57,080 bases of DNA, taken from NCBI GenBank assembly GCA_014382905.1, contig JACNIU010000332.1, positions 1 through 57,080 on the forward strand, in the 5' to 3' direction. The translations under genes were made by a program, and so were the position numbers. The notes beneath the pieces are model-generated. The model saw nothing but the letters and a program-made list of their open reading frames with translations, had not been told where the DNA came from and searched no databases. Of the stretch, positions 1 to 57,080 are shown one piece after another; position 1 is the stretch's first letter, and each line of letters starts with the position of its first letter. This stretch comes from Desulfobacterales bacterium (lineage in GTDB: Bacteria; Desulfobacterota; DSM-4660; Desulfatiglandales; Desulfatiglandaceae).

Positions 1-915
1 GGCGATACGCCCGCCCTTTGGCAGCGGCATACATCGAAAACCCATAAGGGAGGCCATAAGTTGATCGATGCTTCCCACGCGAAGGACTCCCACCTGACGC
101 AGTGCTCCGTCCAGCACTGTATCGTCTACTGCGAGGCTTGCCGTGTGCGAGGCCGAAGCACGGGCCCCTGCCGCTGTCCGCCCCCCTTTGAGCAGGAGGA
201 GCGGCTTTTGCGCCACGGTCCTGCGGGCCTCCTCCAAAAACCGTCTCCCATCTCGAATGTCCTCGAGATAGAGTCCCACGATCTTGGTCTGTTGATCTTC
301 CCGAAAATAGGCGAGGACATCCGATTCGTCCACATCCACCTTGTTGCCCAGACCCATCGCCTTTGAGATTCGGAATTCTTCAAATGAGCTGAGATATCGG
401 AGCAGTGCACCCACAAATATGCCGGATTGCGCTGCAAATCCAATAGAACCGGGCCTCAACATACGGTCATTGCAGAAGTAGGCGGTCGTCATGCCGGTGG
501 CGGTGTTTACAATTCCCATGGTATTGGGCCCAAATCCGCGCATGCCGCTGGACCGGAGGATACTGCTGACCTCCTGCTGGTACCGCGCCCCTTCACTTCC
601 CGCCTCTGCAAACCCCTCGGACGAGATCACCACGCCCTTTACACCTGCCCGGGCACAATCGGCCAGGCATGGAGCCACTGCCTTGGGAGGAATGATCAGG
701 GTAGCCAGGTCAACCGGAAAGGGGATCTCGTGAATGCTGCGGTAAAACGGCACGCCGTACATCTCTCCCGCGCGAGGGTTGACGCCGGCGATCTGTCCCT
801 GGAAGCCGGTATCCTTCAGGACTTTGAGGAGCATCGCCCCAGGTTTCAAGGGGTCCTGAGAGGCCCCTATGACGGCCAAATTCTTACCTTCCAGGACTTC
901 TTTTATAGTGTACAT
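1..915 (-). CDS. Acyl-CoA synthetase (ADP-forming) type protein, CoA-binding domain, partial
   Basis: Reads leftwards out of the window, so only the first 305 codons are present. The ATG at 915 follows an in-frame stop and a GGGAG ribosome site. Residues 11-20 (KNLAVIGASQ) form the Rossmann CoA-binding start, QSG at about 163-165 lies in the succinyl-CoA-ligase-like domain, and His257 in SASHTAS sits where the phospho-histidine of ADP-forming acetyl-CoA synthetase alpha subunits lies. Family members convert acyl-CoA + ADP + Pi to acid + CoA + ATP, a cytoplasmic energy-conserving step. Because the C-terminus is missing, I cannot say whether an ATP-grasp (beta) domain is fused or separate. Protein acetyltransferases of the Pat type share this domain and are the main alternative. 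It is divergent from the K+ channel gene. Confidence 0.85.
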   Translation of the reverse strand, partial: MYTIKEVLEGKNLAVIGASQDPLKPGAMLLKVLKDTGFQGQIAGVNPRAGEMYGVPFYRSIHEIPFPVDLATLIIPPKAVAPCLADCARAGVKGVVISSEGFAEAGSEGARYQQEVSSILRSSGMRGFGPNTMGIVNTATGMTTAYFCNDRMLRPGSIGFAAQSGIFVGALLRYLSSFEEFRISKAMGLGNKVDVDESDVLAYFREDQQTKIVGLYLEDIRDGRRFLEEARRTVAQKPLLLLKGGRTAAGARASASHTASLAVDDTVLDGALRQVGVLRVGSIDQLMASLMGFRCMPLPKGGRIA

Positions 916-1203
916 CCTGCTCCCGCCTTCTCAAAAAAACTTGCTCAAGTGTAACTCCTTCGCCAGGTTGCGCAGGCGCCTAAAACCAGGAGCCTGCTCT
1001 CATATTGAGAAACAGGGTCTTGGTGGAATCAACGCATGTCTCCTCAGGATTGAGGTTAAAACCAAATATCCTGATAGCCTGGGAAAAATTAGCGAAAATC
1101 AGTTAATCGGTCAAGGACTTTTTAGGAAGAAACTTCAAAGGCCGATAATGCTGAATCGGCTCACTATGACAGGCCCTTTACTGGCCCTGCCTTTTCTTCA
1201 TTA

Positions 1204-1243
1204 GTTGCTCCGAACTCCATTATGTTGCTCTGAACTCCATTAT
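1204..1243 (+). repeat. 20-bp tandem duplication
   Basis: Two adjacent 20-base units (1204-1223 and 1224-1243) differ at one base. Each begins GTTGCTC. The second copy supplies the -35-like TTGCTC of the promoter candidate that follows. Confidence 0.85.
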
Positions 1244-1253
1244 GAGGTATAAT
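1225..1253 (+). promoter_or_regulatory. Candidate sigma70 promoter for the K+ channel gene
   Basis: TTGCTC (1225-1230), 17-base spacer, perfect TATAAT (1248-1253). It lies about 90 bases before the channel start codon. The -35 matches only half of consensus. Confidence 0.5.
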
Positions 1254-1344
1254 TTTATAATTTTTTTAAAAGGAGCACTGGTAGAGGCGCCCATAAAAGA
1301 GATATATGAAGCCGGCTGTGTGTTAACGTAAGGAGGCTTTTCTT

Positions 1345-3045
1345 ATGAAATTTATTCCCGCCCAGATAATTTACTTTGTTAGAAACAGAACAACGAAGAG
1401 AAACTTCAAGCTACTCCTCAAGTTTCTTTTGGCCTTAGCCGCTATTGTCATCATATACAGCGTTCTTTTTCATTTCATCATGGTTCTTGAAGATAAAGAG
1501 TTTAGCTGGGTGACAGGCTTCTACTGGACACTCACCGTAATGTCCACGCTTGGTTTCGGTGATATCACGTTTGCAAGCGATTTAGGCAAAGTCTTTTCAA
1601 TGGTTGTACTTCTATCAGGGATTATTTTTTTGCTCGTCATGCTCCCTTTTACCTTCATACAGTTTTTTTATGCCCCGTGGCTCGAGGCCCAAGCAAAAGC
1701 GCGCGCGCCACGTGAATTGCCGGAGAATACATCAGGCCACGTGATTCTGACAAACTTCGACCCTATTACAATAAACCTCGTCGAAAAGCTGAATCAATAT
1801 AATTACAAATATGCCATTATTGCAACTGATTTGCACCGCGCATTAGAGCTTTACGACCTGAACTACAACGTTGTATTGGGGGATCTGGGTGATCCGGAGA
1901 CATACAAACGCCTTCGTATACAGAACGCTGCCCTGGTAGTTGCCAACAATGATGATATGATGAATACAAACATAGCCTTTACGATAAGGGAGATATCAGA
2001 AAAAGTACCCATCATCACCAATGCGGATGCGGATGACTCCATTGACATTCTTCAGCTTGCAGGGAGTACTCACGTCTTTCAATTCATGAAGATGCTGGGG
2101 AAGTCTTTGGCCCGAAGAACGCTTGGAGCGAGCATGGGGGCGAATGTCATCGGAAGATTTGAACAGCTTCTCATTGCTGAAGCCCCTGCAATGAGAACAC
2201 CCCTCGAAGGAAAAACCCTTATCGAAAGCAATTTACGGGAAAAAACCGGCTTAACAGTTGTCGGTATATGGGAAAGAGGAGTATTTGAAATTCCTCGCCC
2301 CCAGACTCGAATCAATTCCTCAACTGTCCTTTTACTGGCCGGATCTGCTGAACAGCTCAATAAATATGATGAGATCTTCTGCGTTTATCGCATTTATCAC
2401 ACCGCCAACACCCCTGTACTGATATTGGGCGGAGGCCGTGTTGGACGTGCTGCAGCCGAGGCCCTGGAAGCGCGTCAGGTTGCTTATCAGGTGGTGGAAA
2501 AGAATCCGAAATTCATTGAAAAAAATGAAAAGTATATCCAAGGAGATGCTGCCGACATCAATACCTTGATTAAGGCCGGCATACGAGAGGCGCCTTCCGT
2601 CATCATCACCACGCACAGCGATGCTATCAATATTTATCTCAGCATTTATTGCCGGCGATTACGACCTGATATCCAAATTGTCAGCAGGGCAAACCTGGAT
2701 AGAAATATTTCCAAATTGCATAGGGCGGGAGCTGACCTGGTTATGTCATATGCTTCCATGGGCGCCGGCATCGTAGTTAATCTCCTTAAACCGAACGAGG
2801 TGTTGATGTTTCAGGAGGGGCTGAATATCTTCCGCGCCGTGGTGCACTCGTCTCTTGTGGGCAAGTCTCTTGCTGGAAATCGAATCCGGGAACTAACGGG
2901 CTGCAGCGTCATCGCTATTAACAGGGAGGGCGAACTGAATATTGGCCCCGACCCGTCAATTCCACTTCGTGTAAATGACGAGCTGATCTTGATTGGCACC
3001 GCCGACGCAGAAAAGCTGTTTTTTGAAAGCTATAACCGCAATTGA
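1345..3045 (+). CDS. Two-TM potassium channel with tandem RCK (TrkA-N/TrkA-C) domains
   Basis: A 566-residue inner-membrane K+ channel subunit. TM1 is about residues 23-48, the selectivity filter is TLGFGD at 68-73, and TM2 is about 80-108. Two cytoplasmic RCK modules follow (about 130-345 and 350-566), each a Rossmann half plus a TrkA-C half. The second Rossmann keeps a dinucleotide-type loop (LGGGRVG near 355), while the first reads LTNFDPIT and lacks the glycine pattern, so only the second probably binds nucleotide in the classic way. A good AGGAGG site precedes the ATG. The architecture resembles MthK/GsuK-type ligand-gated channels with both RCK modules in one chain. Neighbours give no functional hint. 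Sure of the family; ligand unknown. Confidence 0.92.
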   Translation: MKFIPAQIIYFVRNRTTKRNFKLLLKFLLALAAIVIIYSVLFHFIMVLEDKEFSWVTGFYWTLTVMSTLGFGDITFASDLGKVFSMVVLLSGIIFLLVMLPFTFIQFFYAPWLEAQAKARAPRELPENTSGHVILTNFDPITINLVEKLNQYNYKYAIIATDLHRALELYDLNYNVVLGDLGDPETYKRLRIQNAALVVANNDDMMNTNIAFTIREISEKVPIITNADADDSIDILQLAGSTHVFQFMKMLGKSLARRTLGASMGANVIGRFEQLLIAEAPAMRTPLEGKTLIESNLREKTGLTVVGIWERGVFEIPRPQTRINSSTVLLLAGSAEQLNKYDEIFCVYRIYHTANTPVLILGGGRVGRAAAEALEARQVAYQVVEKNPKFIEKNEKYIQGDAADINTLIKAGIREAPSVIITTHSDAINIYLSIYCRRLRPDIQIVSRANLDRNISKLHRAGADLVMSYASMGAGIVVNLLKPNEVLMFQEGLNIFRAVVHSSLVGKSLAGNRIRELTGCSVIAINREGELNIGPDPSIPLRVNDELILIGTADAEKLFFESYNRN

Positions 3046-3139
3046 GATAAAACGGATTGATATTTTTATCTGGTTTTGATCTTCCATGTACGCTTGCCCA
3101 AACGGAACTGAAATGAGTGTCTTTCCGAGGAGAACGAGA

Positions 3140-4492
3140 ATGCCTTCAGATACCTTATCTTCCAGGTTTGCCCGGTTCGTGAACCAGCTGACCTACGAGG
3201 ACCTTTCAAAAAAACAGGTATATCAGATAAAAACGTTTTTCTTAGACTGGCTGGCATCGGCCTATGCTGGCCAGACCCAGCCACCTGTCAAGTCCATGCT
3301 GGAAGTGGTGCGTAGCCTTGGAGGGAAACCGGAATCCACCATAATTCCTGATAGCTCCAAGACCATGAGCCTCCTCGCGGCGCTGGCCAATGGCGCATCA
3401 TCTCACATGGTAGAGATGGATGACCTGCACAGGGAATCGGTTCTCCACCCCGCCGCGGCCATCATGCCGGCAGTATTTGCCCTGGCTGAAAGGAAGAGGG
3501 CATCGGGGCCGGATCTGATTGTGGCGATCCTGGCCGGTTACGAGGTCGGCATTCGAGTTGCCATGGCAGCCGGCCAGAGCCATTATCGTTACTGGCACAC
3601 AACAGCGACCTGTGGTACCTTTGGGGCTGCGGCAGGGGCCGCCAAGATACTGGGCCTCGACGAGGAACAGTTTGTCTGGACGCTCGGTTCTGCCGGAACA
3701 CAGGCCGCAGGGCTGTGGGAATTTCTTGTAGAGGGTGCCATGAGCAAACAGCTTCACCCGGCAAAGGCGGCGCTTAACGGGGTGCTGTCGGCCCTTTTGG
3801 CCCAGAAGGGGTTTACCGGTGCGCGAAGGATCCTGGAGGGGAAAAAAGGGTTTTTTCGGGCCACGTCCAGGGACTTTGATGAAGAGAAGTGCGTCGCGGG
3901 TCTGGGCCGGGAATTCATGTTCGAACGGAACTCACTCAAATATCATGCCTCCTGCGGGCACACCCACTCGGCGATTGACGCTGTCCTGGACGCTGTCAAA
4001 GGAAATCGGGTGACAGGCCACGAGGTTGAACGGGTAGACCTTTTCATCTATCAGGCGGCCCTTGACCTGCTCGGGGATGTGGACCCGATTACCCCTTATG
4101 CGGCCAAGTTTAACTTGCCTTTCTGTGTGGCTACCGCCTTGAGATACGGGCATGTGGGTATGGAGGACTTTACCGAGAAGCGACTTGAAGATCGGGAAAT
4201 ATTGAGATTGATGCAGAGAATAAACCTGCAAAGCGATCCTGACCTGAATCAATCCTATCCGCGCAAGTGGCCGGCCCGCGTCGAGATTGTCATGCGGGAT
4301 GGGAGGCATCTCAAAGGCGCCTGCGACTATCCCAAAGGCGACCCGGAAAACCCGCTTGCCGAAGCGGAGTTATTCGGAAAATTCAGGCGTATGACCGGAG
4401 GCCTCCTTTCTCGATCTGCCTCCGAAATCATCATCGAGCGGAGCATGAATCTGGAGAAGGTATCCGATGTGGGGCTACTCCTCGATTTTTGA
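3140..4492 (+). CDS. MmgE/PrpD family protein
   Basis: A 450-residue protein of the MmgE/PrpD family, whose characterised members are 2-methylcitrate dehydratase and cis-aconitate decarboxylase. Family features include the N-terminal all-helical domain with DWLASAYAG, an ANGASSHMVEMDDLH segment (about residue 80) and the CGHTHSAIDA stretch near 285. I chose the ATG at 3140 because GAGGAG lies 7 bases before it; upstream in-frame ATGs at 3086 and 3113 have no such site. Length is normal for the family. Substrate cannot be assigned; no prpB/prpC or citrate synthase gene is adjacent, so a propionate role is not supported by context. It precedes an acyl-CoA ligase by 167 bases on the same strand. 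Confidence 0.85.
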   Translation: MPSDTLSSRFARFVNQLTYEDLSKKQVYQIKTFFLDWLASAYAGQTQPPVKSMLEVVRSLGGKPESTIIPDSSKTMSLLAALANGASSHMVEMDDLHRESVLHPAAAIMPAVFALAERKRASGPDLIVAILAGYEVGIRVAMAAGQSHYRYWHTTATCGTFGAAAGAAKILGLDEEQFVWTLGSAGTQAAGLWEFLVEGAMSKQLHPAKAALNGVLSALLAQKGFTGARRILEGKKGFFRATSRDFDEEKCVAGLGREFMFERNSLKYHASCGHTHSAIDAVLDAVKGNRVTGHEVERVDLFIYQAALDLLGDVDPITPYAAKFNLPFCVATALRYGHVGMEDFTEKRLEDREILRLMQRINLQSDPDLNQSYPRKWPARVEIVMRDGRHLKGACDYPKGDPENPLAEAELFGKFRRMTGGLLSRSASEIIIERSMNLEKVSDVGLLLDF

Positions 4493-4519
4493 GGCCGATG
4501 CGGGGCCCCATGTTTTCGC

Positions 4520-4550
4520 TTGACAAAATCGCCCGGCATTTCAATAAATT
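4520..4550 (+). promoter_or_regulatory. Possible sigma70 promoter for acyl-CoA ligase gene
   Basis: TTGACA (4520-4525) is followed after a long 19-base spacer by TAAATT (4545-4550). The -35 is perfect but the spacing is not optimal. Confidence 0.35.
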
Positions 4551-4659
4551 CAGGTATTAACCCCCTGAACTTTCAGCTATGATGATGGCTCAGGCTTTGC
4601 GATACTGGCAAGGAAGTGATTCAGATAGTCCCATTATGGGTTTCTAAGGAGATCGAAAC

Positions 4660-6219
4660 ATGCCACTTGATGAACTTCTCCCAAAAGCGGTCAAGCTGTA
4701 TCCTGAAAAGGAGGCGGTAGTTTGTGGTGAGGTCAGAATGAACTATCGCGATTTTGCCAAGAGAGTCTGGCGGTTGTCGCAGGGATTGATTTCTCTGGGA
4801 CTTAACAGAAACGACCGTGTGGCAATTATCCATGAAAACTCCCACGAGTTCCTCGAGGCATACTTTGCTGCGGCTCACTTAGGGATAATTCTGGTCCCTC
4901 TTAATTTCAGGCTTTCAACAAGAGAGATTACAATGATCCTCAATGACAGCGAGTCACGTGTTCTCATCTCGCAGGGTATCTTCCATAGCAAGGTCAATGA
5001 TATTCCCCGGTCCGCTCCGACGGTTGGAAAGCTGATCTGGACCCAGGCGGAATTTGACCCGTCAGGGTCTAAGGAGCTGAGCTACGAGTCCCTTTTGGCA
5101 GATCAAACAGGGGAACCGCCGCCTGACCAGGCAATCAAAGACGATGATGTCGCCCACCTATATTATACCAGCGGAACGACCGGGCGGCCCAAAGGGGTGA
5201 TGTTGACACACAAGAATGTCAAAAGCCATGCACTGGGGACCATCGCCGAGTTCCAGCTCACTGACAGGGATAACTGGTTCCATGTGGCCCCGCTCTTTCA
5301 TCTGGCGGATGCCTGGGCCACATTTGCCATTACCTGGGTGGGCGGAAAACACGTGATATTACCCTCATTTGATTCACGTGAGGTGCTCAAGATCATCCAG
5401 GGCGAAAAAATCACCCTTTCCAACCTCATTCCCACCATGCTCAACATGATGGTCAACCATCCTGACGTGGGCAGTTTTGACTATTCCAGCCTGCGGGTCC
5501 TGTTAAGCGGAGGAGCACCGATCGCGCCTGAAACCGTCCGCAAGATCATAGGGGCTTTTAAATGCGACTATATTCAGACATACGGGATGACCGAAACGAG
5601 CCCCTACCTGACTCTCTCTATCCTCAAGAACCACCTGAACGATCTCCCCTGGGAGGAACGGCTCAGGTTTAAGGCAAAGACCGGGCGAGAGTTCGTGAAT
5701 GTGAGTCTCAGGGTCGTGGACGACAAGGGAAACGACGTGGCTCGGGACGATCAGCAGGTGGGAGAAATTATTGTCAAGGGAGACACGGTTACCCCCGGTT
5801 ACTGGAATCTGCCCGAGGAAACGGATGCGGCGATTAAAGATGGCTGGCTTTACACCGGAGACCTCGCTGTCATTGACCAGGAGCAATATGTCACCATCGT
5901 GGACCGAAAGAAAGATATGATCTTGACCGGAGGTGAAAACGTTTATTCCACTGAAGTGGAAAATATCCTTTACACCCACCCTGGTATATTAGAGGCCGCC
6001 GTCATCGGAGTACCGGACAGTCATTGGGGGGAGACGGTAAGGGCCTGTGTTGTATTGAAGGAGGGGTGGGAAGTGACCGGCGAGGATATCATCTTATTTT
6101 GCAAGGAGCAGCTGGCGCATTACAAGGCCCCTAAAAGCGTGGATTTTCTGGACGTTCTGCCCAAGACAGGTTCCGGCAAGATCTACAAGAAAGGACTGCG
6201 AGACCCTTATCTTGAATAG
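4660..6219 (+). CDS. AMP-forming acyl-CoA synthetase (long-chain fatty acid--CoA ligase type)
   Basis: A 519-residue ANL-superfamily adenylating enzyme that activates a carboxylic acid with ATP and CoA to acyl-CoA, AMP and PPi. The P-loop-like A3 motif YYTSGTTGRPKGV is at about 167-179, the YGMTETSP motif near 307, the TGDLAVIDQEQY motif near 404, and the catalytic lysine is in GSGKIYKKG at the C-terminus. AAGGAG precedes the ATG. Length matches medium/long-chain FadD-like ligases, although aromatic-acid ligases are similar, so chain length and substrate are open. With the ADP-forming ligase at the window start and the hydroxyacyl-CoA dehydrogenase at 26.7 kb, it fits an organism that processes organic acids as CoA thioesters. 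Confidence 0.9.
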   Translation: MPLDELLPKAVKLYPEKEAVVCGEVRMNYRDFAKRVWRLSQGLISLGLNRNDRVAIIHENSHEFLEAYFAAAHLGIILVPLNFRLSTREITMILNDSESRVLISQGIFHSKVNDIPRSAPTVGKLIWTQAEFDPSGSKELSYESLLADQTGEPPPDQAIKDDDVAHLYYTSGTTGRPKGVMLTHKNVKSHALGTIAEFQLTDRDNWFHVAPLFHLADAWATFAITWVGGKHVILPSFDSREVLKIIQGEKITLSNLIPTMLNMMVNHPDVGSFDYSSLRVLLSGGAPIAPETVRKIIGAFKCDYIQTYGMTETSPYLTLSILKNHLNDLPWEERLRFKAKTGREFVNVSLRVVDDKGNDVARDDQQVGEIIVKGDTVTPGYWNLPEETDAAIKDGWLYTGDLAVIDQEQYVTIVDRKKDMILTGGENVYSTEVENILYTHPGILEAAVIGVPDSHWGETVRACVVLKEGWEVTGEDIILFCKEQLAHYKAPKSVDFLDVLPKTGSGKIYKKGLRDPYLE

Positions 6220-6272
6220 GGTGAAGGAGTTGGTTCTCCGGCAACCGCCCGGTATTCACGTGTCATTATATG

Positions 6273-6302
6273 TTGACAATTGTGGGCGCTCCCTTCTAAA
6301 AT
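6273..6302 (+). promoter_or_regulatory. Sigma70 promoter for the DUF2333 gene
   Basis: TTGACA (6273-6278), 18-base spacer, TAAAAT (6297-6302). It sits about 80 bases before the chosen start at 6385 and after the ligase gene, so the DUF2333 gene probably has its own transcript. Confidence 0.65.
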
Positions 6303-6384
6303 CAATAAAATTTCCGGGACATCTTATCAAAAGAAGAGTTTAGGAAACACGGAGTTAGGGAGATTCACTGCGAGGGGAAAGGCA

Positions 6385-7341
6385 ATGGAAGAGAAACATA
6401 GAGGTATGGGAGATAAAAAGTACGGCGGCACTATCTGTTTTATCATTCTGGCGCTAATTGTGATCGGCCTCATTATCATGGGCGTCAATTCAAAAAAGCC
6501 CGGCCGGCTTGAGTTAGGTAAGCTGGACGCAGGTGTTAAAGGCGCTGCATTTATAAAAACAAACGAAACCCTCATCCAGCAGATGTGCGACAACTGGTTG
6601 CCCAACGATGTCTTCTGGCCGACAGCGCTCCTTGACAATATGCCAAACTTTCAAATCGGTGAGTTAGAGGTTGTTCGGTATAACATACGTGTCCTGAGGG
6701 ATAATCTCTCTCGAATGCGAACCACGGACAAGCTCGATCCCTGGGCCGAAGGGGCCTTTACCGCGCTTTCGAACGACCCCCTGAAGTGGTGGCTTCCGTC
6801 AGCGGAGAGCAGATGGGTGAAGGCCAGCAAAGATCTTGGCGCCTTTTATAAAGGCCTGCAAAATGGCTCGTCCCATTTTTATCCGAGGGCGGACAACCTG
6901 GTGGAACTCTTCAGTCAATACGCTTCACTGATGGGCGGGGTGAATACACGGTTGATCAACGCGCCCCAACGGAAGGATATGGTCCTGCCGGTCAATGAAG
7001 ACGTGAAGAAGGATTTAGGGGGAGACGAGCTGGTCCAGATCAATATCCCATTTCATAAAATTGATGATAATTTCTATTATGCCCAGGGTGTCGCCTATGC
7101 CCTTCACGAGTCATTCAAGGCAATCCGGATCGACTTTATTGATGTGCTGAAACGCAAGAACTCGCTTAAACTTGTAGACAAGATTATTGAAGATCTGGGG
7201 AGATGCCATTTTGAACCATGGATTGTGTTTAACGGCGCTCCTGAAAGTATTTTTGCCAACCATTCCTTGAATCTCTCAAGTGTGTTCAACGATGCAAGGC
7301 AGAAGGTTTATTCCCTGATAGTGGCCTTGCAGCAGGGATGA
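6385..7341 (+). CDS. DUF2333 family membrane-anchored protein
   Basis: A 318-residue protein with one N-terminal transmembrane segment (about 14-33, after a short charged start) and a soluble domain carrying the family signature: WLPNDVFWPTALLDNMPNFQ and QLEVVRYN-like text, then WWLPSAESR and NLVELFSQYASLMGGVNTRL. This matches DUF2333, a family of unknown function found in proteobacteria; topology suggests a periplasmic domain. The ATG at 6385 has GAGGGG just upstream. An in-frame ATG at 6280 would place 35 unlikely residues before the anchor and would start between the promoter hexamers, so I rejected it. The hyp genes follow, but a 158-base gap argues against a shared job. Confidence 0.8.
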   Translation: MEEKHRGMGDKKYGGTICFIILALIVIGLIIMGVNSKKPGRLELGKLDAGVKGAAFIKTNETLIQQMCDNWLPNDVFWPTALLDNMPNFQIGELEVVRYNIRVLRDNLSRMRTTDKLDPWAEGAFTALSNDPLKWWLPSAESRWVKASKDLGAFYKGLQNGSSHFYPRADNLVELFSQYASLMGGVNTRLINAPQRKDMVLPVNEDVKKDLGGDELVQINIPFHKIDDNFYYAQGVAYALHESFKAIRIDFIDVLKRKNSLKLVDKIIEDLGRCHFEPWIVFNGAPESIFANHSLNLSSVFNDARQKVYSLIVALQQG

Positions 7342-7499
7342 TCCCATTGTGAATTGCGGATTGCGGTTTTACCACCCGGGGTACTCCTTTCTCTTGTCAT
7401 TCCGGTTAAAAGTCCCAATTAAAGTCAATCAGTTAATTGACCTTGTTCAAGCGAATTGGGAGGTTTAGGTGGTTTTTTTTCAGGAAGGGTTGTCCTTTT

Positions 7500-7841
7500 A
7501 TGCATGAAATGTCGATAGCGCAGAGCCTTCTTGATATCATCAAAGAAGAGATGCGGAAACATAATGCAAGGTTGGTGCGATCGGTTCGTCTGAATATCGG
7601 CCAGTTATCTGCCATTGTCCCTGAGTCCCTCTCTTTCTGTTTTAACGTGATGACCTCTGGAACGGAATTAGAGGGAGCAAAGCTGATCATGGAGATTATC
7701 CCCCTCAGGGGGACATGCAAAGAATGTCGTCGGGAGTTTGAGATCAAGAATTATGCATTTGAATGCCCTTTTTGTAGTAGTTCCCAGATCGATACAATTG
7801 CCGGACAGGAATTATCGATTGTGGAGATGGAGGTGGATTAA
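7500..7841 (+). CDS. hypA: HypA, hydrogenase nickel-insertion protein
   Basis: A 113-residue metallochaperone that delivers Ni2+ to the [NiFe] hydrogenase large subunit together with HypB, in the cytoplasm. The start MHEMS places the nickel-binding His2 at the N-terminus, which fixes the start at 7500 even though the ribosome site (AAGG) is rather distant. The structural zinc site is C73-x2-C76 and C89-x2-C92. First gene of a hypA-hypB-hypF-hypD run. A 146-base repeat-filled gap separates it from hypB. Very confident. Confidence 0.96.
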   Translation: MHEMSIAQSLLDIIKEEMRKHNARLVRSVRLNIGQLSAIVPESLSFCFNVMTSGTELEGAKLIMEIIPLRGTCKECRREFEIKNYAFECPFCSSSQIDTIAGQELSIVEMEVD

Positions 7842-7920
7842 GCGATTCAAGATTGACTATTGACTATTGAAGATAGAATATTGGATTTGGGTCATTCGGT
7901 TGCCATCTAATCGTTGATCA

Positions 7921-7971
7921 ATCATCCAGTATCCGGAATCCAGCATCAAGTATCCAGTATCAAGTATCCAG
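7921..7971 (+). repeat. Intergenic short-word repeat (family A, TATCCAG words)
   Basis: Five or more degenerate copies of words such as ATCCAGTATC and ATCCAGCATCAAGT are strung head to tail directly before hypB. The same words recur at 34147-34235. They are preceded (7851-7880) by another string built on TTGACTATTGA. No spacer regularity, so not CRISPR. Confidence 0.75.
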
Positions 7972-7987
7972 AACAAAGGAGCCAAAC

Positions 7988-8656
7988 ATGAAAATATCGG
8001 TTGTCAAAAACATATTGGAAGCGAATGAGCGGATTGCCCGGGAAAACAGGGCAATTTTTGACGAAAAGGATCTGCTGGTATTTAATTTGATGAGTTCGCC
8101 CGGCGCCGGGAAGACCAGCCTGTTGGAGAAGACCATCGGGGCCCTGAAGGAAGACCTTCAGATCGGGGTCATCGAGGGCGATATCCAGTCGTCTCGGGAT
8201 GCCGAGAGGATCGCGGCAAAAGGGATCCCGGTCGTACAGATCAATACCGGAGGCGCATGCCACTTGGATGGCAATATGATCAGGGATACATTTCAGGAGT
8301 TTGATTTTGATGCCTTGGATCTTCTTGTGGTTGAAAACGTCGGGAACCTGGTCTGCCCTGCGGAATTCAGCGTGGGTGAGGACTTCAAGGCAATGATATT
8401 GAGCGTCACCGAGGGTGAAGACAAGCCGGCCAAATACCCCCTCATGTTTCATGAATCAGAAGTGTTGCTGATCAATAAGATCGATCTCCTCCCGTATGTG
8501 GACTGCTCGCTCGAAAAAATTCGGGAAGAGGCCCTGAAGGTGAACCCCAGACTCCGCATTTTCGAGATTTCCTGCAAAACCGAAGAGGGGCTCGATGCCT
8601 GGTATGACTGGCTCAGGGAAGAGGTGAAAATTAGGAGCTCCGCTCGGAAACAGTAA
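7988..8656 (+). CDS. hypB: HypB, GTPase for hydrogenase nickel insertion
   Basis: A 222-residue SIMIBI-class GTPase that drives nickel transfer from HypA to the hydrogenase large subunit. The P-loop SSPGAGKT is at 36-43. The G-domain metal site is conserved as C91-H92 (GGACHLD) and C123 (LVCPAEF), and NKIDLL gives guanine specificity. There is no N-terminal histidine-rich stretch or CxxCGC motif, so nickel storage is not expected. An AAAGGAG site precedes the ATG. The TAA stop overlaps the hypF ATG by one base. Confidence 0.96.
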   Translation: MKISVVKNILEANERIARENRAIFDEKDLLVFNLMSSPGAGKTSLLEKTIGALKEDLQIGVIEGDIQSSRDAERIAAKGIPVVQINTGGACHLDGNMIRDTFQEFDFDALDLLVVENVGNLVCPAEFSVGEDFKAMILSVTEGEDKPAKYPLMFHESEVLLINKIDLLPYVDCSLEKIREEALKVNPRLRIFEISCKTEEGLDAWYDWLREEVKIRSSARKQ

Positions 8657-10977
8657 TGAAAAAGCGGGCCAGAGGCGCAATTCAAGGTATTGTGCAAGGA
8701 GTCGGTTTTCGTCCATTTGTCTATCAGCTCGCCGTCCGATATGGTCTTTCAGGCTACGTGACCAATACACCTTCGGGGGTAGAGGTTGAGGTTGAAGGGA
8801 CCTGGCAGGATATCAAGAAATTTGTGGACACACTGGTATCAGAACACCCCCCATTGGCCCACATCGCCTCAGCCCATTGGAAAGATATTCCTCCCAAGGG
8901 AGAAGTATCTTTCAAGATAAGGGAAAGCCTGGGCGGTCCGGAACGATCAGCACTTATCTCCCCCGATGTGAGTATCTGTCCCGAGTGTTTATCGGAAATG
9001 AGAGATCCGTTAAACCGGCGATTCAGATATCCCTTCGTCAATTGCACCAACTGCGGCCCCCGATACACCATTATCATGGATATCCCCTATGACCGGAGTG
9101 CTACCACTATGAAGAAATTCCGGATGTGCGCCGCCTGTCAGGAGGAATATCACGATCCCAATAACCGACGGTTTCATGCCCAGCCCAACGCCTGCTGGGA
9201 GTGCGGGCCGGTCGCCACCTTACACAACAGGGATGGGATTAGCATCCTGTGCGCCGACCCCGTTCAAGAGGGTGTATCGCTCTTACAAAAGGGCGCCATT
9301 CTTGCCATCAAGGGATTGGGGGGATTTCATCTGGTCGTTGACGCCGCAAACCACAAGGCGGTTGTAAGGCTCAGGAAAAGAAAACACCGGGAAGAAAAGC
9401 CCCTGGCCATCATGGTCAAAGATATCGATGCTGCACTTGAGATTGCTCATATTGATGAGGGAGAGGCCGGGCTTTTACGTTCCCACCGGAGGCCGATAGT
9501 CCTCCTGAAAAAACGACGCTTCCACGGTCTCTCTCCTCAGGTGGCGCCCAAGAACGGCTATTTTGGGATGATGCTCCCGTATACGCCACTCCACTACTTG
9601 CTGATGGAAGGTTCGTTCAAGGCCCTGGTCATGACAAGCGGCAATATGACAGAGGAGCCGATAAACACGGATAACCAGGAGGCCTTCGAACATCTGGGGG
9701 AGATTGCCGACTATTTCCTGACCCATAACCGGGATATCTACCTCAGGAGCGATGATTCTGTCCTGAGGGTTGTGGATCATACCCCGAGGCAGATCAGGCG
9801 CTCCAGGGGATATGTACCGGTGCCTGTTTTTTTGCCAGAAGAATTGAGGAATTTACCGCCTGTCCTCGGAGTGGGTGGAGAACTCAAAAACACCATATGC
9901 CTTACCAAGGAAAATCGCGCTTTCTTGAGCCAGCACATCGGTGACATGGAGAACCTGGAGACATTTGAGTTCTTTCGTCTGACCGTATCTCACCTCAGGC
10001 GTATCCTGGAAATTACTCCCGAAGTTATCGCCCATGATCTTCACCCCGACTACCTGAGCTCAAAATACGCACTGGAGCAGAAGGAATTTCCCACACTGGC
10101 CGTACAACATCACCATGCCCATATCGTTAGCTGTCTTGCGGAGCATGGTCTCAAAGGACCGGTCATCGGCATGGCCATGGATGGGACCGGATTGGGTCTT
10201 GACAACCGGATCTGGGGAGGAGAAATCTTTCTCTCAGACCTCACATCATTTGCCCGGAAGGCGCATTTTGATTATGTGAGACTTCCGGGCGGAGACGCGG
10301 CCGCAAGATACCCATGGCGTATGGCGCTCATCTACCTCCATAAAACCTTTGGCGAGGAACTGTTTAATCTTTCCATCCCGTTCGTCCGGAATCTGTCTCA
10401 ATCAGAGTCGTCCATCATTCTTCAGATGGCCTCGAAAGGGGTTCATTCTCCGCTGACGTCGAGCTGCGGTAGATTTTTTGATGCCGTTTCCTCTCTGTTG
10501 GGCGTGAGGCATGAGATAGCGTACGAAGGACAGGCAGCCATTGAACTTGAAATGTGCCAGAGTCCCAACCAAGCCGGAAGCTACCCCTGGCAGGTCAAGC
10601 GAGAAGGAGAGGGGTGGGTGATGAAAACCACCGAGATCATAAGGGGAATAGTGGAAGATATTGAGAAAGGGGAGAGGAGGGGAGTCATCTCTGGACGGTT
10701 TCATAATACATTGATACAGATGTTAAAGGATGCATGTCTCAAGATAAGGGAAGAGAGCGGGATAGAACAGGTGGCGATGAGCGGAGGCTCTTTTCAAAAT
10801 ATCACGCTTCTCAGGGGCCTTACGCGTGCCCTCACTGCTGAAGGGTTCAGGGTATACAGCCACGCCAAGGTGCCCACCAATGACGGTTCTCTCTGCCTTG
10901 GGCAGGCAGTATGCGCGGGGTTGCGCTATTCGGGTTTTGAAGGGATGTTTGAGGTGTCCTATGAAATACATCGATGA
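8656..10977 (+). CDS. hypF: HypF, carbamoyltransferase for hydrogenase cyanide ligand synthesis
   Basis: A 773-residue enzyme that uses carbamoyl phosphate and ATP to carbamoylate the C-terminal cysteine of HypE, the precursor of the active-site CN ligands. The acylphosphatase domain (1 to about 90) keeps VQGVGFRPF. Two zinc fingers follow: C108/C111 with C130/C133 and C158/C161 with C180/C183. A YrdC-like domain spans about 205-385 and a Kae1-like domain runs from about 400, with HDLHPDYLSS and HHHAHIVSCLAEH supplying metal ligands. Full length. Start overlaps hypB by one base; its end overlaps hypD by 17 bases. Its partner HypE is not encoded here. Confidence 0.97.
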   Translation: MKKRARGAIQGIVQGVGFRPFVYQLAVRYGLSGYVTNTPSGVEVEVEGTWQDIKKFVDTLVSEHPPLAHIASAHWKDIPPKGEVSFKIRESLGGPERSALISPDVSICPECLSEMRDPLNRRFRYPFVNCTNCGPRYTIIMDIPYDRSATTMKKFRMCAACQEEYHDPNNRRFHAQPNACWECGPVATLHNRDGISILCADPVQEGVSLLQKGAILAIKGLGGFHLVVDAANHKAVVRLRKRKHREEKPLAIMVKDIDAALEIAHIDEGEAGLLRSHRRPIVLLKKRRFHGLSPQVAPKNGYFGMMLPYTPLHYLLMEGSFKALVMTSGNMTEEPINTDNQEAFEHLGEIADYFLTHNRDIYLRSDDSVLRVVDHTPRQIRRSRGYVPVPVFLPEELRNLPPVLGVGGELKNTICLTKENRAFLSQHIGDMENLETFEFFRLTVSHLRRILEITPEVIAHDLHPDYLSSKYALEQKEFPTLAVQHHHAHIVSCLAEHGLKGPVIGMAMDGTGLGLDNRIWGGEIFLSDLTSFARKAHFDYVRLPGGDAAARYPWRMALIYLHKTFGEELFNLSIPFVRNLSQSESSIILQMASKGVHSPLTSSCGRFFDAVSSLLGVRHEIAYEGQAAIELEMCQSPNQAGSYPWQVKREGEGWVMKTTEIIRGIVEDIEKGERRGVISGRFHNTLIQMLKDACLKIREESGIEQVAMSGGSFQNITLLRGLTRALTAEGFRVYSHAKVPTNDGSLCLGQAVCAGLRYSGFEGMFEVSYEIHR

Positions 10978-12052
10978 ATACCGTGACGGGGCTGTGGCAA
11001 AGGCCCTGTCAGACAGGATCATGGCTATTTCTACAAGAAGGGTCAGGCTGATGGAGATCTGCGGGACCCACACCATGGCCATTTTCAGACATGGAATCCG
11101 CACTCTGCTGCCGGAAAACGTCGAGCTGGTTTCAGGGCCCGGCTGTCCGGTATGCGTTACGGCCATGGAAGAGGTAGACCGGGCGGTCAAACTGGCACAG
11201 TTGCCCGGTGTCATCGTGACAACCTTTGGAGATATGCTCAGGGTGCCCGGGAGCGAATCGTCTCTGAAAAAGGAGCAGGCAAAGGGGGCAGTGGTCAAAA
11301 TGGTCTACTCCACTTTCGATGCCCTCAAGATTGCTGCCCGGAACCGTGATAATGAAGTGGTTTTCCTGGGCATCGGTTTTGAGACTACGGCCCCCACAGT
11401 TGCCGCGGCTATCAAGGTCGCCCATGAGAATAAGCAGTCCAACTTCTCGGTCCTGTCTGCCCACAAACTCCTCCCCCCTGCCATGGATGCCCTTCTCTCA
11501 AGCGGCAACCTTGGCGTTGATGGTTTTATATGCCCGGGTCATGTAACCACCATTATAGGTACCGCCTCTTATGAAAAGGTTGTTGAGCGCTATCATACCC
11601 CGTGCGTGGTGACCGGTTTTGAACCAGTTGATATCCTGGAGGGGGTCCTGATGTTAGTGGAACAGGTGGAAGAGGGGAGGGCGGAGGTCCAGATACAGTA
11701 CACCCGGGGCGCCAGCCCCCAAGGGAATCCGGGGGCCCTGAAGATAATGGAAGAGGTCTTTGAACCGTGTGATTCTCCGTGGCGCGGTCTGGGTGTAATT
11801 CCCCGGAGCGGTCTGGCCATCAGGGAAAGATATTCAGGCCATGACGCAAGAATCAGGTTTGACATAGCGGTGCCCCCGGCCAAAGAGCCTTCGGGATGCC
11901 GCTGCGCCGAGGTTCTGAGGGGGGCTGCCAGACCGTTGGACTGCAAACTCTTCAGACAGGTCTGTTCCCCCCGCACACCGGTCGGCCCGTGTATGGTGTC
12001 GAGCGAAGGTACCTGCGCGGCATATTTCAAATACCATGAAAGTGGGAGGTAG
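10961..12052 (+). CDS. hypD: HypD, Fe-S scaffold for hydrogenase Fe(CN)2CO assembly
   Basis: A 363-residue protein that, with HypC, carries the Fe(CN)2CO unit during [NiFe] hydrogenase maturation. Signature motifs: CGTHT at 34-38, GPGCPVC at 59-65, GFETTAP near 143, CPGHV near 195, and a C-terminal [4Fe-4S] cysteine set (CRC, LDC, QVC, GPC, GTC within the last 60 residues). I start at the ATG at 10961, inside the hypF end (17-base overlap), because residues upstream are hypF out of frame. No hypC lies between hypF and hypD, where it is often found. Confidence 0.96.
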   Translation: MKYIDEYRDGAVAKALSDRIMAISTRRVRLMEICGTHTMAIFRHGIRTLLPENVELVSGPGCPVCVTAMEEVDRAVKLAQLPGVIVTTFGDMLRVPGSESSLKKEQAKGAVVKMVYSTFDALKIAARNRDNEVVFLGIGFETTAPTVAAAIKVAHENKQSNFSVLSAHKLLPPAMDALLSSGNLGVDGFICPGHVTTIIGTASYEKVVERYHTPCVVTGFEPVDILEGVLMLVEQVEEGRAEVQIQYTRGASPQGNPGALKIMEEVFEPCDSPWRGLGVIPRSGLAIRERYSGHDARIRFDIAVPPAKEPSGCRCAEVLRGAARPLDCKLFRQVCSPRTPVGPCMVSSEGTCAAYFKYHESGR

Positions 12053-12061
12053 GAATTTCCA

Positions 12062-12736
12062 TTGTTTGACACCCTTAAACTTTCGGAGCTTTCAGCCAAT
12101 AATGCCGGCATATTAAGAGGTCCTTCAAGCACGAGGCCCACTATCTGGATTGTCGAAGAAAACGGGATACGGGCCGTGGTCAAAGATTTTAGTACGAACA
12201 AATTCCTTTTTAGAAATACGGTAGGGCGTTTCCTTATTTGGAGGGAGGGAAAGGCCTACAAGAAGCTAAGGGGGATACGGGGTGTGCCTGTTTTGTACCG
12301 GGTTGTCGACGGGCTCGCTTTAGTCATAGAGGAAATCCAGGGCAGGAATTTGGAAAACCTTGAAAACGAAATTAAATTGTCCAGCCCCTTCTTTGATGCA
12401 TTAGAAGAACTGGTGCGACGGTTTCACAGGAGGGGATTGGCCCATTGTGACCTGAAGCGGGCTCCCAATACCCTGATAGGGTCTGACGGGTTCCCTTATA
12501 TCGTTGACTGGGCAGCGTCTATTTCCAAAGAAGAATTCAGACTTCCTCTCCTCGGTTCCATCTACCGGAGGTTTCTATCGGACGATTATCTGGCCGTGAT
12601 CAAGCTCAAATTGCGTCACGCCCCTGAAACCGTACGTCCTGACGAAAAAGACCGCTACCATTACCGGAGTGGCGGAGAAAAATTCATAAGGGCTGTCAGA
12701 GATAGACTTAGAGCGATTTTGCAGAAGGCTGTATAG
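12062..12736 (+). CDS. RIO/lipopolysaccharide-kinase-like small protein kinase
   Basis: A 224-residue kinase-fold protein starting with TTG at 12062, 9 bases after hypD, with GGAGG upstream. The ATP-binding lysine is likely K41 (RAVVKDFS). The catalytic loop is H128-C-D130-LKRAPN136, and the metal Asp is D149 in IVDWAAS, a DFG variant seen in RIO-like and Kdo/LPS-core kinases (DWxx). No signal peptide or membrane segment. Substrate unknown; in Gram-negative relatives such small kinases phosphorylate LPS core sugars or are uncharacterised. Co-directional and almost contiguous with hypD, so probably co-transcribed, though a direct role in hydrogenase maturation would be inference. It converges with the Fur-FeoA gene with one base between stops. 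Confidence 0.7.
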   Translation: MFDTLKLSELSANNAGILRGPSSTRPTIWIVEENGIRAVVKDFSTNKFLFRNTVGRFLIWREGKAYKKLRGIRGVPVLYRVVDGLALVIEEIQGRNLENLENEIKLSSPFFDALEELVRRFHRRGLAHCDLKRAPNTLIGSDGFPYIVDWAASISKEEFRLPLLGSIYRRFLSDDYLAVIKLKLRHAPETVRPDEKDRYHYRSGGEKFIRAVRDRLRAILQKAV

Positions 12737-12737
12737 T

Positions 12738-13448
12738 TCAACCTCGATCCTCCGCTGACTCAGTTCTTTCCTCGTCAGCTAATGTGACCATGATCTTTTG
12801 AGCAACTCCCCTGCCGATTGCCAACCGGGTAAAATCATGCCCTAAGATGATCCTTCCCTCCCCTGGATTACTTATAATCTCCAATACATCGCCGGGCCGC
12901 AACCCCATGGAGGCCAGCCTGGCCCTCCCGATCCTCCCCCCGGCTATCTCTCGAATGACAAGCTTTTCTCCGGGTTTGGCCATGGCCAGGGGCATTAACC
13001 GTCTTCTTTGTGAGAGACAACGGGAACAGAGACCATAGATATCCATTCTATGCTGAAGCATGTGGAACCCGTATTGAGCAGTCACCTCCATCTGCAGTTT
13101 TTCTATATTTTCATTCGTAAATTCGAGGATCTCTCCACACTTGGTGCAAATAAGGTGATCATGATGCCTGCCAAGATGACGGTGTTCATAACGGATCGGT
13201 TGTCCTTCAAACTGCTTTTTCTGGGCAAACCCCAGGTCCACCATCCGATTCATGCACTGGGAGACAAAAACGGGCTCAAAATCATAGCCCTTTTCTTTCA
13301 AGAGACGGAATATCTCCTCCAGGGTTATATGATCTTCCGTTCCCAGGAAAACATCAATGATGTTTAGCCGGTCCTGAATCCGGTCCTTCCAGTCCGCTTC
13401 TATCAGGGATCTAAAATTGGTCTTTTCGAAGTAATCACTGTTTTTCAT
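12738..13448 (-). CDS. Fur-family regulator fused to a FeoA (SH3-like) domain
   Basis: A 236-residue two-domain protein. Residues 20-85 form the Fur winged helix (TLEEIFRLL, VSQCMNRMVDLG), followed by the metal-binding dimer domain with H95-H-D-H98, C101-TK-C104, H129/H133 and C141-SR-C144. Residues 152-226 are a FeoA domain (MPLAMAKPGEKLVIREI... LASMGLRPGDVLEI), normally a separate small protein of the Feo Fe2+ transporter or the C-terminal domain of DtxR regulators. Likely a cytoplasmic metal-responsive repressor whose FeoA part could modulate dimerisation or DNA binding; this is inference. The ATG at 13448 lies just after the upstream gene's TAG, suggesting coupling; longer starts at 13463 or 13493 are possible. 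No feoB is near. Confidence 0.85.
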   Translation of the reverse strand: MKNSDYFEKTNFRSLIEADWKDRIQDRLNIIDVFLGTEDHITLEEIFRLLKEKGYDFEPVFVSQCMNRMVDLGFAQKKQFEGQPIRYEHRHLGRHHDHLICTKCGEILEFTNENIEKLQMEVTAQYGFHMLQHRMDIYGLCSRCLSQRRRLMPLAMAKPGEKLVIREIAGGRIGRARLASMGLRPGDVLEIISNPGEGRIILGHDFTRLAIGRGVAQKIMVTLADEERTESAEDRG

Positions 13449-13449
13449 G

Positions 13450-14331
13450 CTATTCTGTCCCATCGAGAAATTCCACAAACCCTTTAACAGCATTCGCCAT
13501 GAGGAACCGCTCTCTTGCTTGGATATCGAAATTCATTATACGAAATGCCGCAAGATTTGGATCTTTTTCCAGCAACAGGTCAACCGTCCTTCTTATGACG
13601 CCTTCTTTGTCCCCGCCCTGGTTGACTGCTTCACCAATGATGCTCTCCCACCGAAAAAGCTGATCCCGGGACATGTTCAACATCTGATGGGAGCTTTCGG
13701 CCTCGCCAAAGTGGGCGTAACGGATTGGCTGATCTTCCAAGGCTAACAGTCGGTCAAGGCTTTTCAGACAAACATCAAGAAAAAACCTGGGAGGTGTTGC
13801 CGGGCGTAAATATTGCGAACCGTTAAAGACAAAATAGTTTCCGGCAGCCTCACCCGCAAAAAGACTCCCTTTGTAGCTGTAGCTAAGGTGATGAAGGGCA
13901 TGGCCGGGCGTCTCTATCACCGCTACATCCTTAAGGTTACATTCCGTGTGGGGGATCAAGCGCTCCCTGGAAACCGGACGCGGTAGACCGTAACCCCTTG
14001 CAATATCACCGAGGAGTGTCAGACTGGCGGTCCAGAGTTTCGAAGGATCGACAATGTTTCTGATCCCTTTTTCGTGGCAGACCGCCTTCGCCATGGGATA
14101 ATGATCCAATAATTCAGCCAGCGCCCCGCCGTGATCAATGTGTATGTGGGTGAGAAGAAAATAATCCACCCGCTTCAAATTGATTGCAGACAAAGCGTTA
14201 ATCAACCGATCGGCAGTATGAGCAGGCCCCACATCAATTACAAGATTGAGGTCATCCCGGCAGACCCAGGACCCAAAGAACGGGTTAAATCCGGGCATAT
14301 CCTGTTTTATTTCAATCAGCTGCTCATGCAT
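13450..14331 (-). CDS. Metallo-beta-lactamase-fold hydrolase
   Basis: A 293-residue MBL-fold protein with the zinc motif TH62-IH64-ID66-H67, a later ligand in ETPGHALHH (near 136) and another in YAHFGEAE. The overall layout resembles the broad glyoxalase II/RNaseZ-like hydrolase group; the substrate is not deducible. An in-frame GTG at 14343 exists, but the ATG at 14331 has AGGGTGG correctly spaced. Upstream of and coupled to the Fur-FeoA gene (one base between stop and next ATG), so the two are probably one operon, hinting at a metal- or redox-related role. Confidence 0.85.
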   Translation of the reverse strand: MHEQLIEIKQDMPGFNPFFGSWVCRDDLNLVIDVGPAHTADRLINALSAINLKRVDYFLLTHIHIDHGGALAELLDHYPMAKAVCHEKGIRNIVDPSKLWTASLTLLGDIARGYGLPRPVSRERLIPHTECNLKDVAVIETPGHALHHLSYSYKGSLFAGEAAGNYFVFNGSQYLRPATPPRFFLDVCLKSLDRLLALEDQPIRYAHFGEAESSHQMLNMSRDQLFRWESIIGEAVNQGGDKEGVIRRTVDLLLEKDPNLAAFRIMNFDIQARERFLMANAVKGFVEFLDGTE

Positions 14332-14361
14332 ATCAATATCCACCCTGATGACTTTCTACTG

Positions 14362-14460
14362 CTAAGGGCTCGCGCAAATTCGAGGATCTTGCGGTTGAGG
14401 CGCCACCGAAGATAACCTGAAGATGGGATGTGAAAATGCTATTTTTGCGCGAGCCCTAAG
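14362..14460. mobile_element. 99-bp inverted-repeat element (GAGCCCTAAG ends)
   Basis: The left arm CTAAGGGCTCGCGCAAA and right arm TTTGCGCGAGCCCTAAG are inverted copies; 14 bases are perfect (14365-14378 against 14444-14457). They enclose about 65 bases with no coding sense. Similar ends (CTTAGGGCTC then AAAAATA) occur at 55816-55849, so this is a repeated, non-coding, possibly MITE-like element. A 7-bp inverted repeat (14460-14466 / 14479-14485) abuts it. Confidence 0.55.
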
Positions 14461-14611
14461 TCCATAGAAATATAGTGATATGGACACTCAGAGTCAAGGT
14501 GTAGAATTCATGCAAAATGTTGTTCACTCCTGTTCAAAAACATGATAAGAAACAACAACATCCCGATTTATGAGGCGAATCCCTTATATTTGAGTATGGA
14601 GGTCCCTGTCC

Positions 14612-14815
14612 TTGGAGGATCGGTTCCCTATTCTTATTGCTGGAGATGATCCTGTTTCTCGAACCCTTTTGGAAAAGACCCTGACAAAGGCCGGGCATGA
14701 AGTGGTTTCGGTAAAGGATGGACGGGAGGCCTTAGCATTCTTCAGTAAAAGATTCTTCCCGATTGTATTTGACGGACAGCTACGATTTGTGGTTAGTCAC
14801 TTTAGTTCACTTTAG
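14612..14815 (+). pseudogene. Truncated response-regulator receiver domain
   Basis: A 67-residue reading frame from TTG (14612, GGAGG upstream). The first 54 residues are a normal receiver N-terminus: ILIAGDDPVSRTLLEKTLTKAGHEV with the acidic DD pair, then REALAFFSKRFFPIV. It breaks exactly where the phospho-acceptor Asp strand should continue (FDGQLRFVV instead of the expected TDWxMP-type text). The last residues are translated from a tandem repeat (14792-14823). The remainder of the receiver and any output domain are absent in all frames nearby. A remnant, not a functional regulator. Confidence 0.75.
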
Positions 14816-14823
14816 GTACTTTA
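14792..14823 (+). repeat. Tandem short-word repeat (family B, TTTAG words)
   Basis: Three tandem units TTAGTCACT, TTAGTTCACT and TTAGGTACT run up to the ribE start codon. Related words (CTAAAGT and TTTAGGCACT forms) occur near 30400, 31540, 31650 and 42330. Confidence 0.75.
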
Positions 14824-14825
14824 TA

Positions 14826-15488
14826 ATGTTTACCGGTCTAATCGAGGGTATAGGGAAAATCAGCGGCATCCGCCGTATCCATAATGAAATGAAGCTGACC
14901 ATCACGCCTCATTTTGATACGACGGATTGTCGGCCCGGAGACAGCATTGCTGTCAACGGTGCATGTCTGACAGTAACGGAGACAAGGGAAGGGTCACTGG
15001 GGATGGACGTTTCCGCGGAGACCCTCTCCCGAACCACTTTGGGGTTATTAAGAGTGGGCGACAATGTAAATCTTGAGAGGGCGTTGCGCCTTTCGGATCG
15101 CCTGGGAGGGCATTTGGTGCTGGGGCACGTGGATGGAATCGGCAAGGTCCTCAAGAAGGAACAAAGGGATCAATCGTGGCGTATAAGAATCGGGGTTGAA
15201 AAAGCGCTTTCACGTTATATTATTGAGAAAGGTTCTATTGCTGTAGACGGAATCAGCCTGACCATTAATGCTTGTGAAAATGATTTTTTTGAGGTAAATA
15301 TCATCCCCCAGACCGGCACGGTGACCACGCTTTTGAAAAAAAATATAGGGGACCCGGTCAACATAGAGACGGATATGATTGGGAAATATGTAGAAAAACT
15401 ATTTTCAAAGGGGAGGTCAGACCGGGAAGAGAAAAAATCTTCCGGGATTGACCTTGAAACCCTTATTAAACACGGATTCGGTAACTGA
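14826..15488 (+). CDS. ribE: Riboflavin synthase, alpha subunit
   Basis: A 220-residue riboflavin synthase converting two 6,7-dimethyl-8-ribityllumazine molecules to riboflavin plus 5-amino-6-ribitylaminouracil. It shows the [10 protein letters not shown] start and two lumazine-binding half-domains: residues 1-95 ([23 protein letters not shown]) and 96-200 ([40 protein letters not shown]). The ATG at 14826 is fixed by the conserved start; no clear ribosome site is visible because a tandem repeat occupies the upstream bases. The stop is one base before the ribBA ATG. No FMN riboswitch is visible upstream. Confidence 0.95.
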
Positions 15489-15489
15489 C

Positions 15490-16698
15490 ATGCCAATTTC
15501 AAATATAAAAGAAGTCTTAGAGGATTTGAAACAGGGTAAAATGATTATCCTTGTGGACGATGAGAGGAGAGAGAACGAAGGCGACCTGACCATCGCCGCT
15601 GAGAAGGTGACACCTGCGGCCATTAATTTCATGGCCAAATACGGCCGTGGTCTCATCTGCCTGTCTTTGGAACCGGAGATAGTGGAAAGACTACGTCTCG
15701 ATCAAATGGTGCGCGACAATCGTTCACCGTATCAAACAGCATTCACTGTATCTATCGAGGCAGCGAGCGGAGTTTCAACAGGCATATCTGCGTCTGACAG
15801 GGCACATACCATCTTGACCGCCATAGCGGATGATGCGCGGCCGGAAGATCTTGTTCAACCCGGACACGTTTTTCCACTCAGAGCCAGGAGGGGAGGGGTT
15901 CTGTTCAGGACCGGTCAGACTGAAGGATCGGTAGATCTTGCGCGACTTGCCGGCCTCAAGCCTGCAGGGGTCATATGTGAGATTATGAAAGATGACGGTT
16001 GCATGGCCAGGCTGTCAGACCTTGAAAAATTTGCCAAAGAGCACGGCCTTAAGATCGCTACGGTGGCTGACATCATCTCCTACCGAATGCGAAATGAGTC
16101 TTTTGTTCACAAGGCCGCAGAGACGATCCTGCCTACCCCCTTTGGCGAATTCAAGGCAGTGGCCTTTGTAAACGACATTGATGATTATGAGCATTTAGCC
16201 TTAGTAAAAGGAGAGATTGATCCGGACCAGGATATCTTAGTGAGAGTCCATTCCGGGTGCCTGACCGGTGATGTCTTCAGCTCCTACCGCTGTGACTGTG
16301 GGGAACAGCTGAAAAAGGCGATGTCCATGGTTCAAGAAGAAGGGCTGGGCGTCATATTGTATCTCCAGCAGGAGGGGAGGGGTATCGGTCTTGCAAATAA
16401 ATTAAAGGCCTATGCCCTGCAGGAGAAAGGGCTGGATACGGTTGAGGCCAACGAAGAGCTCGGTTTTGCTGCAGATCTGAGGGACTATGGGGTGGGTGCC
16501 CAGATTCTGGTGGCCCTCGGGGTACGAAAAATGAACTTGATTACCAATAACCCCAAGAAAATTATCGGACTTGAGGGTTACGGGTTACAGATTACAGGAA
16601 GGGTGCCTGTTGAGTGCGTGCCAAGGGTGGAGAATATCAAATATCTTTCTACCAAATGCCACAAGTTGGGGCATATCTTAAAGAGAATTGAACTATAG
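15490..16698 (+). CDS. ribBA: Bifunctional 3,4-dihydroxy-2-butanone-4-phosphate synthase / GTP cyclohydrolase II
   Basis: A 402-residue fusion that supplies both precursors of lumazine. Residues 1-200 are RibB ([14 protein letters not shown] acidic metal site, then ISASDRAHT and the DGCMARL end). Residues 205-400 are RibA with the zinc site in [17 protein letters not shown] (three cysteines) and QQEGRGIGL for GTP. The ATG at 15490 is chosen because it immediately follows the ribE stop and matches the usual RibB start; an upstream ATG at 15448 lies in ribE. Both halves keep their catalytic residues, so both activities are expected. Confidence 0.96.
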
Positions 16699-16718
16699 GT
16701 CAACGAAAGGGGGTTGTT

Positions 16719-17192
16719 ATGCCCAAGGTATTGGAAGGTCGGCTGTCGGCGGAAGGTTTCCGGTTTGCAATCATAGTGAGCCGGTTCAATGATTTTATCT
16801 GTTCCAGGCTTATGGAAGGTGCCGTGGATGCGCTGGTCAGACATGGTTGCGACGAGAATGAGATCCTCATCATAAAGGTTCCAGGGGCATTTGAGATGCC
16901 CCTGGCTGCAAAGAAACTGGCCCAGGGTGGACAATATGACGCGATCATATGCCTCGGCGCGGTTATCAGGGGCGCTACACCTCATTTTGATTATGTGGCT
17001 GCCGAGGTTTCCAAAGGAATAGCCGCCGTGGCCCTGGATAGCGAGACGCCAGTTACCTTCGGTGTCCTGACAACAGATAATTTAGAGCAGGCGATAGAAA
17101 GGGCCGGCTCCAAGTCCGGAAACAAAGGATACGAGGCCGCTATGGCAGCCATTGAAATGGCAAATCTCTTCAGAGAGTTCCCCAAAGGCTAA
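16719..17192 (+). CDS. ribH: 6,7-dimethyl-8-ribityllumazine synthase
   Basis: A 157-residue lumazine synthase that condenses the RibBA and RibD products. It has the family motifs [31 protein letters not shown] (catalytic His) and [19 protein letters not shown] precedes the ATG, 20 bases after ribBA. Third gene of the riboflavin operon; normal length for the icosahedral or pentameric enzyme. Confidence 0.97.
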
Positions 17193-17195
17193 CCA

Positions 17196-17345
17196 AATAT
17201 ATTTGAAAATTCGAATATCGAATAACGAACAAGGCCTCTGGCTCGTAGAACCTACGGCTCGGAGAGAATTTCCAACCGCAGAAGTGATGGAAAAACTTCT
17301 AAATTCGATATTCCGTGTTCGATATTGTGCGGTTCGATATATCTG
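17196..17345. repeat. Intergenic inverted word repeat (family C, TTCGATATTC words)
   Basis: Two clusters of words (AATTCGAATATCGAATAACG at 17202-17224 and TTCGATATTCCGTGTTCGAT near 17303-17345) flank about 70 bases and are partly inverted relative to each other. It fills the gap between ribH and nusB. I see no gene or clear terminator in it. Confidence 0.6.
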
Positions 17346-17415
17346 ACTGAAAGTAGTTTGCTAAGTTTATTCTGTAACTCACCATAATTATAAACTAAAG
17401 ATGTGATGGATAGGT

Positions 17416-17856
17416 ATGGGGGAAAGGAGACGGGCCAGGGAATTAGCTGTTCAGGTCCTCTTTCATTTGGAGTTCAGTCCTGGTGATCCATCAGAGATCT
17501 TTGACCTGATATGTGAAAATTTCAACGCCCCGAAATCAATTAGGGATTTCTCGAGGAAACTCGTTTTAGGCGTTTGGGAAGAAAAAGAAACGTTAGACCG
17601 AGTTATAGCTCAGGCGTCAAGGAACTGGCGTATTGAAAGGATGGCACGTCTCGACAGGTCCATACTCAGATTGGCGGCCTTTGAAATCATGTTTGTCCAA
17701 GATATTCCGGCAAAGGTTTCTATTGATGAAGCCGTGGAATTAGGGAAGAAATTTGGAAGCGAGGATTCGGGAAGATATATAAACGGCGTTTTAGATAATA
17801 TTTACAATACATTATCAGAAAATAACCAAAGCGAGCTGAAATCAGAAATGGAATGA
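17416..17856 (+). CDS. nusB: Transcription antitermination factor NusB
   Basis: A 146-residue all-helical NusB, which with S10/NusE binds boxA RNA in rRNA antitermination. Diagnostic text: RRARELAVQVLFHLEFS at the N-terminus, RMARLDRSILRLAAFEIMF near 76 and KVSIDEAVELGKKFGSEDSGRYINGVLDNI near 97. The usual neighbour of ribH. The stop is 6 bases before leuS, so nusB and leuS are likely co-transcribed. Confidence 0.96.
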   Translation: MGERRRARELAVQVLFHLEFSPGDPSEIFDLICENFNAPKSIRDFSRKLVLGVWEEKETLDRVIAQASRNWRIERMARLDRSILRLAAFEIMFVQDIPAKVSIDEAVELGKKFGSEDSGRYINGVLDNIYNTLSENNQSELKSEME

Positions 17857-17862
17857 AGGCAC

Positions 17863-20439
17863 ATGAAATATAACCCGCAGAAACTGGAAATTAAGTGGCA
17901 GTCGCACTGGGAAAACACCGGGCTGTTTAAGGCGTTAGAAGATTCATCTAAAGATAAATATTATCTCCTGGAGATGTTTCCTTATCCCTCAGGGAAGATC
18001 CATATGGGTCACGTGCGTAATTATACGATTGGCGATGTGGTAGCCAGATACAAACGGATGTGCGGCAAGAATGTGCTCCATCCCATGGGATGGGACGCCT
18101 TTGGAATGCCTGCGGAGAATGCGGCCATTGAGAACAACACCCATCCCGCCAAATGGACATATGATAACATTGACGCCATGAAGGCTCAACTCAAGAGAAT
18201 GGGTTTCAGCTACGACTGGGATCGGGAACTTGCCACCTGCGACCCTAAATATTACCGCTGGGAGCAACTCGTATTCCTGAAAATGTATCAGAAGGGCCTT
18301 GCCTACAAAAAAAAGACCTTTGTAAACTGGTGCGAAAAGTGCCAGACCGTGCTTGCCAATGAACAGGTTGAAGACGGGTGCTGCTGGCGTCATCCGGAAC
18401 AGGAAGTCTCTATCAAGGAGATGGATAGCTGGTTTCTTAAAATAACAGACTATGCCGATGAAATCCTGGATTCTTGCGAAAAGCTACCCGGATGGCCTGA
18501 CAGGGTCCTCACAATGCAACGGAACTGGATAGGGAAAAGCTATGGCGCCATCATCCAGTTCCCGGTGGTAGGTTCTGACGAGATGATAGATGTCTTTACC
18601 ACACGTCAGGACACTGTGTTCGGCGCAACTTTTATGTGCCTTGCTCCAGAGCACCCTCTGGTCAATCGGTTGATAAAAGGACTTGCCCAGGAAAGGGATG
18701 TCTCAGGTTTCGTGGAACGTACTTTAAAAATGGACACCTTCATGCGCACGGCGGATTTCACTGTCAAAGAAGGGGCCTTTACGGGAAGATATTGCCTGAA
18801 TCCTGTTACAGAAGAGGAGATCCCGATTTTTGTGGCCAACTTTGTCCTGTTCGATTACGGCACCGGAGCTGTAATGGCTGTTCCCACCCATGACCAGAGA
18901 GATTTCGAGTTTGCCAAGAAATACGGCCTGAAGCTCAGAGTTGTCATCAAGCCGCCGGACAGAGAGCTTCATGAGGAAACCCTGTCAGAGGCTTATGTGG
19001 ATGAAGGGGTCCTGGTGAACTCAGGCCCGTTCAATGGCCAGCGCAACCTGGAGGCCTTAGATAGCATTGCCGAATATTTAGAATCCATCGGCAAGGGACA
19101 CAAGACCGTCAATTTCCGGATCAGGGACTGGGGCATTTCGAGGCAACGTTACTGGGGAGCGCCCATCCCTATTATTTACTGCAACAAATGCGGGACCGTT
19201 CCTGTCCCTGAAGAAGATCTTCCGGTCGTTCTCCCTCTGGAACTCGATATGAGACCAAACGGTGGATCGCCTCTCCCCTTTGAACCGGGCTTCTTTGAGA
19301 CGACCTGCCCTAACTGCAATGGAAAGGCCCGACGCGAAACAGACACGATGGACACCTTTGTCGAATCTTCCTGGTATTTTGATCGCTATACATGCCCGGG
19401 TTATGACAAAGGCACTCTCGATCCGGAAAAGGTGGATTACTGGATGCCAGTAGACCAATATATCGGCGGTATTGAACATGCCATCCTCCATCTGCTCTAT
19501 TCCCGTTTCTATACCAGGGTCCTGAGAGACTTTGGCTATCTCAAGGTCAGCGAGCCTTTTACCAACCTGTTGACGCAGGGAATGGTCTGTAAGGAGACCG
19601 AAGAATGTCCGGAGCATGGCTACCTTTACCCCACCGAGGTAAAAGATGGAAAGTGTGTTCTGTGCCAGGCAGAGGTGATCAAGGGCAATACGGTAAAGAT
19701 GTCCAAGTCCAAAAAGAACGTTGTGGACCCCCAGGAGCTAATCGATCGCTATGGCGCCGACACGGTCCGGATGTTCTGTCTGTTTGCCTCCCCTCCGGAT
19801 AAGGACTTGGAATGGAGCGACCAGGGCGTTGAAGGGTCGTACAGGTTCCTACACCGTGTCTGGAGGCTTGTGGTTACTTATATTGACGAGATCAAGGGGG
19901 TCCCGGCTTATGAGGGAAGAGAAGCCCTGTCAGGGCAATTAAGATCGCTATATCGAAAGACCCATGAGACCATCAGAAAGGTGACCGGTGACATAGAGAA
20001 CAGATTTCACTTTAATACGGCTATCTCCGCTGTAATGGAGCTGGTCAATGAAGTTAATCAGTTCCTGAACAGTCGGGAACAAAAAGATGAGATTGCCTGG
20101 TCGGTAATCAGGGAAGCGGTTGAGGCAACGGTGGTGCTCCTGTCACCGGTAGTGCCACATATCACCGAAGAACTATGGCAGATGTTAGGTCATGACACGC
20201 CCCTTCTCGAAGTTCCCTGGCCTACCTACAAGGAAAACGCCTTACAGGCTGAAAAAAGACTGGTCGTGCTTCAGGTAAACGGAAAGGTAAGAAACAGGAT
20301 TGAAGTACCTGTCTCCTACGGGGAAAAGGAATTAGAGGAAGAAGCCTTAAAAGACGAAAGGATCCAGCACTTTGTCCGTGGAAAACAGGTCAGGAAGGTG
20401 ATCGTCGTTCAGAAAAAACTCGTGAACGTGGTGGTGTAG
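17863..20439 (+). CDS. leuS: Leucyl-tRNA synthetase
   Basis: An 858-residue class I synthetase. The HIGH motif is in [19 protein letters not shown] (about 44-62). The CP1 editing domain (about 225-420) has the [13 protein letters not shown] and [15 protein letters not shown] motifs, with the editing Asp in HDQRD, so mis-charged tRNA clearance should work. The catalytic KMSKS loop is [13 protein letters not shown] near 611. The C-terminal anticodon and tRNA-binding domains are complete. Normal bacterial length. Confidence 0.97.
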
Positions 20440-20505
20440 GATTGAAGATTGAAAATGGAAGGTTGACGGCTTCGCATCTTATGGTTTATCCGGGCTGGGG
20501 GATAG

Positions 20506-21075
20506 ATGGCCGCGGGAGACGGGAAGGATATGATTTTAGAAATGACTAAAGGGAGTTGCCTCAAATATTCAATCCTCCTGGTTCTCCTCTGGCTTTCCGG
20601 ATGTGGGTATCATCTCCAGGACACCAGACAGCCCAAAGGGATAAGCATACCCAGCCTGGCCATCCCTTTAATGGAAAGTCCCTCCTCTTCATTAGGTTTT
20701 GAAGGGGATTTTACCATGATGATCCGCCAGGAATTTGTCAGCCATTCTCAAGTGCCCCTCGTTTCAAAAGACCAGGCTGCAGTCGTTATGATCGGAAAAG
20801 TCCTCGATATCAAGACCGAGCCTTTGAGTTATAAAATAACCGATGGAACGTTTCAGGTGACGAATTCCCGCTGGCTGAAGATCAAGTTGGCCGCCAAATT
20901 GTTGGATCAGACCACCGGAAACGTCATATGGAACGATGAAAACATGGAGGAAAAGGCCTCCTTTACTGTCAGCTCGGACCCTCTGAGGACCAGTTACAAC
21001 CAGAAAAGGGCTGCTAAGAGGATTGCCCAGTTATTGGCCGAAAGGATTTATCTGAAGACCATGGAAAGATTTTGA
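20506..21075 (+). CDS. lptE: LptE-like LPS-assembly lipoprotein
   Basis: A 189-residue outer-membrane lipoprotein candidate. A signal peptide (SILLVLLWLSGCGYHL) ends in lipobox LSGC with lipidated Cys33. The mature part starts GYHLQ, typical of LptE (RlpB), and holds the alpha/beta LptE fold (IPSLAIPLMES, FTMMIRQEF, KTEPLSYKITDG). LptE plugs the LptD barrel to insert LPS. The location between leuS and holA is the conserved one, which supports the call. The start is uncertain: ATG at 20506 has GGGGGA upstream, while 20530 or 20542 would give a more typical signal peptide. It overlaps holA by one base. Confidence 0.85.
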   Translation: MAAGDGKDMILEMTKGSCLKYSILLVLLWLSGCGYHLQDTRQPKGISIPSLAIPLMESPSSSLGFEGDFTMMIRQEFVSHSQVPLVSKDQAAVVMIGKVLDIKTEPLSYKITDGTFQVTNSRWLKIKLAAKLLDQTTGNVIWNDENMEEKASFTVSSDPLRTSYNQKRAAKRIAQLLAERIYLKTMERF

Positions 21076-22073
21076 TGCCTGCAGATCTGTCCCCTGAACG
21101 TGTTTTGGACCTTCTGAAACGAAACCGATTAGGTAAGGTTTATCTTTTCTACGGCCCGGGGGAATTTCGAATAGAAAAGGTGTTGAACCGTATTCGTGAG
21201 ACCTTCATTCCGGAGGAAGTAAGGGATTTTAATCTCCAGATATTCTACGGAGGCAGTAATACAAACCCGGCCGATATCACCGATGCTGCACGCTCTTTCC
21301 CCTTTATGTCATCAAACCGTCTTATCATCGTCAGGAGAACTGAAGATTTCCCCGGATCGGCCTTAGAGAGTTTTCTCCCTTACATTGCTAAACCTGTGGA
21401 AACAACCTGCCTGATATTTGTATCATCCAAGGCTGACTTTAGAAGAGAATTCTACAAGAAGATCAGGAGCATTGCCGGAGCAGTCAATTTTAAACAACTA
21501 AATGACAGGCAGGTCATTCCCTGGATAAAGAGGGTGGCGGAAGAACTGGGCTTAAGCGTCACGGATCAGGCCTGCGCCTATCTCCAGGCTATCGTGGGGA
21601 ACCGGTTGAGAGATCTTTATTCTGAGATCGAGAAACTGTATCTTCGCCATGGAACCCGCACCATTGGGGCAGAAGAGATTAAAGAGCTTGCCATTTATAG
21701 TCGCATATATACTATTTTTGAATTAATGGATGAGATATCTCTCAGACGGCGCACTGAGTCCATGTCGATATTGCACAGGCATTTGGAAGAAGAGGGGAGG
21801 GATGCAGCATTCAGCATTATCGGAATGCTTACCCGGCAAATCCGTCTGATTATCCAAGCCAAATCCATCGCTGAGAAAGGCGGGCAGGCTCATGATCTGA
21901 CGAGGTCATTCCAGGTACCGCCTTTTGTCGCGAATAAGGTTCTACAACAGTCACGGCATTGGAGCATGGATGACCTTGAACATGCCTTAGATCTGCTGTA
22001 CCGGGCCGACGGGCATCTGAAATCAGGCTCTCAGGCAAATTTAATCCTCGAAAACCTGGTCCTGTCTTTATAG
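21075..22073 (+). CDS. holA: DNA polymerase III delta subunit
   Basis: A 332-residue clamp-loader subunit that opens the beta sliding clamp. Domain I (1-140) starts LLKRNRLGKVYLFYGPGEFRIEKVLNRI, the typical delta N-terminus with a degenerate, non-hydrolysing P-loop region. LIIVRRTEDF and a middle helical segment NRLRDLYSEIEKLYL follow, and the C-terminal collar helices run from about 210. The start ATG at 21075 overlaps the lptE TGA, and the in-frame TTG at 21072 is less likely. Length matches the family. Confidence 0.92.
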   Translation: MPADLSPERVLDLLKRNRLGKVYLFYGPGEFRIEKVLNRIRETFIPEEVRDFNLQIFYGGSNTNPADITDAARSFPFMSSNRLIIVRRTEDFPGSALESFLPYIAKPVETTCLIFVSSKADFRREFYKKIRSIAGAVNFKQLNDRQVIPWIKRVAEELGLSVTDQACAYLQAIVGNRLRDLYSEIEKLYLRHGTRTIGAEEIKELAIYSRIYTIFELMDEISLRRRTESMSILHRHLEEEGRDAAFSIIGMLTRQIRLIIQAKSIAEKGGQAHDLTRSFQVPPFVANKVLQQSRHWSMDDLEHALDLLYRADGHLKSGSQANLILENLVLSL

Positions 22074-22108
22074 GGGCCTGCCTGCGGCCAGTGCTGAAGG
22101 CGGGCAGA

Positions 22109-22384
22109 TCAGCCCTGAGGTACCGCAAGCTGATTCATCTTTTGAGCCAATCGGGAGATCTTTCGAGATGCCTGGTTCCTGTGAATGACACCCTTGGAAG
22201 CGGTCTTTTGGATAACAGAAACAGCTTTTGCAAAGCTCTTATTGGCCTGGTCCGATGAATTGTCGGCCATAGCGGTTCTAACTTCCTTGACCGCTTTCTT
22301 CACCTTTGTCTTGTAACTCTTGTTCCGAATTCTCTTGACTTCGTTTTGTTTAGCCCTTTTGAGGGCTGATTTGTGGTTTGCCAA
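22109..22384 (-). CDS. rpsT: 30S ribosomal protein S20
   Basis: A 91-residue basic helical protein (start LANHKSALKRAKQNEVKR, then FAKAVSVIQKTASKGVIHRNQASRKISRLAQKMN) that binds 16S rRNA early in 30S assembly. The start codon is TTG at 22384: AAGGAGG lies 7 bases upstream and the conserved ANHKSA follows directly. An ATG further upstream at 22432 would add unrelated residues. It converges on holA and is divergent from murJ. Rare start codons are common for rpsT in other bacteria and may aid autoregulation. Confidence 0.97.
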   Translation of the reverse strand: MANHKSALKRAKQNEVKRIRNKSYKTKVKKAVKEVRTAMADNSSDQANKSFAKAVSVIQKTASKGVIHRNQASRKISRLAQKMNQLAVPQG

Positions 22385-22512
22385 ATCCGGGCCTCCTTTG
22401 ATTGATAATTGGAACTGGAAACTTGAAATCATAGCAGCCGGCTGATATTTAGCAGCTTTTTCAACCCTTGAGTTTTACCGGCTACAGTGTAGCTTCCTAA
22501 TTTAAACTTTTT

Positions 22513-22541
22513 ATTTTATACATCAAGCCATTTTGTGTCAA
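22513..22541 (-). promoter_or_regulatory. Sigma70 promoter for rpsT
   Basis: On the minus strand TTGACA (22541-22536), 17-base spacer, TAAAAT (22518-22513): a near-consensus promoter about 130 bases before the rpsT start. The -35 lies 10 bases from the murJ GTG on the other strand, within its ribosome-binding region. Confidence 0.8.
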
Positions 22542-22551
22542 GGATTTTTCT

Positions 22552-24138
22552 GTGCCCCCTGAACATATCAACCCCGAAAAAAGAAACTTTGGCCGTGCGG
22601 CCGGGATCGTCAGTTTTTTTACCTTCCTGAGCCGCATGCTCGGCCTTGCTCGGGATATGGTTTTGGCAGCGCTTTTTGGATCTGGTATGGTTGCGGACGC
22701 CTTTTTTGTGGCGTTTCGCATTCCTAACCTGTTGCGCCGTCTCTTTGCAGAAGGCTCTCTCACCATCGCCTTTATTCCGGTATTCACCGAGTACCTGACC
22801 CTAAAGACCAAACAAGATGCCTTTGACTTAGCAAGAATTGTACTGACAGTACTCTCTATTATCCTGGCGGTCGTAACACTGCTCGGCATTCTTTTTTCAC
22901 CGTGGATCGTCAGAATCCAGGCATTTGGTTTCGGGAGTTCCGGGATCAAATATGACCTAACCGTGCTGCTGACACGCATCACGTTCCCCTATATATTCTT
23001 TATCAGCATCGTGGCTTTCTTTATGGGGGTTCTTAATTCTCTAAGGCGTTTCGCCGCCCCGGCCGCTGCCCCCATTTTTCTGAATATGGGTATTATCGGC
23101 GCAGCATATCTGATTTCCCCTCACTGTGACGCCCCAATTGTCGGCGTAGCCATAGGTGTCCTAATAGGCGGGGCCCTGCAGGTAGGCTTACAGATTCCAT
23201 GGGTTATGAAGGAAGGGCTCAGGCTTTTTCCCAAATGGCAACCAGACCATCCTGCCCTGAAGAGAATCGGCCTGCTTATGCTCCCGGCGATTTTTGGCTC
23301 CGCCGTATACCAGTTCAACCAGTTTGTAGGGACACTGTTAGCTTCATTCCTACCAGAAGGCAGTGTTTCGTGGCTTTATTATGCTGACCGTCTTGTTCAG
23401 TTTCCATTAGGCATATTCGCCATCGCCATAAGTACTGCCGCGCTGCCTTCCCTTTCCGCAGAGGCAGCGAAAAACGACCTTAACCGGTTTCAAGGCACCC
23501 TCAACCATGCCCTGTGTCTTGTGTTTTTCATCACTTTGCCATCCATGACAGGGTTGATCATACTTGGCAAGCCGATTGTCCAGCTTCTCTTTCAAAGAGG
23601 CGCCTTCGATGCACACGCATCTGTTATGACAGATTATGCCCTTCTGTATTACACGTTGGGACTATGGGCGTTTTCCGGGATCAGGGTCATGGTTTCAGGT
23701 TTCTATGCCCTCCAGGACACAAAAACCCCCGTAAAGGTGGCTGTTATTGCGTTGGTGGTCAATCTAACTTTAAGCCTGGCGCTCATGGGCCCCATGAAAC
23801 ACGGGGGGCTCGCACTCGCCCTTTCCATCGCTTCGGCTGTCCAGTTTTCGCTTTTAATTGTTCTCCTGAAGAGGAAAATCTCGATGATGAATCTGAGGCC
23901 GCTTCTAATGTCTGTATTCAGGTCTGTCCTGGCGGCCTCGGTGATGGGGCTGGCGGTCTATTGCTTTCACTCCAGGTGGCCGATTGCCGGTCCGGGAACG
24001 GGGCTCACCGCTATGGTTACCCGCTTAGCCGCACTTATCATCATCGGGATCATCGTTTATTTTGGCGCCGCCCTTATTTTAGGTTGCAGCGAAATCGCAT
24101 TTGTCAGGGAGGCCTTTTCCCGTAAGGTCAGACGATGA
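22552..24138 (+). CDS. murJ: Lipid II flippase MurJ
   Basis: A 528-residue polytopic inner-membrane MOP-superfamily flippase with about 14 hydrophobic segments. It moves undecaprenyl-linked peptidoglycan precursor to the periplasm. Family text: FFTFLSRMLGLARDMVLAALFG, ADAFFVAFRIPNLLRRLFAEGSLTIAFIPVF, LPSLSAEAAKNDL, LVFFITLPSMTGLIIL and GFYALQDTKTPVKVA. Essential Arg/Asp pairs in the first helices (SRMLGLARD) are present. The start codon is GTG at 22552 with AAGGA upstream. Next to rpsT, as in many proteobacteria. Confidence 0.95.
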   Translation: MPPEHINPEKRNFGRAAGIVSFFTFLSRMLGLARDMVLAALFGSGMVADAFFVAFRIPNLLRRLFAEGSLTIAFIPVFTEYLTLKTKQDAFDLARIVLTVLSIILAVVTLLGILFSPWIVRIQAFGFGSSGIKYDLTVLLTRITFPYIFFISIVAFFMGVLNSLRRFAAPAAAPIFLNMGIIGAAYLISPHCDAPIVGVAIGVLIGGALQVGLQIPWVMKEGLRLFPKWQPDHPALKRIGLLMLPAIFGSAVYQFNQFVGTLLASFLPEGSVSWLYYADRLVQFPLGIFAIAISTAALPSLSAEAAKNDLNRFQGTLNHALCLVFFITLPSMTGLIILGKPIVQLLFQRGAFDAHASVMTDYALLYYTLGLWAFSGIRVMVSGFYALQDTKTPVKVAVIALVVNLTLSLALMGPMKHGGLALALSIASAVQFSLLIVLLKRKISMMNLRPLLMSVFRSVLAASVMGLAVYCFHSRWPIAGPGTGLTAMVTRLAALIIIGIIVYFGAALILGCSEIAFVREAFSRKVRR

Positions 24139-24171
24139 ACAGAGGTGTGTAACAGGGAAAGAAGCAGAAGG

Positions 24172-25164
24172 ATGACAAATATTCTTAATATTGCCGACAC
24201 GATCCCTCAACCGGTTGCACTGAAGGATATTGATGATTCTCCGGGCCCCTGTTGCATGAGTTTCGGATTCAATCTTACGCCACTGATTCAGTCAATCGAA
24301 AACGTAGACCTCATCAACCCTCCGATACTGAGAAAGGACAACCAGGGAAACATTACCATCATTGCCGGTTATCGGAGGATCAAGGCAATGAAATCATTGA
24401 AAAGAGGTCGCGCGGCATGCCGGATTTTATCCGGGCGAGATATCTCCCCGCTGAAATGCCTCCAATTAAATCTCTACGACAATCTTTCCATAAGGACACT
24501 GAACCAGGTGGAAAAGGCAATGATTTTGACCCGGCTTTCCTCTTTGGTTTCGAGGGATGAAACAATGGCGTATTACATGCCATTGCTCGGTCTTCCCTCT
24601 AACGAGGAAACCCTTCTTTTTTTCCTGCGTGTTGAAAGAGATCTCGGAAAAACGGAAAAGGAATTCCTTGCACAAGGGAGGCTCTCATTGCAGGCAACAA
24701 AGATGCTTTTGGAGGTGGACGAAGCATCCAGATCCGCCATTCTCGGTTTTCTTTCTGATATAAAGTTGAACACGAATCAACAAACGCAATATATTGATTA
24801 TTTAATTGATTTAGCCCATATCGAATGCAAATCCATTCCTCAGATATTGGGAGAGAAGGTCCTTACAGGAATATGTTCAGACACGTATATGAATGGCCCT
24901 CAGAAGGGAAGGGCGATACTCAGGAATCTGAGGGCCAGACGCAACCCTTCACTTGTCAGCGCCGAAAAAAGGTTCAATAAAACGCTCTCCGGTCTGAATC
25001 TCCCGGTGGGAGTTCAGGTAAATGCCCCGCCATATTTTGAGGGGACGGATTACAGGCTTGAGGTTCTTTTCAAAGAAGGCAAGGACCTGAGAAAAAAGTT
25101 GCAGGTCCTGTACCAATCAGAGGGATTGAGCAACTTGGGCAACCCGTGGGGGAAAAAGTCCTGA
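24172..25164 (+). CDS. ParB-like nuclease-domain protein
   Basis: A 330-residue protein with an N-terminal ParB/Srx-type domain: the NPPILR box (residues 49-54) and AGYRRIKAMKSL at 65-76, where classical ParB has GERRxxA; here the Glu is Tyr. A KorB/ParB-like helical region (LNQVEKAMILTRL, LSLQATKMLLEV) follows, then a C-terminal part I do not recognise. The start at 24172 is preferred to a GTG at 24145, although no ribosome site is strong. It overlaps the next gene by one base (TGATG), so the two are translationally coupled. It is isolated from parA and any origin genes, so it is probably not the chromosome partition ParB. DNA or nucleotide binding is likely; function unknown. Confidence 0.75.
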   Translation: MTNILNIADTIPQPVALKDIDDSPGPCCMSFGFNLTPLIQSIENVDLINPPILRKDNQGNITIIAGYRRIKAMKSLKRGRAACRILSGRDISPLKCLQLNLYDNLSIRTLNQVEKAMILTRLSSLVSRDETMAYYMPLLGLPSNEETLLFFLRVERDLGKTEKEFLAQGRLSLQATKMLLEVDEASRSAILGFLSDIKLNTNQQTQYIDYLIDLAHIECKSIPQILGEKVLTGICSDTYMNGPQKGRAILRNLRARRNPSLVSAEKRFNKTLSGLNLPVGVQVNAPPYFEGTDYRLEVLFKEGKDLRKKLQVLYQSEGLSNLGNPWGKKS

Positions 25165-26258
25165 TGCCCGGGGTAAACATCAAAAGGATACTTGTGGAAG
25201 AAGACGCCAGACCATATGGCCTCACCCAGAGGATTTTAAACCGACTCCCGAATGTCCCTGTTGAACCGGTCAGCCGCCAGGGACCTGTTGAATCCCTCCG
25301 TCATCTTGTTGCAGGCAAGGAAACGCTGTACTTATCAAGCCACAGGGGCAATTTGTTGAAACCCTGTCCCGGAACCAAAGAGTACATCTGCTGCGGATAC
25401 CAGATCCTCAATCTTGCGGCCAATTGTCCCCTTGACTGCAGCTACTGCATACTTCAATTCTACTTTCTCAACCAACCTTATTTAAGGATTTTTGCGAATC
25501 TGGAAGACAGGCTCGGGCATTTTCTTAACGTGATCGACAATGAATCCGGCCAGATCTTCAGAATCGGGACCGGTGAGTTCACGGACAGCCTTGCCCTCGA
25601 CCATATAACGCACTGGAGCGATCTTCTTCTTCCCCAGTTTTCAAGGCGAAAAAATGCGGTTTTGGAATTGAAGACCAAGACGACCCAGATCAATAGACTG
25701 CTCGCCTCCAGGTACAGAGATCGGATTATCGTCTCATGGTCCCTCAACAGTTCCCAGGTCTCTGCACGTGAAGAAAGGGAAGCAGCAACCATAAAGAAGA
25801 GAGTCGAAGCAGCAAAGCGATGCCAGGCTGAAGGTTTTACCTTAGGCTTCCACTTTGACCCGCTTGTCCATCACCCCGACTGGAGAGATGGATACGTAAA
25901 GACAATAGAATTGCTGGATAAATACATCGACCCCCGGGGGATCATCTGGATCAGTATGGGCTCCCTCAGATTCATGCCGGGTCTTAAACCGATTATCAGG
26001 AAACGGCATCCGAAATCCACCATCCTCAACGGAGAATTCATAGTAGGTCTAGACGGAAAGGTACGATATTTCAAGGCAATCAGGACAGATTTATACTATT
26101 TTATGCGGGAACAGCTGGAGAAATGGTACCCGGATTTGGGCCTTTATCTCTGTATGGAGTCAGATGAAGTGTGGCAGACGAGTATGGGGTGGACCCCTGA
26201 AACGTCGGCAGGGCTGTGCCATTATCTGGACAGACGTGTGCTGAAGTTTTTTGGGTAG
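25164..26258 (+). CDS. Radical SAM protein of the spore photoproduct lyase (SPL) family
   Basis: A 364-residue protein. The [4Fe-4S]/SAM motif is C88-x3-C92-x2-C95 in NCPLDCSYCILQ, followed by QPYLRIFANLEDRL, which matches the SPL pattern (PYxRxxxNxxD), and later LALDHITHW, LELKTKTTQI, SWSLN and LGFHFDPLVHH. SPL repairs the thymine spore photoproduct in Bacillus and Clostridium. This organism shows no sign of sporulation, and the residues I align with the SplB hydrogen-transfer pathway look altered (GTGEFTDS where SplB has a Cys, Ile after the third cluster Cys). The start ATG at 25164 overlaps the ParB-like stop; a GTG at 25146 is possible. A DNA-directed radical reaction is plausible, but the substrate is unknown. 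Confidence 0.8.
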   Translation: MPGVNIKRILVEEDARPYGLTQRILNRLPNVPVEPVSRQGPVESLRHLVAGKETLYLSSHRGNLLKPCPGTKEYICCGYQILNLAANCPLDCSYCILQFYFLNQPYLRIFANLEDRLGHFLNVIDNESGQIFRIGTGEFTDSLALDHITHWSDLLLPQFSRRKNAVLELKTKTTQINRLLASRYRDRIIVSWSLNSSQVSAREEREAATIKKRVEAAKRCQAEGFTLGFHFDPLVHHPDWRDGYVKTIELLDKYIDPRGIIWISMGSLRFMPGLKPIIRKRHPKSTILNGEFIVGLDGKVRYFKAIRTDLYYFMREQLEKWYPDLGLYLCMESDEVWQTSMGWTPETSAGLCHYLDRRVLKFFG

Positions 26259-26353
26259 CAATCTTTATGAATTTGTGCTAAGAACCACACATTCTCAGCC
26301 GGAACCGGTTGAGACAAAGGTGTTCAAAAAATTGAAACGAGGAGATGAAAACC

Positions 26354-26581
26354 ATGACACTAAGGGAAAAAATCGAAGGTGCGCTTCAAAAAGTGAGGCC
26401 TTCTCTCCAGGCAGACGGAGGGGATGTCCAACTTGTTGATGTCGATCAGGATGGGTTGGTCAAAGTAAAGCTGATGGGCGCATGCGGCGGATGCCCCATG
26501 TCGCAGATGACACTGAAGATGGGGATTGAAAAAATCTTGAAGCAGAATGTCCCCGAAGTAACGGGCGTCCAGTCCGTATAG
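26354..26581 (+). CDS. NifU-like Fe-S scaffold domain protein
   Basis: A 75-residue stand-alone NifU C-terminal domain (RPSLQADGGDVQLVDVDQDGLVKVKLMGACGGCPMS) with the CxxC pair that holds a transferable [4Fe-4S] cluster. GAGGAG lies 9 bases before the ATG at 26354; an ATG at 26345 is too close to it. It lies downstream of the SPL-like gene on the same strand (95 bases), so it might serve cluster supply for that enzyme, but such proteins are usually general Fe-S carriers. Confidence 0.92.
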   Translation: MTLREKIEGALQKVRPSLQADGGDVQLVDVDQDGLVKVKLMGACGGCPMSQMTLKMGIEKILKQNVPEVTGVQSV

Positions 26582-26691
26582 ATAAATTGAATAAAAATCG
26601 GATATTGAAAAGTCTAACGCCCATCACCCAGGGCGGCTAAGCGATTAATCTTTCGGGTTTCACAATAAGCGAGAATTTATAAGGAGGGAAT

Positions 26692-27552
26692 ATGGAGATT
26701 AAGAAAATTGGTGTTGTTGGCGCCGGCGCTATGGGGAACGGCATTGCGCAAATGGCGGCCCAGATTGGCTGTGAAGTTGTTATGAGAGATATCAAAGATG
26801 AATTTGTCCAGCGGGGCATAAAAAGTATTGACCGGTTTCTTGCCCGAAGCGTTGAAAAAGGGAAAATGGAGGCTGCTGAGAAAGATGCGATATTGGGCAG
26901 GATTAAGGGAACTACTGATTTATCGCTTCTAAAGGATGTCGATTTTGTAATTGAGGCGGTTATTGAAAACCTCGAATTAAAGAGAAGTGTTTTCAGGGAA
27001 CTTGATGAACTCTGTTCGCCTGAGGTGATTTTGGCCTCTAATACGTCATCCATGTCCTTAACCGAAATCGCTGCGGCCACTAAACGCCCTGAAAAGGTCT
27101 GCGGGATGCATTTCTTTAATCCTGCACCGCTCATGAGGCTTGTAGAAATCATCAGAGGATATTCAACTAACGATGAAACGGTGAAAACCACCACCGAACT
27201 TGCAAAGAAGATGGGAAAGGTTACGGTAGAGGTAAAAAAAGACTCCCCCGGCTTTATCGTCAACCGGATTATGATTCCCCATATGTTAGAGGCAATTAAA
27301 ATTGTCGAGGAAGGGATTGCAAGCATTGAAGATGTCGATACTGCAGTGAAAAACGGGCTCAATTATCCGATGGGCCCATTTGAGCTGATGGACTTGACCG
27401 GTATTGATATCGCTTATTTCGTTGCTGAGTATTTTTATAAGGAACTGAACAAGGAATCCAAGTGGGTCTCTCCAAATTTGCTTAAGACCATGATTCGGGC
27501 GAATAAATTGGGAAGAAAGACGGGGGGAGGTTGGTACGAATATAGCAAGTAG
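26692..27552 (+). CDS. hbd: 3-hydroxybutyryl-CoA dehydrogenase
   Basis: A 286-residue NAD(P)-dependent dehydrogenase of the 3-hydroxyacyl-CoA family, interconverting 3-hydroxybutyryl-CoA and acetoacetyl-CoA. The Rossmann motif is GVVGAGAMGNGIAQMAA (residues 7-23). The catalytic region MHFFNPAPLMRLVEII has the active His, and SPGFIVNRIMIPHMLEA with the paired Glu/Asn is intact. The C-terminal dimer domain ends GRKTGGGWYEY. AAGGAGGG precedes the ATG. It is a single gene closed by a strong terminator; no thiolase or crotonase is adjacent. Role in acyl-CoA oxidation or butyrate metabolism fits the ligases at the left edge. Confidence 0.95.
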   Translation: MEIKKIGVVGAGAMGNGIAQMAAQIGCEVVMRDIKDEFVQRGIKSIDRFLARSVEKGKMEAAEKDAILGRIKGTTDLSLLKDVDFVIEAVIENLELKRSVFRELDELCSPEVILASNTSSMSLTEIAAATKRPEKVCGMHFFNPAPLMRLVEIIRGYSTNDETVKTTTELAKKMGKVTVEVKKDSPGFIVNRIMIPHMLEAIKIVEEGIASIEDVDTAVKNGLNYPMGPFELMDLTGIDIAYFVAEYFYKELNKESKWVSPNLLKTMIRANKLGRKTGGGWYEYSK

Positions 27553-27584
27553 CCGTACTGATACCTCATCTTATAGCAACATGG

Positions 27585-27615
27585 AAAAAGGCAGTTCCAT
27601 TAGAACTGCCTTTTT
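27585..27615. terminator. Bidirectional rho-independent terminator
   Basis: An 8-bp stem GGCAGTTC/GAACTGCC (27590-27597 and 27603-27610) with a 5-base loop is flanked by AAAAA on the left and TTTTT on the right. It can end both the hbd transcript and the leftward bS22-like transcript. Confidence 0.93.
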
Positions 27616-27642
27616 CATTTGCGGTTAAGAATGATGGGGAAA

Positions 27643-27732
27643 CTATTTATTTTTATGACGCATTTTCTTGCGGAGTTTTCTGTATTTGTGCTTTGTGATT
27701 TTTTTCCGCCGTTTCTTTACAACACTACCCAT
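27643..27732 (-). CDS. bS22-like / AURKAIP1-COX24 domain small ribosomal protein
   Basis: A 29-codon gene. The product MGSVVKKRRKKITKHKYRK (first 19 residues) continues as LRKKMRHKNK and is almost entirely Lys/Arg/His. It matches the AURKAIP1/COX24 (mS38) family and the actinobacterial 30S protein bS22, whose sequences also begin MGSV(I/V)KKRRK. GGAGG is 8-9 bases before the ATG, and the gene ends just before the bidirectional terminator, both supporting reality. Expected role: a small extension protein on the 30S subunit. It is easily missed because of its length. Confidence 0.85.
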   Translation of the reverse strand: MGSVVKKRRKKITKHKYRKLRKKMRHKNK

Positions 27733-27943
27733 TCGATATGACCTCCATGTGATAATTTATGGGGAACAGATTTAAGAAATTTGGGAATTGTGAATTCAGG
27801 AATGAAAGGTCGGGATTCCTCAACTCAAAATTATATTAATACTAAATGTTCCGGAAGTATGTCAATGCATTTTTTGAGCATGGGTCGTTTTCTGATTTTC
27901 ATGGCAGAGCGCCTCTTTTTTGGGATTACAGATGCGAGTTTAC

Positions 27944-27957
27944 ATAATATATATTAT
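27944..27957. promoter_or_regulatory. 14-bp perfect AT palindrome
   Basis: ATAATATATATTAT is its own reverse complement and lies just past the 3' end of the receiver-GGDEF gene. It could be a weak transcript end or a binding site, or simply AT-rich sequence. Confidence 0.3.
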
Positions 27958-27961
27958 CAGA

Positions 27962-28858
27962 CTAATTGCGTGGCACGCGTTTTAGCCCTTTCCGGTTCTT
28001 TTTACGTTCTTTGAGCTCATAAAGCCGTTGATCCGCTTCCCCAACTAACTCCTCTGCTGTCAGGTTATCGTAAAAGACCGCACAACCAGCGCTTGCAGTA
28101 AGATCGCACGCCTCCTTAATGCCGTTTCTTATTCGGACCGACATCATCTCTGCAACAGTTGCATCGGCTTCTATCAACATGACAGCGAATTCGTCACCCC
28201 CATACCGGTAGCCGGAGTCAACACCTTCTCTGACACTGCCATTGATAATTTTTCCTACCGTTTGCAGGAGTTTGTCGCCGGCCGGATGTCCAAAACTGTC
28301 ATTATATTGTTTGAAACCATCCAAATCAAGCAGGATCAATGCCAGATTGTGGCCTTGTCTTTTCGCCCTTGCAAGCTCACTCCTGAGTCGCGCATAGAAG
28401 TGCCCCTGGTTATAGAGACCGGTCAACGCATCGGTAATGGACAGCCTGTTGAGTTCCTGTCGGATGTTTCGCTCAATTATGGCCCTTTTTATCTTGGCCT
28501 CCAGCTCTTCAATGCTAAAAGGCTTGTTAACGAAATCTGCAGCGCCTGTATTGACTACTTCAACGTAGTTGAACTCCTTTGAGTGTCCTGTCATTGCGAT
28601 TGCAGAAACATCCGGGTGGCTTTCTTTGCTTCGCTTGATCAATTCGAGACCGTCAATAAGCCCAGGCATACGAATGTCAGTAAGGAGAAAGGTATAGGGT
28701 TTTTCCTCGAGTTTATCCAGGGCTTCTTGTCCGGTTCCGACGGCATCGGCTTTAAAACCAAGACGGTTCAACATGGCGACAATCGGTTCTCTCACGAACT
28801 CTTCGTCATCCACCACAAGGATGAACTCACTGCTGTAATTGATATTTTCCACGTCCAT
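27962..28858 (-). CDS. Response regulator with GGDEF (diguanylate cyclase) output domain
   Basis: A 298-residue cytoplasmic protein. The receiver domain (10-130) has the acidic pair D17-D18, phospho-acceptor D61 (LLTDIRMPG), the TGH switch region and NKPFS with the conserved Lys. The GGDEF domain (140-290) has ITDALTGLYNQGHF, LLDLDGFKQYND and an intact RYGGDEFAVML, so synthesis of c-di-GMP is expected when phosphorylated. The inhibitory RxxD site is not conserved (EGVD instead), suggesting no product inhibition at that site. No histidine kinase is adjacent. Organised like the truncated receiver at 14.6 kb, which may derive from a paralogue. Confidence 0.9.
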   Translation of the reverse strand: MDVENINYSSEFILVVDDEEFVREPIVAMLNRLGFKADAVGTGQEALDKLEEKPYTFLLTDIRMPGLIDGLELIKRSKESHPDVSAIAMTGHSKEFNYVEVVNTGAADFVNKPFSIEELEAKIKRAIIERNIRQELNRLSITDALTGLYNQGHFYARLRSELARAKRQGHNLALILLDLDGFKQYNDSFGHPAGDKLLQTVGKIINGSVREGVDSGYRYGGDEFAVMLIEADATVAEMMSVRIRNGIKEACDLTASAGCAVFYDNLTAEELVGEADQRLYELKERKKNRKGLKRVPRN

Positions 28859-29001
28859 AATTGATAGTCTCGTTGGAAGTCAAAAAATAGCTTTTTACGA
28901 AAGTGTTTTGTATTTTGTGTTTGGTGTTTAGCCCCGCAAGGTTCGGAAACGAAGTGATTGACAGATACAATCTGGTTCAAAACCTGTAACACCCACTTGT
29001 A

Positions 29002-30333
29002 TTATGTAAGCTCAGCCCGAAGAGAGTTCAGGAAAGAACGTTTAATATTTACTGTAACTAAAGATCCTATCAGGCTGTTATTTCCATTGAAATTTACCAC
29101 TTTATTGGATACTGTTCTACCTGTCAGTTGCCCGCCTCTCTTGCTCTTGCCCTCAACCAATACCTCTAACCGTTTTCCTTCAAGCTCTTTATTCTTCTTA
29201 AGTGTAATCTCTTTTTGGAGGTCCTGAAGGACGCTTAGTCGCGCCGCCTTTACGGAATCTCTAATTTTATTATTCATTGCTTCTGCTGAAGTGCCACTTC
29301 TGTCGGAATATTTGAATGAGAAAAGCGAATCAAACTCAACATTCCTTAGGAGATCCAGAGTCAGTTCGAAATCTTCATCCATTTCACCCGGAAACCCTAC
29401 CATAACATCGCTTGTGATGGCAATACCTGGTTTGACCTGCCTCAGCTTTTTGATAAGTTCTAAATACGCTTCACGTGTATACCCCCTTCTCATGAGCTTG
29501 AGAATTCGGTTTGACCCTGCCTGAAACGGGAGATGAATATGGGGACAGAGCTTTCTGATGTCATGAAAAGAGTGAATAAGATCGTCGGAAAGATCCTTTG
29601 GATGTGACGTTGTAAAACGGAGCCTTAAAAGTCGATCAAGCCTACTCAATTCGTCCAGAAGGACTCGAAAATTCCACTTTTTGTCCCTCCCGTCCCAGAG
29701 GTAGGAGTTTACGTTCTGACCGAGCAAGGTGATCTCTTTGATTCCTGCAGTGAGTAGATTTTCCACCTCAATCAAAATCTCATGGGGTGATCTTGAGATC
29801 TCTCGTCCTCTGACATAGGGAACAATACAATAACTGCAGAAGTTATTGCATCCCTCCATTATTGAGACGTAGCCAGCTACCCTTTTCTCAAAATATCCCT
29901 TGCCGTGTTCCGGGCGGAGTGGTGCCGGATTCGATCCTGCAGCCACAATCCTGCCATGATCTATTTCCACCGTTTTCAGGACCTCCTGAAAGCGGCCCAA
30001 TTCGCGAGGTCCCAGAATGAAGTCAATCTCAGGGAATCTTTTTATCAGATCGAGAGCCTTCATCTGGGCAAGGCATCCGATAACACCAAGGATTAGGTCC
30101 GGATTTTCCTTCTTAATCGAAAACATACGCCCAAGGAAACTGTATGCCTTCTGTTCAGGTTTAGCCCGTACGGCACAGGTATTAAGGAGTATGATATCTG
30201 CGTTTTCCGGTGTATTCACCGGGGAAATCCCGTCCTTGATCATGGCCTGGGCCAGGGAATCAGAGTCATACGCGTTCATCTGACAGCCCATTGTTTTAAT
30301 GTAGAAATGCTTTGGCAATGAAATCTCTTTCAT
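29002..30333 (-). CDS. miaB: tRNA-2-methylthio-N6-dimethylallyladenosine synthase MiaB
   Basis: A radical SAM methylthiotransferase modifying A37 of tRNAs. The N-terminal UPF0004 domain has the second-cluster cysteines (IKTMGCQMN, LLNTCAVR, GVIGCLAQ). The radical SAM motif is CNNFCSYC in IMEGCNNFCSYCIVPYVRGRE. GREISRSPHEI and a C-terminal TRAM domain (LEVLVEGKSKRGGQLTGRT...) complete it. I chose ATG 30333 (443 residues, AGG 9 bases upstream, protein then reads ...HFYIKTMGCQMN). A longer start at 30399 would add 22 residues and falls inside a family-B word repeat. It follows nadK and a DUF4911 gene in a likely operon. Confidence 0.95.
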   Translation of the reverse strand: MKEISLPKHFYIKTMGCQMNAYDSDSLAQAMIKDGISPVNTPENADIILLNTCAVRAKPEQKAYSFLGRMFSIKKENPDLILGVIGCLAQMKALDLIKRFPEIDFILGPRELGRFQEVLKTVEIDHGRIVAAGSNPAPLRPEHGKGYFEKRVAGYVSIMEGCNNFCSYCIVPYVRGREISRSPHEILIEVENLLTAGIKEITLLGQNVNSYLWDGRDKKWNFRVLLDELSRLDRLLRLRFTTSHPKDLSDDLIHSFHDIRKLCPHIHLPFQAGSNRILKLMRRGYTREAYLELIKKLRQVKPGIAITSDVMVGFPGEMDEDFELTLDLLRNVEFDSLFSFKYSDRSGTSAEAMNNKIRDSVKAARLSVLQDLQKEITLKKNKELEGKRLEVLVEGKSKRGGQLTGRTVSNKVVNFNGNNSLIGSLVTVNIKRSFLNSLRAELT

Positions 30334-30394
30334 GAGAAATGCCTGGGGAATGCGCTCGCTGTTCAGTTCAAAAGGGTGGAACTCTTTAACTTTA

Positions 30395-30421
30395 GACATT
30401 TTAGGTACTTTTAATTTTGGG
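30395..30421 (-). repeat. Family-B word repeat across the 5' edge of miaB
   Basis: Minus-strand words AAAAGTACCTAAAATGTCTA then AAGTT lie at the end of the DUF4911 gene and across the longest miaB start. They match the TTTAG-word family seen before ribE and the dCMP deaminase gene. Confidence 0.55.
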
Positions 30422-30634
30422 CACTTGTTTTATTCTCAGCCCTTCATCCTTTTTAAGGGAATCCAATAGCTCAAGGACCATTGCCTCACATCCCGGTGAA
30501 ATCGAAATTTGGATTAACCCAGGATCCGGGCCTATGGTTGTGACGACGGCCATTCCATCGTAAGACTCAAGAGTGAACCTGAGATAACTAATCTGTTCGC
30601 GATCTACAATAAAAACCTGCCTAATGCTCTGCAT
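30401..30634 (-). CDS. DUF4911 domain protein
   Basis: A 77-residue protein (MQSIRQVFIVDREQISYLRF... ESYDGMAVVTTIGPDPGLIQI) of the DUF4911 family, small soluble proteins of Desulfobacterota typically found beside miaB. Function unknown; the context suggests a link with tRNA modification or NAD kinase, which is inference. The ATG at 30634 overlaps the nadK end by 14 bases; a start further upstream would be translated within nadK out of frame. It ends at 30401, just before the miaB region and overlapping a family-B word repeat. Confidence 0.8.
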   Translation of the reverse strand: MQSIRQVFIVDREQISYLRFTLESYDGMAVVTTIGPDPGLIQISISPGCEAMVLELLDSLKKDEGLRIKQVPKIKST

Positions 30635-31508
30635 GCTTATTAAAAGTTGTTCCTCCCCACATAAGCTTGGTCCTGAGGATTTTGAAATAGCTGTGATCAG
30701 GAGGTCTGAATAAGTTGATCTTCTCATCTGATTTATGGATATTTACCAAATCATCATGATGCAGATCAAATCCCACCTGTCCATCAAATGTCAAGATAAC
30801 AGCCTCTTCACTCTCCTTTCCCATCCTTATCCCGATAACAACGCTATCCGGAACAATAATCGGCCGATTTGTTAATGTAAAAGGGCAGATCGGGGTCAGG
30901 ATAAAACTCTCTATCGTTGGATACAGTATCGGACCCCCAGCCGACAAATTGTAGGCTGTCGAGCCCGTGGGGGTTGATATAATAAGACCATCAGCCCTGA
31001 AAGTAGTAAGGACCTCATTGTCGATGGTAACGTCAAGGTCTATGATTCTCGCCAGAGTTCCCTTGTTGATCACCACGTCGTTGAGTACCTGAAAACGGAT
31101 GACCTCTTCCTGATCCCTTATGACCCGGGTTTCGAGCATCACCCTGCTTTCCACCTCCAGTCCGTTGTCAATCATTATCTCTATAACAGGATAGATCCGG
31201 TCTAACGGGATGCTGGTCAGAAAACCAAGACCCCCCAAGTTAACTCCCAGAATCGGAACCCCGTACTGGCCTACCCGACGTGCTGCCCCCAAGAGGGTTC
31301 CATCGCCACCTAAGACAACGACCCAGTTGACCCGCTTTGGGATGCTTGATGACTCCTTGTAAGGCCGGTTTGCAGATTCCTCTGCATCCATCTCCTCGGA
31401 AAAAACCTCGATTCCCCTCTTCCGGAACCACGCGCTTAACTTCTGCGCTTCTATTCTCGCCGGCTCGTGATGATGTTTATAGATTATTCCAACCGATGCG
31501 GAAGTCAT
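30621..31508 (-). CDS. nadK: NAD kinase
   Basis: A 295-residue ATP-NAD kinase producing NADP+. Diagnostic motifs: VVLGGDGTLLGAARRV (GGDGT, near 66-80), GVNLGGLGFLTSIP, the NDVVINKG strand, and TPTGSTAYNLSAGGPI (near 180). It ends with a C-terminal beta sandwich. GAGG lies 8 bases before the ATG. First gene of a nadK-DUF4911-miaB run on the minus strand; the upstream gap contains family-B words (31534-31560). Confidence 0.95.
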   Translation of the reverse strand: MTSASVGIIYKHHHEPARIEAQKLSAWFRKRGIEVFSEEMDAEESANRPYKESSSIPKRVNWVVVLGGDGTLLGAARRVGQYGVPILGVNLGGLGFLTSIPLDRIYPVIEIMIDNGLEVESRVMLETRVIRDQEEVIRFQVLNDVVINKGTLARIIDLDVTIDNEVLTTFRADGLIISTPTGSTAYNLSAGGPILYPTIESFILTPICPFTLTNRPIIVPDSVVIGIRMGKESEEAVILTFDGQVGFDLHHDDLVNIHKSDEKINLFRPPDHSYFKILRTKLMWGGTTFNKHAEH

Positions 31509-31533
31509 AGAACCTCATTTTAATAGTTGTAAT

Positions 31534-31664
31534 TGACTAAAGTTAAAGTGAGCTAAAATTAAGGAATTCTCTCTATTTTAAACATCGGTTCAGTTTGGCC
31601 GAAACAAGCGTGTTAAATTGTATCGCCGAAAGCATACCACAACTTTAGGCATTTTAGGCACTTT
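31534..31664. repeat. Two family-B word clusters between nadK and adenine deaminase
   Basis: CTAAAGTTAAAGTGAGCTAA (31538-31557) lies just before nadK, and ACTTTAGGCATTTTAGGCAC (31642-31661) lies just after the adenine deaminase stop. Both are built from the TTTAG/CTAAA words seen elsewhere in the window. The approximately 80 bases between them show nothing I can name. Confidence 0.6.
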
Positions 31665-31674
31665 GCCTTCTTAG

Positions 31675-33414
31675 CTAATCATCCACAAAAAGCGGAACAA
31701 TTTCAAAGCGATTTACATCCACCAGGCCTTTGTCCGTCAGCTTCAGCTCCGGAATCACAGGGAGGGCCAAGAAAGAGAGCGCCATGAATGGTTCTTCGCA
31801 TTGACAGCCAAGGTCAGACGCTGCGCTCTTGACGACCCTTAGGGATTCCACAACAGATCCCAAGGGGCGATTTGACATAAGACCTCCTATCTCAAGAGGT
31901 GTCGTTGCGAGGGGGGTATTATTGCCTCGTACCACGGCGAGCCCACCCCCCATATCCCTGACTGCCTCGACAGCCCGACAAATCTCCTCATCACTGACAC
32001 CGATCACGATCACGTTGTGGGAATCATGCGCTACGGATGAGGCAATCGCTCCCTCATTGAGCCCAAATCCGTGGACCAGCCCAAGACCGATATTGCCGCT
32101 CCCTTTGTGTCTTTCCACAACGGAGAGTTTCAGCAGGTCGCCGCCAACATCCGTTTTCACGAAGCCGTTTACAGATTCTACCTTTTCATAACGGGTACGG
32201 GTAGTGATCTGGCCTGGCACCAGTTCTATCACCCGTGCTCTCCCCCCGGGGTGCGGAATCCGAAAGTGCTCAGGGCTCAAATGAGCAATTTTCAGAGGTT
32301 TATGCTGATCAACGCGCAAGTCAGATGGGTTCCGGGAAAAATCAATCAGTTCCCCATCTTGAACGACCAGCCTGCCGTCCTTATACACAGAGGCAACATC
32401 AAATTCATTTAAATCGTTCAAGACCACGATATCCGCACGATAACCCGGGGCAATGGCGCCTCTCTGTTTGAGACCGAAGAAGGATGCCGGGTTAACTGTG
32501 GCTAATCGAATTGCCGTAATCGGATCGAGCCCTGACCGAACCGCTTTTCTCAAGACAAAATCGAGATGTCCCCTCATTTGAATGTCTTCAGCATGAAGGT
32601 CATCTGAAACAAAACAGAAACGACCCGAATTCTTTTCGTTAACGAGTGGGAGCAAATCATCAAGATTCCTGGCCGAGGTCCCTTCACGGATCATTACCAT
32701 CATCCCGTTCTCCATTTTTTCGAGGGCCTCTCCGGGATCGGTGGACTCGTGATCTGAACCGATTCCGGCGCTCAGATATGCCTGGAGATCGTACCCACCT
32801 AACATGGGGCAGTGGCCGTCTACAACTCGATTCCTGAAGAGAAGGATTTTTTCAAGCACCTGAGGATCTCCGGCAAGGACTCCAGGAAAATTCATCACCT
32901 CTGCCAGGCCCAGGATACGGGGCTCTTCCATGAGCCCCCTTAAATCAGATGCGTCTAAGGTTGCGCCCGATGTTTCCAGGTGTGTCGCAGGAACACAGGA
33001 GGGCGCCATAAAAAAGATGTCGAACGGGATAGACCGGCTGTCTCTCAACATGTAGTCAATCCCGACAAGGCCCATGACATTGGCGATTTCGTGTGGATCA
33101 GCGACAATTGTGGTAGTTCCATGGGGCAACAGGGCTGCGGCAAGGTTAGAAGGAGAGAGCATGCTGCTCTCTATGTGCAGGTGCCCGTCAATAAATCCCG
33201 GAGAAATCCACTTTCCGCTTACGTCTACCTCGTCTTTTCCGTGGTACTCAAGGCCAAACCCAACAATGACACCATCAAATATCGCCACATCCGATTCCTG
33301 ACTTTTTCCGGAAAACAGGTTTACAACGCTCCCCCCTTTCAGGACAAGATCGGCCGGGATTTGTCCTCTGGCGGCGCGGATTCTTCTCTTCAGTGTTTCA
33401 ATCCTGTCAGCCAT
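31675..33414 (-). CDS. ade: Adenine deaminase
   Basis: A 579-residue amidohydrolase converting adenine to hypoxanthine and ammonia. It shows the metal site GFIDGHLHIESSM (near 73-85), PHEIANVMG, SDDLHAEDIQMRGHLD and the AdeC-specific C-terminal domain with SVAHDSHNVIVIG and the GG.AVV..N segment. Length and domain order are those of bacterial AdeC. Together with the purine nucleoside phosphorylase at 37.5 kb it forms a purine salvage capacity. A 16-base gap separates it from the COG0645 kinase gene upstream, so co-transcription is likely. Confidence 0.95.
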   Translation of the reverse strand: MADRIETLKRRIRAARGQIPADLVLKGGSVVNLFSGKSQESDVAIFDGVIVGFGLEYHGKDEVDVSGKWISPGFIDGHLHIESSMLSPSNLAAALLPHGTTTIVADPHEIANVMGLVGIDYMLRDSRSIPFDIFFMAPSCVPATHLETSGATLDASDLRGLMEEPRILGLAEVMNFPGVLAGDPQVLEKILLFRNRVVDGHCPMLGGYDLQAYLSAGIGSDHESTDPGEALEKMENGMMVMIREGTSARNLDDLLPLVNEKNSGRFCFVSDDLHAEDIQMRGHLDFVLRKAVRSGLDPITAIRLATVNPASFFGLKQRGAIAPGYRADIVVLNDLNEFDVASVYKDGRLVVQDGELIDFSRNPSDLRVDQHKPLKIAHLSPEHFRIPHPGGRARVIELVPGQITTRTRYEKVESVNGFVKTDVGGDLLKLSVVERHKGSGNIGLGLVHGFGLNEGAIASSVAHDSHNVIVIGVSDEEICRAVEAVRDMGGGLAVVRGNNTPLATTPLEIGGLMSNRPLGSVVESLRVVKSAASDLGCQCEEPFMALSFLALPVIPELKLTDKGLVDVNRFEIVPLFVDD

Positions 33415-33430
33415 GCAGTAAACGCCTTTT

Positions 33431-34033
33431 CTATTTCGTCACCTTGCCGATAACAAACCATTCTTCAGTCAGATCCGACGTCGTATCGACAAGAAGATGG
33501 TCAATATTCAAATCAGGGTAGAGGCTTTTCAGGTCTTCTAAGTCCACTGCTTCAAATTTTTTCACATTGTTGGTATATGCCTGCTCTGTCAGTGCATTGG
33601 ATTCGTAATTTTCTTTGGTTCGTTGAGATATTCGCCTGAGCGATACCTCTTTGGGGCATTGCGTCTGCTGGATAATAAACTTCATCCCATATCTGGCTGC
33701 CACCTCTGCGGCGCGACGCCTCAGGGACTGGGTTACGAATGTAGCGTCTAAGATAATGCCCTCCCCCTTTGCTGCTGCTTCATCTGCCATTCTGAACATC
33801 TCGTCATAGACAATCATCCTCTTTTTCATGCTGGCAGCCACCTTTTCATCGAAGATATCCTCATTCTTGAGCACTTCAAGTCGGATCAGGTCTGATCTCA
33901 GAATCTTGTAGCCTTTTATCTCGGCGATGACCTCTGTGGTCTCTGTCTTGTAGGATGCGGGGAGTCCGCAAGCTATCAGGACGGTTTTAGGGCCCAACTC
34001 GTTTTTCATAAAATCGACAAAAGGTTCCCTCAT
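33431..34033 (-). CDS. COG0645-type predicted P-loop kinase with altered Walker A
   Basis: A 200-residue AAA_33/zeta-toxin-like kinase domain protein. The Walker A reads GLPASYKT at 23-30, so the second glycine of GxxxxGK(S/T) is replaced by Tyr. Downstream features look normal: LRSDLIRLEVL (DxxR substrate site) and a lid with LRRRAAEVAARYG and SLRRISQRT. AAGGAG lies 7 bases before the ATG. In many bacteria this domain is the C-terminal half of a protein whose N-terminal half is the COG2187 kinase-like domain encoded just upstream here (34265-35265), so the two products probably act together. Not a toxin: no antitoxin partner is seen. Confidence 0.8.
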   Translation of the reverse strand: MREPFVDFMKNELGPKTVLIACGLPASYKTETTEVIAEIKGYKILRSDLIRLEVLKNEDIFDEKVAASMKKRMIVYDEMFRMADEAAAKGEGIILDATFVTQSLRRRAAEVAARYGMKFIIQQTQCPKEVSLRRISQRTKENYESNALTEQAYTNNVKKFEAVDLEDLKSLYPDLNIDHLLVDTTSDLTEEWFVIGKVTK

Positions 34034-34146
34034 AATAACACTCCTTACCTGCCTTGCCTGTAAATTCTCGTATAGTATTTTAAAAAAAATATCCAGGGGT
34101 GGCTATTCCGCAGATCTAAAGCGTTTACGGAGGCGTTACCTGAGTG

Positions 34147-34235
34147 ATCCTTGATGCTGGATGCTTGATCCTGGATGAAAAAGGGTTTGATTCCTTATAG
34201 ATATCCAGTATCCAAAAACCAGTATCCAGTATCAC
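34147..34235. repeat. Intergenic inverted word repeat (family A)
   Basis: ATCCTTGATGCTGGATGCTT and following words (34147-34177) face ATATCCAGTATCCAAAAACC and following words (34201-34235) in inverted orientation, so a long imperfect hairpin is possible. Same words as 7921-7971. The repeat separates the COG2187 and COG0645 genes. Confidence 0.7.
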
Positions 34236-34269
34236 GTCGTAATGAACCCCAGAAATATTATTTTTAAGG

Positions 34270-35265
34270 CTACAGATACGAGTAGGCAAGCCGGAAATAT
34301 CTCTTAGCCCTCTGCACAGCTCTTTCCTTTTTTTCCTTTCCTATTGACTCATCATCTACCTGAAATCCGTTTACTTTTCCTCGAACAAAGGCCCGATAAA
34401 CTTTATAAAATGGCAGCAAGAGGTCCACGTCCCCGTCTTGTGCAATATCCCTGTATTTATTCAAGAGGTCTTCTGCATAGCGGTCACCCCCGTGGTATTC
34501 CAGGTCCATGAGGAGGAAGGCTATATCTGCAATTGTATCACTGTAACGAAAACGGTCATTAAACTCAATACAATCAAAGATGGGGAGATCCTCCGTAAGA
34601 CAGATATGTTCCATGTGAAGATCGCCGTGGCAATCCCTGATCCTCCCTCTTTTTATCCTCTCCAGGAAAAGGTCCCTGTTCAGCCTGTAGAAATCCTCTG
34701 TCCATCTCTTTATCGACTTAAACTCCTTTTCAGAGATGGTTATCCCGACATATTTTTCAACCTGATCAAAGTTTTCGTCTGAATTTATTTTGAATCTTTC
34801 AGGCATTCCAAATTCATCAATCTCGGGGGTCCTCAGGGCGCTTGAATGAAACCTGGCGAGGACCCCGGCAACCCTTTTCAGGTGATCTTCTGTTATCTCA
34901 TCCCTTGCAAAAACAGACTTCATTAACTTATTGATTGGAAGCCGTCTCATTTTGACAGCGTATTCCACCGCCTCCCCTGAAGGTCCTGCCATGGTATATT
35001 TTCTCCCATCCATGGTAACAGGGAGCACATCCAGGTAAAGACCCCTGCTGAGTCTCCTGTTGAGATCAACCTCCCGGTGGCAATAATACTGCCTTTTTTC
35101 AAGCGTCGAGAAGTCCAGGAAGCCAAAATTGACAGGCTTTTTGACCTTGTAGACAAACTCATCTGCCACAAATACAATTGAGATATGGGTCTGAACGACG
35201 CTGACGCCCTTTGTTTTGTCTGGAAGCGCGGCGGGATTCTGAAGATCTTCAATAATACGGTTCAT
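34270..35265 (-). CDS. COG2187 aminoglycoside-phosphotransferase-like protein
   Basis: A 331-residue APH/choline-kinase-fold protein. LQNPAALPDKT at the N-terminus, VYKVKKPVNFGFLDFSTLEKR (ATP-binding Lys) and the catalytic loop CHGDLHMEHICL with D in FDCIEFNDRFRYSDTIADIAFLLMDLE all match COG2187. In other bacteria this domain is normally fused to a COG0645 P-loop kinase; here the two are separate genes with a 230-base repeat-containing gap. The substrate is unknown and antibiotic resistance should not be inferred. The ATG at 35265 is preferred to a GTG at 35286 that would overlap the PHP gene stop. Confidence 0.88.
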   Translation of the reverse strand: MNRIIEDLQNPAALPDKTKGVSVVQTHISIVFVADEFVYKVKKPVNFGFLDFSTLEKRQYYCHREVDLNRRLSRGLYLDVLPVTMDGRKYTMAGPSGEAVEYAVKMRRLPINKLMKSVFARDEITEDHLKRVAGVLARFHSSALRTPEIDEFGMPERFKINSDENFDQVEKYVGITISEKEFKSIKRWTEDFYRLNRDLFLERIKRGRIRDCHGDLHMEHICLTEDLPIFDCIEFNDRFRYSDTIADIAFLLMDLEYHGGDRYAEDLLNKYRDIAQDGDVDLLLPFYKVYRAFVRGKVNGFQVDDESIGKEKKERAVQRAKRYFRLAYSYL

Positions 35266-35282
35266 CGCATCATCTCGGCCTT

Positions 35283-36155
35283 TCACGCATCAAATTGCCC
35301 GGCCACATACAACGGAACAGGCACCGTGCCCATAATAATCGGTTCCTGATGACAGTCAGACCCGCCCGACACGATCAGGTTCTCCTCTTTCGCGAAAAGG
35401 CTATAAAGAGCGGCGGTTTCTGATGTATGCCTTGAATGCCAGCACTCTATGCCATCCAGGAAGGGAAGCATCGTATCTTTGATAATTCGACGCTGCTCGT
35501 CAATAGATCGCGTCAAAGATACCAGGGAAGTTCCGTTGGGGTCATTGGGATGGGCCAGGATCAACTTTCCCCCAGCGCCTCTGATCAGGGCTGATGTCTC
35601 TTCAAGGGAAAGAGGCATCTTGGGCACATTGCACTTCATCAGGTATTTGTCAAAGGCCTCCTGCCGGCTTTCAACGATCCCCTTTTTTACCATGTAATTC
35701 GCGATATGCGGCCTCCCGAATGCACCGTCAACGGTCTCCTCTATGGCCTCAAGATCTTTATGGGTGAATGGCTCCAAATGCCTTACCCTGAACTCGCTGT
35801 TTATTTTTTCGAGAATCTTTTCAGCACGAAGCCGGCGGTGTTCCTTCAACTCCCTAATTTTCTGGGCAAGGGCTGGGTCGTGGATGTCATACTGATAACC
35901 TAAGAGGTCCAGGGATACCGGTTTGCCCTCCCTATATCGGGGGTGTGAAAACGAGATGTTCAGCTCTACCCCTGAAATGTAGTACATTCCATATCGGAAG
36001 GCCAACATCTCTGCCTCTTCTTGACACTCGATGTTGTCATGATCCGTTATGGAAATCACCTGAATGTCTCGTGAATGGGCCTCGTCAAATATTTCGGTTA
36101 AGGTCAACCTGCCGTCAGAACAGTCTTTAGAGTGGATATGCAGGTCAATTTTCAT
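35283..36155 (-). CDS. PHP-domain metal-dependent phosphoesterase
   Basis: A 290-residue PHP-family hydrolase starting MKIDLHIHSKDCSDG with metal ligands H6/H8, ITDHDNIECQEEA, the Glu in SGVELNIS, LAHPNDP and SGGSDCHQEP near the C-terminus. Stand-alone PHP proteins include YciV-type 3',5'-nucleoside bisphosphate phosphatases and RNase AM, and this is the most likely kind of activity. The start at 36155 is set by the conserved MKIDLHIHS; reading further upstream would translate the MITE-like element. It directly precedes the COG2187 gene (17 bases). Confidence 0.85.
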   Translation of the reverse strand: MKIDLHIHSKDCSDGRLTLTEIFDEAHSRDIQVISITDHDNIECQEEAEMLAFRYGMYYISGVELNISFSHPRYREGKPVSLDLLGYQYDIHDPALAQKIRELKEHRRLRAEKILEKINSEFRVRHLEPFTHKDLEAIEETVDGAFGRPHIANYMVKKGIVESRQEAFDKYLMKCNVPKMPLSLEETSALIRGAGGKLILAHPNDPNGTSLVSLTRSIDEQRRIIKDTMLPFLDGIECWHSRHTSETAALYSLFAKEENLIVSGGSDCHQEPIIMGTVPVPLYVAGQFDA

Positions 36156-36251
36156 AGTTTCTGATGATCTCCTCCCCCTCCCCTCCAGGCCCCCTGTAAC
36201 CGGCCCTGGGACATAGTCTGAACTCCCATATCTTCGTAACTCCCTTCCCGA

Positions 36252-36393
36252 GAGACCTTTGAAAAATGCCCAATTTTGTTCGAGTTCAAGGAAGGCGAAT
36301 ATTTTAACCACAGGAATACATTTAGTATTTCGAGAATTAAAATTTGAGCCTGACGCAGAAATCGGGCAAAAGGGAGTGTTTTGCAAAGGTCTC
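36252..36393. mobile_element. MITE-like element, 142 bp, with GAGACC termini and 5-bp target duplication
   Basis: The termini are inverted: GAGACCTTTGAAAAATGCCC at the left and, read inwards on the other strand, GAGACCTTTGCAAAACACTC at the right (first 10 bases identical). The element is flanked directly by CCCGA on both sides (36247-36251 and 36394-36398), a target-site duplication. There is no reading frame for a transposase, so it would be moved by one encoded elsewhere. It fills most of the 384-base gap between the PHP gene and the transglycosylase gene; I see nothing else in that gap. Confidence 0.8.
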
Positions 36394-36539
36394 CCCGAGT
36401 CAGTGTTTGCAGTATATTTATATTAGAGGGGAGAGACAGGTCAAGGCTAAAAAGGCGGGGAGAGGGGATAAATCCGAGATTGGTTTTCAGACTTGAAACA
36501 CATGAAGAACCGGAATGATGTTACAACGAAACGCCCTGT

Positions 36540-37244
36540 CTAAACGCTGTCTGCTTCGCCAGCCACGTCGTTCTTGTAGTATCGATAATACCTGAAAACC
36601 TTTTTTATGTACTTCTGGGTGGTTTCAATAGGGGGAACTCCGCGGTGCTGTCTTACCTTACTGATTCCAGCGTTGTAGGCGGCCAACGCAAGTTCGATAT
36701 CCTCATCAAACTCTTCCAGGAGCTGTTTGAAATACTTAACACCGGCGTTGATGTTATGCTCGGGGTTGAATGCATCCTCCACACCTAACGCCTGAGCGGT
36801 CATAGGCATCAACTGCATGAGTCCTTCTGCCCCCTGTCCGGAAATTGCCCGGGGGTTGTAACCAGATTCAGCCATAATAATTGCCTTGACAAGGGCAGGA
36901 TCCACCTCATGTCGGCTTGCGGCCTCAATGATAATGGGATGAAACGGCTCTGCTTTTTTTCCTAATTTCAGCGCGGCCGCGATACGCGGACCGGCATTTG
37001 CCCTGAATTCCCGCATTATCGCCTCAACCTTGTGAGGAATGTGACCAACTTCCGTTATGGCAACTGGCACGATCTTGCATTTCTTTTCCGGGGACACCGT
37101 CCCTTTATCGACTTCTCCATTTGCAGCCGGATTTTCGGTACTCCCAGGGGAGTTGAAGGCAAGAAAAACAATCAGGATTGTAAAGGCAAACATCAAACAG
37201 AGGGTTTTGATTGGAAATCGCTTTATAAATGAGTCTTCATCCAT
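36540..37244 (-). CDS. Lytic transglycosylase, SLT domain
   Basis: A 234-residue membrane-anchored or secreted muramidase. An N-terminal hydrophobic segment (about 12-31, no lipobox cysteine) is followed by a linker to residue 95 and a Slt-type domain: VKAIIMAESGYNPRAISGQGAEGLMQLMP (catalytic Glu in AESG), ALGVEDAFNPEHNINAGVKYFKQLL and ALAAYNAGISKVR. It cleaves the peptidoglycan MurNAc-GlcNAc bond with 1,6-anhydro product. CAGGAG lies before the ATG, and a sigma70 promoter is visible upstream. No secretion-system genes are near. Confidence 0.92.
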   Translation of the reverse strand: MDEDSFIKRFPIKTLCLMFAFTILIVFLAFNSPGSTENPAANGEVDKGTVSPEKKCKIVPVAITEVGHIPHKVEAIMREFRANAGPRIAAALKLGKKAEPFHPIIIEAASRHEVDPALVKAIIMAESGYNPRAISGQGAEGLMQLMPMTAQALGVEDAFNPEHNINAGVKYFKQLLEEFDEDIELALAAYNAGISKVRQHRGVPPIETTQKYIKKVFRYYRYYKNDVAGEADSV

Positions 37245-37275
37245 TATTTAGCTCCTGTTGTTCAACAATTTGTAT

Positions 37276-37304
37276 AGTTTAGCTTTCGATTAGATGTTTG
37301 TCAA
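37276..37304 (-). promoter_or_regulatory. Sigma70 promoter for the lytic transglycosylase gene
   Basis: On the minus strand TTGACA (37304-37299), 17-base spacer, TAAACT (37281-37276), about 30 bases before the start codon. Confidence 0.6.
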
Positions 37305-37424
37305 GCAATTTTTAATATTAACCCCCAACCCTGTGAGCGTTAGTCTCCTTTGTGCTGTCAAATTCCTTTGGTCGCTTTTGAAACCTCAAGAGGGCTTAAT
37401 GATACTGCAGGATTCTGTAATGCA

Positions 37425-37453
37425 TTGACTTTTCAACGCTCCTGGCTTAATAA
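37425..37453 (+). promoter_or_regulatory. Sigma70 promoter for the purine nucleoside phosphorylase gene
   Basis: TTGACT (37425-37430), 17-base spacer, TAATAA (37448-37453), about 80 bases before the start at 37533. Confidence 0.5.
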
Positions 37454-37532
37454 AATAATCTTCACGAGAGTTTTCCTTGGTATTTTTTTTGCAAGATTTT
37501 GGTATGTGGTGAAATCTGTGAGGAGGCATGGG

Positions 37533-38354
37533 ATGCTTGACAAAATAAGAGAAACCGCGGATTTCTTGACACACAGATTGAATGAACCACCCATCATCGG
37601 GATGATCACCGGAACAGGCCTGGGGACCCTCACGGAAAGGATCACGGCTGACTTCTGCATCCCGTATGAGGAGATCCCCAATTTCCCAAAGTCAACCGTA
37701 GCCGGGCACGGGGGCATGCTGGTAGGCGGCAGGGTTGCTGACAAATCGATTGTGGCCATGGAAGGACGTTTTCATCTCTACGAAGGGTATTCGTCCCAGG
37801 AAGTCACGTTCCCTGTAAGAGTAATGGCCGTGCTCGGGGTGAAATACCTGCTGATGGCAAGCGCTTCCGGCGGGTTGAATCCCCAGTTTGAAAAAGGGGA
37901 CCTAATGATTATAACGGACCACATCAATCTAAAAGGGACCAACCCATTAAGAGGCGCCAACTTAGACGAGTTCGGGCCGCGGTTTCCTGATATGAGCGAG
38001 GTGTATCCCCGCGATTTGATCAAGCTCGCTAAGAAAAAGGCAGTTGAATTGGGGATTATGATCAGGGAGGGAATCTACGTTGGAGTCTTGGGTCCCTCTC
38101 TTGAAACACCGGCCGAAACACGTTTTCTGAGGATGATAGGCGCCGATGCAGTTGGCATGTCTACTGTTTCACAGGCCATTGTAGGGGTTCATTGCGGCCT
38201 CAAAATTATGGCCATCGCCGTCATTACCAACATCAATCTCCCTGATTGCATGGGAAAGACCTCCATAGAGGATGTGATTGATGCATCCCGGCAGGCCAGC
38301 CCGCTCCTCTCCCGACTCTGGGAAAGAATTATTGGGAACCTTCCCCCTGTTTGA
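37533..38354 (+). CDS. Purine-nucleoside phosphorylase (trimeric, PunA-like)
   Basis: A 273-residue class I phosphorylase that splits inosine or guanosine with phosphate to base plus ribose-1-phosphate. Motifs: TGTGLGTL, AGHGGMLVGG (phosphate site), MEGRFHLYEGY, ASGGLNPQFEKGDLMIITDHIN, GPSLETPAETRFLRMIGADAVGMSTV and the purine-site Asn in AVITNINLPD, which favours 6-oxopurines over methylthioadenosine. The start at 37533 follows AGGAGG by 6 bases; the open frame upstream has no initiation site. Length matches the trimeric family. Confidence 0.93.
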   Translation: MLDKIRETADFLTHRLNEPPIIGMITGTGLGTLTERITADFCIPYEEIPNFPKSTVAGHGGMLVGGRVADKSIVAMEGRFHLYEGYSSQEVTFPVRVMAVLGVKYLLMASASGGLNPQFEKGDLMIITDHINLKGTNPLRGANLDEFGPRFPDMSEVYPRDLIKLAKKKAVELGIMIREGIYVGVLGPSLETPAETRFLRMIGADAVGMSTVSQAIVGVHCGLKIMAIAVITNINLPDCMGKTSIEDVIDASRQASPLLSRLWERIIGNLPPV

Positions 38355-38510
38355 CCGATTCCTTCATCGCCATTTCATATAGCCACATTTACGACCAAAC
38401 CCACGAGATTGTCAGAATAAAAGGAACGCGTTTCCTGCACTTCGAGAGGCCAGTACGCGTTTCACTAAACTGGCGGGGCCAATTAATCAATTAGACAGTA
38501 TAAAAATATC

Positions 38511-38539
38511 TTGACAAAGCAATTTATATTGTATATACA
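38511..38539 (+). promoter_or_regulatory. Sigma70 promoter for the HTH-cyclase gene
   Basis: TTGACA (38511-38516), 17-base spacer, TATACA (38534-38539), roughly 60 bases before the start codon. Just upstream is an imperfect palindrome around AACGCGTT (38427-38434) and a direct repeat of ACGCGTTTC. Confidence 0.65.
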
Positions 38540-38596
38540 GATTAAGACAAAAGCTGTAGTTGGACAGCTTAACCTTATCAAATTGAATATGTTATA

Positions 38597-40183
38597 ATGT
38601 CTAAGACAGTTAAAAACAACTGGGTAACCAGCAAGGAGGTGCTTTTAAAAACTGCAATCTCAAGGGCTACGCTGAACAACTATATCAGGATGGGTATTGT
38701 CCCAAAGCCGGTTGTCCAAAAACCGCCGGGCGATTTCAAAAAGACAAAGCAAATAGGCTATTTTCCCGAAGCAGTTATCGAACGAATCAATTTGGTAAAA
38801 CGCCTAAAGAGGGAGGGAAATTCCATGGAGAAAATAACAAAAGATTTGAAGGAGATGTCCAATTTTGATCAACCCTTTCCTCATACACGCAGAGACAATA
38901 TATATCCCCTGCAGGAAGACGGTAAGATGAGAAACGTCTTGGAACAACCAGGGGCAGCAGAGCGCAAGGGCCTAAAACTGACCATAGACGGTATCAATTT
39001 TTCATCCTTCTTGATTAATCGGAATTTTGAGCTTGAATGGATCAATAATCAGGCGGAAAAAGAGATCTTCAATAAGGAGATCACCTCGCTTGTAGAACTG
39101 GAGTCGAGAAATATCTTTAAAATTTTCTTTAGCTGGGAATTTCATGATCATTTGCATAACTGGAGGGAACTCATTGCTTTTCATATGGCATTTGCAAAGC
39201 CCAGGCTCAAGAGAATCGACATTCCGAAGCTATACCAGGGGATTTCCGGACGGGAGGTCAGGTATCTGGAGGAAGTGTACGATGAGCTCCCCTCTTTTTT
39301 GGAGAAAGGGATCAATAAAACCTGTATTAACCTTGATAAGAGAGACGGGTCCAAGACCGCCTATGATATCTATTCCGTATTTTTCAGGGAAGGCGTTTTC
39401 TTTGTATATGCAGAGAAAGAAAAAGGCGCCCCCGAAATACCTGAGTTCTTATCCAGCAGAGAGAAGGTCATCAATGATCTGCTGAAACAGCGAATGCCTT
39501 CACTTGTTTCCCTCTGTGTACTGGTAGCGGATCTTCAGGATTCGGTAAAAATCAGCGCCGAATTACCCCCTGCGGAGTATTTTGAACTGATCAACGCGCT
39601 CTGGAAAACCATTGCCGGTTCATTTGATAAATATCAGGGGATCCATGGCAAACATGCAGGGGATGGGATGTTATGCTACTTTATAAAGAAGCCCGGCTCA
39701 AATTACATTATGGAAGGCATTAAATGTGCCTTGGAAATGAGTGAAAAAACAAGAAGATTGAGCAATGAATGGAAGGTCAGAAAGGGGTGGACGAATGACC
39801 TCTACCTGAACATCGGACTCAATGAAGGAAAGGAGTTTTTCGGAACCGTACAGTCGGCTTCAAATATAGAATTTACCGCCCTTGGGGATTCCATCAATTA
39901 CACCGGGCGGTTATCCGACCTCGCGCGCTTCGGGAGCATACTTGCAACAAAAAACATGATCAACAAGCTGACTCCTGAGGAGGTTAAACAGATCCGTTTC
40001 GGAGTCAGGCGCAGGAGCGAGGGCCGGGAAATATTTGTCCGAAATTCGTTTTCAAGGGTCCTGGATCTGCTGGAGCCATCTGATCCGCGGTATAATAAAT
40101 TCCTTGAAATTATTACCCTCCCGGTAACAGAGATCGTTGAATTAATCGACCCGTATTCCCCTCCGGAAATTCAAACAGGGTAA
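38597..40183 (+). CDS. MerR-type HTH protein fused to a class III nucleotide cyclase domain
   Basis: A 528-residue one-component protein. Residues 8-90 are a MerR-like winged helix (SKEVLLKTAISRATLNNYIRMGIVPKP, then GYFPEAVIERINLVKRLKREG). Residues 125-280 look like a PAS-type sensory region (INFSSFLINRNFELEWIN). Residues 300-460 are a class III adenylate/guanylate cyclase domain: metal Asp D312 (LVADLQDS) and D356 (HAGDGML), base-selecting K352 and T428 (EFTALGD, the Lys/Thr pair typical of adenylyl cyclases), and transition-state N434 and R438. All catalytic residues are present, so cAMP synthesis is plausible. The ribosome site is weak. A direct combination of DNA binding and cyclase is unusual. 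It converges with ribD. Confidence 0.85.
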   Translation: MSKTVKNNWVTSKEVLLKTAISRATLNNYIRMGIVPKPVVQKPPGDFKKTKQIGYFPEAVIERINLVKRLKREGNSMEKITKDLKEMSNFDQPFPHTRRDNIYPLQEDGKMRNVLEQPGAAERKGLKLTIDGINFSSFLINRNFELEWINNQAEKEIFNKEITSLVELESRNIFKIFFSWEFHDHLHNWRELIAFHMAFAKPRLKRIDIPKLYQGISGREVRYLEEVYDELPSFLEKGINKTCINLDKRDGSKTAYDIYSVFFREGVFFVYAEKEKGAPEIPEFLSSREKVINDLLKQRMPSLVSLCVLVADLQDSVKISAELPPAEYFELINALWKTIAGSFDKYQGIHGKHAGDGMLCYFIKKPGSNYIMEGIKCALEMSEKTRRLSNEWKVRKGWTNDLYLNIGLNEGKEFFGTVQSASNIEFTALGDSINYTGRLSDLARFGSILATKNMINKLTPEEVKQIRFGVRRRSEGREIFVRNSFSRVLDLLEPSDPRYNKFLEIITLPVTEIVELIDPYSPPEIQTG

Positions 40184-40239
40184 GGGGAGGTCTATGAAGT
40201 AGCGGTAGGAAAACTTTGAAATTGTGTAAGAATCTGCGC

Positions 40240-41343
40240 CTAATAGGCCGGATACCCCCTTATGAGGATGTCATCACCAAACCGCCTGACTTTGATCTCT
40301 TTCAATATAAGGGATTCATCCATCCTCTTTGCACCGGGACCGGTGGCCATCGGAATCCCATCATCGCCTCCAAGAAGCTTGGGCGCCTTGAAGATGTAGA
40401 ATTTATCAATAAGTTTTTCCCTGAGCAGGGTACCGATGATGGACGCACCGCCTTCAACCAACAGGCTCATCACCGACATCTCCCCCAACCTGGCCATCAG
40501 GGCGGCCAGATCTATCCTGCCGGCCCTGGTAGGGCACGTGAGCGTTGAAACCCCTTTGGCCTGAAACCTGTGCTGATTTTCGAATGCCGCGCGTTCACTT
40601 GTCACAATCAGGGTATCAGCGGATGAGTTATGTTTTACGACCTTTGCGTTGATCGGGGTCCTCATGTGCGTATCCACGACAATTCTGAGGGGATCTCTTC
40701 CCTTTCCCCTTTTGAGGCGGGTGGTCAAAGAGGGGTCATCGGCAAGGATTGTCCCAATCCCCACCATCACAGCATCTATCCGGTCCCTTAAACGGTGTAC
40801 AAACTCCCTTGATTTATCGTTTGTGACCCATTTTGACTGACCGCTCGATGTGGCGATCCATCCATCCATTGTCAATGCCGACTTGGCAATTATAAATGGC
40901 CGTTTCGATGTGACAAATTTCAAGAAATCCTCATTAAGTTTCTGACATTCGCTCTCCAGCACACCCGTTAGGACTTCAACGCCGCGTTCCCTTAGAAACT
41001 CACAACCCATCCCTGCCACCATCGGATTGGGATCTTTCATCCCCACTACCACCCTTCTGATCCCGCTCTTCAAAATGGCCTGGGTGCAGGGAGGCGTCCT
41101 TCCCACATGATTGCAGGGTTCCAACGTCACATACAGGGTATCACCCGGAAAACTGTTTCCCAATCTATTCAAGGCCTCTACCTCTGCGTGAGGGAGCCCT
41201 GCCCTTCTATGATACCCCTTCGCGATCACCTTTCCCTTTCGAGTAATTACAGCTCCCACTGCAGGATTAGGCGACGTTCGACCCAGTCCCTTACGCGCAT
41301 CCTGTAACGCCAATCTCATAAATTTGACATCGATGTCATTCAA
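40240..41343 (-). CDS. ribD: Bifunctional diaminohydroxyphosphoribosylaminopyrimidine deaminase / uracil reductase
   Basis: A 367-residue RibD catalysing two successive riboflavin steps. The deaminase domain (1-145) has the zinc motif H52-A-E54 (PHAEVEAL) and C77/C86 (EPCNHVGRTPPC). The reductase domain (146-367) has KSALTMDGWIAT, GIGTILADDPSLTTR and LLVEGGASIIGTLL. Last gene of the leftward housekeeping operon. Its usual followers ribE-ribBA-ribH-nusB lie 25 kb away on the opposite strand. Both active sites are intact. Confidence 0.96.
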   Translation of the reverse strand: MNDIDVKFMRLALQDARKGLGRTSPNPAVGAVITRKGKVIAKGYHRRAGLPHAEVEALNRLGNSFPGDTLYVTLEPCNHVGRTPPCTQAILKSGIRRVVVGMKDPNPMVAGMGCEFLRERGVEVLTGVLESECQKLNEDFLKFVTSKRPFIIAKSALTMDGWIATSSGQSKWVTNDKSREFVHRLRDRIDAVMVGIGTILADDPSLTTRLKRGKGRDPLRIVVDTHMRTPINAKVVKHNSSADTLIVTSERAAFENQHRFQAKGVSTLTCPTRAGRIDLAALMARLGEMSVMSLLVEGGASIIGTLLREKLIDKFYIFKAPKLLGGDDGIPMATGPGAKRMDESLILKEIKVRRFGDDILIRGYPAY

Positions 41344-41383
41344 ATGAATTTACTCTACAGGGCATCTTTGAGGCTATCTGCGG

Positions 41384-41857
41384 TTATTTATCTTTTTTCT
41401 CCTGTTTCGCCTTAAGAATATCTTCCAGTTCCGCCATGAACTCGTTGATATCCTTGAACTGCCTGTATACTGAGGCAAACCGGACATAGGCCACCTCATC
41501 CCATTCTTTCAGTTTGCTGATGACCTTTTCCCCTACCTCTGAGCTGTCTATCTCCTTTTTACCCAAGTCCTGGAAATAGAGTTCAAGGGAATCCACAAAT
41601 TCTTCTATCTTGGCCACCCCGACCGGCAACTTCTGACACGCTTTGCGAATTCCGGACATGATCTTATCCCGATCGAAAGGTTCTCGCCTTCCATCCTTTT
41701 TGACCACCATAGGGAGGATATCTTCCAGCTTTTCATAGGTGGTGAATCTTCTCCCGCAACCAAGGCACTCCCGTCTTCTTCTGATAGTCCTGGCATCCTT
41801 GCTTAACCGTGAATCGATCACCTTGTTGTCAATCTTGGTGCAGTACGGACAAATCAT
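41384..41857 (-). CDS. nrdR: Transcriptional repressor NrdR
   Basis: A 157-residue regulator of ribonucleotide reductase genes. The N-terminal zinc ribbon has MICPYC...[12 protein letters not shown]. The ATP-cone follows ([24 protein letters not shown] ... [14 protein letters not shown]), sensing dATP/ATP. It overlaps the dCMP deaminase gene by 4 bases (ATGA) and precedes ribD, the conserved order in this phylum. Confidence 0.97.
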
Positions 41858-42300
41858 AGGACAAACCTCACAATGTGGATACCTGCTTCGGCTAACATTT
41901 CATCAGCCAAAGGATCATCATATCCCTCTTTATAAAAAATGTTTTCTATCCCGGCGTTTATAAGCATTTTGGAGCATATGACACAGGGCTTGTTCGTGCA
42001 ATACAGTGTTGATCCCCCGATCGGGATACCGTAAAAAGCCCCCTGAATGATAGCGTTCTGTTCGGCGTGCAGCCCCCGGCAGAGTTCATGCCTCATGCCA
42101 GAGGGAACAGAAGACCCCTCCCGGAGGCAACCGACTTCTTCACAATGGCTCAGCCCAGCGGGCGCTCCATTGTAACCTGTAGCCAAAATCCTCTTCTCTT
42201 TGACTAAGACTGCGCCCACGTGGCGCCTCAAACAGGTGGATCTGTTGGCTACCATCTCGGTTATGGAGATGAAATACGCATCCCAAGAAGGTCTGGGCAT
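41854..42300 (-). CDS. dCMP deaminase
   Basis: A 148-residue cytidine/deoxycytidylate deaminase family protein. The zinc site is HAEQNAI and PCVICSK, with additional C and H residues in the CRGLHAEQ and [12 protein letters not shown] insert typical of dCMP deaminase/ComEB. It converts dCMP to dUMP for dTTP synthesis, consistent with adjacent nrdR and glyA (one-carbon supply for thymidylate). I start at the ATG at 42300 ([11 protein letters not shown]); upstream codons come from a family-B word repeat and the glyA end. No ribosome site is visible. Confidence 0.92.
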
Positions 42301-42301
42301 A

Positions 42302-42357
42302 GGAGTTAAGTGCCTAAAGTTTAAAGGTCTAAAATGATCTAAAGTTAAGGATAATTT
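42302..42357 (-). repeat. Family-B word repeat before the dCMP deaminase gene
   Basis: The gap between glyA and the deaminase gene is built from minus-strand words such as AACTTTAGATCATTTTAGAC, AACTTTAGGCACTTAA. It occupies the place where a ribosome site should be. Confidence 0.7.
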
Positions 42358-42383
42358 TGGAAAATCTCTAAACCCTTTAATTT

Positions 42384-43640
42384 CTAAGGGTAGATCGGAA
42401 AGCTGTCGCAAAGGTCGGAAACAACGCCCTCAGTTCGCCTTAACGTATCGGGGTCGGGATTTTCCAGGACGTCTCTGATCAGTCGTGCGATCTGTTTCAT
42501 TTCGGCCTCTTTCATTCCTCGTGTTGTCAGGGCCGGGGTGCCCAATCTCAGACCGCTGGTTATCTTTGGACCCCTCTTTTCAAACGGAACACTGTTTTTA
42601 TTTGCAACAATACCTGCATTTCCCAATAGACGTTGTGCATCTGCGCCAGTTATCCCTTTTCTGGTTAAGTCTATCAAGATCAAATGGTTATCAGTACCTC
42701 CTGAAACCAAATCGAAACCGTGGCCAATGATCTCATCAGCAAGTGCTTTTGCGTTGACAAGGACCTGTTTCTGGTACTCAACGAACTCCCGGCGAAGCGC
42801 TTCTCCAAACGCAACCGCCTTGGCCGCAATAATATGCATGAGCGGTCCCCCCTGTATACCAGGAAAGACGCCTTTATCCAACCTCTCGCCATGGGCTACA
42901 GATGACAGGATGAATCCACCCCTTGGACCTCTTAAAGTTTTGTGGGTTGTAGAGGTGATGAAATCCGCATTCCCAATTGGAGAAGGGTGCAGGCCCACAG
43001 CCACCAATCCTGCGATATGTGCCATATCAGCCATCAGATACGCCCCATTTTCATGGGCGATATCTGCAAAAATCGAAAAGTCGATGCGTCTCGGATAAGC
43101 GCTGGCGCCGGCAACAATAATCTTGGGCCTGTGTTTCTTGGCCAGGGCACGCACCTGTCCATAATCTATCAGTTGGGTGTTTGGATCTAACCCATAGAAA
43201 ACAGGGTTGAAAAATTTTCCTGAAAAATTCGCAGGGCTCCCGTGAGTCAGATGACCACCATGGGAAAGATCCATCCCCATAATCGTGTCGCCGGGCCCTA
43301 AGAAAGCGAGGTAAACGGCCATGTTGGCCTGGGACCCGGAATGGGGCTGAACGTTTGCGTATTCAGCGCCAAACAACCGCTTAACCCGATCAATGGCTAA
43401 TTTTTCAGCCTTATCAACAAACTCACAACCACCGTAATAGCGCGCTCCAGGATAGCCCTCGGCATATTTGTTGGTCATCACATTGGCCTGGGCCTCTATC
43501 ACCGCTTGACTGGCATAGTTCTCGGAAGCGATCATCACGAGGCTGCGCCTCTCTCTTTCCGTCTCTGCTAAGATCGCTCCATACACCTCAGGGTCCAATT
43601 CCCTGAGACACTGTCCGTTCAAAATATTTCTTTCAGTCAA
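42384..43640 (-). CDS. glyA: Serine hydroxymethyltransferase
   Basis: A 418-residue PLP enzyme interconverting serine plus tetrahydrofolate with glycine plus methylene-THF. The PLP lysine is in [13 protein letters not shown] (near 229-234); LIASENYAS-like text ([12 protein letters not shown]), [13 protein letters not shown], and HSGSQAN for PLP phosphate are conserved. Overlaps rpiB by 8 bases. Full length. Confidence 0.97.
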
Positions 43641-44061
43641 TTTGACTTAGCCTCAACTCATGCCGGCCGCCATCAAAACGCGTCTTTAGAAAAAGATCTA
43701 CCATCTCAAGCGCAATTCCCACGCCAATTACCCGTCCTCCCATAACAAGGATGTTGGCATTATTGTGCTGTCGACTCAGCCGGGCTGTGAAAAGGTTATG
43801 GCAAACGCCCGCGCGAACCCCTTTGTATCGATTGGCGACTATCCCCATGCCGAGACCGGTCCCACAAATCAGGATCCCACGTTTGTATTCACCTTTTGCG
43901 ATTGCCTGAGCCACTCGATGGGCTACTTTCGGATATCCTGCCGGGTCCAGGTTGAATACCCCCGCATCCGTAACGTCCCACCGAGGATTGCGCTCAAGAT
44001 GGGTCTTACAAGCCTCTTTTAGATCAAAACCTCCGTGATCTGAACCGATGATGATTTTCAT
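43633..44061 (-). CDS. rpiB: Ribose 5-phosphate isomerase B
   Basis: A 142-residue RpiB/LacAB-type isomerase with [50 protein letters not shown] (active Cys in CGTG) and [13 protein letters not shown]. It interconverts ribulose-5-phosphate and ribose-5-phosphate. The ATG at 44061 is preferred to a TTG at 44070. It lies between fabF and glyA as in many Desulfobacterota. Confidence 0.95.
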
Positions 44062-44105
44062 ATTTTTCAATTGAGGGATTCAGAAATTCCTCAATTTCTC
44101 CTTAC

Positions 44106-45350
44106 TTAACTCGTTTCGTACGCCTTGAAAATCAGGCTGGCGTTGGTGCCACCGAACCCGAAGGAATTTGACATGGCTGTAATGACCTTTGCCTTTCTGG
44201 CAACATTCGGAACGTAATCCAGATCGCACTCTGGATCAGGTGTTTCATAATTCATTGTGGGTGGGATGATGCCGTGCTTTATTGTCAATATGGTAAAAAT
44301 CGACTCAATACCGCCGGCTCCGCCAAGGAGATGACCGGTAACAGACTTTGTAGAGCTGATGCTAAGTTTGTAGGCATGATCACCGAACACAGATTTTATC
44401 GCCTTGTTCTCTGACAGGTCATTTAGCTTGGTGGACGTGCCATGGGCATTGATGTAGTCTATATCTTCAGGTTTGAGCCCGGCGAAATCAAGGGCGCCCT
44501 TCATGCAGTGAATCGCCCCTTCACCCTCAGGTTCGGGAGCTGATACATGGTAGGCATCCCCCGTTAATCCATAGCCTACCACTTCACCATATATATTCGC
44601 ACCTCTTTCAAGCGCGCCCCCCAGTTCCTCTAAGACGAGTATCCCGGCACCCTCACCCATAATAAAACCATCCCGATTTAGATCAAAGGGTCTGGATGCC
44701 TTGTCTGGTTCATCGTTCCTTGTGGAAAGCGCACGCATGGAACAGAAGCCGGCAAGGGCCAGCGGGGTTATTACTGCTTCGGCACCCCCGGTGATCATTG
44801 AGTCTGCAATGCCATCCCGTATTAACCTGAAGGCCTCTCCTAAGGCGTGGGAGCTGGCCGCACAAGCTGTCTCAATAGAAAGATTGGGTCCCTTGGCGCC
44901 GAATTCTATGGCTATCTGTCCCGGGGCCATGTTGGCAATAATCCCGGGAATAAAAAAGGGGCTGATCCGCTTTGGCCCCTTTTCTAAAATGACAGAATGG
45001 TAATACTCTAACATGGCAAGCCCACCCAACCCGGTCCCGGTGACACAGCCGACCCTGTGGGCGTTCTTTGCATGAATCTTGAGGCCTGAATCCTCCATGG
45101 CCATTCTTGCAGAAGCAACAGCGTAATGGATGAATATGTCAAAACGCCGGATCTGCTGTTTATCCATGAAATCCTCAGATTTGAAATCCTTGACCTCACC
45201 GGCGATCCGAGTTGGAAACCCCTTGGTGTCAAACTTTGTGATAGGTCCAATCCCTGATTTTCCAGAGCATGCTGCCTCCCAGTTTTTCTCAACTCCGGTT
45301 CCCAAAGGAGTAACCATCCCTAAGCCTGTAACCACAACTCTTCTGGTCAT
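44106..45350 (-). CDS. fabF: 3-oxoacyl-[acyl-carrier-protein] synthase II
   Basis: A 414-residue condensing enzyme for fatty acid elongation. The catalytic triad is the Cys in SIETACAASSHALG (near 163), His in INAHGTSTKLND (near 303) and His in STKSVTGHLLGGAGG (near 340). GFGGTNASLIF ends the protein. It follows acpP by 109 bases. With no fabH in the window, initiation is supplied elsewhere. Confidence 0.97.
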   Translation of the reverse strand: MTRRVVVTGLGMVTPLGTGVEKNWEAACSGKSGIGPITKFDTKGFPTRIAGEVKDFKSEDFMDKQQIRRFDIFIHYAVASARMAMEDSGLKIHAKNAHRVGCVTGTGLGGLAMLEYYHSVILEKGPKRISPFFIPGIIANMAPGQIAIEFGAKGPNLSIETACAASSHALGEAFRLIRDGIADSMITGGAEAVITPLALAGFCSMRALSTRNDEPDKASRPFDLNRDGFIMGEGAGILVLEELGGALERGANIYGEVVGYGLTGDAYHVSAPEPEGEGAIHCMKGALDFAGLKPEDIDYINAHGTSTKLNDLSENKAIKSVFGDHAYKLSISSTKSVTGHLLGGAGGIESIFTILTIKHGIIPPTMNYETPDPECDLDYVPNVARKAKVITAMSNSFGFGGTNASLIFKAYETS

Positions 45351-45459
45351 TATTGCTCCTTCAATGTTAATGTTGAAAACCCGCCTTTATCAGGATGTAA
45401 AGATGAAGAGTTAAAACCCTGCGATTTCAGCTATGTCCTAAAGGGGTCAGAATCAAAAG

Positions 45460-45699
45460 TTATTCTCCAATCGCGATTTTGATATAGTTTATCGCATCTT
45501 GAACAGTCGCTATCTTTTCGGCGTCTTCATCCGGGATAGAGACATCAAATTCCTCTTCCATCGCCATAATAAGTTCCACCTGATCCAGCGAATCAGCGCC
45601 TAAGTCATCCACAAATGAAGCCTCGGGGACAACGTCTTCTTCCGGAACATCTAACTGCTCACATATGATTTTCCTGATTTTATCCTCAACAGCTGACAT
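45460..45699 (-). CDS. acpP: Acyl carrier protein
   Basis: A 79-residue acidic four-helix carrier. The phosphopantetheine Ser37 lies in the canonical [26 protein letters not shown]-like site (TTAGGGAGGTAATGG) precedes the start. It holds growing acyl chains for FabG and FabF encoded on either side. A separate promoter is visible upstream, so acpP can be transcribed at higher level than plsX-fabG. Confidence 0.97.
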
Positions 45700-45730
45700 A
45701 AACCATTACCTCCCTAATTGAAATTCATTA

Positions 45731-45759
45731 ATTCTGCAAAAAAATCACCGAATTGTCAA
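45731..45759 (-). promoter_or_regulatory. Sigma70 promoter for acpP
   Basis: On the minus strand TTGACA (45759-45754), 17-base spacer, CAGAAT (45736-45731), in the 116-base gap between fabG and acpP, about 30 bases before the acpP ATG. Confidence 0.6.
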
Positions 45760-45815
45760 AGCAGAGAATGAACACTGCTGAAACGATTTCTGCATAGTCC
45801 TCTAATATCCCGTGT

Positions 45816-46565
45816 TTACATATACATTCCACCGTTTACATGTATAATCTGGCCGGTTACATAACTGGCGGCATCAGAGCAAAGCCAGTAGACAGCTTCG
45901 GCCACCTCTTCTGGCTTTCCCATTCTCCCCGAAGGAATCTGCCGTAAGAAACTTTCCTTGACTTTCTCTGAAAGGACAGCCGTCATTTCAGTGTCAATAA
46001 ATCCTGGAGCCACGCCATTGACCGTAATGCTTCTTCCGGCCAGCTCCTTAGCGGCAGTCTTGGTAAAACCGATGATCCCTGCCTTGGAAGCAGAATAATT
46101 GGCCTGTCCCGCGTTTCCTATTTGCCCAACTACCGATGATATATTGACGATCCGGCCGCGCCTCTCTTTTATCATGGACCGCACTACCGCTCGGGTACAA
46201 TTAAATACACCCTTCAAGTTGACATTCAGGACACTGTCCCAGTCCTCCTCATTCATTCGCATCAACAGGGTATCTCGTGTAATGCCCGCGTTATTTATCA
46301 GAACATCAACCCTCTCAAATTTAGAAAAGATCTCCTTAAACAACAGGTCTACCGCCCCGAACGAAGAAACATCTACTCTATGGGCGTCTGCCTCTACACC
46401 CTTGTGGGCCAAATTGTCAAGTGTCTCTTGGGAGGCAGAATCGTCTGCGTCATTGTGCGCAAGGATAATCCGCGCCTTCTCTTCTGCAAATTTATAGGCC
46501 ACCGAACGCCCGATACCTTTGGAGCCCCCCGTGATTACGACTATCCTGGTATCCAGATTTTTCAT
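45816..46565 (-). CDS. fabG: 3-oxoacyl-[acyl-carrier-protein] reductase
   Basis: A 249-residue short-chain dehydrogenase with GGSKGIGRSVAYKFAE (NADPH site), LINNAGITRD, the catalytic Ser in VNISSVVGQIGNAGQ, YSASKAG (Tyr and Lys) and VNGVAPGFIDTEMT. It reduces beta-ketoacyl-ACP in fatty acid elongation. It lies directly after plsX (24 bases), where fabH and fabD are often found in other bacteria. Confidence 0.96.
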   Translation of the reverse strand: MKNLDTRIVVITGGSKGIGRSVAYKFAEEKARIILAHNDADDSASQETLDNLAHKGVEADAHRVDVSSFGAVDLLFKEIFSKFERVDVLINNAGITRDTLLMRMNEEDWDSVLNVNLKGVFNCTRAVVRSMIKERRGRIVNISSVVGQIGNAGQANYSASKAGIIGFTKTAAKELAGRSITVNGVAPGFIDTEMTAVLSEKVKESFLRQIPSGRMGKPEEVAEAVYWLCSDAASYVTGQIIHVNGGMYM

Positions 46566-46589
46566 GATTTTTTCCCTTAACAGAAGAAT

Positions 46590-47585
46590 TTAACAAACTT
46601 TTGAGGTTGTCAACTGGAGATTCATTTTTTGAAGAACCTGATTATTCACATACTGAGCGGCCATGTTTATGGCATTCTTAATAGCCTTGGCTGAGGAGCC
46701 TCCATGGCAGATAACACCGACACCGTTGATACCTAACAGGAGCCCCCCGCCGTGTTCTTCGTAATCCAGTTTCCGCTTAAACCTCTCAATAGGCTTGCGG
46801 CCCAATAACTTCGCCGTTCGACCGAGAAAAGAGGACTTCAGCTCTCGATCAATGAGTCTTACCATCGCCGCCACGGTCCCTTCGGTCAGTTTTAACGCCA
46901 CGTTTCCTACAAAACCATCGCACACAATGATATCAACCTCACCCATGAGAATGTCACGGCCTTCCACATTTCCAATGAAGTTTAGCGTGCTCTTTTTAAA
47001 CAGCTCGCGCGCTAACCGGACCTGTTCATTCCCTTTGCCTTCTTCCTCGCCAATACTTAACAGCCCTACTTTGGGGTTTGTCATCCCGAGGCAGGAACAG
47101 GCAAAGGCATGGGCCATGACCCCGAACTGAAGGAGTTGAGCAGGTCTGCAGTCCACATTTGCCCCTACATCTATCAGGACCACAGGGTTTCTCTCTGTTG
47201 GAACAATACTTGCGATAGCCGGCCTTTCTATGCCATTCATTCGACCTAACACCAAGACACCGGCGGCTAACGTAGCCCCCGAATTGCCAGCGCTGATTAC
47301 CGCATCCGCATGGCCTTTTTTCACAAGGTCGAACGCCACTTTGATAGAGGCGTTCTTCTTTTTGCGTAAAGCCTTCAGGGGAGATTCTTCCATCTCCACC
47401 ACTTCATCGCAGTGGTGCAATGATACGTGAGCTTGCCTTGAATAAGCACCAAGGGCCTTTGCTACTATCTTCTCATGCCCAACAAGGGTAATATCAATGC
47501 CGAACTCAGAAGCAGCTTCTACGGCACCCTGAACCACCACTTCCGGAGCATGATCCCCTCCCATGGCGTCCACGGCAACGTTCAT
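46590..47585 (-). CDS. plsX: Phosphate acyltransferase PlsX
   Basis: A 331-residue peripheral membrane enzyme making acyl-phosphate from acyl-ACP for phospholipid synthesis. N-terminus MNVAVDAMGGDHAPEVVVQGAVEAA; later ALRKKKNASIKVAFDLVKKGHADAVISAGNSGA, PTERNPVVLIDVGANVDCRP, IVCDGFVGNVALKLTEG and YEEHGGGLLLGINGVGVICHG are all diagnostic. Starts one base after the rpmF stop. Couples membrane synthesis to the fab genes downstream. Confidence 0.97.
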   Translation of the reverse strand: MNVAVDAMGGDHAPEVVVQGAVEAASEFGIDITLVGHEKIVAKALGAYSRQAHVSLHHCDEVVEMEESPLKALRKKKNASIKVAFDLVKKGHADAVISAGNSGATLAAGVLVLGRMNGIERPAIASIVPTERNPVVLIDVGANVDCRPAQLLQFGVMAHAFACSCLGMTNPKVGLLSIGEEEGKGNEQVRLARELFKKSTLNFIGNVEGRDILMGEVDIIVCDGFVGNVALKLTEGTVAAMVRLIDRELKSSFLGRTAKLLGRKPIERFKRKLDYEEHGGGLLLGINGVGVICHGGSSAKAIKNAINMAAQYVNNQVLQKMNLQLTTSKVC

Positions 47586-47586
47586 G

Positions 47587-47769
47587 CTAATCCTCTTCTG
47601 TCTCTATTATGGTTCTGCCCCTGTAGGTCCCGCATTCAGGGCACACATGGTGAGGCAAAACAGGTTCGTTGCACTGCGGGCATGTGGCAGTTCTGGGTAA
47701 TTGGACCGCATCGTGGGCACGTCTCGTGTCCCGTTTGGCCTTCGATTTCTTTTTTTTTGGTAGAGCCAT
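47587..47769 (-). CDS. rpmF: 50S ribosomal protein L32
   Basis: A 60-residue zinc-type L32 (MALPKKKKSKAKRDTRRAHD, then TCPQCNEPVLPHHVCPECG). Both CxxC pairs are kept, so this is the zinc-binding C+ form rather than the zinc-free paralogue. It sits between DUF177 and plsX, the standard order. Confidence 0.97.
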   Translation of the reverse strand: MALPKKKKSKAKRDTRRAHDAVQLPRTATCPQCNEPVLPHHVCPECGTYRGRTIIETEED

Positions 47770-47773
47770 AATC

Positions 47774-48388
47774 TTAAGTTAACTCCTTTTCGCCCTCCGA
47801 CCGAAATTGAATCATCACCATTCCTTGTCGTGGGGTAATAGATGAATTGTTAGATTTAACCCTGTTTAATTCCAATTCTTTCAGCTTCAGAAAAGCCGGA
47901 TGTCCTTTCTTCTCCCGACATCCGCATTCCCCCCTGTTCAGGTTTGCCCCACAGGCAAGGCATAATCCCCGGCACTCTTCATGACACAGGAACTTCATCG
48001 GGAATGAAAGATAGATTTGTTCTCTCACAATATCACCCAGCTCAATCTCTTCGCCCGTGATGAACTCAACCAACATATCCTCTTCCAACAACTCAATTTC
48101 GCTTTGAACCAGGTCGGGATGGTGAGAGGACAAGAAAAGCCTGAATTCAGGTTGCAACACATGGGAGTAAGAACTCAGACACCTGTCACACCTCACCCGA
48201 AGCCTCCCGGACAAACTACCCTCTACGGCATAATAGTTGCCCTCCTGAGATACGGTCATCTGTACTTTCAGGGGGCTGGCGAGACCCAGGACCTGATCAT
48301 CGGCATCCCCGCCCCTCCACCAATCTGGTTCATATACAAAATCGAAACGACGGGGGCCGTGCAAAATGTCTTTTAGGCGGATGATCAT
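47774..48388 (-). CDS. DUF177 (YceD-like) protein
   Basis: A 204-residue YceD/DUF177 protein, a family linked to 23S rRNA accumulation and always beside rpmF. Features: VRCDRCLSSYSHVLQPEFRLFL, EEIELGDIVREQIYLSFPMKFLC and a C-terminal cysteine cluster (C-HEEC-GLC-AC, GECGC) that may bind zinc. The ATG at 48388 has AAAGG upstream; an ATG at 48418 is less likely. First gene of the operon that runs to ribD, with a good promoter 60 bases upstream. Confidence 0.92.
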   Translation of the reverse strand: MIIRLKDILHGPRRFDFVYEPDWWRGGDADDQVLGLASPLKVQMTVSQEGNYYAVEGSLSGRLRVRCDRCLSSYSHVLQPEFRLFLSSHHPDLVQSEIELLEEDMLVEFITGEEIELGDIVREQIYLSFPMKFLCHEECRGLCLACGANLNRGECGCREKKGHPAFLKLKELELNRVKSNNSSITPRQGMVMIQFRSEGEKELT

Positions 48389-48448
48389 TAGCCGGTGACC
48401 TTTAAAAGAACAAGTCAATATCCTACAGATCTGAAAGCAAAATTGTTG

Positions 48449-48476
48449 ACTATATAAAAAACTGCTATTTTGTCAA
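48449..48476 (-). promoter_or_regulatory. Sigma70 promoter for the DUF177-rpmF-plsX operon
   Basis: On the minus strand TTGACA (48476-48471), 16-base spacer, TATAGT (48454-48449). About 60 bases before the DUF177 start. Confidence 0.7.
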
Positions 48477-48646
48477 TATATTTGTGCGTTTTCTGGGAAC
48501 AAGGGCTCGTAGAAAATTGCCGTATTATAAGTACGACACTTGAGAATTTCCATTTCTTATTGACACTTATGCCCATTTTTGCTATTTTAAATGAAATACA
48601 ATGCTGGTTTTACCCCGTTAATATCCCAAACCAAACGTTTGATGGT

Positions 48647-48759
48647 GAGACCTTATAGAAAGCCCTCCCTTTTTGCTCTCTGAGTCCCCCGAGGAGCCGC
48701 CCTAAGGAGGTGGGGACTTGACCTTGACTAAAACACCTTGAGCATTTTTCAAGGGTCTC
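48647..48759. mobile_element. MITE-like element, 113 bp, GAGACC termini (relative of 36252-36393)
   Basis: Left end GAGACCTTATAGAAAGCCCT and, on the other strand, right end GAGACCCTTGAAAAATGCTC. The right end is nearly the left end of the 36-kb element, and the left end resembles its right end (…CCCTCCCTTTTTGC against …ACTCCCTTTTGC). A 7-bp inverted repeat AGTCCCC/GGGGACT (48683-48689, 48712-48718) lies inside. No target duplication is clear. The 402-base gap 48389-48790 otherwise holds only the DUF177 promoter. Confidence 0.55.
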
Positions 48760-48790
48760 ATAGCTGAGTTGTTAAGAGGGCTATTTGCCT

Positions 48791-49852
48791 ATGTGGAAAT
48801 ATAGAGAACACCTAAGTTACTATGAAAAGCTGAGACGCTCAATCTACGAGATACTGAGAGACGCGGTTGAACGCCGACTCATGAAGATCTCACTCATAGA
48901 CTCCTACGATAATTATCAAAAAAATGGTGTTGACTATAGTTTTGTTGAAAAGAGTGAGCTTAAACCAAAATCAAAAAAAATGGAAAAGGAATCGGAGTTT
49001 TTCAACACCTTTCTGGTGATCATGTGCGAAGGGGTAGTCAGCAGTCAATTGAAAAACTACATCCGGTTTTTCCCGGAAAACAGCGTACTCAAGAAAAATC
49101 TTCAATACCTGGCCAACTTCCCTCTATACAAGCGGTTCCATCAAAATCTTCGTTATTTTGATAGCCCGGGATTCCTTGATTTTATCCAGGATTTGCTGGA
49201 TATCGATTATGGCCTGCTCATACAGCAAGATCCTATCGTCAGGAAGAAAAACAGATACTCCCTTACCCACTTTCACGTCAAGATTGACTGGCCCATTGCT
49301 GACGCAGCCCAGGACTTAGCCAAATGGCTCAGATACATCCAGCACAACTTATATGAAAACGGGGACAAAGAAGCACGCATTCTTCAAAATAAGCTCTTCG
49401 AATACCACGGTTGCCACCACAGCGTAGGGGGAAGGCGCACTGCAGGTCTTATCGCTGCCCAGCTCTTGAGACAATTGGACTCCATTTCAACTGTCTTTGT
49501 TTCAAGTGCAGAGTCGCGGATTATGTATCGATATTCTGAGCGGGGTGCATCAAAGTTCTTTTTGATCAGACTGAATGACAAACAGGTCATTTCATTGGCC
49601 GAGAGCCAAAGCTTAACCGCTGATTCTCTCAAGTCCTGGTATCTCTATCCTGTGAAGGATTTCTACTTGGGCACCCTGGAGGCGGCCTATGCACATACTT
49701 CCCATTCAAAGCCGCCAAAAGATGGCAAGCTCAGAAAGGTTAAGCCCGCCTACAATTGGCTTAAGCTTACCGGCGAAGTCCTTCACCCCAAACTGGATTT
49801 CCCTCATGTAACTCCCATCCACTACAGTTGGGTGTATTCCGCAGATGATTGA
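48791..49852 (+). CDS. Unrecognised protein, 353 residues
   Basis: I do not recognise this gene. The ATG at 48791 has AAGAGGG about 10 bases upstream; a TTG two codons earlier is possible. The product is basic and soluble with no signal peptide or long hydrophobic stretch. The N-terminal 120 residues look helical (YYEKLRRSIYEILRDAVERR, FNTFLVIMCEGVVSSQLKNY); the second half is mixed (SRIMYRYSERGASKFFLIRL, KSWYLYPVKDFYLG) and rich in aromatic residues and histidine. Codon use resembles its neighbours, so it is probably a real gene. It stands alone between a MITE-like element and gltX; convergence or operon clues are absent. Confidence 0.7.
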   Translation: MWKYREHLSYYEKLRRSIYEILRDAVERRLMKISLIDSYDNYQKNGVDYSFVEKSELKPKSKKMEKESEFFNTFLVIMCEGVVSSQLKNYIRFFPENSVLKKNLQYLANFPLYKRFHQNLRYFDSPGFLDFIQDLLDIDYGLLIQQDPIVRKKNRYSLTHFHVKIDWPIADAAQDLAKWLRYIQHNLYENGDKEARILQNKLFEYHGCHHSVGGRRTAGLIAAQLLRQLDSISTVFVSSAESRIMYRYSERGASKFFLIRLNDKQVISLAESQSLTADSLKSWYLYPVKDFYLGTLEAAYAHTSHSKPPKDGKLRKVKPAYNWLKLTGEVLHPKLDFPHVTPIHYSWVYSADD

Positions 49853-49919
49853 CCGGATTCCTTCAACACTCACTTCACCTGTTGCAGTACCCCGCGAATG
49901 ATGAATCATGGCTCTGAAA

Positions 49920-49955
49920 AAAGTCTGAACCATCGACTGAGGTATGGTAGACTTT
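49920..49955 (+). promoter_or_regulatory. Stem-loop before gltX
   Basis: AAAGTCT (49920-49926) pairs with AGACTTT (49949-49955), and ACCAT (49929-49933) pairs with ATGGT (49944-49948), leaving a GA bulge and a 10-base loop. No T-run follows, so it is not a classic terminator; it might end the 353-aa gene's transcript or sit in the gltX leader. Confidence 0.45.
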
Positions 49956-50017
49956 AATGTCATTTCTCAATACTTTCATGAAACACCATAGCTAAAACGG
50001 AGGTTATTTTACTGGCA

Positions 50018-51436
50018 ATGTCAAATGAAAAAGTTGTTACCCGATTTCCCCCCAGCCCTACTGGCTATCTTCACATCGGCGGTGCCAGGACAGCCTTGTT
50101 CAACTGGCTTTTCTCAAGACAGAAGGGAGGCAAGTTTATCTTACGGATTGAAGATACGGACGAACAAAGGTCTTCTGAAGAGGCCACAAGGGCCATCCTG
50201 GAATCCATGGAATGGCTTGGGCTATACTGGGACGAAGGCCCCTATTTCCAGTCCCGGAGATACGATATTTACAATGAATTCATTGACCGTCTTTTAACCG
50301 ATGGGCAGGCCTATCATTGCCATTGTTCCCCGGAAGACCTGGATCGGCAACGTCAAGAAGCGAGAGCTAAAGGGCTTAAACCCAAATACGACGGTACGTG
50401 CCGGAACGTGTGCCTTGATCAGGCGCCAGGTTCTGTTGTAAGGCTCAAGACCCCGCTATCAGGGATAACACAATTTACCGACCTGGTGAAAGGGGTTATC
50501 CGCTTTGACAACGAGGAATTAGACGACCTCATCATCAGGAGATCAAACGGCAGCCCCACGTATCACCTTGCCGTGGTCGCCGATGACATCAGCCTGGGTA
50601 TGACACATATCATCAGAGGCGATGACCATGTCAATAACACCCCAAGGCAGATACTGATTTATGCGGCATTGGGAGAACCGGTCCCTAAATATGCCCACCT
50701 CCCGATGATCCTCGGCCCGGACAAGACAAGGCTCAGCAAACGGCACGGCGCGATGTCGGTCTTGGCTTACAGAGATATGGGTTATCTCCCGCATGCCCTT
50801 CTAAATGCCCTGGTCAGACTCGGATGGTCTTACGGAGACGAGGAAAAATTTTCGTTGGAGGAACTGGTAGAAAAATTCTCACTGGACAATGTGGGAAAAG
50901 CCGCAGGGGTGTTCAATGCGGAAAAGCTCTTGGATCTGAACGCCTGGCATATCCGCGATTCTTCCGATGATATGTTAGCTGAGCGCTTGCCCCCTTTCCT
51001 CGAAAACCGGGGATTCAGAGATTTGGATGAGGGTAAAGTGGAAGAAGTGGCGTCCATTCTCAAAGTCCGAAGCAAGACCCTCATTGAGATGGCTGAGGGG
51101 GCAGCGTTTTGTTTCGAAGAAGAGATCTCCTACGAGGAGAAGGCAGATAACAAGTTTCTGAAACCGGATATTGCGGGGCTTTTTGAAGAGCTGTGCGAGA
51201 GGCTTGCAGCAATCTCCGAGTTCATTCAGGAAAACCTCGAGAAGGTATTTGTCGAATTTTTGGAGGAAAAAGAGATTAAGCTCAAGAAACTCGCCCAGCC
51301 GCTCAGAGTTGCCCTGACCGGAAAGACCGCCAGCCCCGGGATCTTTGAGGTAATGCAGGTCCTGGGTAAGGACAGGGTTATTGAAAGGGTCAGGAATGCG
51401 GTCGTCCACATCAGGAACAAGAAGGCGCAAGGTTAG
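50018..51436 (+). CDS. gltX: Glutamyl-tRNA synthetase
   Basis: A 472-residue class I synthetase. HIGH motif in RFPPSPTGYLHIGGARTALFNW, zinc-type cysteines in HCHCSPEDL and TCRNVC, KMSKS equivalent in DKTRLSKRHGA, and a C-terminal helical anticodon-binding domain. It may be a non-discriminating enzyme if no glnS exists, which the window cannot show. GGAGG is somewhat far (14 bases) from the ATG. Converges with lgt. Confidence 0.96.
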   Translation: MSNEKVVTRFPPSPTGYLHIGGARTALFNWLFSRQKGGKFILRIEDTDEQRSSEEATRAILESMEWLGLYWDEGPYFQSRRYDIYNEFIDRLLTDGQAYHCHCSPEDLDRQRQEARAKGLKPKYDGTCRNVCLDQAPGSVVRLKTPLSGITQFTDLVKGVIRFDNEELDDLIIRRSNGSPTYHLAVVADDISLGMTHIIRGDDHVNNTPRQILIYAALGEPVPKYAHLPMILGPDKTRLSKRHGAMSVLAYRDMGYLPHALLNALVRLGWSYGDEEKFSLEELVEKFSLDNVGKAAGVFNAEKLLDLNAWHIRDSSDDMLAERLPPFLENRGFRDLDEGKVEEVASILKVRSKTLIEMAEGAAFCFEEEISYEEKADNKFLKPDIAGLFEELCERLAAISEFIQENLEKVFVEFLEEKEIKLKKLAQPLRVALTGKTASPGIFEVMQVLGKDRVIERVRNAVVHIRNKKAQG

Positions 51437-51462
51437 CCATGGGGATTATGTGAGCGGCTTCA

Positions 51463-52230
51463 CTAATTTCTGGCCTGTCTCCGTTTGAAGATGATCAATG
51501 TGACGATGGAGCCGATCAGGATCAGGAGCGTAACCGCCTGGGTGATACTCATATCGCTTCCCAATAAGATCCCCCGGTCATCCCCCCTGAAACGCTCCAC
51601 GAAGAGACGGGCCGTGCTGTGCAGGACCAGGAGCCAGAGGAAGACCTGTCCCTCGAACTTTTTTCTTGAATATAGCAAGATCAGAATAATGAATATAATA
51701 AGCGCGTATGCAGCAGAATAGATCTGTGTCGGATGCAGGGGAATGTTCAAGGGCGCTAAGGCGTGGGGGTCTGTAAACACGATGCTCCATTTGGACCCGG
51801 TAGGCCTGCCGTAGCAACATCCGGCCATAAAGCAACCGATCCTTCCAATGCCCTGACCTATGGCCATTGCGGGGGCCCACAGGTCAGCCAACTTCCAGAA
51901 TGAGAGGTCATGCCGTTTGGCATACCACATGACCGTCAGAACCACACAAATTACCCCACCTGAAAAAACAAGCCCCCCCTGCCATATCTTGAAGATATCC
52001 ATCGGCCGTTCAACATAGTAAGGGATGTTCATGAGGATATACATAATCCTCGATCCGGCGATTGCGGCTAAGATGATCAGGAAACCCAGGTCCATCACCT
52101 CCTGAGCCTTTATCCCCTCGGACTTGCCGAGTTTTATCGTAATCATGAGTCCAACGCAGAACCCAATAGCCACAAAAAGGCCGTATGTGTGAAGGGTAAA
52201 AGGGCCTATGGAAAAGAGATCTGGATACAT
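51463..52230 (-). CDS. lgt: Prolipoprotein diacylglyceryl transferase
   Basis: A 255-residue polytopic inner-membrane enzyme that attaches diacylglycerol to the lipobox cysteine of pre-lipoproteins. Seven hydrophobic segments; the Lgt signature GRIGCFMAGCCYGRPTG (near 129-145) with the essential Arg and the earlier HTYGLFVAIGF and LHPTQIYSA are present. 31 bases after lspA, so ileS-lspA-lgt forms a lipoprotein-processing operon with IleS. Confidence 0.95.
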   Translation of the reverse strand: MYPDLFSIGPFTLHTYGLFVAIGFCVGLMITIKLGKSEGIKAQEVMDLGFLIILAAIAGSRIMYILMNIPYYVERPMDIFKIWQGGLVFSGGVICVVLTVMWYAKRHDLSFWKLADLWAPAMAIGQGIGRIGCFMAGCCYGRPTGSKWSIVFTDPHALAPLNIPLHPTQIYSAAYALIIFIILILLYSRKKFEGQVFLWLLVLHSTARLFVERFRGDDRGILLGSDMSITQAVTLLILIGSIVTLIIFKRRQARN

Positions 52231-52261
52231 ATGACCTGAATTGTGAATTTAGGAATTTGGA

Positions 52262-52747
52262 TTAACGCTTGAAAATCAGGCTGATTGCCACCAAAAACGT
52301 ACCCGTGGTTATTGCAGCGTCAGCAATATTAAAAGCGGGCCAGTGATAGGGGCCTATGAAAACATCGAGAAAGTCAACCACCTCTCGAAACCTCAGCCGG
52401 TCTATTAGATTACCAACAGCCCCACCTAAGATGAGTGAAAGGCCTAACGTGATGGTACTATCGCCATCCTTGAGCCTGAAGAACCAGAACAACAGCAGGC
52501 CAATGGCAGTAAGGCTCGCGACAACGAGGAACCAGAAAGCGAAGTCAGCATGGGGCCTGTTCATAAGCCCGAAGGCCATCCCCCGGTTTCTCACATGGAC
52601 CAGGTTAAAGAAGCCATCAATCACACGAACTGATTCATGAATCCTCAGCCCCTGTATCACGAACAGTTTTGACAACTGGTCGAGGACGATAACAAGGAGT
52701 GCGGGCCAGATGATCAGTGCATAATTTCGCCTAAGACGTCTTGGCAT
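52262..52747 (-). CDS. lspA: Lipoprotein signal peptidase
   Basis: A 161-residue inner-membrane aspartyl peptidase with four hydrophobic segments. Catalytic Asp residues lie in [11 protein letters not shown] and [11 protein letters not shown]. Start text [13 protein letters not shown] and [11 protein letters not shown] match the family. Its ATG at 52747 lies 34 bases inside the ileS end, so translation is probably coupled to ileS. It cleaves signal peptides of proteins modified by Lgt encoded next. Confidence 0.95.
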
Positions 52748-55512
52748 CGCTTACAGATAGTTGGATGGTTGTCGTCATGTCTTACCGAAGGATCGTGGAT
52801 CCAGCAGCGCTCACACTTGGGGTCTGATGAAGCAGAGACCGCCACCTTTAATCCAGGGACCGTTTCACTCTCATAGCCACCGTCCATCAGATCTATTTCC
52901 ATTAAGTCAACTGATGAAACAATAAACAATGACCTTAGCTGATCAGCATAACTTATTAATTTGGTATATAATTTGTCAGAAACACCCAATTGTACAGAGG
53001 CATCTAAGGAATGCCCGATCGTCTTTTCTTTCCTTGCAATTTCCAGGACCTTTGTAACTTCTTTTCGAACAGATATGATCTCTTCCCAGCGTCCGGCCAG
53101 TTCAGCATCCTTATATTCCACTTTTATCGGGTAGAAAAGGTCGGCATGAACACTCAAGGGCCGATTCTTTCCGTTCATATGCTGCCAGATCTCATCGGCC
53201 GTAAAAGAAAGGATTGGCGCCATCAGTCTGACCAGGACGTCAAGTATTTCACTCATTGCGGACTGTGCAGAACGCCTGATCGCAGATTTTTTGGGTGACG
53301 TGTAAAGCCGATCTTTTATAATGTCCAGATAAAATGATGACAGGTCCAGCACGCAGAAGTTGTGTAGATTGTGATAGACAAGGTGAAAATTAAAGCCTTC
53401 ATACGCCCTTAGGATTCGTTCGTTCAATTCCTGGAGCCGGTTGAGGGCCCAGCGGTCCAGTTCCTCCATCTGCTGATAAGGGACCCAGTCGGTCTCCCGG
53501 TCAAAGTCGCTCAAATTACCTAACAGGTAACGACAGGTATTCCGGATCCGGCGATAAGCTTCTGTCAGCCGTTGAAGGATCTCTTTTGAAAGACGGATAT
53601 TATCTCTGTAGTCTTCTCCAGCTACCCACAGCCTCAGGATTTCGGCGCCATAGCTCTTGATCAGTTCCTCAGGCGAGATAACATTCCCGGCTGATTTATG
53701 CATGGCCTTGCCAGTGCCATCCACAACAAAGCCGTGGGTCAGAACACCCCGGTATGGGGCCTCGTTGCGGGTCCCGACTGAGCAGAGGAGTGAGCTGTGA
53801 AACCACCCTCTGTGCTGATCACTCCCCTCAAGATAGAGGTCTGCCGGGCTGTCGAGGTATTTCCTCTTCTCCATTACAGCAGCGTAACTGACACCGGAAT
53901 CGAACCAGACGTCAAGAATATCGGTCTCTTTCCTGAACTGGTCTTCTCCACAATTGGGACAGCATGTCCCAGGGGGAAGGAGCTCCTTTTCTGATTTGGT
54001 AAACCATATATCAGCCCCCGACTTTTCAATCATACCGGCCACATGATCAATAATCTCCTGTGATATGACCGGTTCGCCACACGCCCCGCAGAAAAACACG
54101 GTGATCGGCACGCCCCATGTCCTCTGGCGGGAAACGCACCAGTCGGGGCGGTTGGCAATCATCTTGAAGATACGATCCTCGCCCCATGAGGGAATCCAGG
54201 AAACCTTCCGGATGGCATCCAGCGCATTTTTTCTTAAGTTAGTCTTCTCCATCGAGATGAACCACTGTTCCGTGGATCGAAAGATAACAGGCTTTTTACA
54301 TCTCCAGCAGTGGGGGTACTCGTGGGTTATCTCCTGCTCTTTGAGAAGCGCGCCGGCCTCTCTGAGCTTATCATTCACGGCGCGGTTCGCCTCAAACACC
54401 TCCATGCCGGCAAAATATTCAACCTCAGGGGTAAAGCAGCCCGAGTCATCGACAGGCGAATATGGCTCCAACCGATATTTAAGCCCTGTTTCATAGTCTT
54501 CCCGACCATGTCCGGGCGCCGTATGAACGCAACCGGTCCCTGCCTCTAATGTCACATAGGGCGCTAAGACAATCACGGATGGCCTGTGATATAAAGGGTG
54601 CCTTGCCTCGAGGTTTTCCAGATCAGCAGCCTTAAACAGATGGATAACCTCATATGTTTCAATGCCGAAGGTGTTCATGCAGATGTCGAGGAGCCCTTCC
54701 GCTAAAATCATCACTTCGTCTTTTCCTGTTTGGACAGCCACGTACGCCAGACCCGGATGGAGTGCAATGGCCAGATTGGCAGGGAGGGTCCAGGGGGTTG
54801 TTGTCCAGATCACCATGGAGACCTGTTTCCCCTTCAAAAGCGGGTCTAATTGATCCAGTTTTGATATCATGGGAAACTTAACAAATACGGAGGGCGAGGT
54901 ATGTTCGTCGTATTCAACCTCTGCCTCAGCGAGGGCGGTCTTGCAGGAGATACACCAGTATATAGGCTTCTTGCTCCTCACAAGGCTCCCGCTTAATGCG
55001 AATTTGCCAAACTCCCTTACGATCGTCGCCTCATAAGGGTAATCCATGGTCAGATACGGATTCTCCCATTCACCCAAAACACCAAGGCGCTTGAATTCAT
55101 TGCGCTGGATATCGATATATTTCTCGGCGTACCGCCGGCAGACTCCCCGTATTTCCGCCTGGGACATCTCCATCTTCCTGGCACCCAATTCCCCATCCAC
55201 CCTGTGCTCAATCGGAAGGCCGTGACAGTCCCACCCAGGCACATACGGTGCGTCAAAACCGGCCATCTGCTTCGATTTGACAATGATATCCTTCAACACT
55301 TTATTAAAGGCCGTTCCCATGTGAATATTGCCGTTCGCATAGGGAGGGCCATCGTGTAGCATGTACCGTTTCCGGCCTGCAGAAGATTGCCGGATGAGTT
55401 TGTAAAGATCGATTTCTTCCCACTTCTCAAGTATCTCTGGTTCCCTTCTGACCAAGTTGGCCTTCATGGGAAATGCGGTGTTCGGCAGATTAAGTGTTTG
55501 CTTATAGTCCAT
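52714..55512 (-). CDS. ileS: Isoleucyl-tRNA synthetase
   Basis: A 932-residue class I synthetase. HIGH motif in [22 protein letters not shown] (near 54-75); CP1 editing domain has [15 protein letters not shown] and [16 protein letters not shown]. The KMSKS loop reads [16 protein letters not shown], a variant that keeps the second Lys. The C-terminal zinc site [11 protein letters not shown] and CKRC is intact. Length normal. GGAGG lies 8-9 bases before the ATG. Heads the ileS-lspA-lgt operon. Confidence 0.97.
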
Positions 55513-55545
55513 TCAGTGTGCCTCCAGAAATTGGGATAATTTATT

Positions 55546-55574
55546 AATATATCAGATATAGGTTTTTAAGTCAA
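55546..55574 (-). promoter_or_regulatory. Sigma70 promoter for ileS
   Basis: On the minus strand TTGACT (55574-55569), 17-base spacer, TATATT (55551-55546), about 35 bases before the ileS ATG. Confidence 0.75.
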
Positions 55575-55627
55575 TTTTAAATCAGAACATCAGCAGCATT
55601 GACACGGATCTAAATAACCTGTATCTA

Positions 55628-55849
55628 AGTGAGCCCTAAGGTCGCTATGGCATGGGAGTTGAGGCCTAAGCAAATACCGTTCAGGCTTCGAGACCTCTGA
55701 AAAATGCTCAATTTTTGGCCAAGGTCAGCAATGATAAGCAGGTCCATATTTCCCTGGGATACAAGTCCGCGGCAGAGACAAGGGCTGTGATCAGGGTGGG
55801 TGTCTTCGGAGAGACGGGCTCACTCAAAAACTTATTTTTGAGCCCTAAG
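55628..55849. mobile_element. Repeat-bounded remnant with GAGCCCTAAG ends
   Basis: AGTGAGCCC (55628-55636) is inverted relative to GGGCTCACT (55816-55824), and GAGCCCTAAG occurs at both 55631-55640 and near 55840-55849. The right end folds as a hairpin (GGGCT...CAAAAA / TTTTTGAGCCC, 55816-55844), which could also end the 110-aa gene's transcript. It resembles the ends of the 14362-14460 element. No gene is visible inside; a solo GAGACC end lies at 55690. Confidence 0.5.
55690..55716 (+). repeat. Solo end of the GAGACC MITE-like family
   Basis: GAGACCTCTGAAAAATGCTC followed by AATTTTT matches the left end of the 36-kb element (one or two base differences). No partner GGTCTC terminus follows within the gap, so this is a truncated copy or a solo end. 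Confidence 0.65.
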
Positions 55850-56177
55850 TACAGAGGTTCAACTGCGCTATCATCTCATCGGCAAAGTTGAATATGTAAT
55901 CTTTCTGTACGGGAGTGCAATAGCCCGGGCAGTCGCATCTCATGGTCTTCAGGCTGCGAACAAACAGTTCCAGCTTGAGCCAGTCCAGACCCAGTTCAAC
56001 TGCGAAGACATGGGGCTGGCACATGCGGTGCTGGCACTGGGTTTCATTCAGCAGATCATCGGGGATCCGGACCCAGAAGATCTGGTCCAGACTGGAACTG
56101 ATGGCATTCTTCTTAAGGAACCCGCTTATCTCCTTTATTTTTGAGGGAGGGAGTTCGTCAATCAAATACGCCCTCAT
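55845..56177 (-). CDS. Small cysteine-rich protein conserved in Desulfobacterota
   Basis: A 110-residue soluble protein of unknown function (MRAYLIDELPPSKIKEISGFLKK-type start, shown here only in part). It resembles small hypothetical proteins I know from Desulfobacterota. Cysteines C48, C53 (QCQHRMCQPH) and C81, C83, C87 (RCDCPGYC) could bind a metal or cluster. It overlaps the following membrane-protein gene by 4 bases upstream (ATGA), so both form one operon. The stop codon lies inside the repeat end described at 55628-55849. Confidence 0.7.
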   Translation of the reverse strand: MRAYLIDELPPSKIKEISGFLKKNAISSSLDQIFWVRIPDDLLNETQCQHRMCQPHVFAVELGLDWLKLELFVRSLKTMRCDCPGYCTPVQKDYIFNFADEMIAQLNLCT

Positions 56178-56521
56178 GATGAGAGATCCCCCTCCCCGGA
56201 CTGATCTATTTTTTTTCCTCCCACGTAAGCGTCCAGAACTGAATAAAACCAGATGATGGCAAAAGCTGCCCCCATATACCAGAACAGTGTAGGGTCTTCT
56301 GCCCTGAGCCTGGATATGATCGTCTCAGAGTCCGAAAGATCGATGGTTCCTGATTTGAAGAGACTGTTGATCAACCGTATCAACTTGATGGTACCGGCAA
56401 CGAAAAGGAGAAAAACCATGCCGAGCAGAATAATTCCCTTTTTCAGGTCCTGATTGATAATCTGCCCTAAACCTGGAATTATCAGGGCTGAACACAGCGG
56501 CGAAACGATGGCTTTTTTCAT
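56174..56521 (-). CDS. Small membrane protein, DUF5683/TM2-like
   Basis: A 115-residue protein with two hydrophobic pairs: residues 9-43 (SALIIPGLGQIINQDLKKGIILLGMVFLLFVAG-type; the PGLGQxxNxxxxKG motif is typical of TM2/DUF5683 small membrane proteins) and 80-97. The segment between is polar (SETIISRLRAED). Inner-membrane location expected; function unknown. It precedes the cysteine-rich gene with a 4-base overlap. The ribosome site is weak. Confidence 0.7.
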   Translation of the reverse strand: MKKAIVSPLCSALIIPGLGQIINQDLKKGIILLGMVFLLFVAGTIKLIRLINSLFKSGTIDLSDSETIISRLRAEDPTLFWYMGAAFAIIWFYSVLDAYVGGKKIDQSGEGDLSS

Positions 56522-56611
56522 GAGAGGGCACCCGTAAAAAAATTGGTAATTTGGTCACTCTTTATATCTGAATGAACCTCTCTTGTCAATGCAGCTCGAG
56601 GCCTTTTGATT

Positions 56612-57080
56612 ATGAACACTCTCACAAACATGATTCAAGTCAACATCCCCTACACCATGCTTTGCCAGTCTTATCTGGATCGCTTTATCACCCACCGGCT
56701 CAACCCGGAGATAGGATTTGATGCCGACGCCCTGGACCATTGTTCTCTTTCGGATGTTAACATTGTCGCCAGACGTCTTTGCGACTGCGGTCTCACAATT
56801 ACTCTTCATGCCCCCTTTATTGACCTCTCTCCGGGCTCTCCTGACCCTGAGGTGAGGCGATTAACGCAAAAGCGTATTGAACAGGTGGTCCGCCTGATAC
56901 CTTTTTTTAAGCCGAAGACCGTCGTATGTCATGCGGGATATGACCATAAGAGGTACTGGCACATGAAAGATCTCTGGTTGGAAAACAGCATGAAAACCTG
57001 GTCCTGGCTGGCCAAACGGATCAGCGAAGAGGGTTCACGCTTGATGCTGGAAAACGTCTATGAGCAGCATCCTCATGACA
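56612..57080 (+). CDS. Sugar phosphate isomerase/epimerase-like TIM-barrel protein, partial
   Basis: An open frame of 156 codons running off the window's right edge. The product (MNTLTNMIQVNIPYTML...) has a barrel-like pattern with LTITLHAPFIDLSPGSPDPEVRR, KTVVCHAGYDHKRYW and LMLENVYEQHP, matching the AP-endonuclease-2 superfamily (xylose isomerase-like TIM barrel) with metal-binding His and Glu residues. In-frame ATG at 56630 is a possible alternative start. The C-terminal half is not visible, so the substrate cannot be judged. Confidence 0.75.
   Translation, partial: MNTLTNMIQVNIPYTMLCQSYLDRFITHRLNPEIGFDADALDHCSLSDVNIVARRLCDCGLTITLHAPFIDLSPGSPDPEVRRLTQKRIEQVVRLIPFFKPKTVVCHAGYDHKRYWHMKDLWLENSMKTWSWLAKRISEEGSRLMLENVYEQHPHD

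Follow-up and report, generated by a model that had tools for sequence, protein, structure and literature searches.

Spore photoproduct (SP) lyase, SPL, acts on a thymine dinucleotide, and its hydrogen donor (Cys141 in Bs, Cys140 in Gt) works with a tyrosine, Tyr99 in Bs and Y98 in Gt (PMC3742179). In clostridial SPL the donor, C74 (Ca), lies across the pocket, on its opposite wall (PMC5368176). On the side of ParB, proteins with an orphan ParB-CTPase fold have been described outside parAB (Kaljevic et al. 2025, PMC12704722), in a paper whose main text mentions neither photoproduct lyase nor radical SAM. For an association between ParB-like and SPL-like proteins, we found no description in the open-access literature, subscription papers lying outside the search. 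A further point of comparison is the synthesis of base J, in which thymine is oxidised by an O2-dependent dioxygenase and then glycosylated. To our knowledge, glycosylated DNA is not known from the organisms considered here.

We describe a probable core-genome module, distributed in at least two phyla (Desulfobacterota and Omnitrophota), which joins a ParB-fold protein, an SPL radical SAM enzyme that appears catalytically re-tooled, and a glycosyltransferase, and for which no described function was found in the open-access literature.

The ParB-like/SPL-like gene pair and its proteins

The pair was identified in a Desulfobacterales bacterium, in a window (the whole stretch of DNA analysed) of 57,080 nucleotides, taken from a draft assembly of 500 contigs. 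The following features define the locus:

22552..24138, forward strand: murJ-like gene, ending 33 bp before the ParB-like start
24172..25164, forward strand: ParB-like protein gene, 330 aa + stop (24172-25161, stop TGA 25162-25164)
25162..25166, forward strand: TGATG stop/start overlap, base 25164 being common to the ParB-like TGA and the SPL-like ATG
25164..26258, forward strand: SPL-family radical SAM protein gene, 364 aa + stop (25164-26255, stop 26256-26258)

The original prediction had described a pair of genes overlapping by one base and lying far from parA or sporulation genes. The overlap is evident in the TGATG, which suggests that the two genes may be translationally coupled. The isolation of the pair is likewise confirmed: the ORFs just upstream read in translation as leuS, lptE, holA, rpsT and murJ, and no Spo0A was found in the window's genome, on which ground a link of the pair to sporulation was rejected. 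The murJ-like gene is possibly co-transcribed with the ParB-like gene; it lies outside the module, as the upstream neighbour varies among other lineages.

The SPL-like protein matched Pfam SPL (8e-30, 104 bits, passing a cut-off of 27), and its model superposed on solved SPL 4fhc with a TM of 0.79/0.84, bearing out the predicted SPL-like identity. The model has a mean pLDDT of 94, and its six top structure matches are all solved SPL, the remainder being weak. Scores against the curated families were far lower than their cut-offs, at 109.1 bits for TIGR04070 (equivalog cut-off 400) and 31 bits for TIGR03886 (cut-off 437.55).

The protein shares with SplB (TIGR04070 / PF20903) its fold, the radical SAM CxxxCxxC (C88/C92/C95, invariant in 50 aligned family proteins), the Tyr of the SAM site (Y94) and an SPL-type Lys172. 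In contrast to SplB, the donor-Cys site is occupied by Glu138, within an invariant G137-E138, and the relay-Tyr site by Ile96, Ile being the commonest residue of the family at this position. TIGR03886 SPL family proteins (cyanobacteria and others), which belong to the same superfamily, differ in having kept both the donor Cys and the relay Tyr. The family additionally contains extra cysteines relative to SplB, with C68, C77 and C330 invariant, and C76 nearly invariant, across the same 50 proteins. In the alignment, C68 falls on the residue mutated in 4rh0 (S76C), and may correspond to the clostridial C74 donor site (PMC5368176). In a tree whose deep branches are weak and some of whose branches are long, the SPL family, including its Omnitrophota members, resolved as one clade (support 98/99), distinct from SplB, from TIGR03886 and from the other paralogues. 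The Bacillus-type hydrogen donor has been lost from the SPL-like protein, although its residues do not imply a total loss of lyase capacity. Judged by its sequence, the protein is not a classical SP lyase, and the label "spore photoproduct lyase" is probably wrong for this clade.

The ParB-like protein is built from three parts:

N-terminal: ParB/Srx-fold domain with GYRR (residues 66-69) and D103-N104
Following region: ParB/Noc-like helical (HTH) region
C-terminal: part with a conserved PPxFE element

Taken alone, the protein falls below the Pfam ParB_N cut-off, and also below curated cut-offs. For the family, 54 of 62 members match ParB_N at E <= 0.01, and the profile matches solved structures of Noc (2e-26) and ParB (1e-24). 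The model (pLDDT 94.5) also matches ParB/Noc structures, so that the ParB-like identity originally proposed holds on both counts. TM values for these matches are modest (0.2-0.4 by query length), which we read as a multi-domain protein whose domains may be arranged differently. Both the ParB nucleotide fold and an HTH-like region are present by profile and model, and the similarity to DNA-binding ParB/Noc extends beyond the nucleotide domain.

The family resembles chromosomal ParB/Noc (TIGR00180, TIGR04285) in its N-terminal nucleotide fold, GxRR and (E/D)N motifs, and HTH-like helical region. It differs in that the NPxQPR element has been lost, the Glu of GERR is mostly Tyr or Phe, and the ParA-binding motif LG(R/K)GL was found in none of 79 family proteins. 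A separate canonical-type ParB is present in most relatives, and the family is like the orphan ParB-CTPase-fold proteins in having a ParB fold outside parAB.

Distribution and gene order of the three families

We examined 148 relatives, and identified the pair throughout the family, the order and the phylum. Cultured carriers among the named matches include Desulfacinum infernum, Desulforhopalus and Desulforhabdus. Co-occurrence was assessed in 63 genomes of the same phylum outside the order (G085-G147), using a profile search that separates full-length ParB-like members from partial canonical-type ParB matches. The ParB-like family was present in 34/34 SPL-positive genomes, two of these occurrences (G121 and G139) being partial frames, and in 0/29 SPL-negative genomes. 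The Fisher p is ~1e-18 by genome and ~7e-13 at the family level, values in which shared ancestry is not factored. The pairing is far above chance, and even within one genus G098 has none, and G135 all three, of the genes discussed here. The original prediction had proposed looking for co-occurrence across Desulfobacterota, and had staked the idea on conservation beyond close relatives; both are what we found.

We identified 85 distinct ParB>SPL junctions, with a gap of 20 bp or less in 74 and an overlap of 1 or 4 bp in 49, the overlap count being somewhat favourable, since the choice between alternative start codons took into account, in part, how near they were to the stop codon upstream. We discarded apparent fusions in L094, as well as long ORFs in L077 and L089, which seemed to result from gene calls that were over-extended or in the wrong frame.

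Clustering of the neighbourhoods additionally identified a GT2 glycosyltransferase whose gene, in several families of the phylum, immediately precedes the pair. Its orthologue occurs in 32/34 SPL-positive genomes, whereas the 29 others gave a single full-strength match, in G130, and one weak match besides, in SPL-negative G116; the co-occurrence holds at the family level too. The GT2 gene immediately precedes the ParB-like gene in 17 junctions and the SPL-like gene in 20, nine of the latter with a 4-bp overlap. In many lineages the three families co-occur as neighbours, arranged GT2>ParB>SPL. Thus, of the two-component module initially envisaged, the conserved association in non-sporulating Desulfobacterota stands, but the limit of two components does not, as the GT2 co-occurs and co-localises about as strongly. 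In the window's genome this third gene is on a different contig from the pair:

G000:C464:4874-5695 (locus L122): GT2 orthologue

It follows genes whose translations read as dus and a fusion of ispH with S1. Elsewhere in the order, several genomes have the GT2 orthologue ~1-3 kb from a canonical-type parB. The protein resembles polysaccharide glycosyltransferases, with chondroitin synthase the best match, and among PHROGs it is closest to O-antigen-conversion glycosyltransferases; no PHROG match was annotated as a DNA glucosyltransferase.

Beyond the phylum, the SPL family was identified in 50/117 Omnitrophota genomes. The GT2 is present in 38 of these 50, against 1/20 SPL-negatives tested, and lies immediately upstream of SPL in many of them; the full GT2>ParB>SPL order is also seen. 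A full-length ParB-like protein was found in 21/50 SPL-positive genomes, against 2/20 SPL-negatives tested. Where the ParB-like gene is not beside SPL, in Desulfobulbaceae and Omnitrophota, it is mostly elsewhere in the same genome. In KSB1, a ParB-SPL pair was found at one locus (L174). Not every part of the module is obligatory, as shown by the Omnitrophota genomes with SPL and no full-length ParB-like protein, and by the occurrence of GT2 without the pair, in G130 and several Desulfobacterales-type relatives. G085 and G124 (family f7) and locus L263 have the SPL-like and ParB-like families and no GT2 orthologue, possibly representing a variant of the module without glycosylation. The G085 SPL-like protein has a Phe aligned at the C68 position.

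The module genes are situated amid core genes that differ by lineage, including dus/ispH-S1, purC, asd, ssb and IHF/HU-like genes (identities mostly read from translations). In Desulfobulbaceae, by the same kind of reading, SPL precedes ssb, and the ParB-like gene comes directly after a small, co-directional IHF/HU-like gene (L223, L224, L227, L230, L231 and L232). The Omnitrophota neighbourhood is a peptidase/TPR operon, and in L234, L269, L274, L275 and L276 the ParB-like gene is inside a conserved run of genes whose translations read as membrane-peptidase-like, TPR-like and BatD-like. As candidates for a fourth conserved partner, the purC-, asd-, SDR-, nifU-like, hydroxybutyryl-CoA dehydrogenase-, ssb- and ihf-like genes were rejected as lineage-specific synteny.

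Relatives of the module were absent from viral contigs, phage records gave matches of 20-24% only, plasmids contained distant SPL families only, and none of the three proteins matched a PADLOC model. A mobile element or defence island was rejected on these grounds, and the module seems to serve a housekeeping function and to be inherited vertically.

Possible functions of the module

All three proteins belong, as diverged members, to superfamilies already known. It is very likely that the three genes work together as a single functional module, and that its SPL-like enzyme is something other than a Bacillus-type SP lyase. An action on nucleic acid can reasonably be inferred from the SPL and ParB folds. 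Tentatively, and as the foremost of several possibilities, we propose a modification of nucleic acid, mainly DNA, in which a base would be activated without oxygen and then glycosylated under the guidance of a ParB-fold clamp. The ParB-like protein would act as a clamp-like binder of nucleotide and DNA and recruit the SPL-like enzyme, whose 5'-deoxyadenosyl radical would convert a pyrimidine into a substrate radical, Glu138 and the extra Cys standing in for the hydrogen donor and relay of SPL; glycosylation of the activated base by the GT2 would follow. The whole route would parallel that of base J, but without a need for oxygen. The likeness to base J and other hypermodified-base syntheses is hypothetical and consists in the combination of a base-activating enzyme, a glycosyltransferase and a DNA-binding part, the difference being a radical SAM enzyme here in place of the O2-dependent dioxygenase.

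This modification is favoured by the co-occurrence and adjacency of the three families, the SPL fold, Lys172, the ParB/Noc fold, the DNA-related genes beside distant SPL-like proteins with a Glu at the donor site (considered below), and the IHF/HU-like and ssb neighbours read from Desulfobulbaceae translations. It is disfavoured by the resemblance of the GT2 to polysaccharide glycosyltransferases, by the position of the three genes among core, and not restriction/modification, genes, and by the dispensability of individual parts in some genomes. If correct, it would represent a new way of making a glycosylated base anaerobically, and the ParB fold would gain a new role. We are more doubtful of a broader proposition, that this is an oxygen-independent, chromosomally encoded hypermodification of DNA or RNA in anaerobic bacteria, directed to chromosomal sites by the ParB-fold clamp, and that Desulfobacterota and Omnitrophota carry an unreported glycosylated base.

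The earlier suggestion of a DNA-modification or DNA-repair module is thus retained in part: nucleic-acid action is reasonable from the folds, but classical photoproduct repair has become less likely, since the donor Cys and relay Tyr of the Bacillus enzyme (PMC3742179) are replaced by an invariant Glu and by Ile. A different form of repair can be envisaged, in which the SPL-like enzyme reverses a pyrimidine lesion with C68 as hydrogen donor, the ParB-like protein brings that enzyme to DNA, and the GT2 belongs to a separate process sharing the operon. The proximity of the fold to SPL structures with bound lesion agrees with this, as do the ssb and IHF/HU-like neighbours in Desulfobulbaceae, and C68 may provide an alternative Cys near the clostridial donor position, given its alignment with 4rh0 S76C and the placement of C74 on the opposite pocket wall (PMC5368176). 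We nonetheless think repair unlikely, as it offers no explanation of the link to GT2, which is of about the same strength as that to ParB, and endospores are not expected where Spo0A is lacking.

The polysaccharide synthases that are the nearest relatives of the GT2 point to another pathway, in which it would build an envelope or lipid-linked glycan, the SPL-like enzyme would carry out radical chemistry on an intermediate, either nucleotide-activated or linked to lipid, and the ParB-like protein would be an NTP-sensing regulator. The murJ-like and lptE-like genes upstream in the window would suit such a role, and ParB-fold proteins include the small-molecule kinases SerK and SbnI. However, murJ and lptE are not conserved as neighbours outside close relatives, the best structure match of the SPL-like protein is by a wide margin a nucleic-acid lyase, and the ParB-like protein resembles DNA-binding ParB/Noc beyond its nucleotide domain; a glycan pathway is in our view improbable.

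RNA could alternatively be the substrate, with a modified tRNA or rRNA nucleotide being glycosylated on an acceptor group made in the radical SAM step. A core, mostly single-copy, chromosomal distribution is typical of RNA modification genes, and in the order, including the window's genome, the GT2 gene follows genes whose translations read as dus-like (tRNA-dihydrouridine synthase) and ispH/S1-like. This neighbourhood may be incidental, though, and a search for an RNA-binding domain found none; where studied, ParB-fold clamps and SPL act on DNA, and we consider RNA hypermodification quite unlikely. Finally, a vertically inherited linkage of three housekeeping genes without shared function, for which the mostly vertical inheritance and the ability of GT2 and the ParB-like protein to occur apart from SPL might speak, is very hard to reconcile with all three pairwise adjacencies in different lineages of two phyla, frequent 1-4 bp overlaps, and joint absence even within one genus.

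Distant SPL-like paralogues

We additionally identified a second, distant SPL-like group, whose members have Glu where SPL has its donor Cys, together with an LC-E-W element (L277:8960-10270, L278:5802-6992, L280:35-925 and L279:5522-7609). The L278 gene has genes for DNA polymerase B and DUF6079 nearby, the L280 gene is near a DUF1156 DNA methylase, and the L279 gene, whose product has a long N-terminal extension, is near DarT. This group looks defence-linked, and its methylase, polymerase B, DUF6079 and DarT neighbours indirectly suggest a nucleic-acid substrate for the wider set of Glu/LC-E-W SPL-like proteins.
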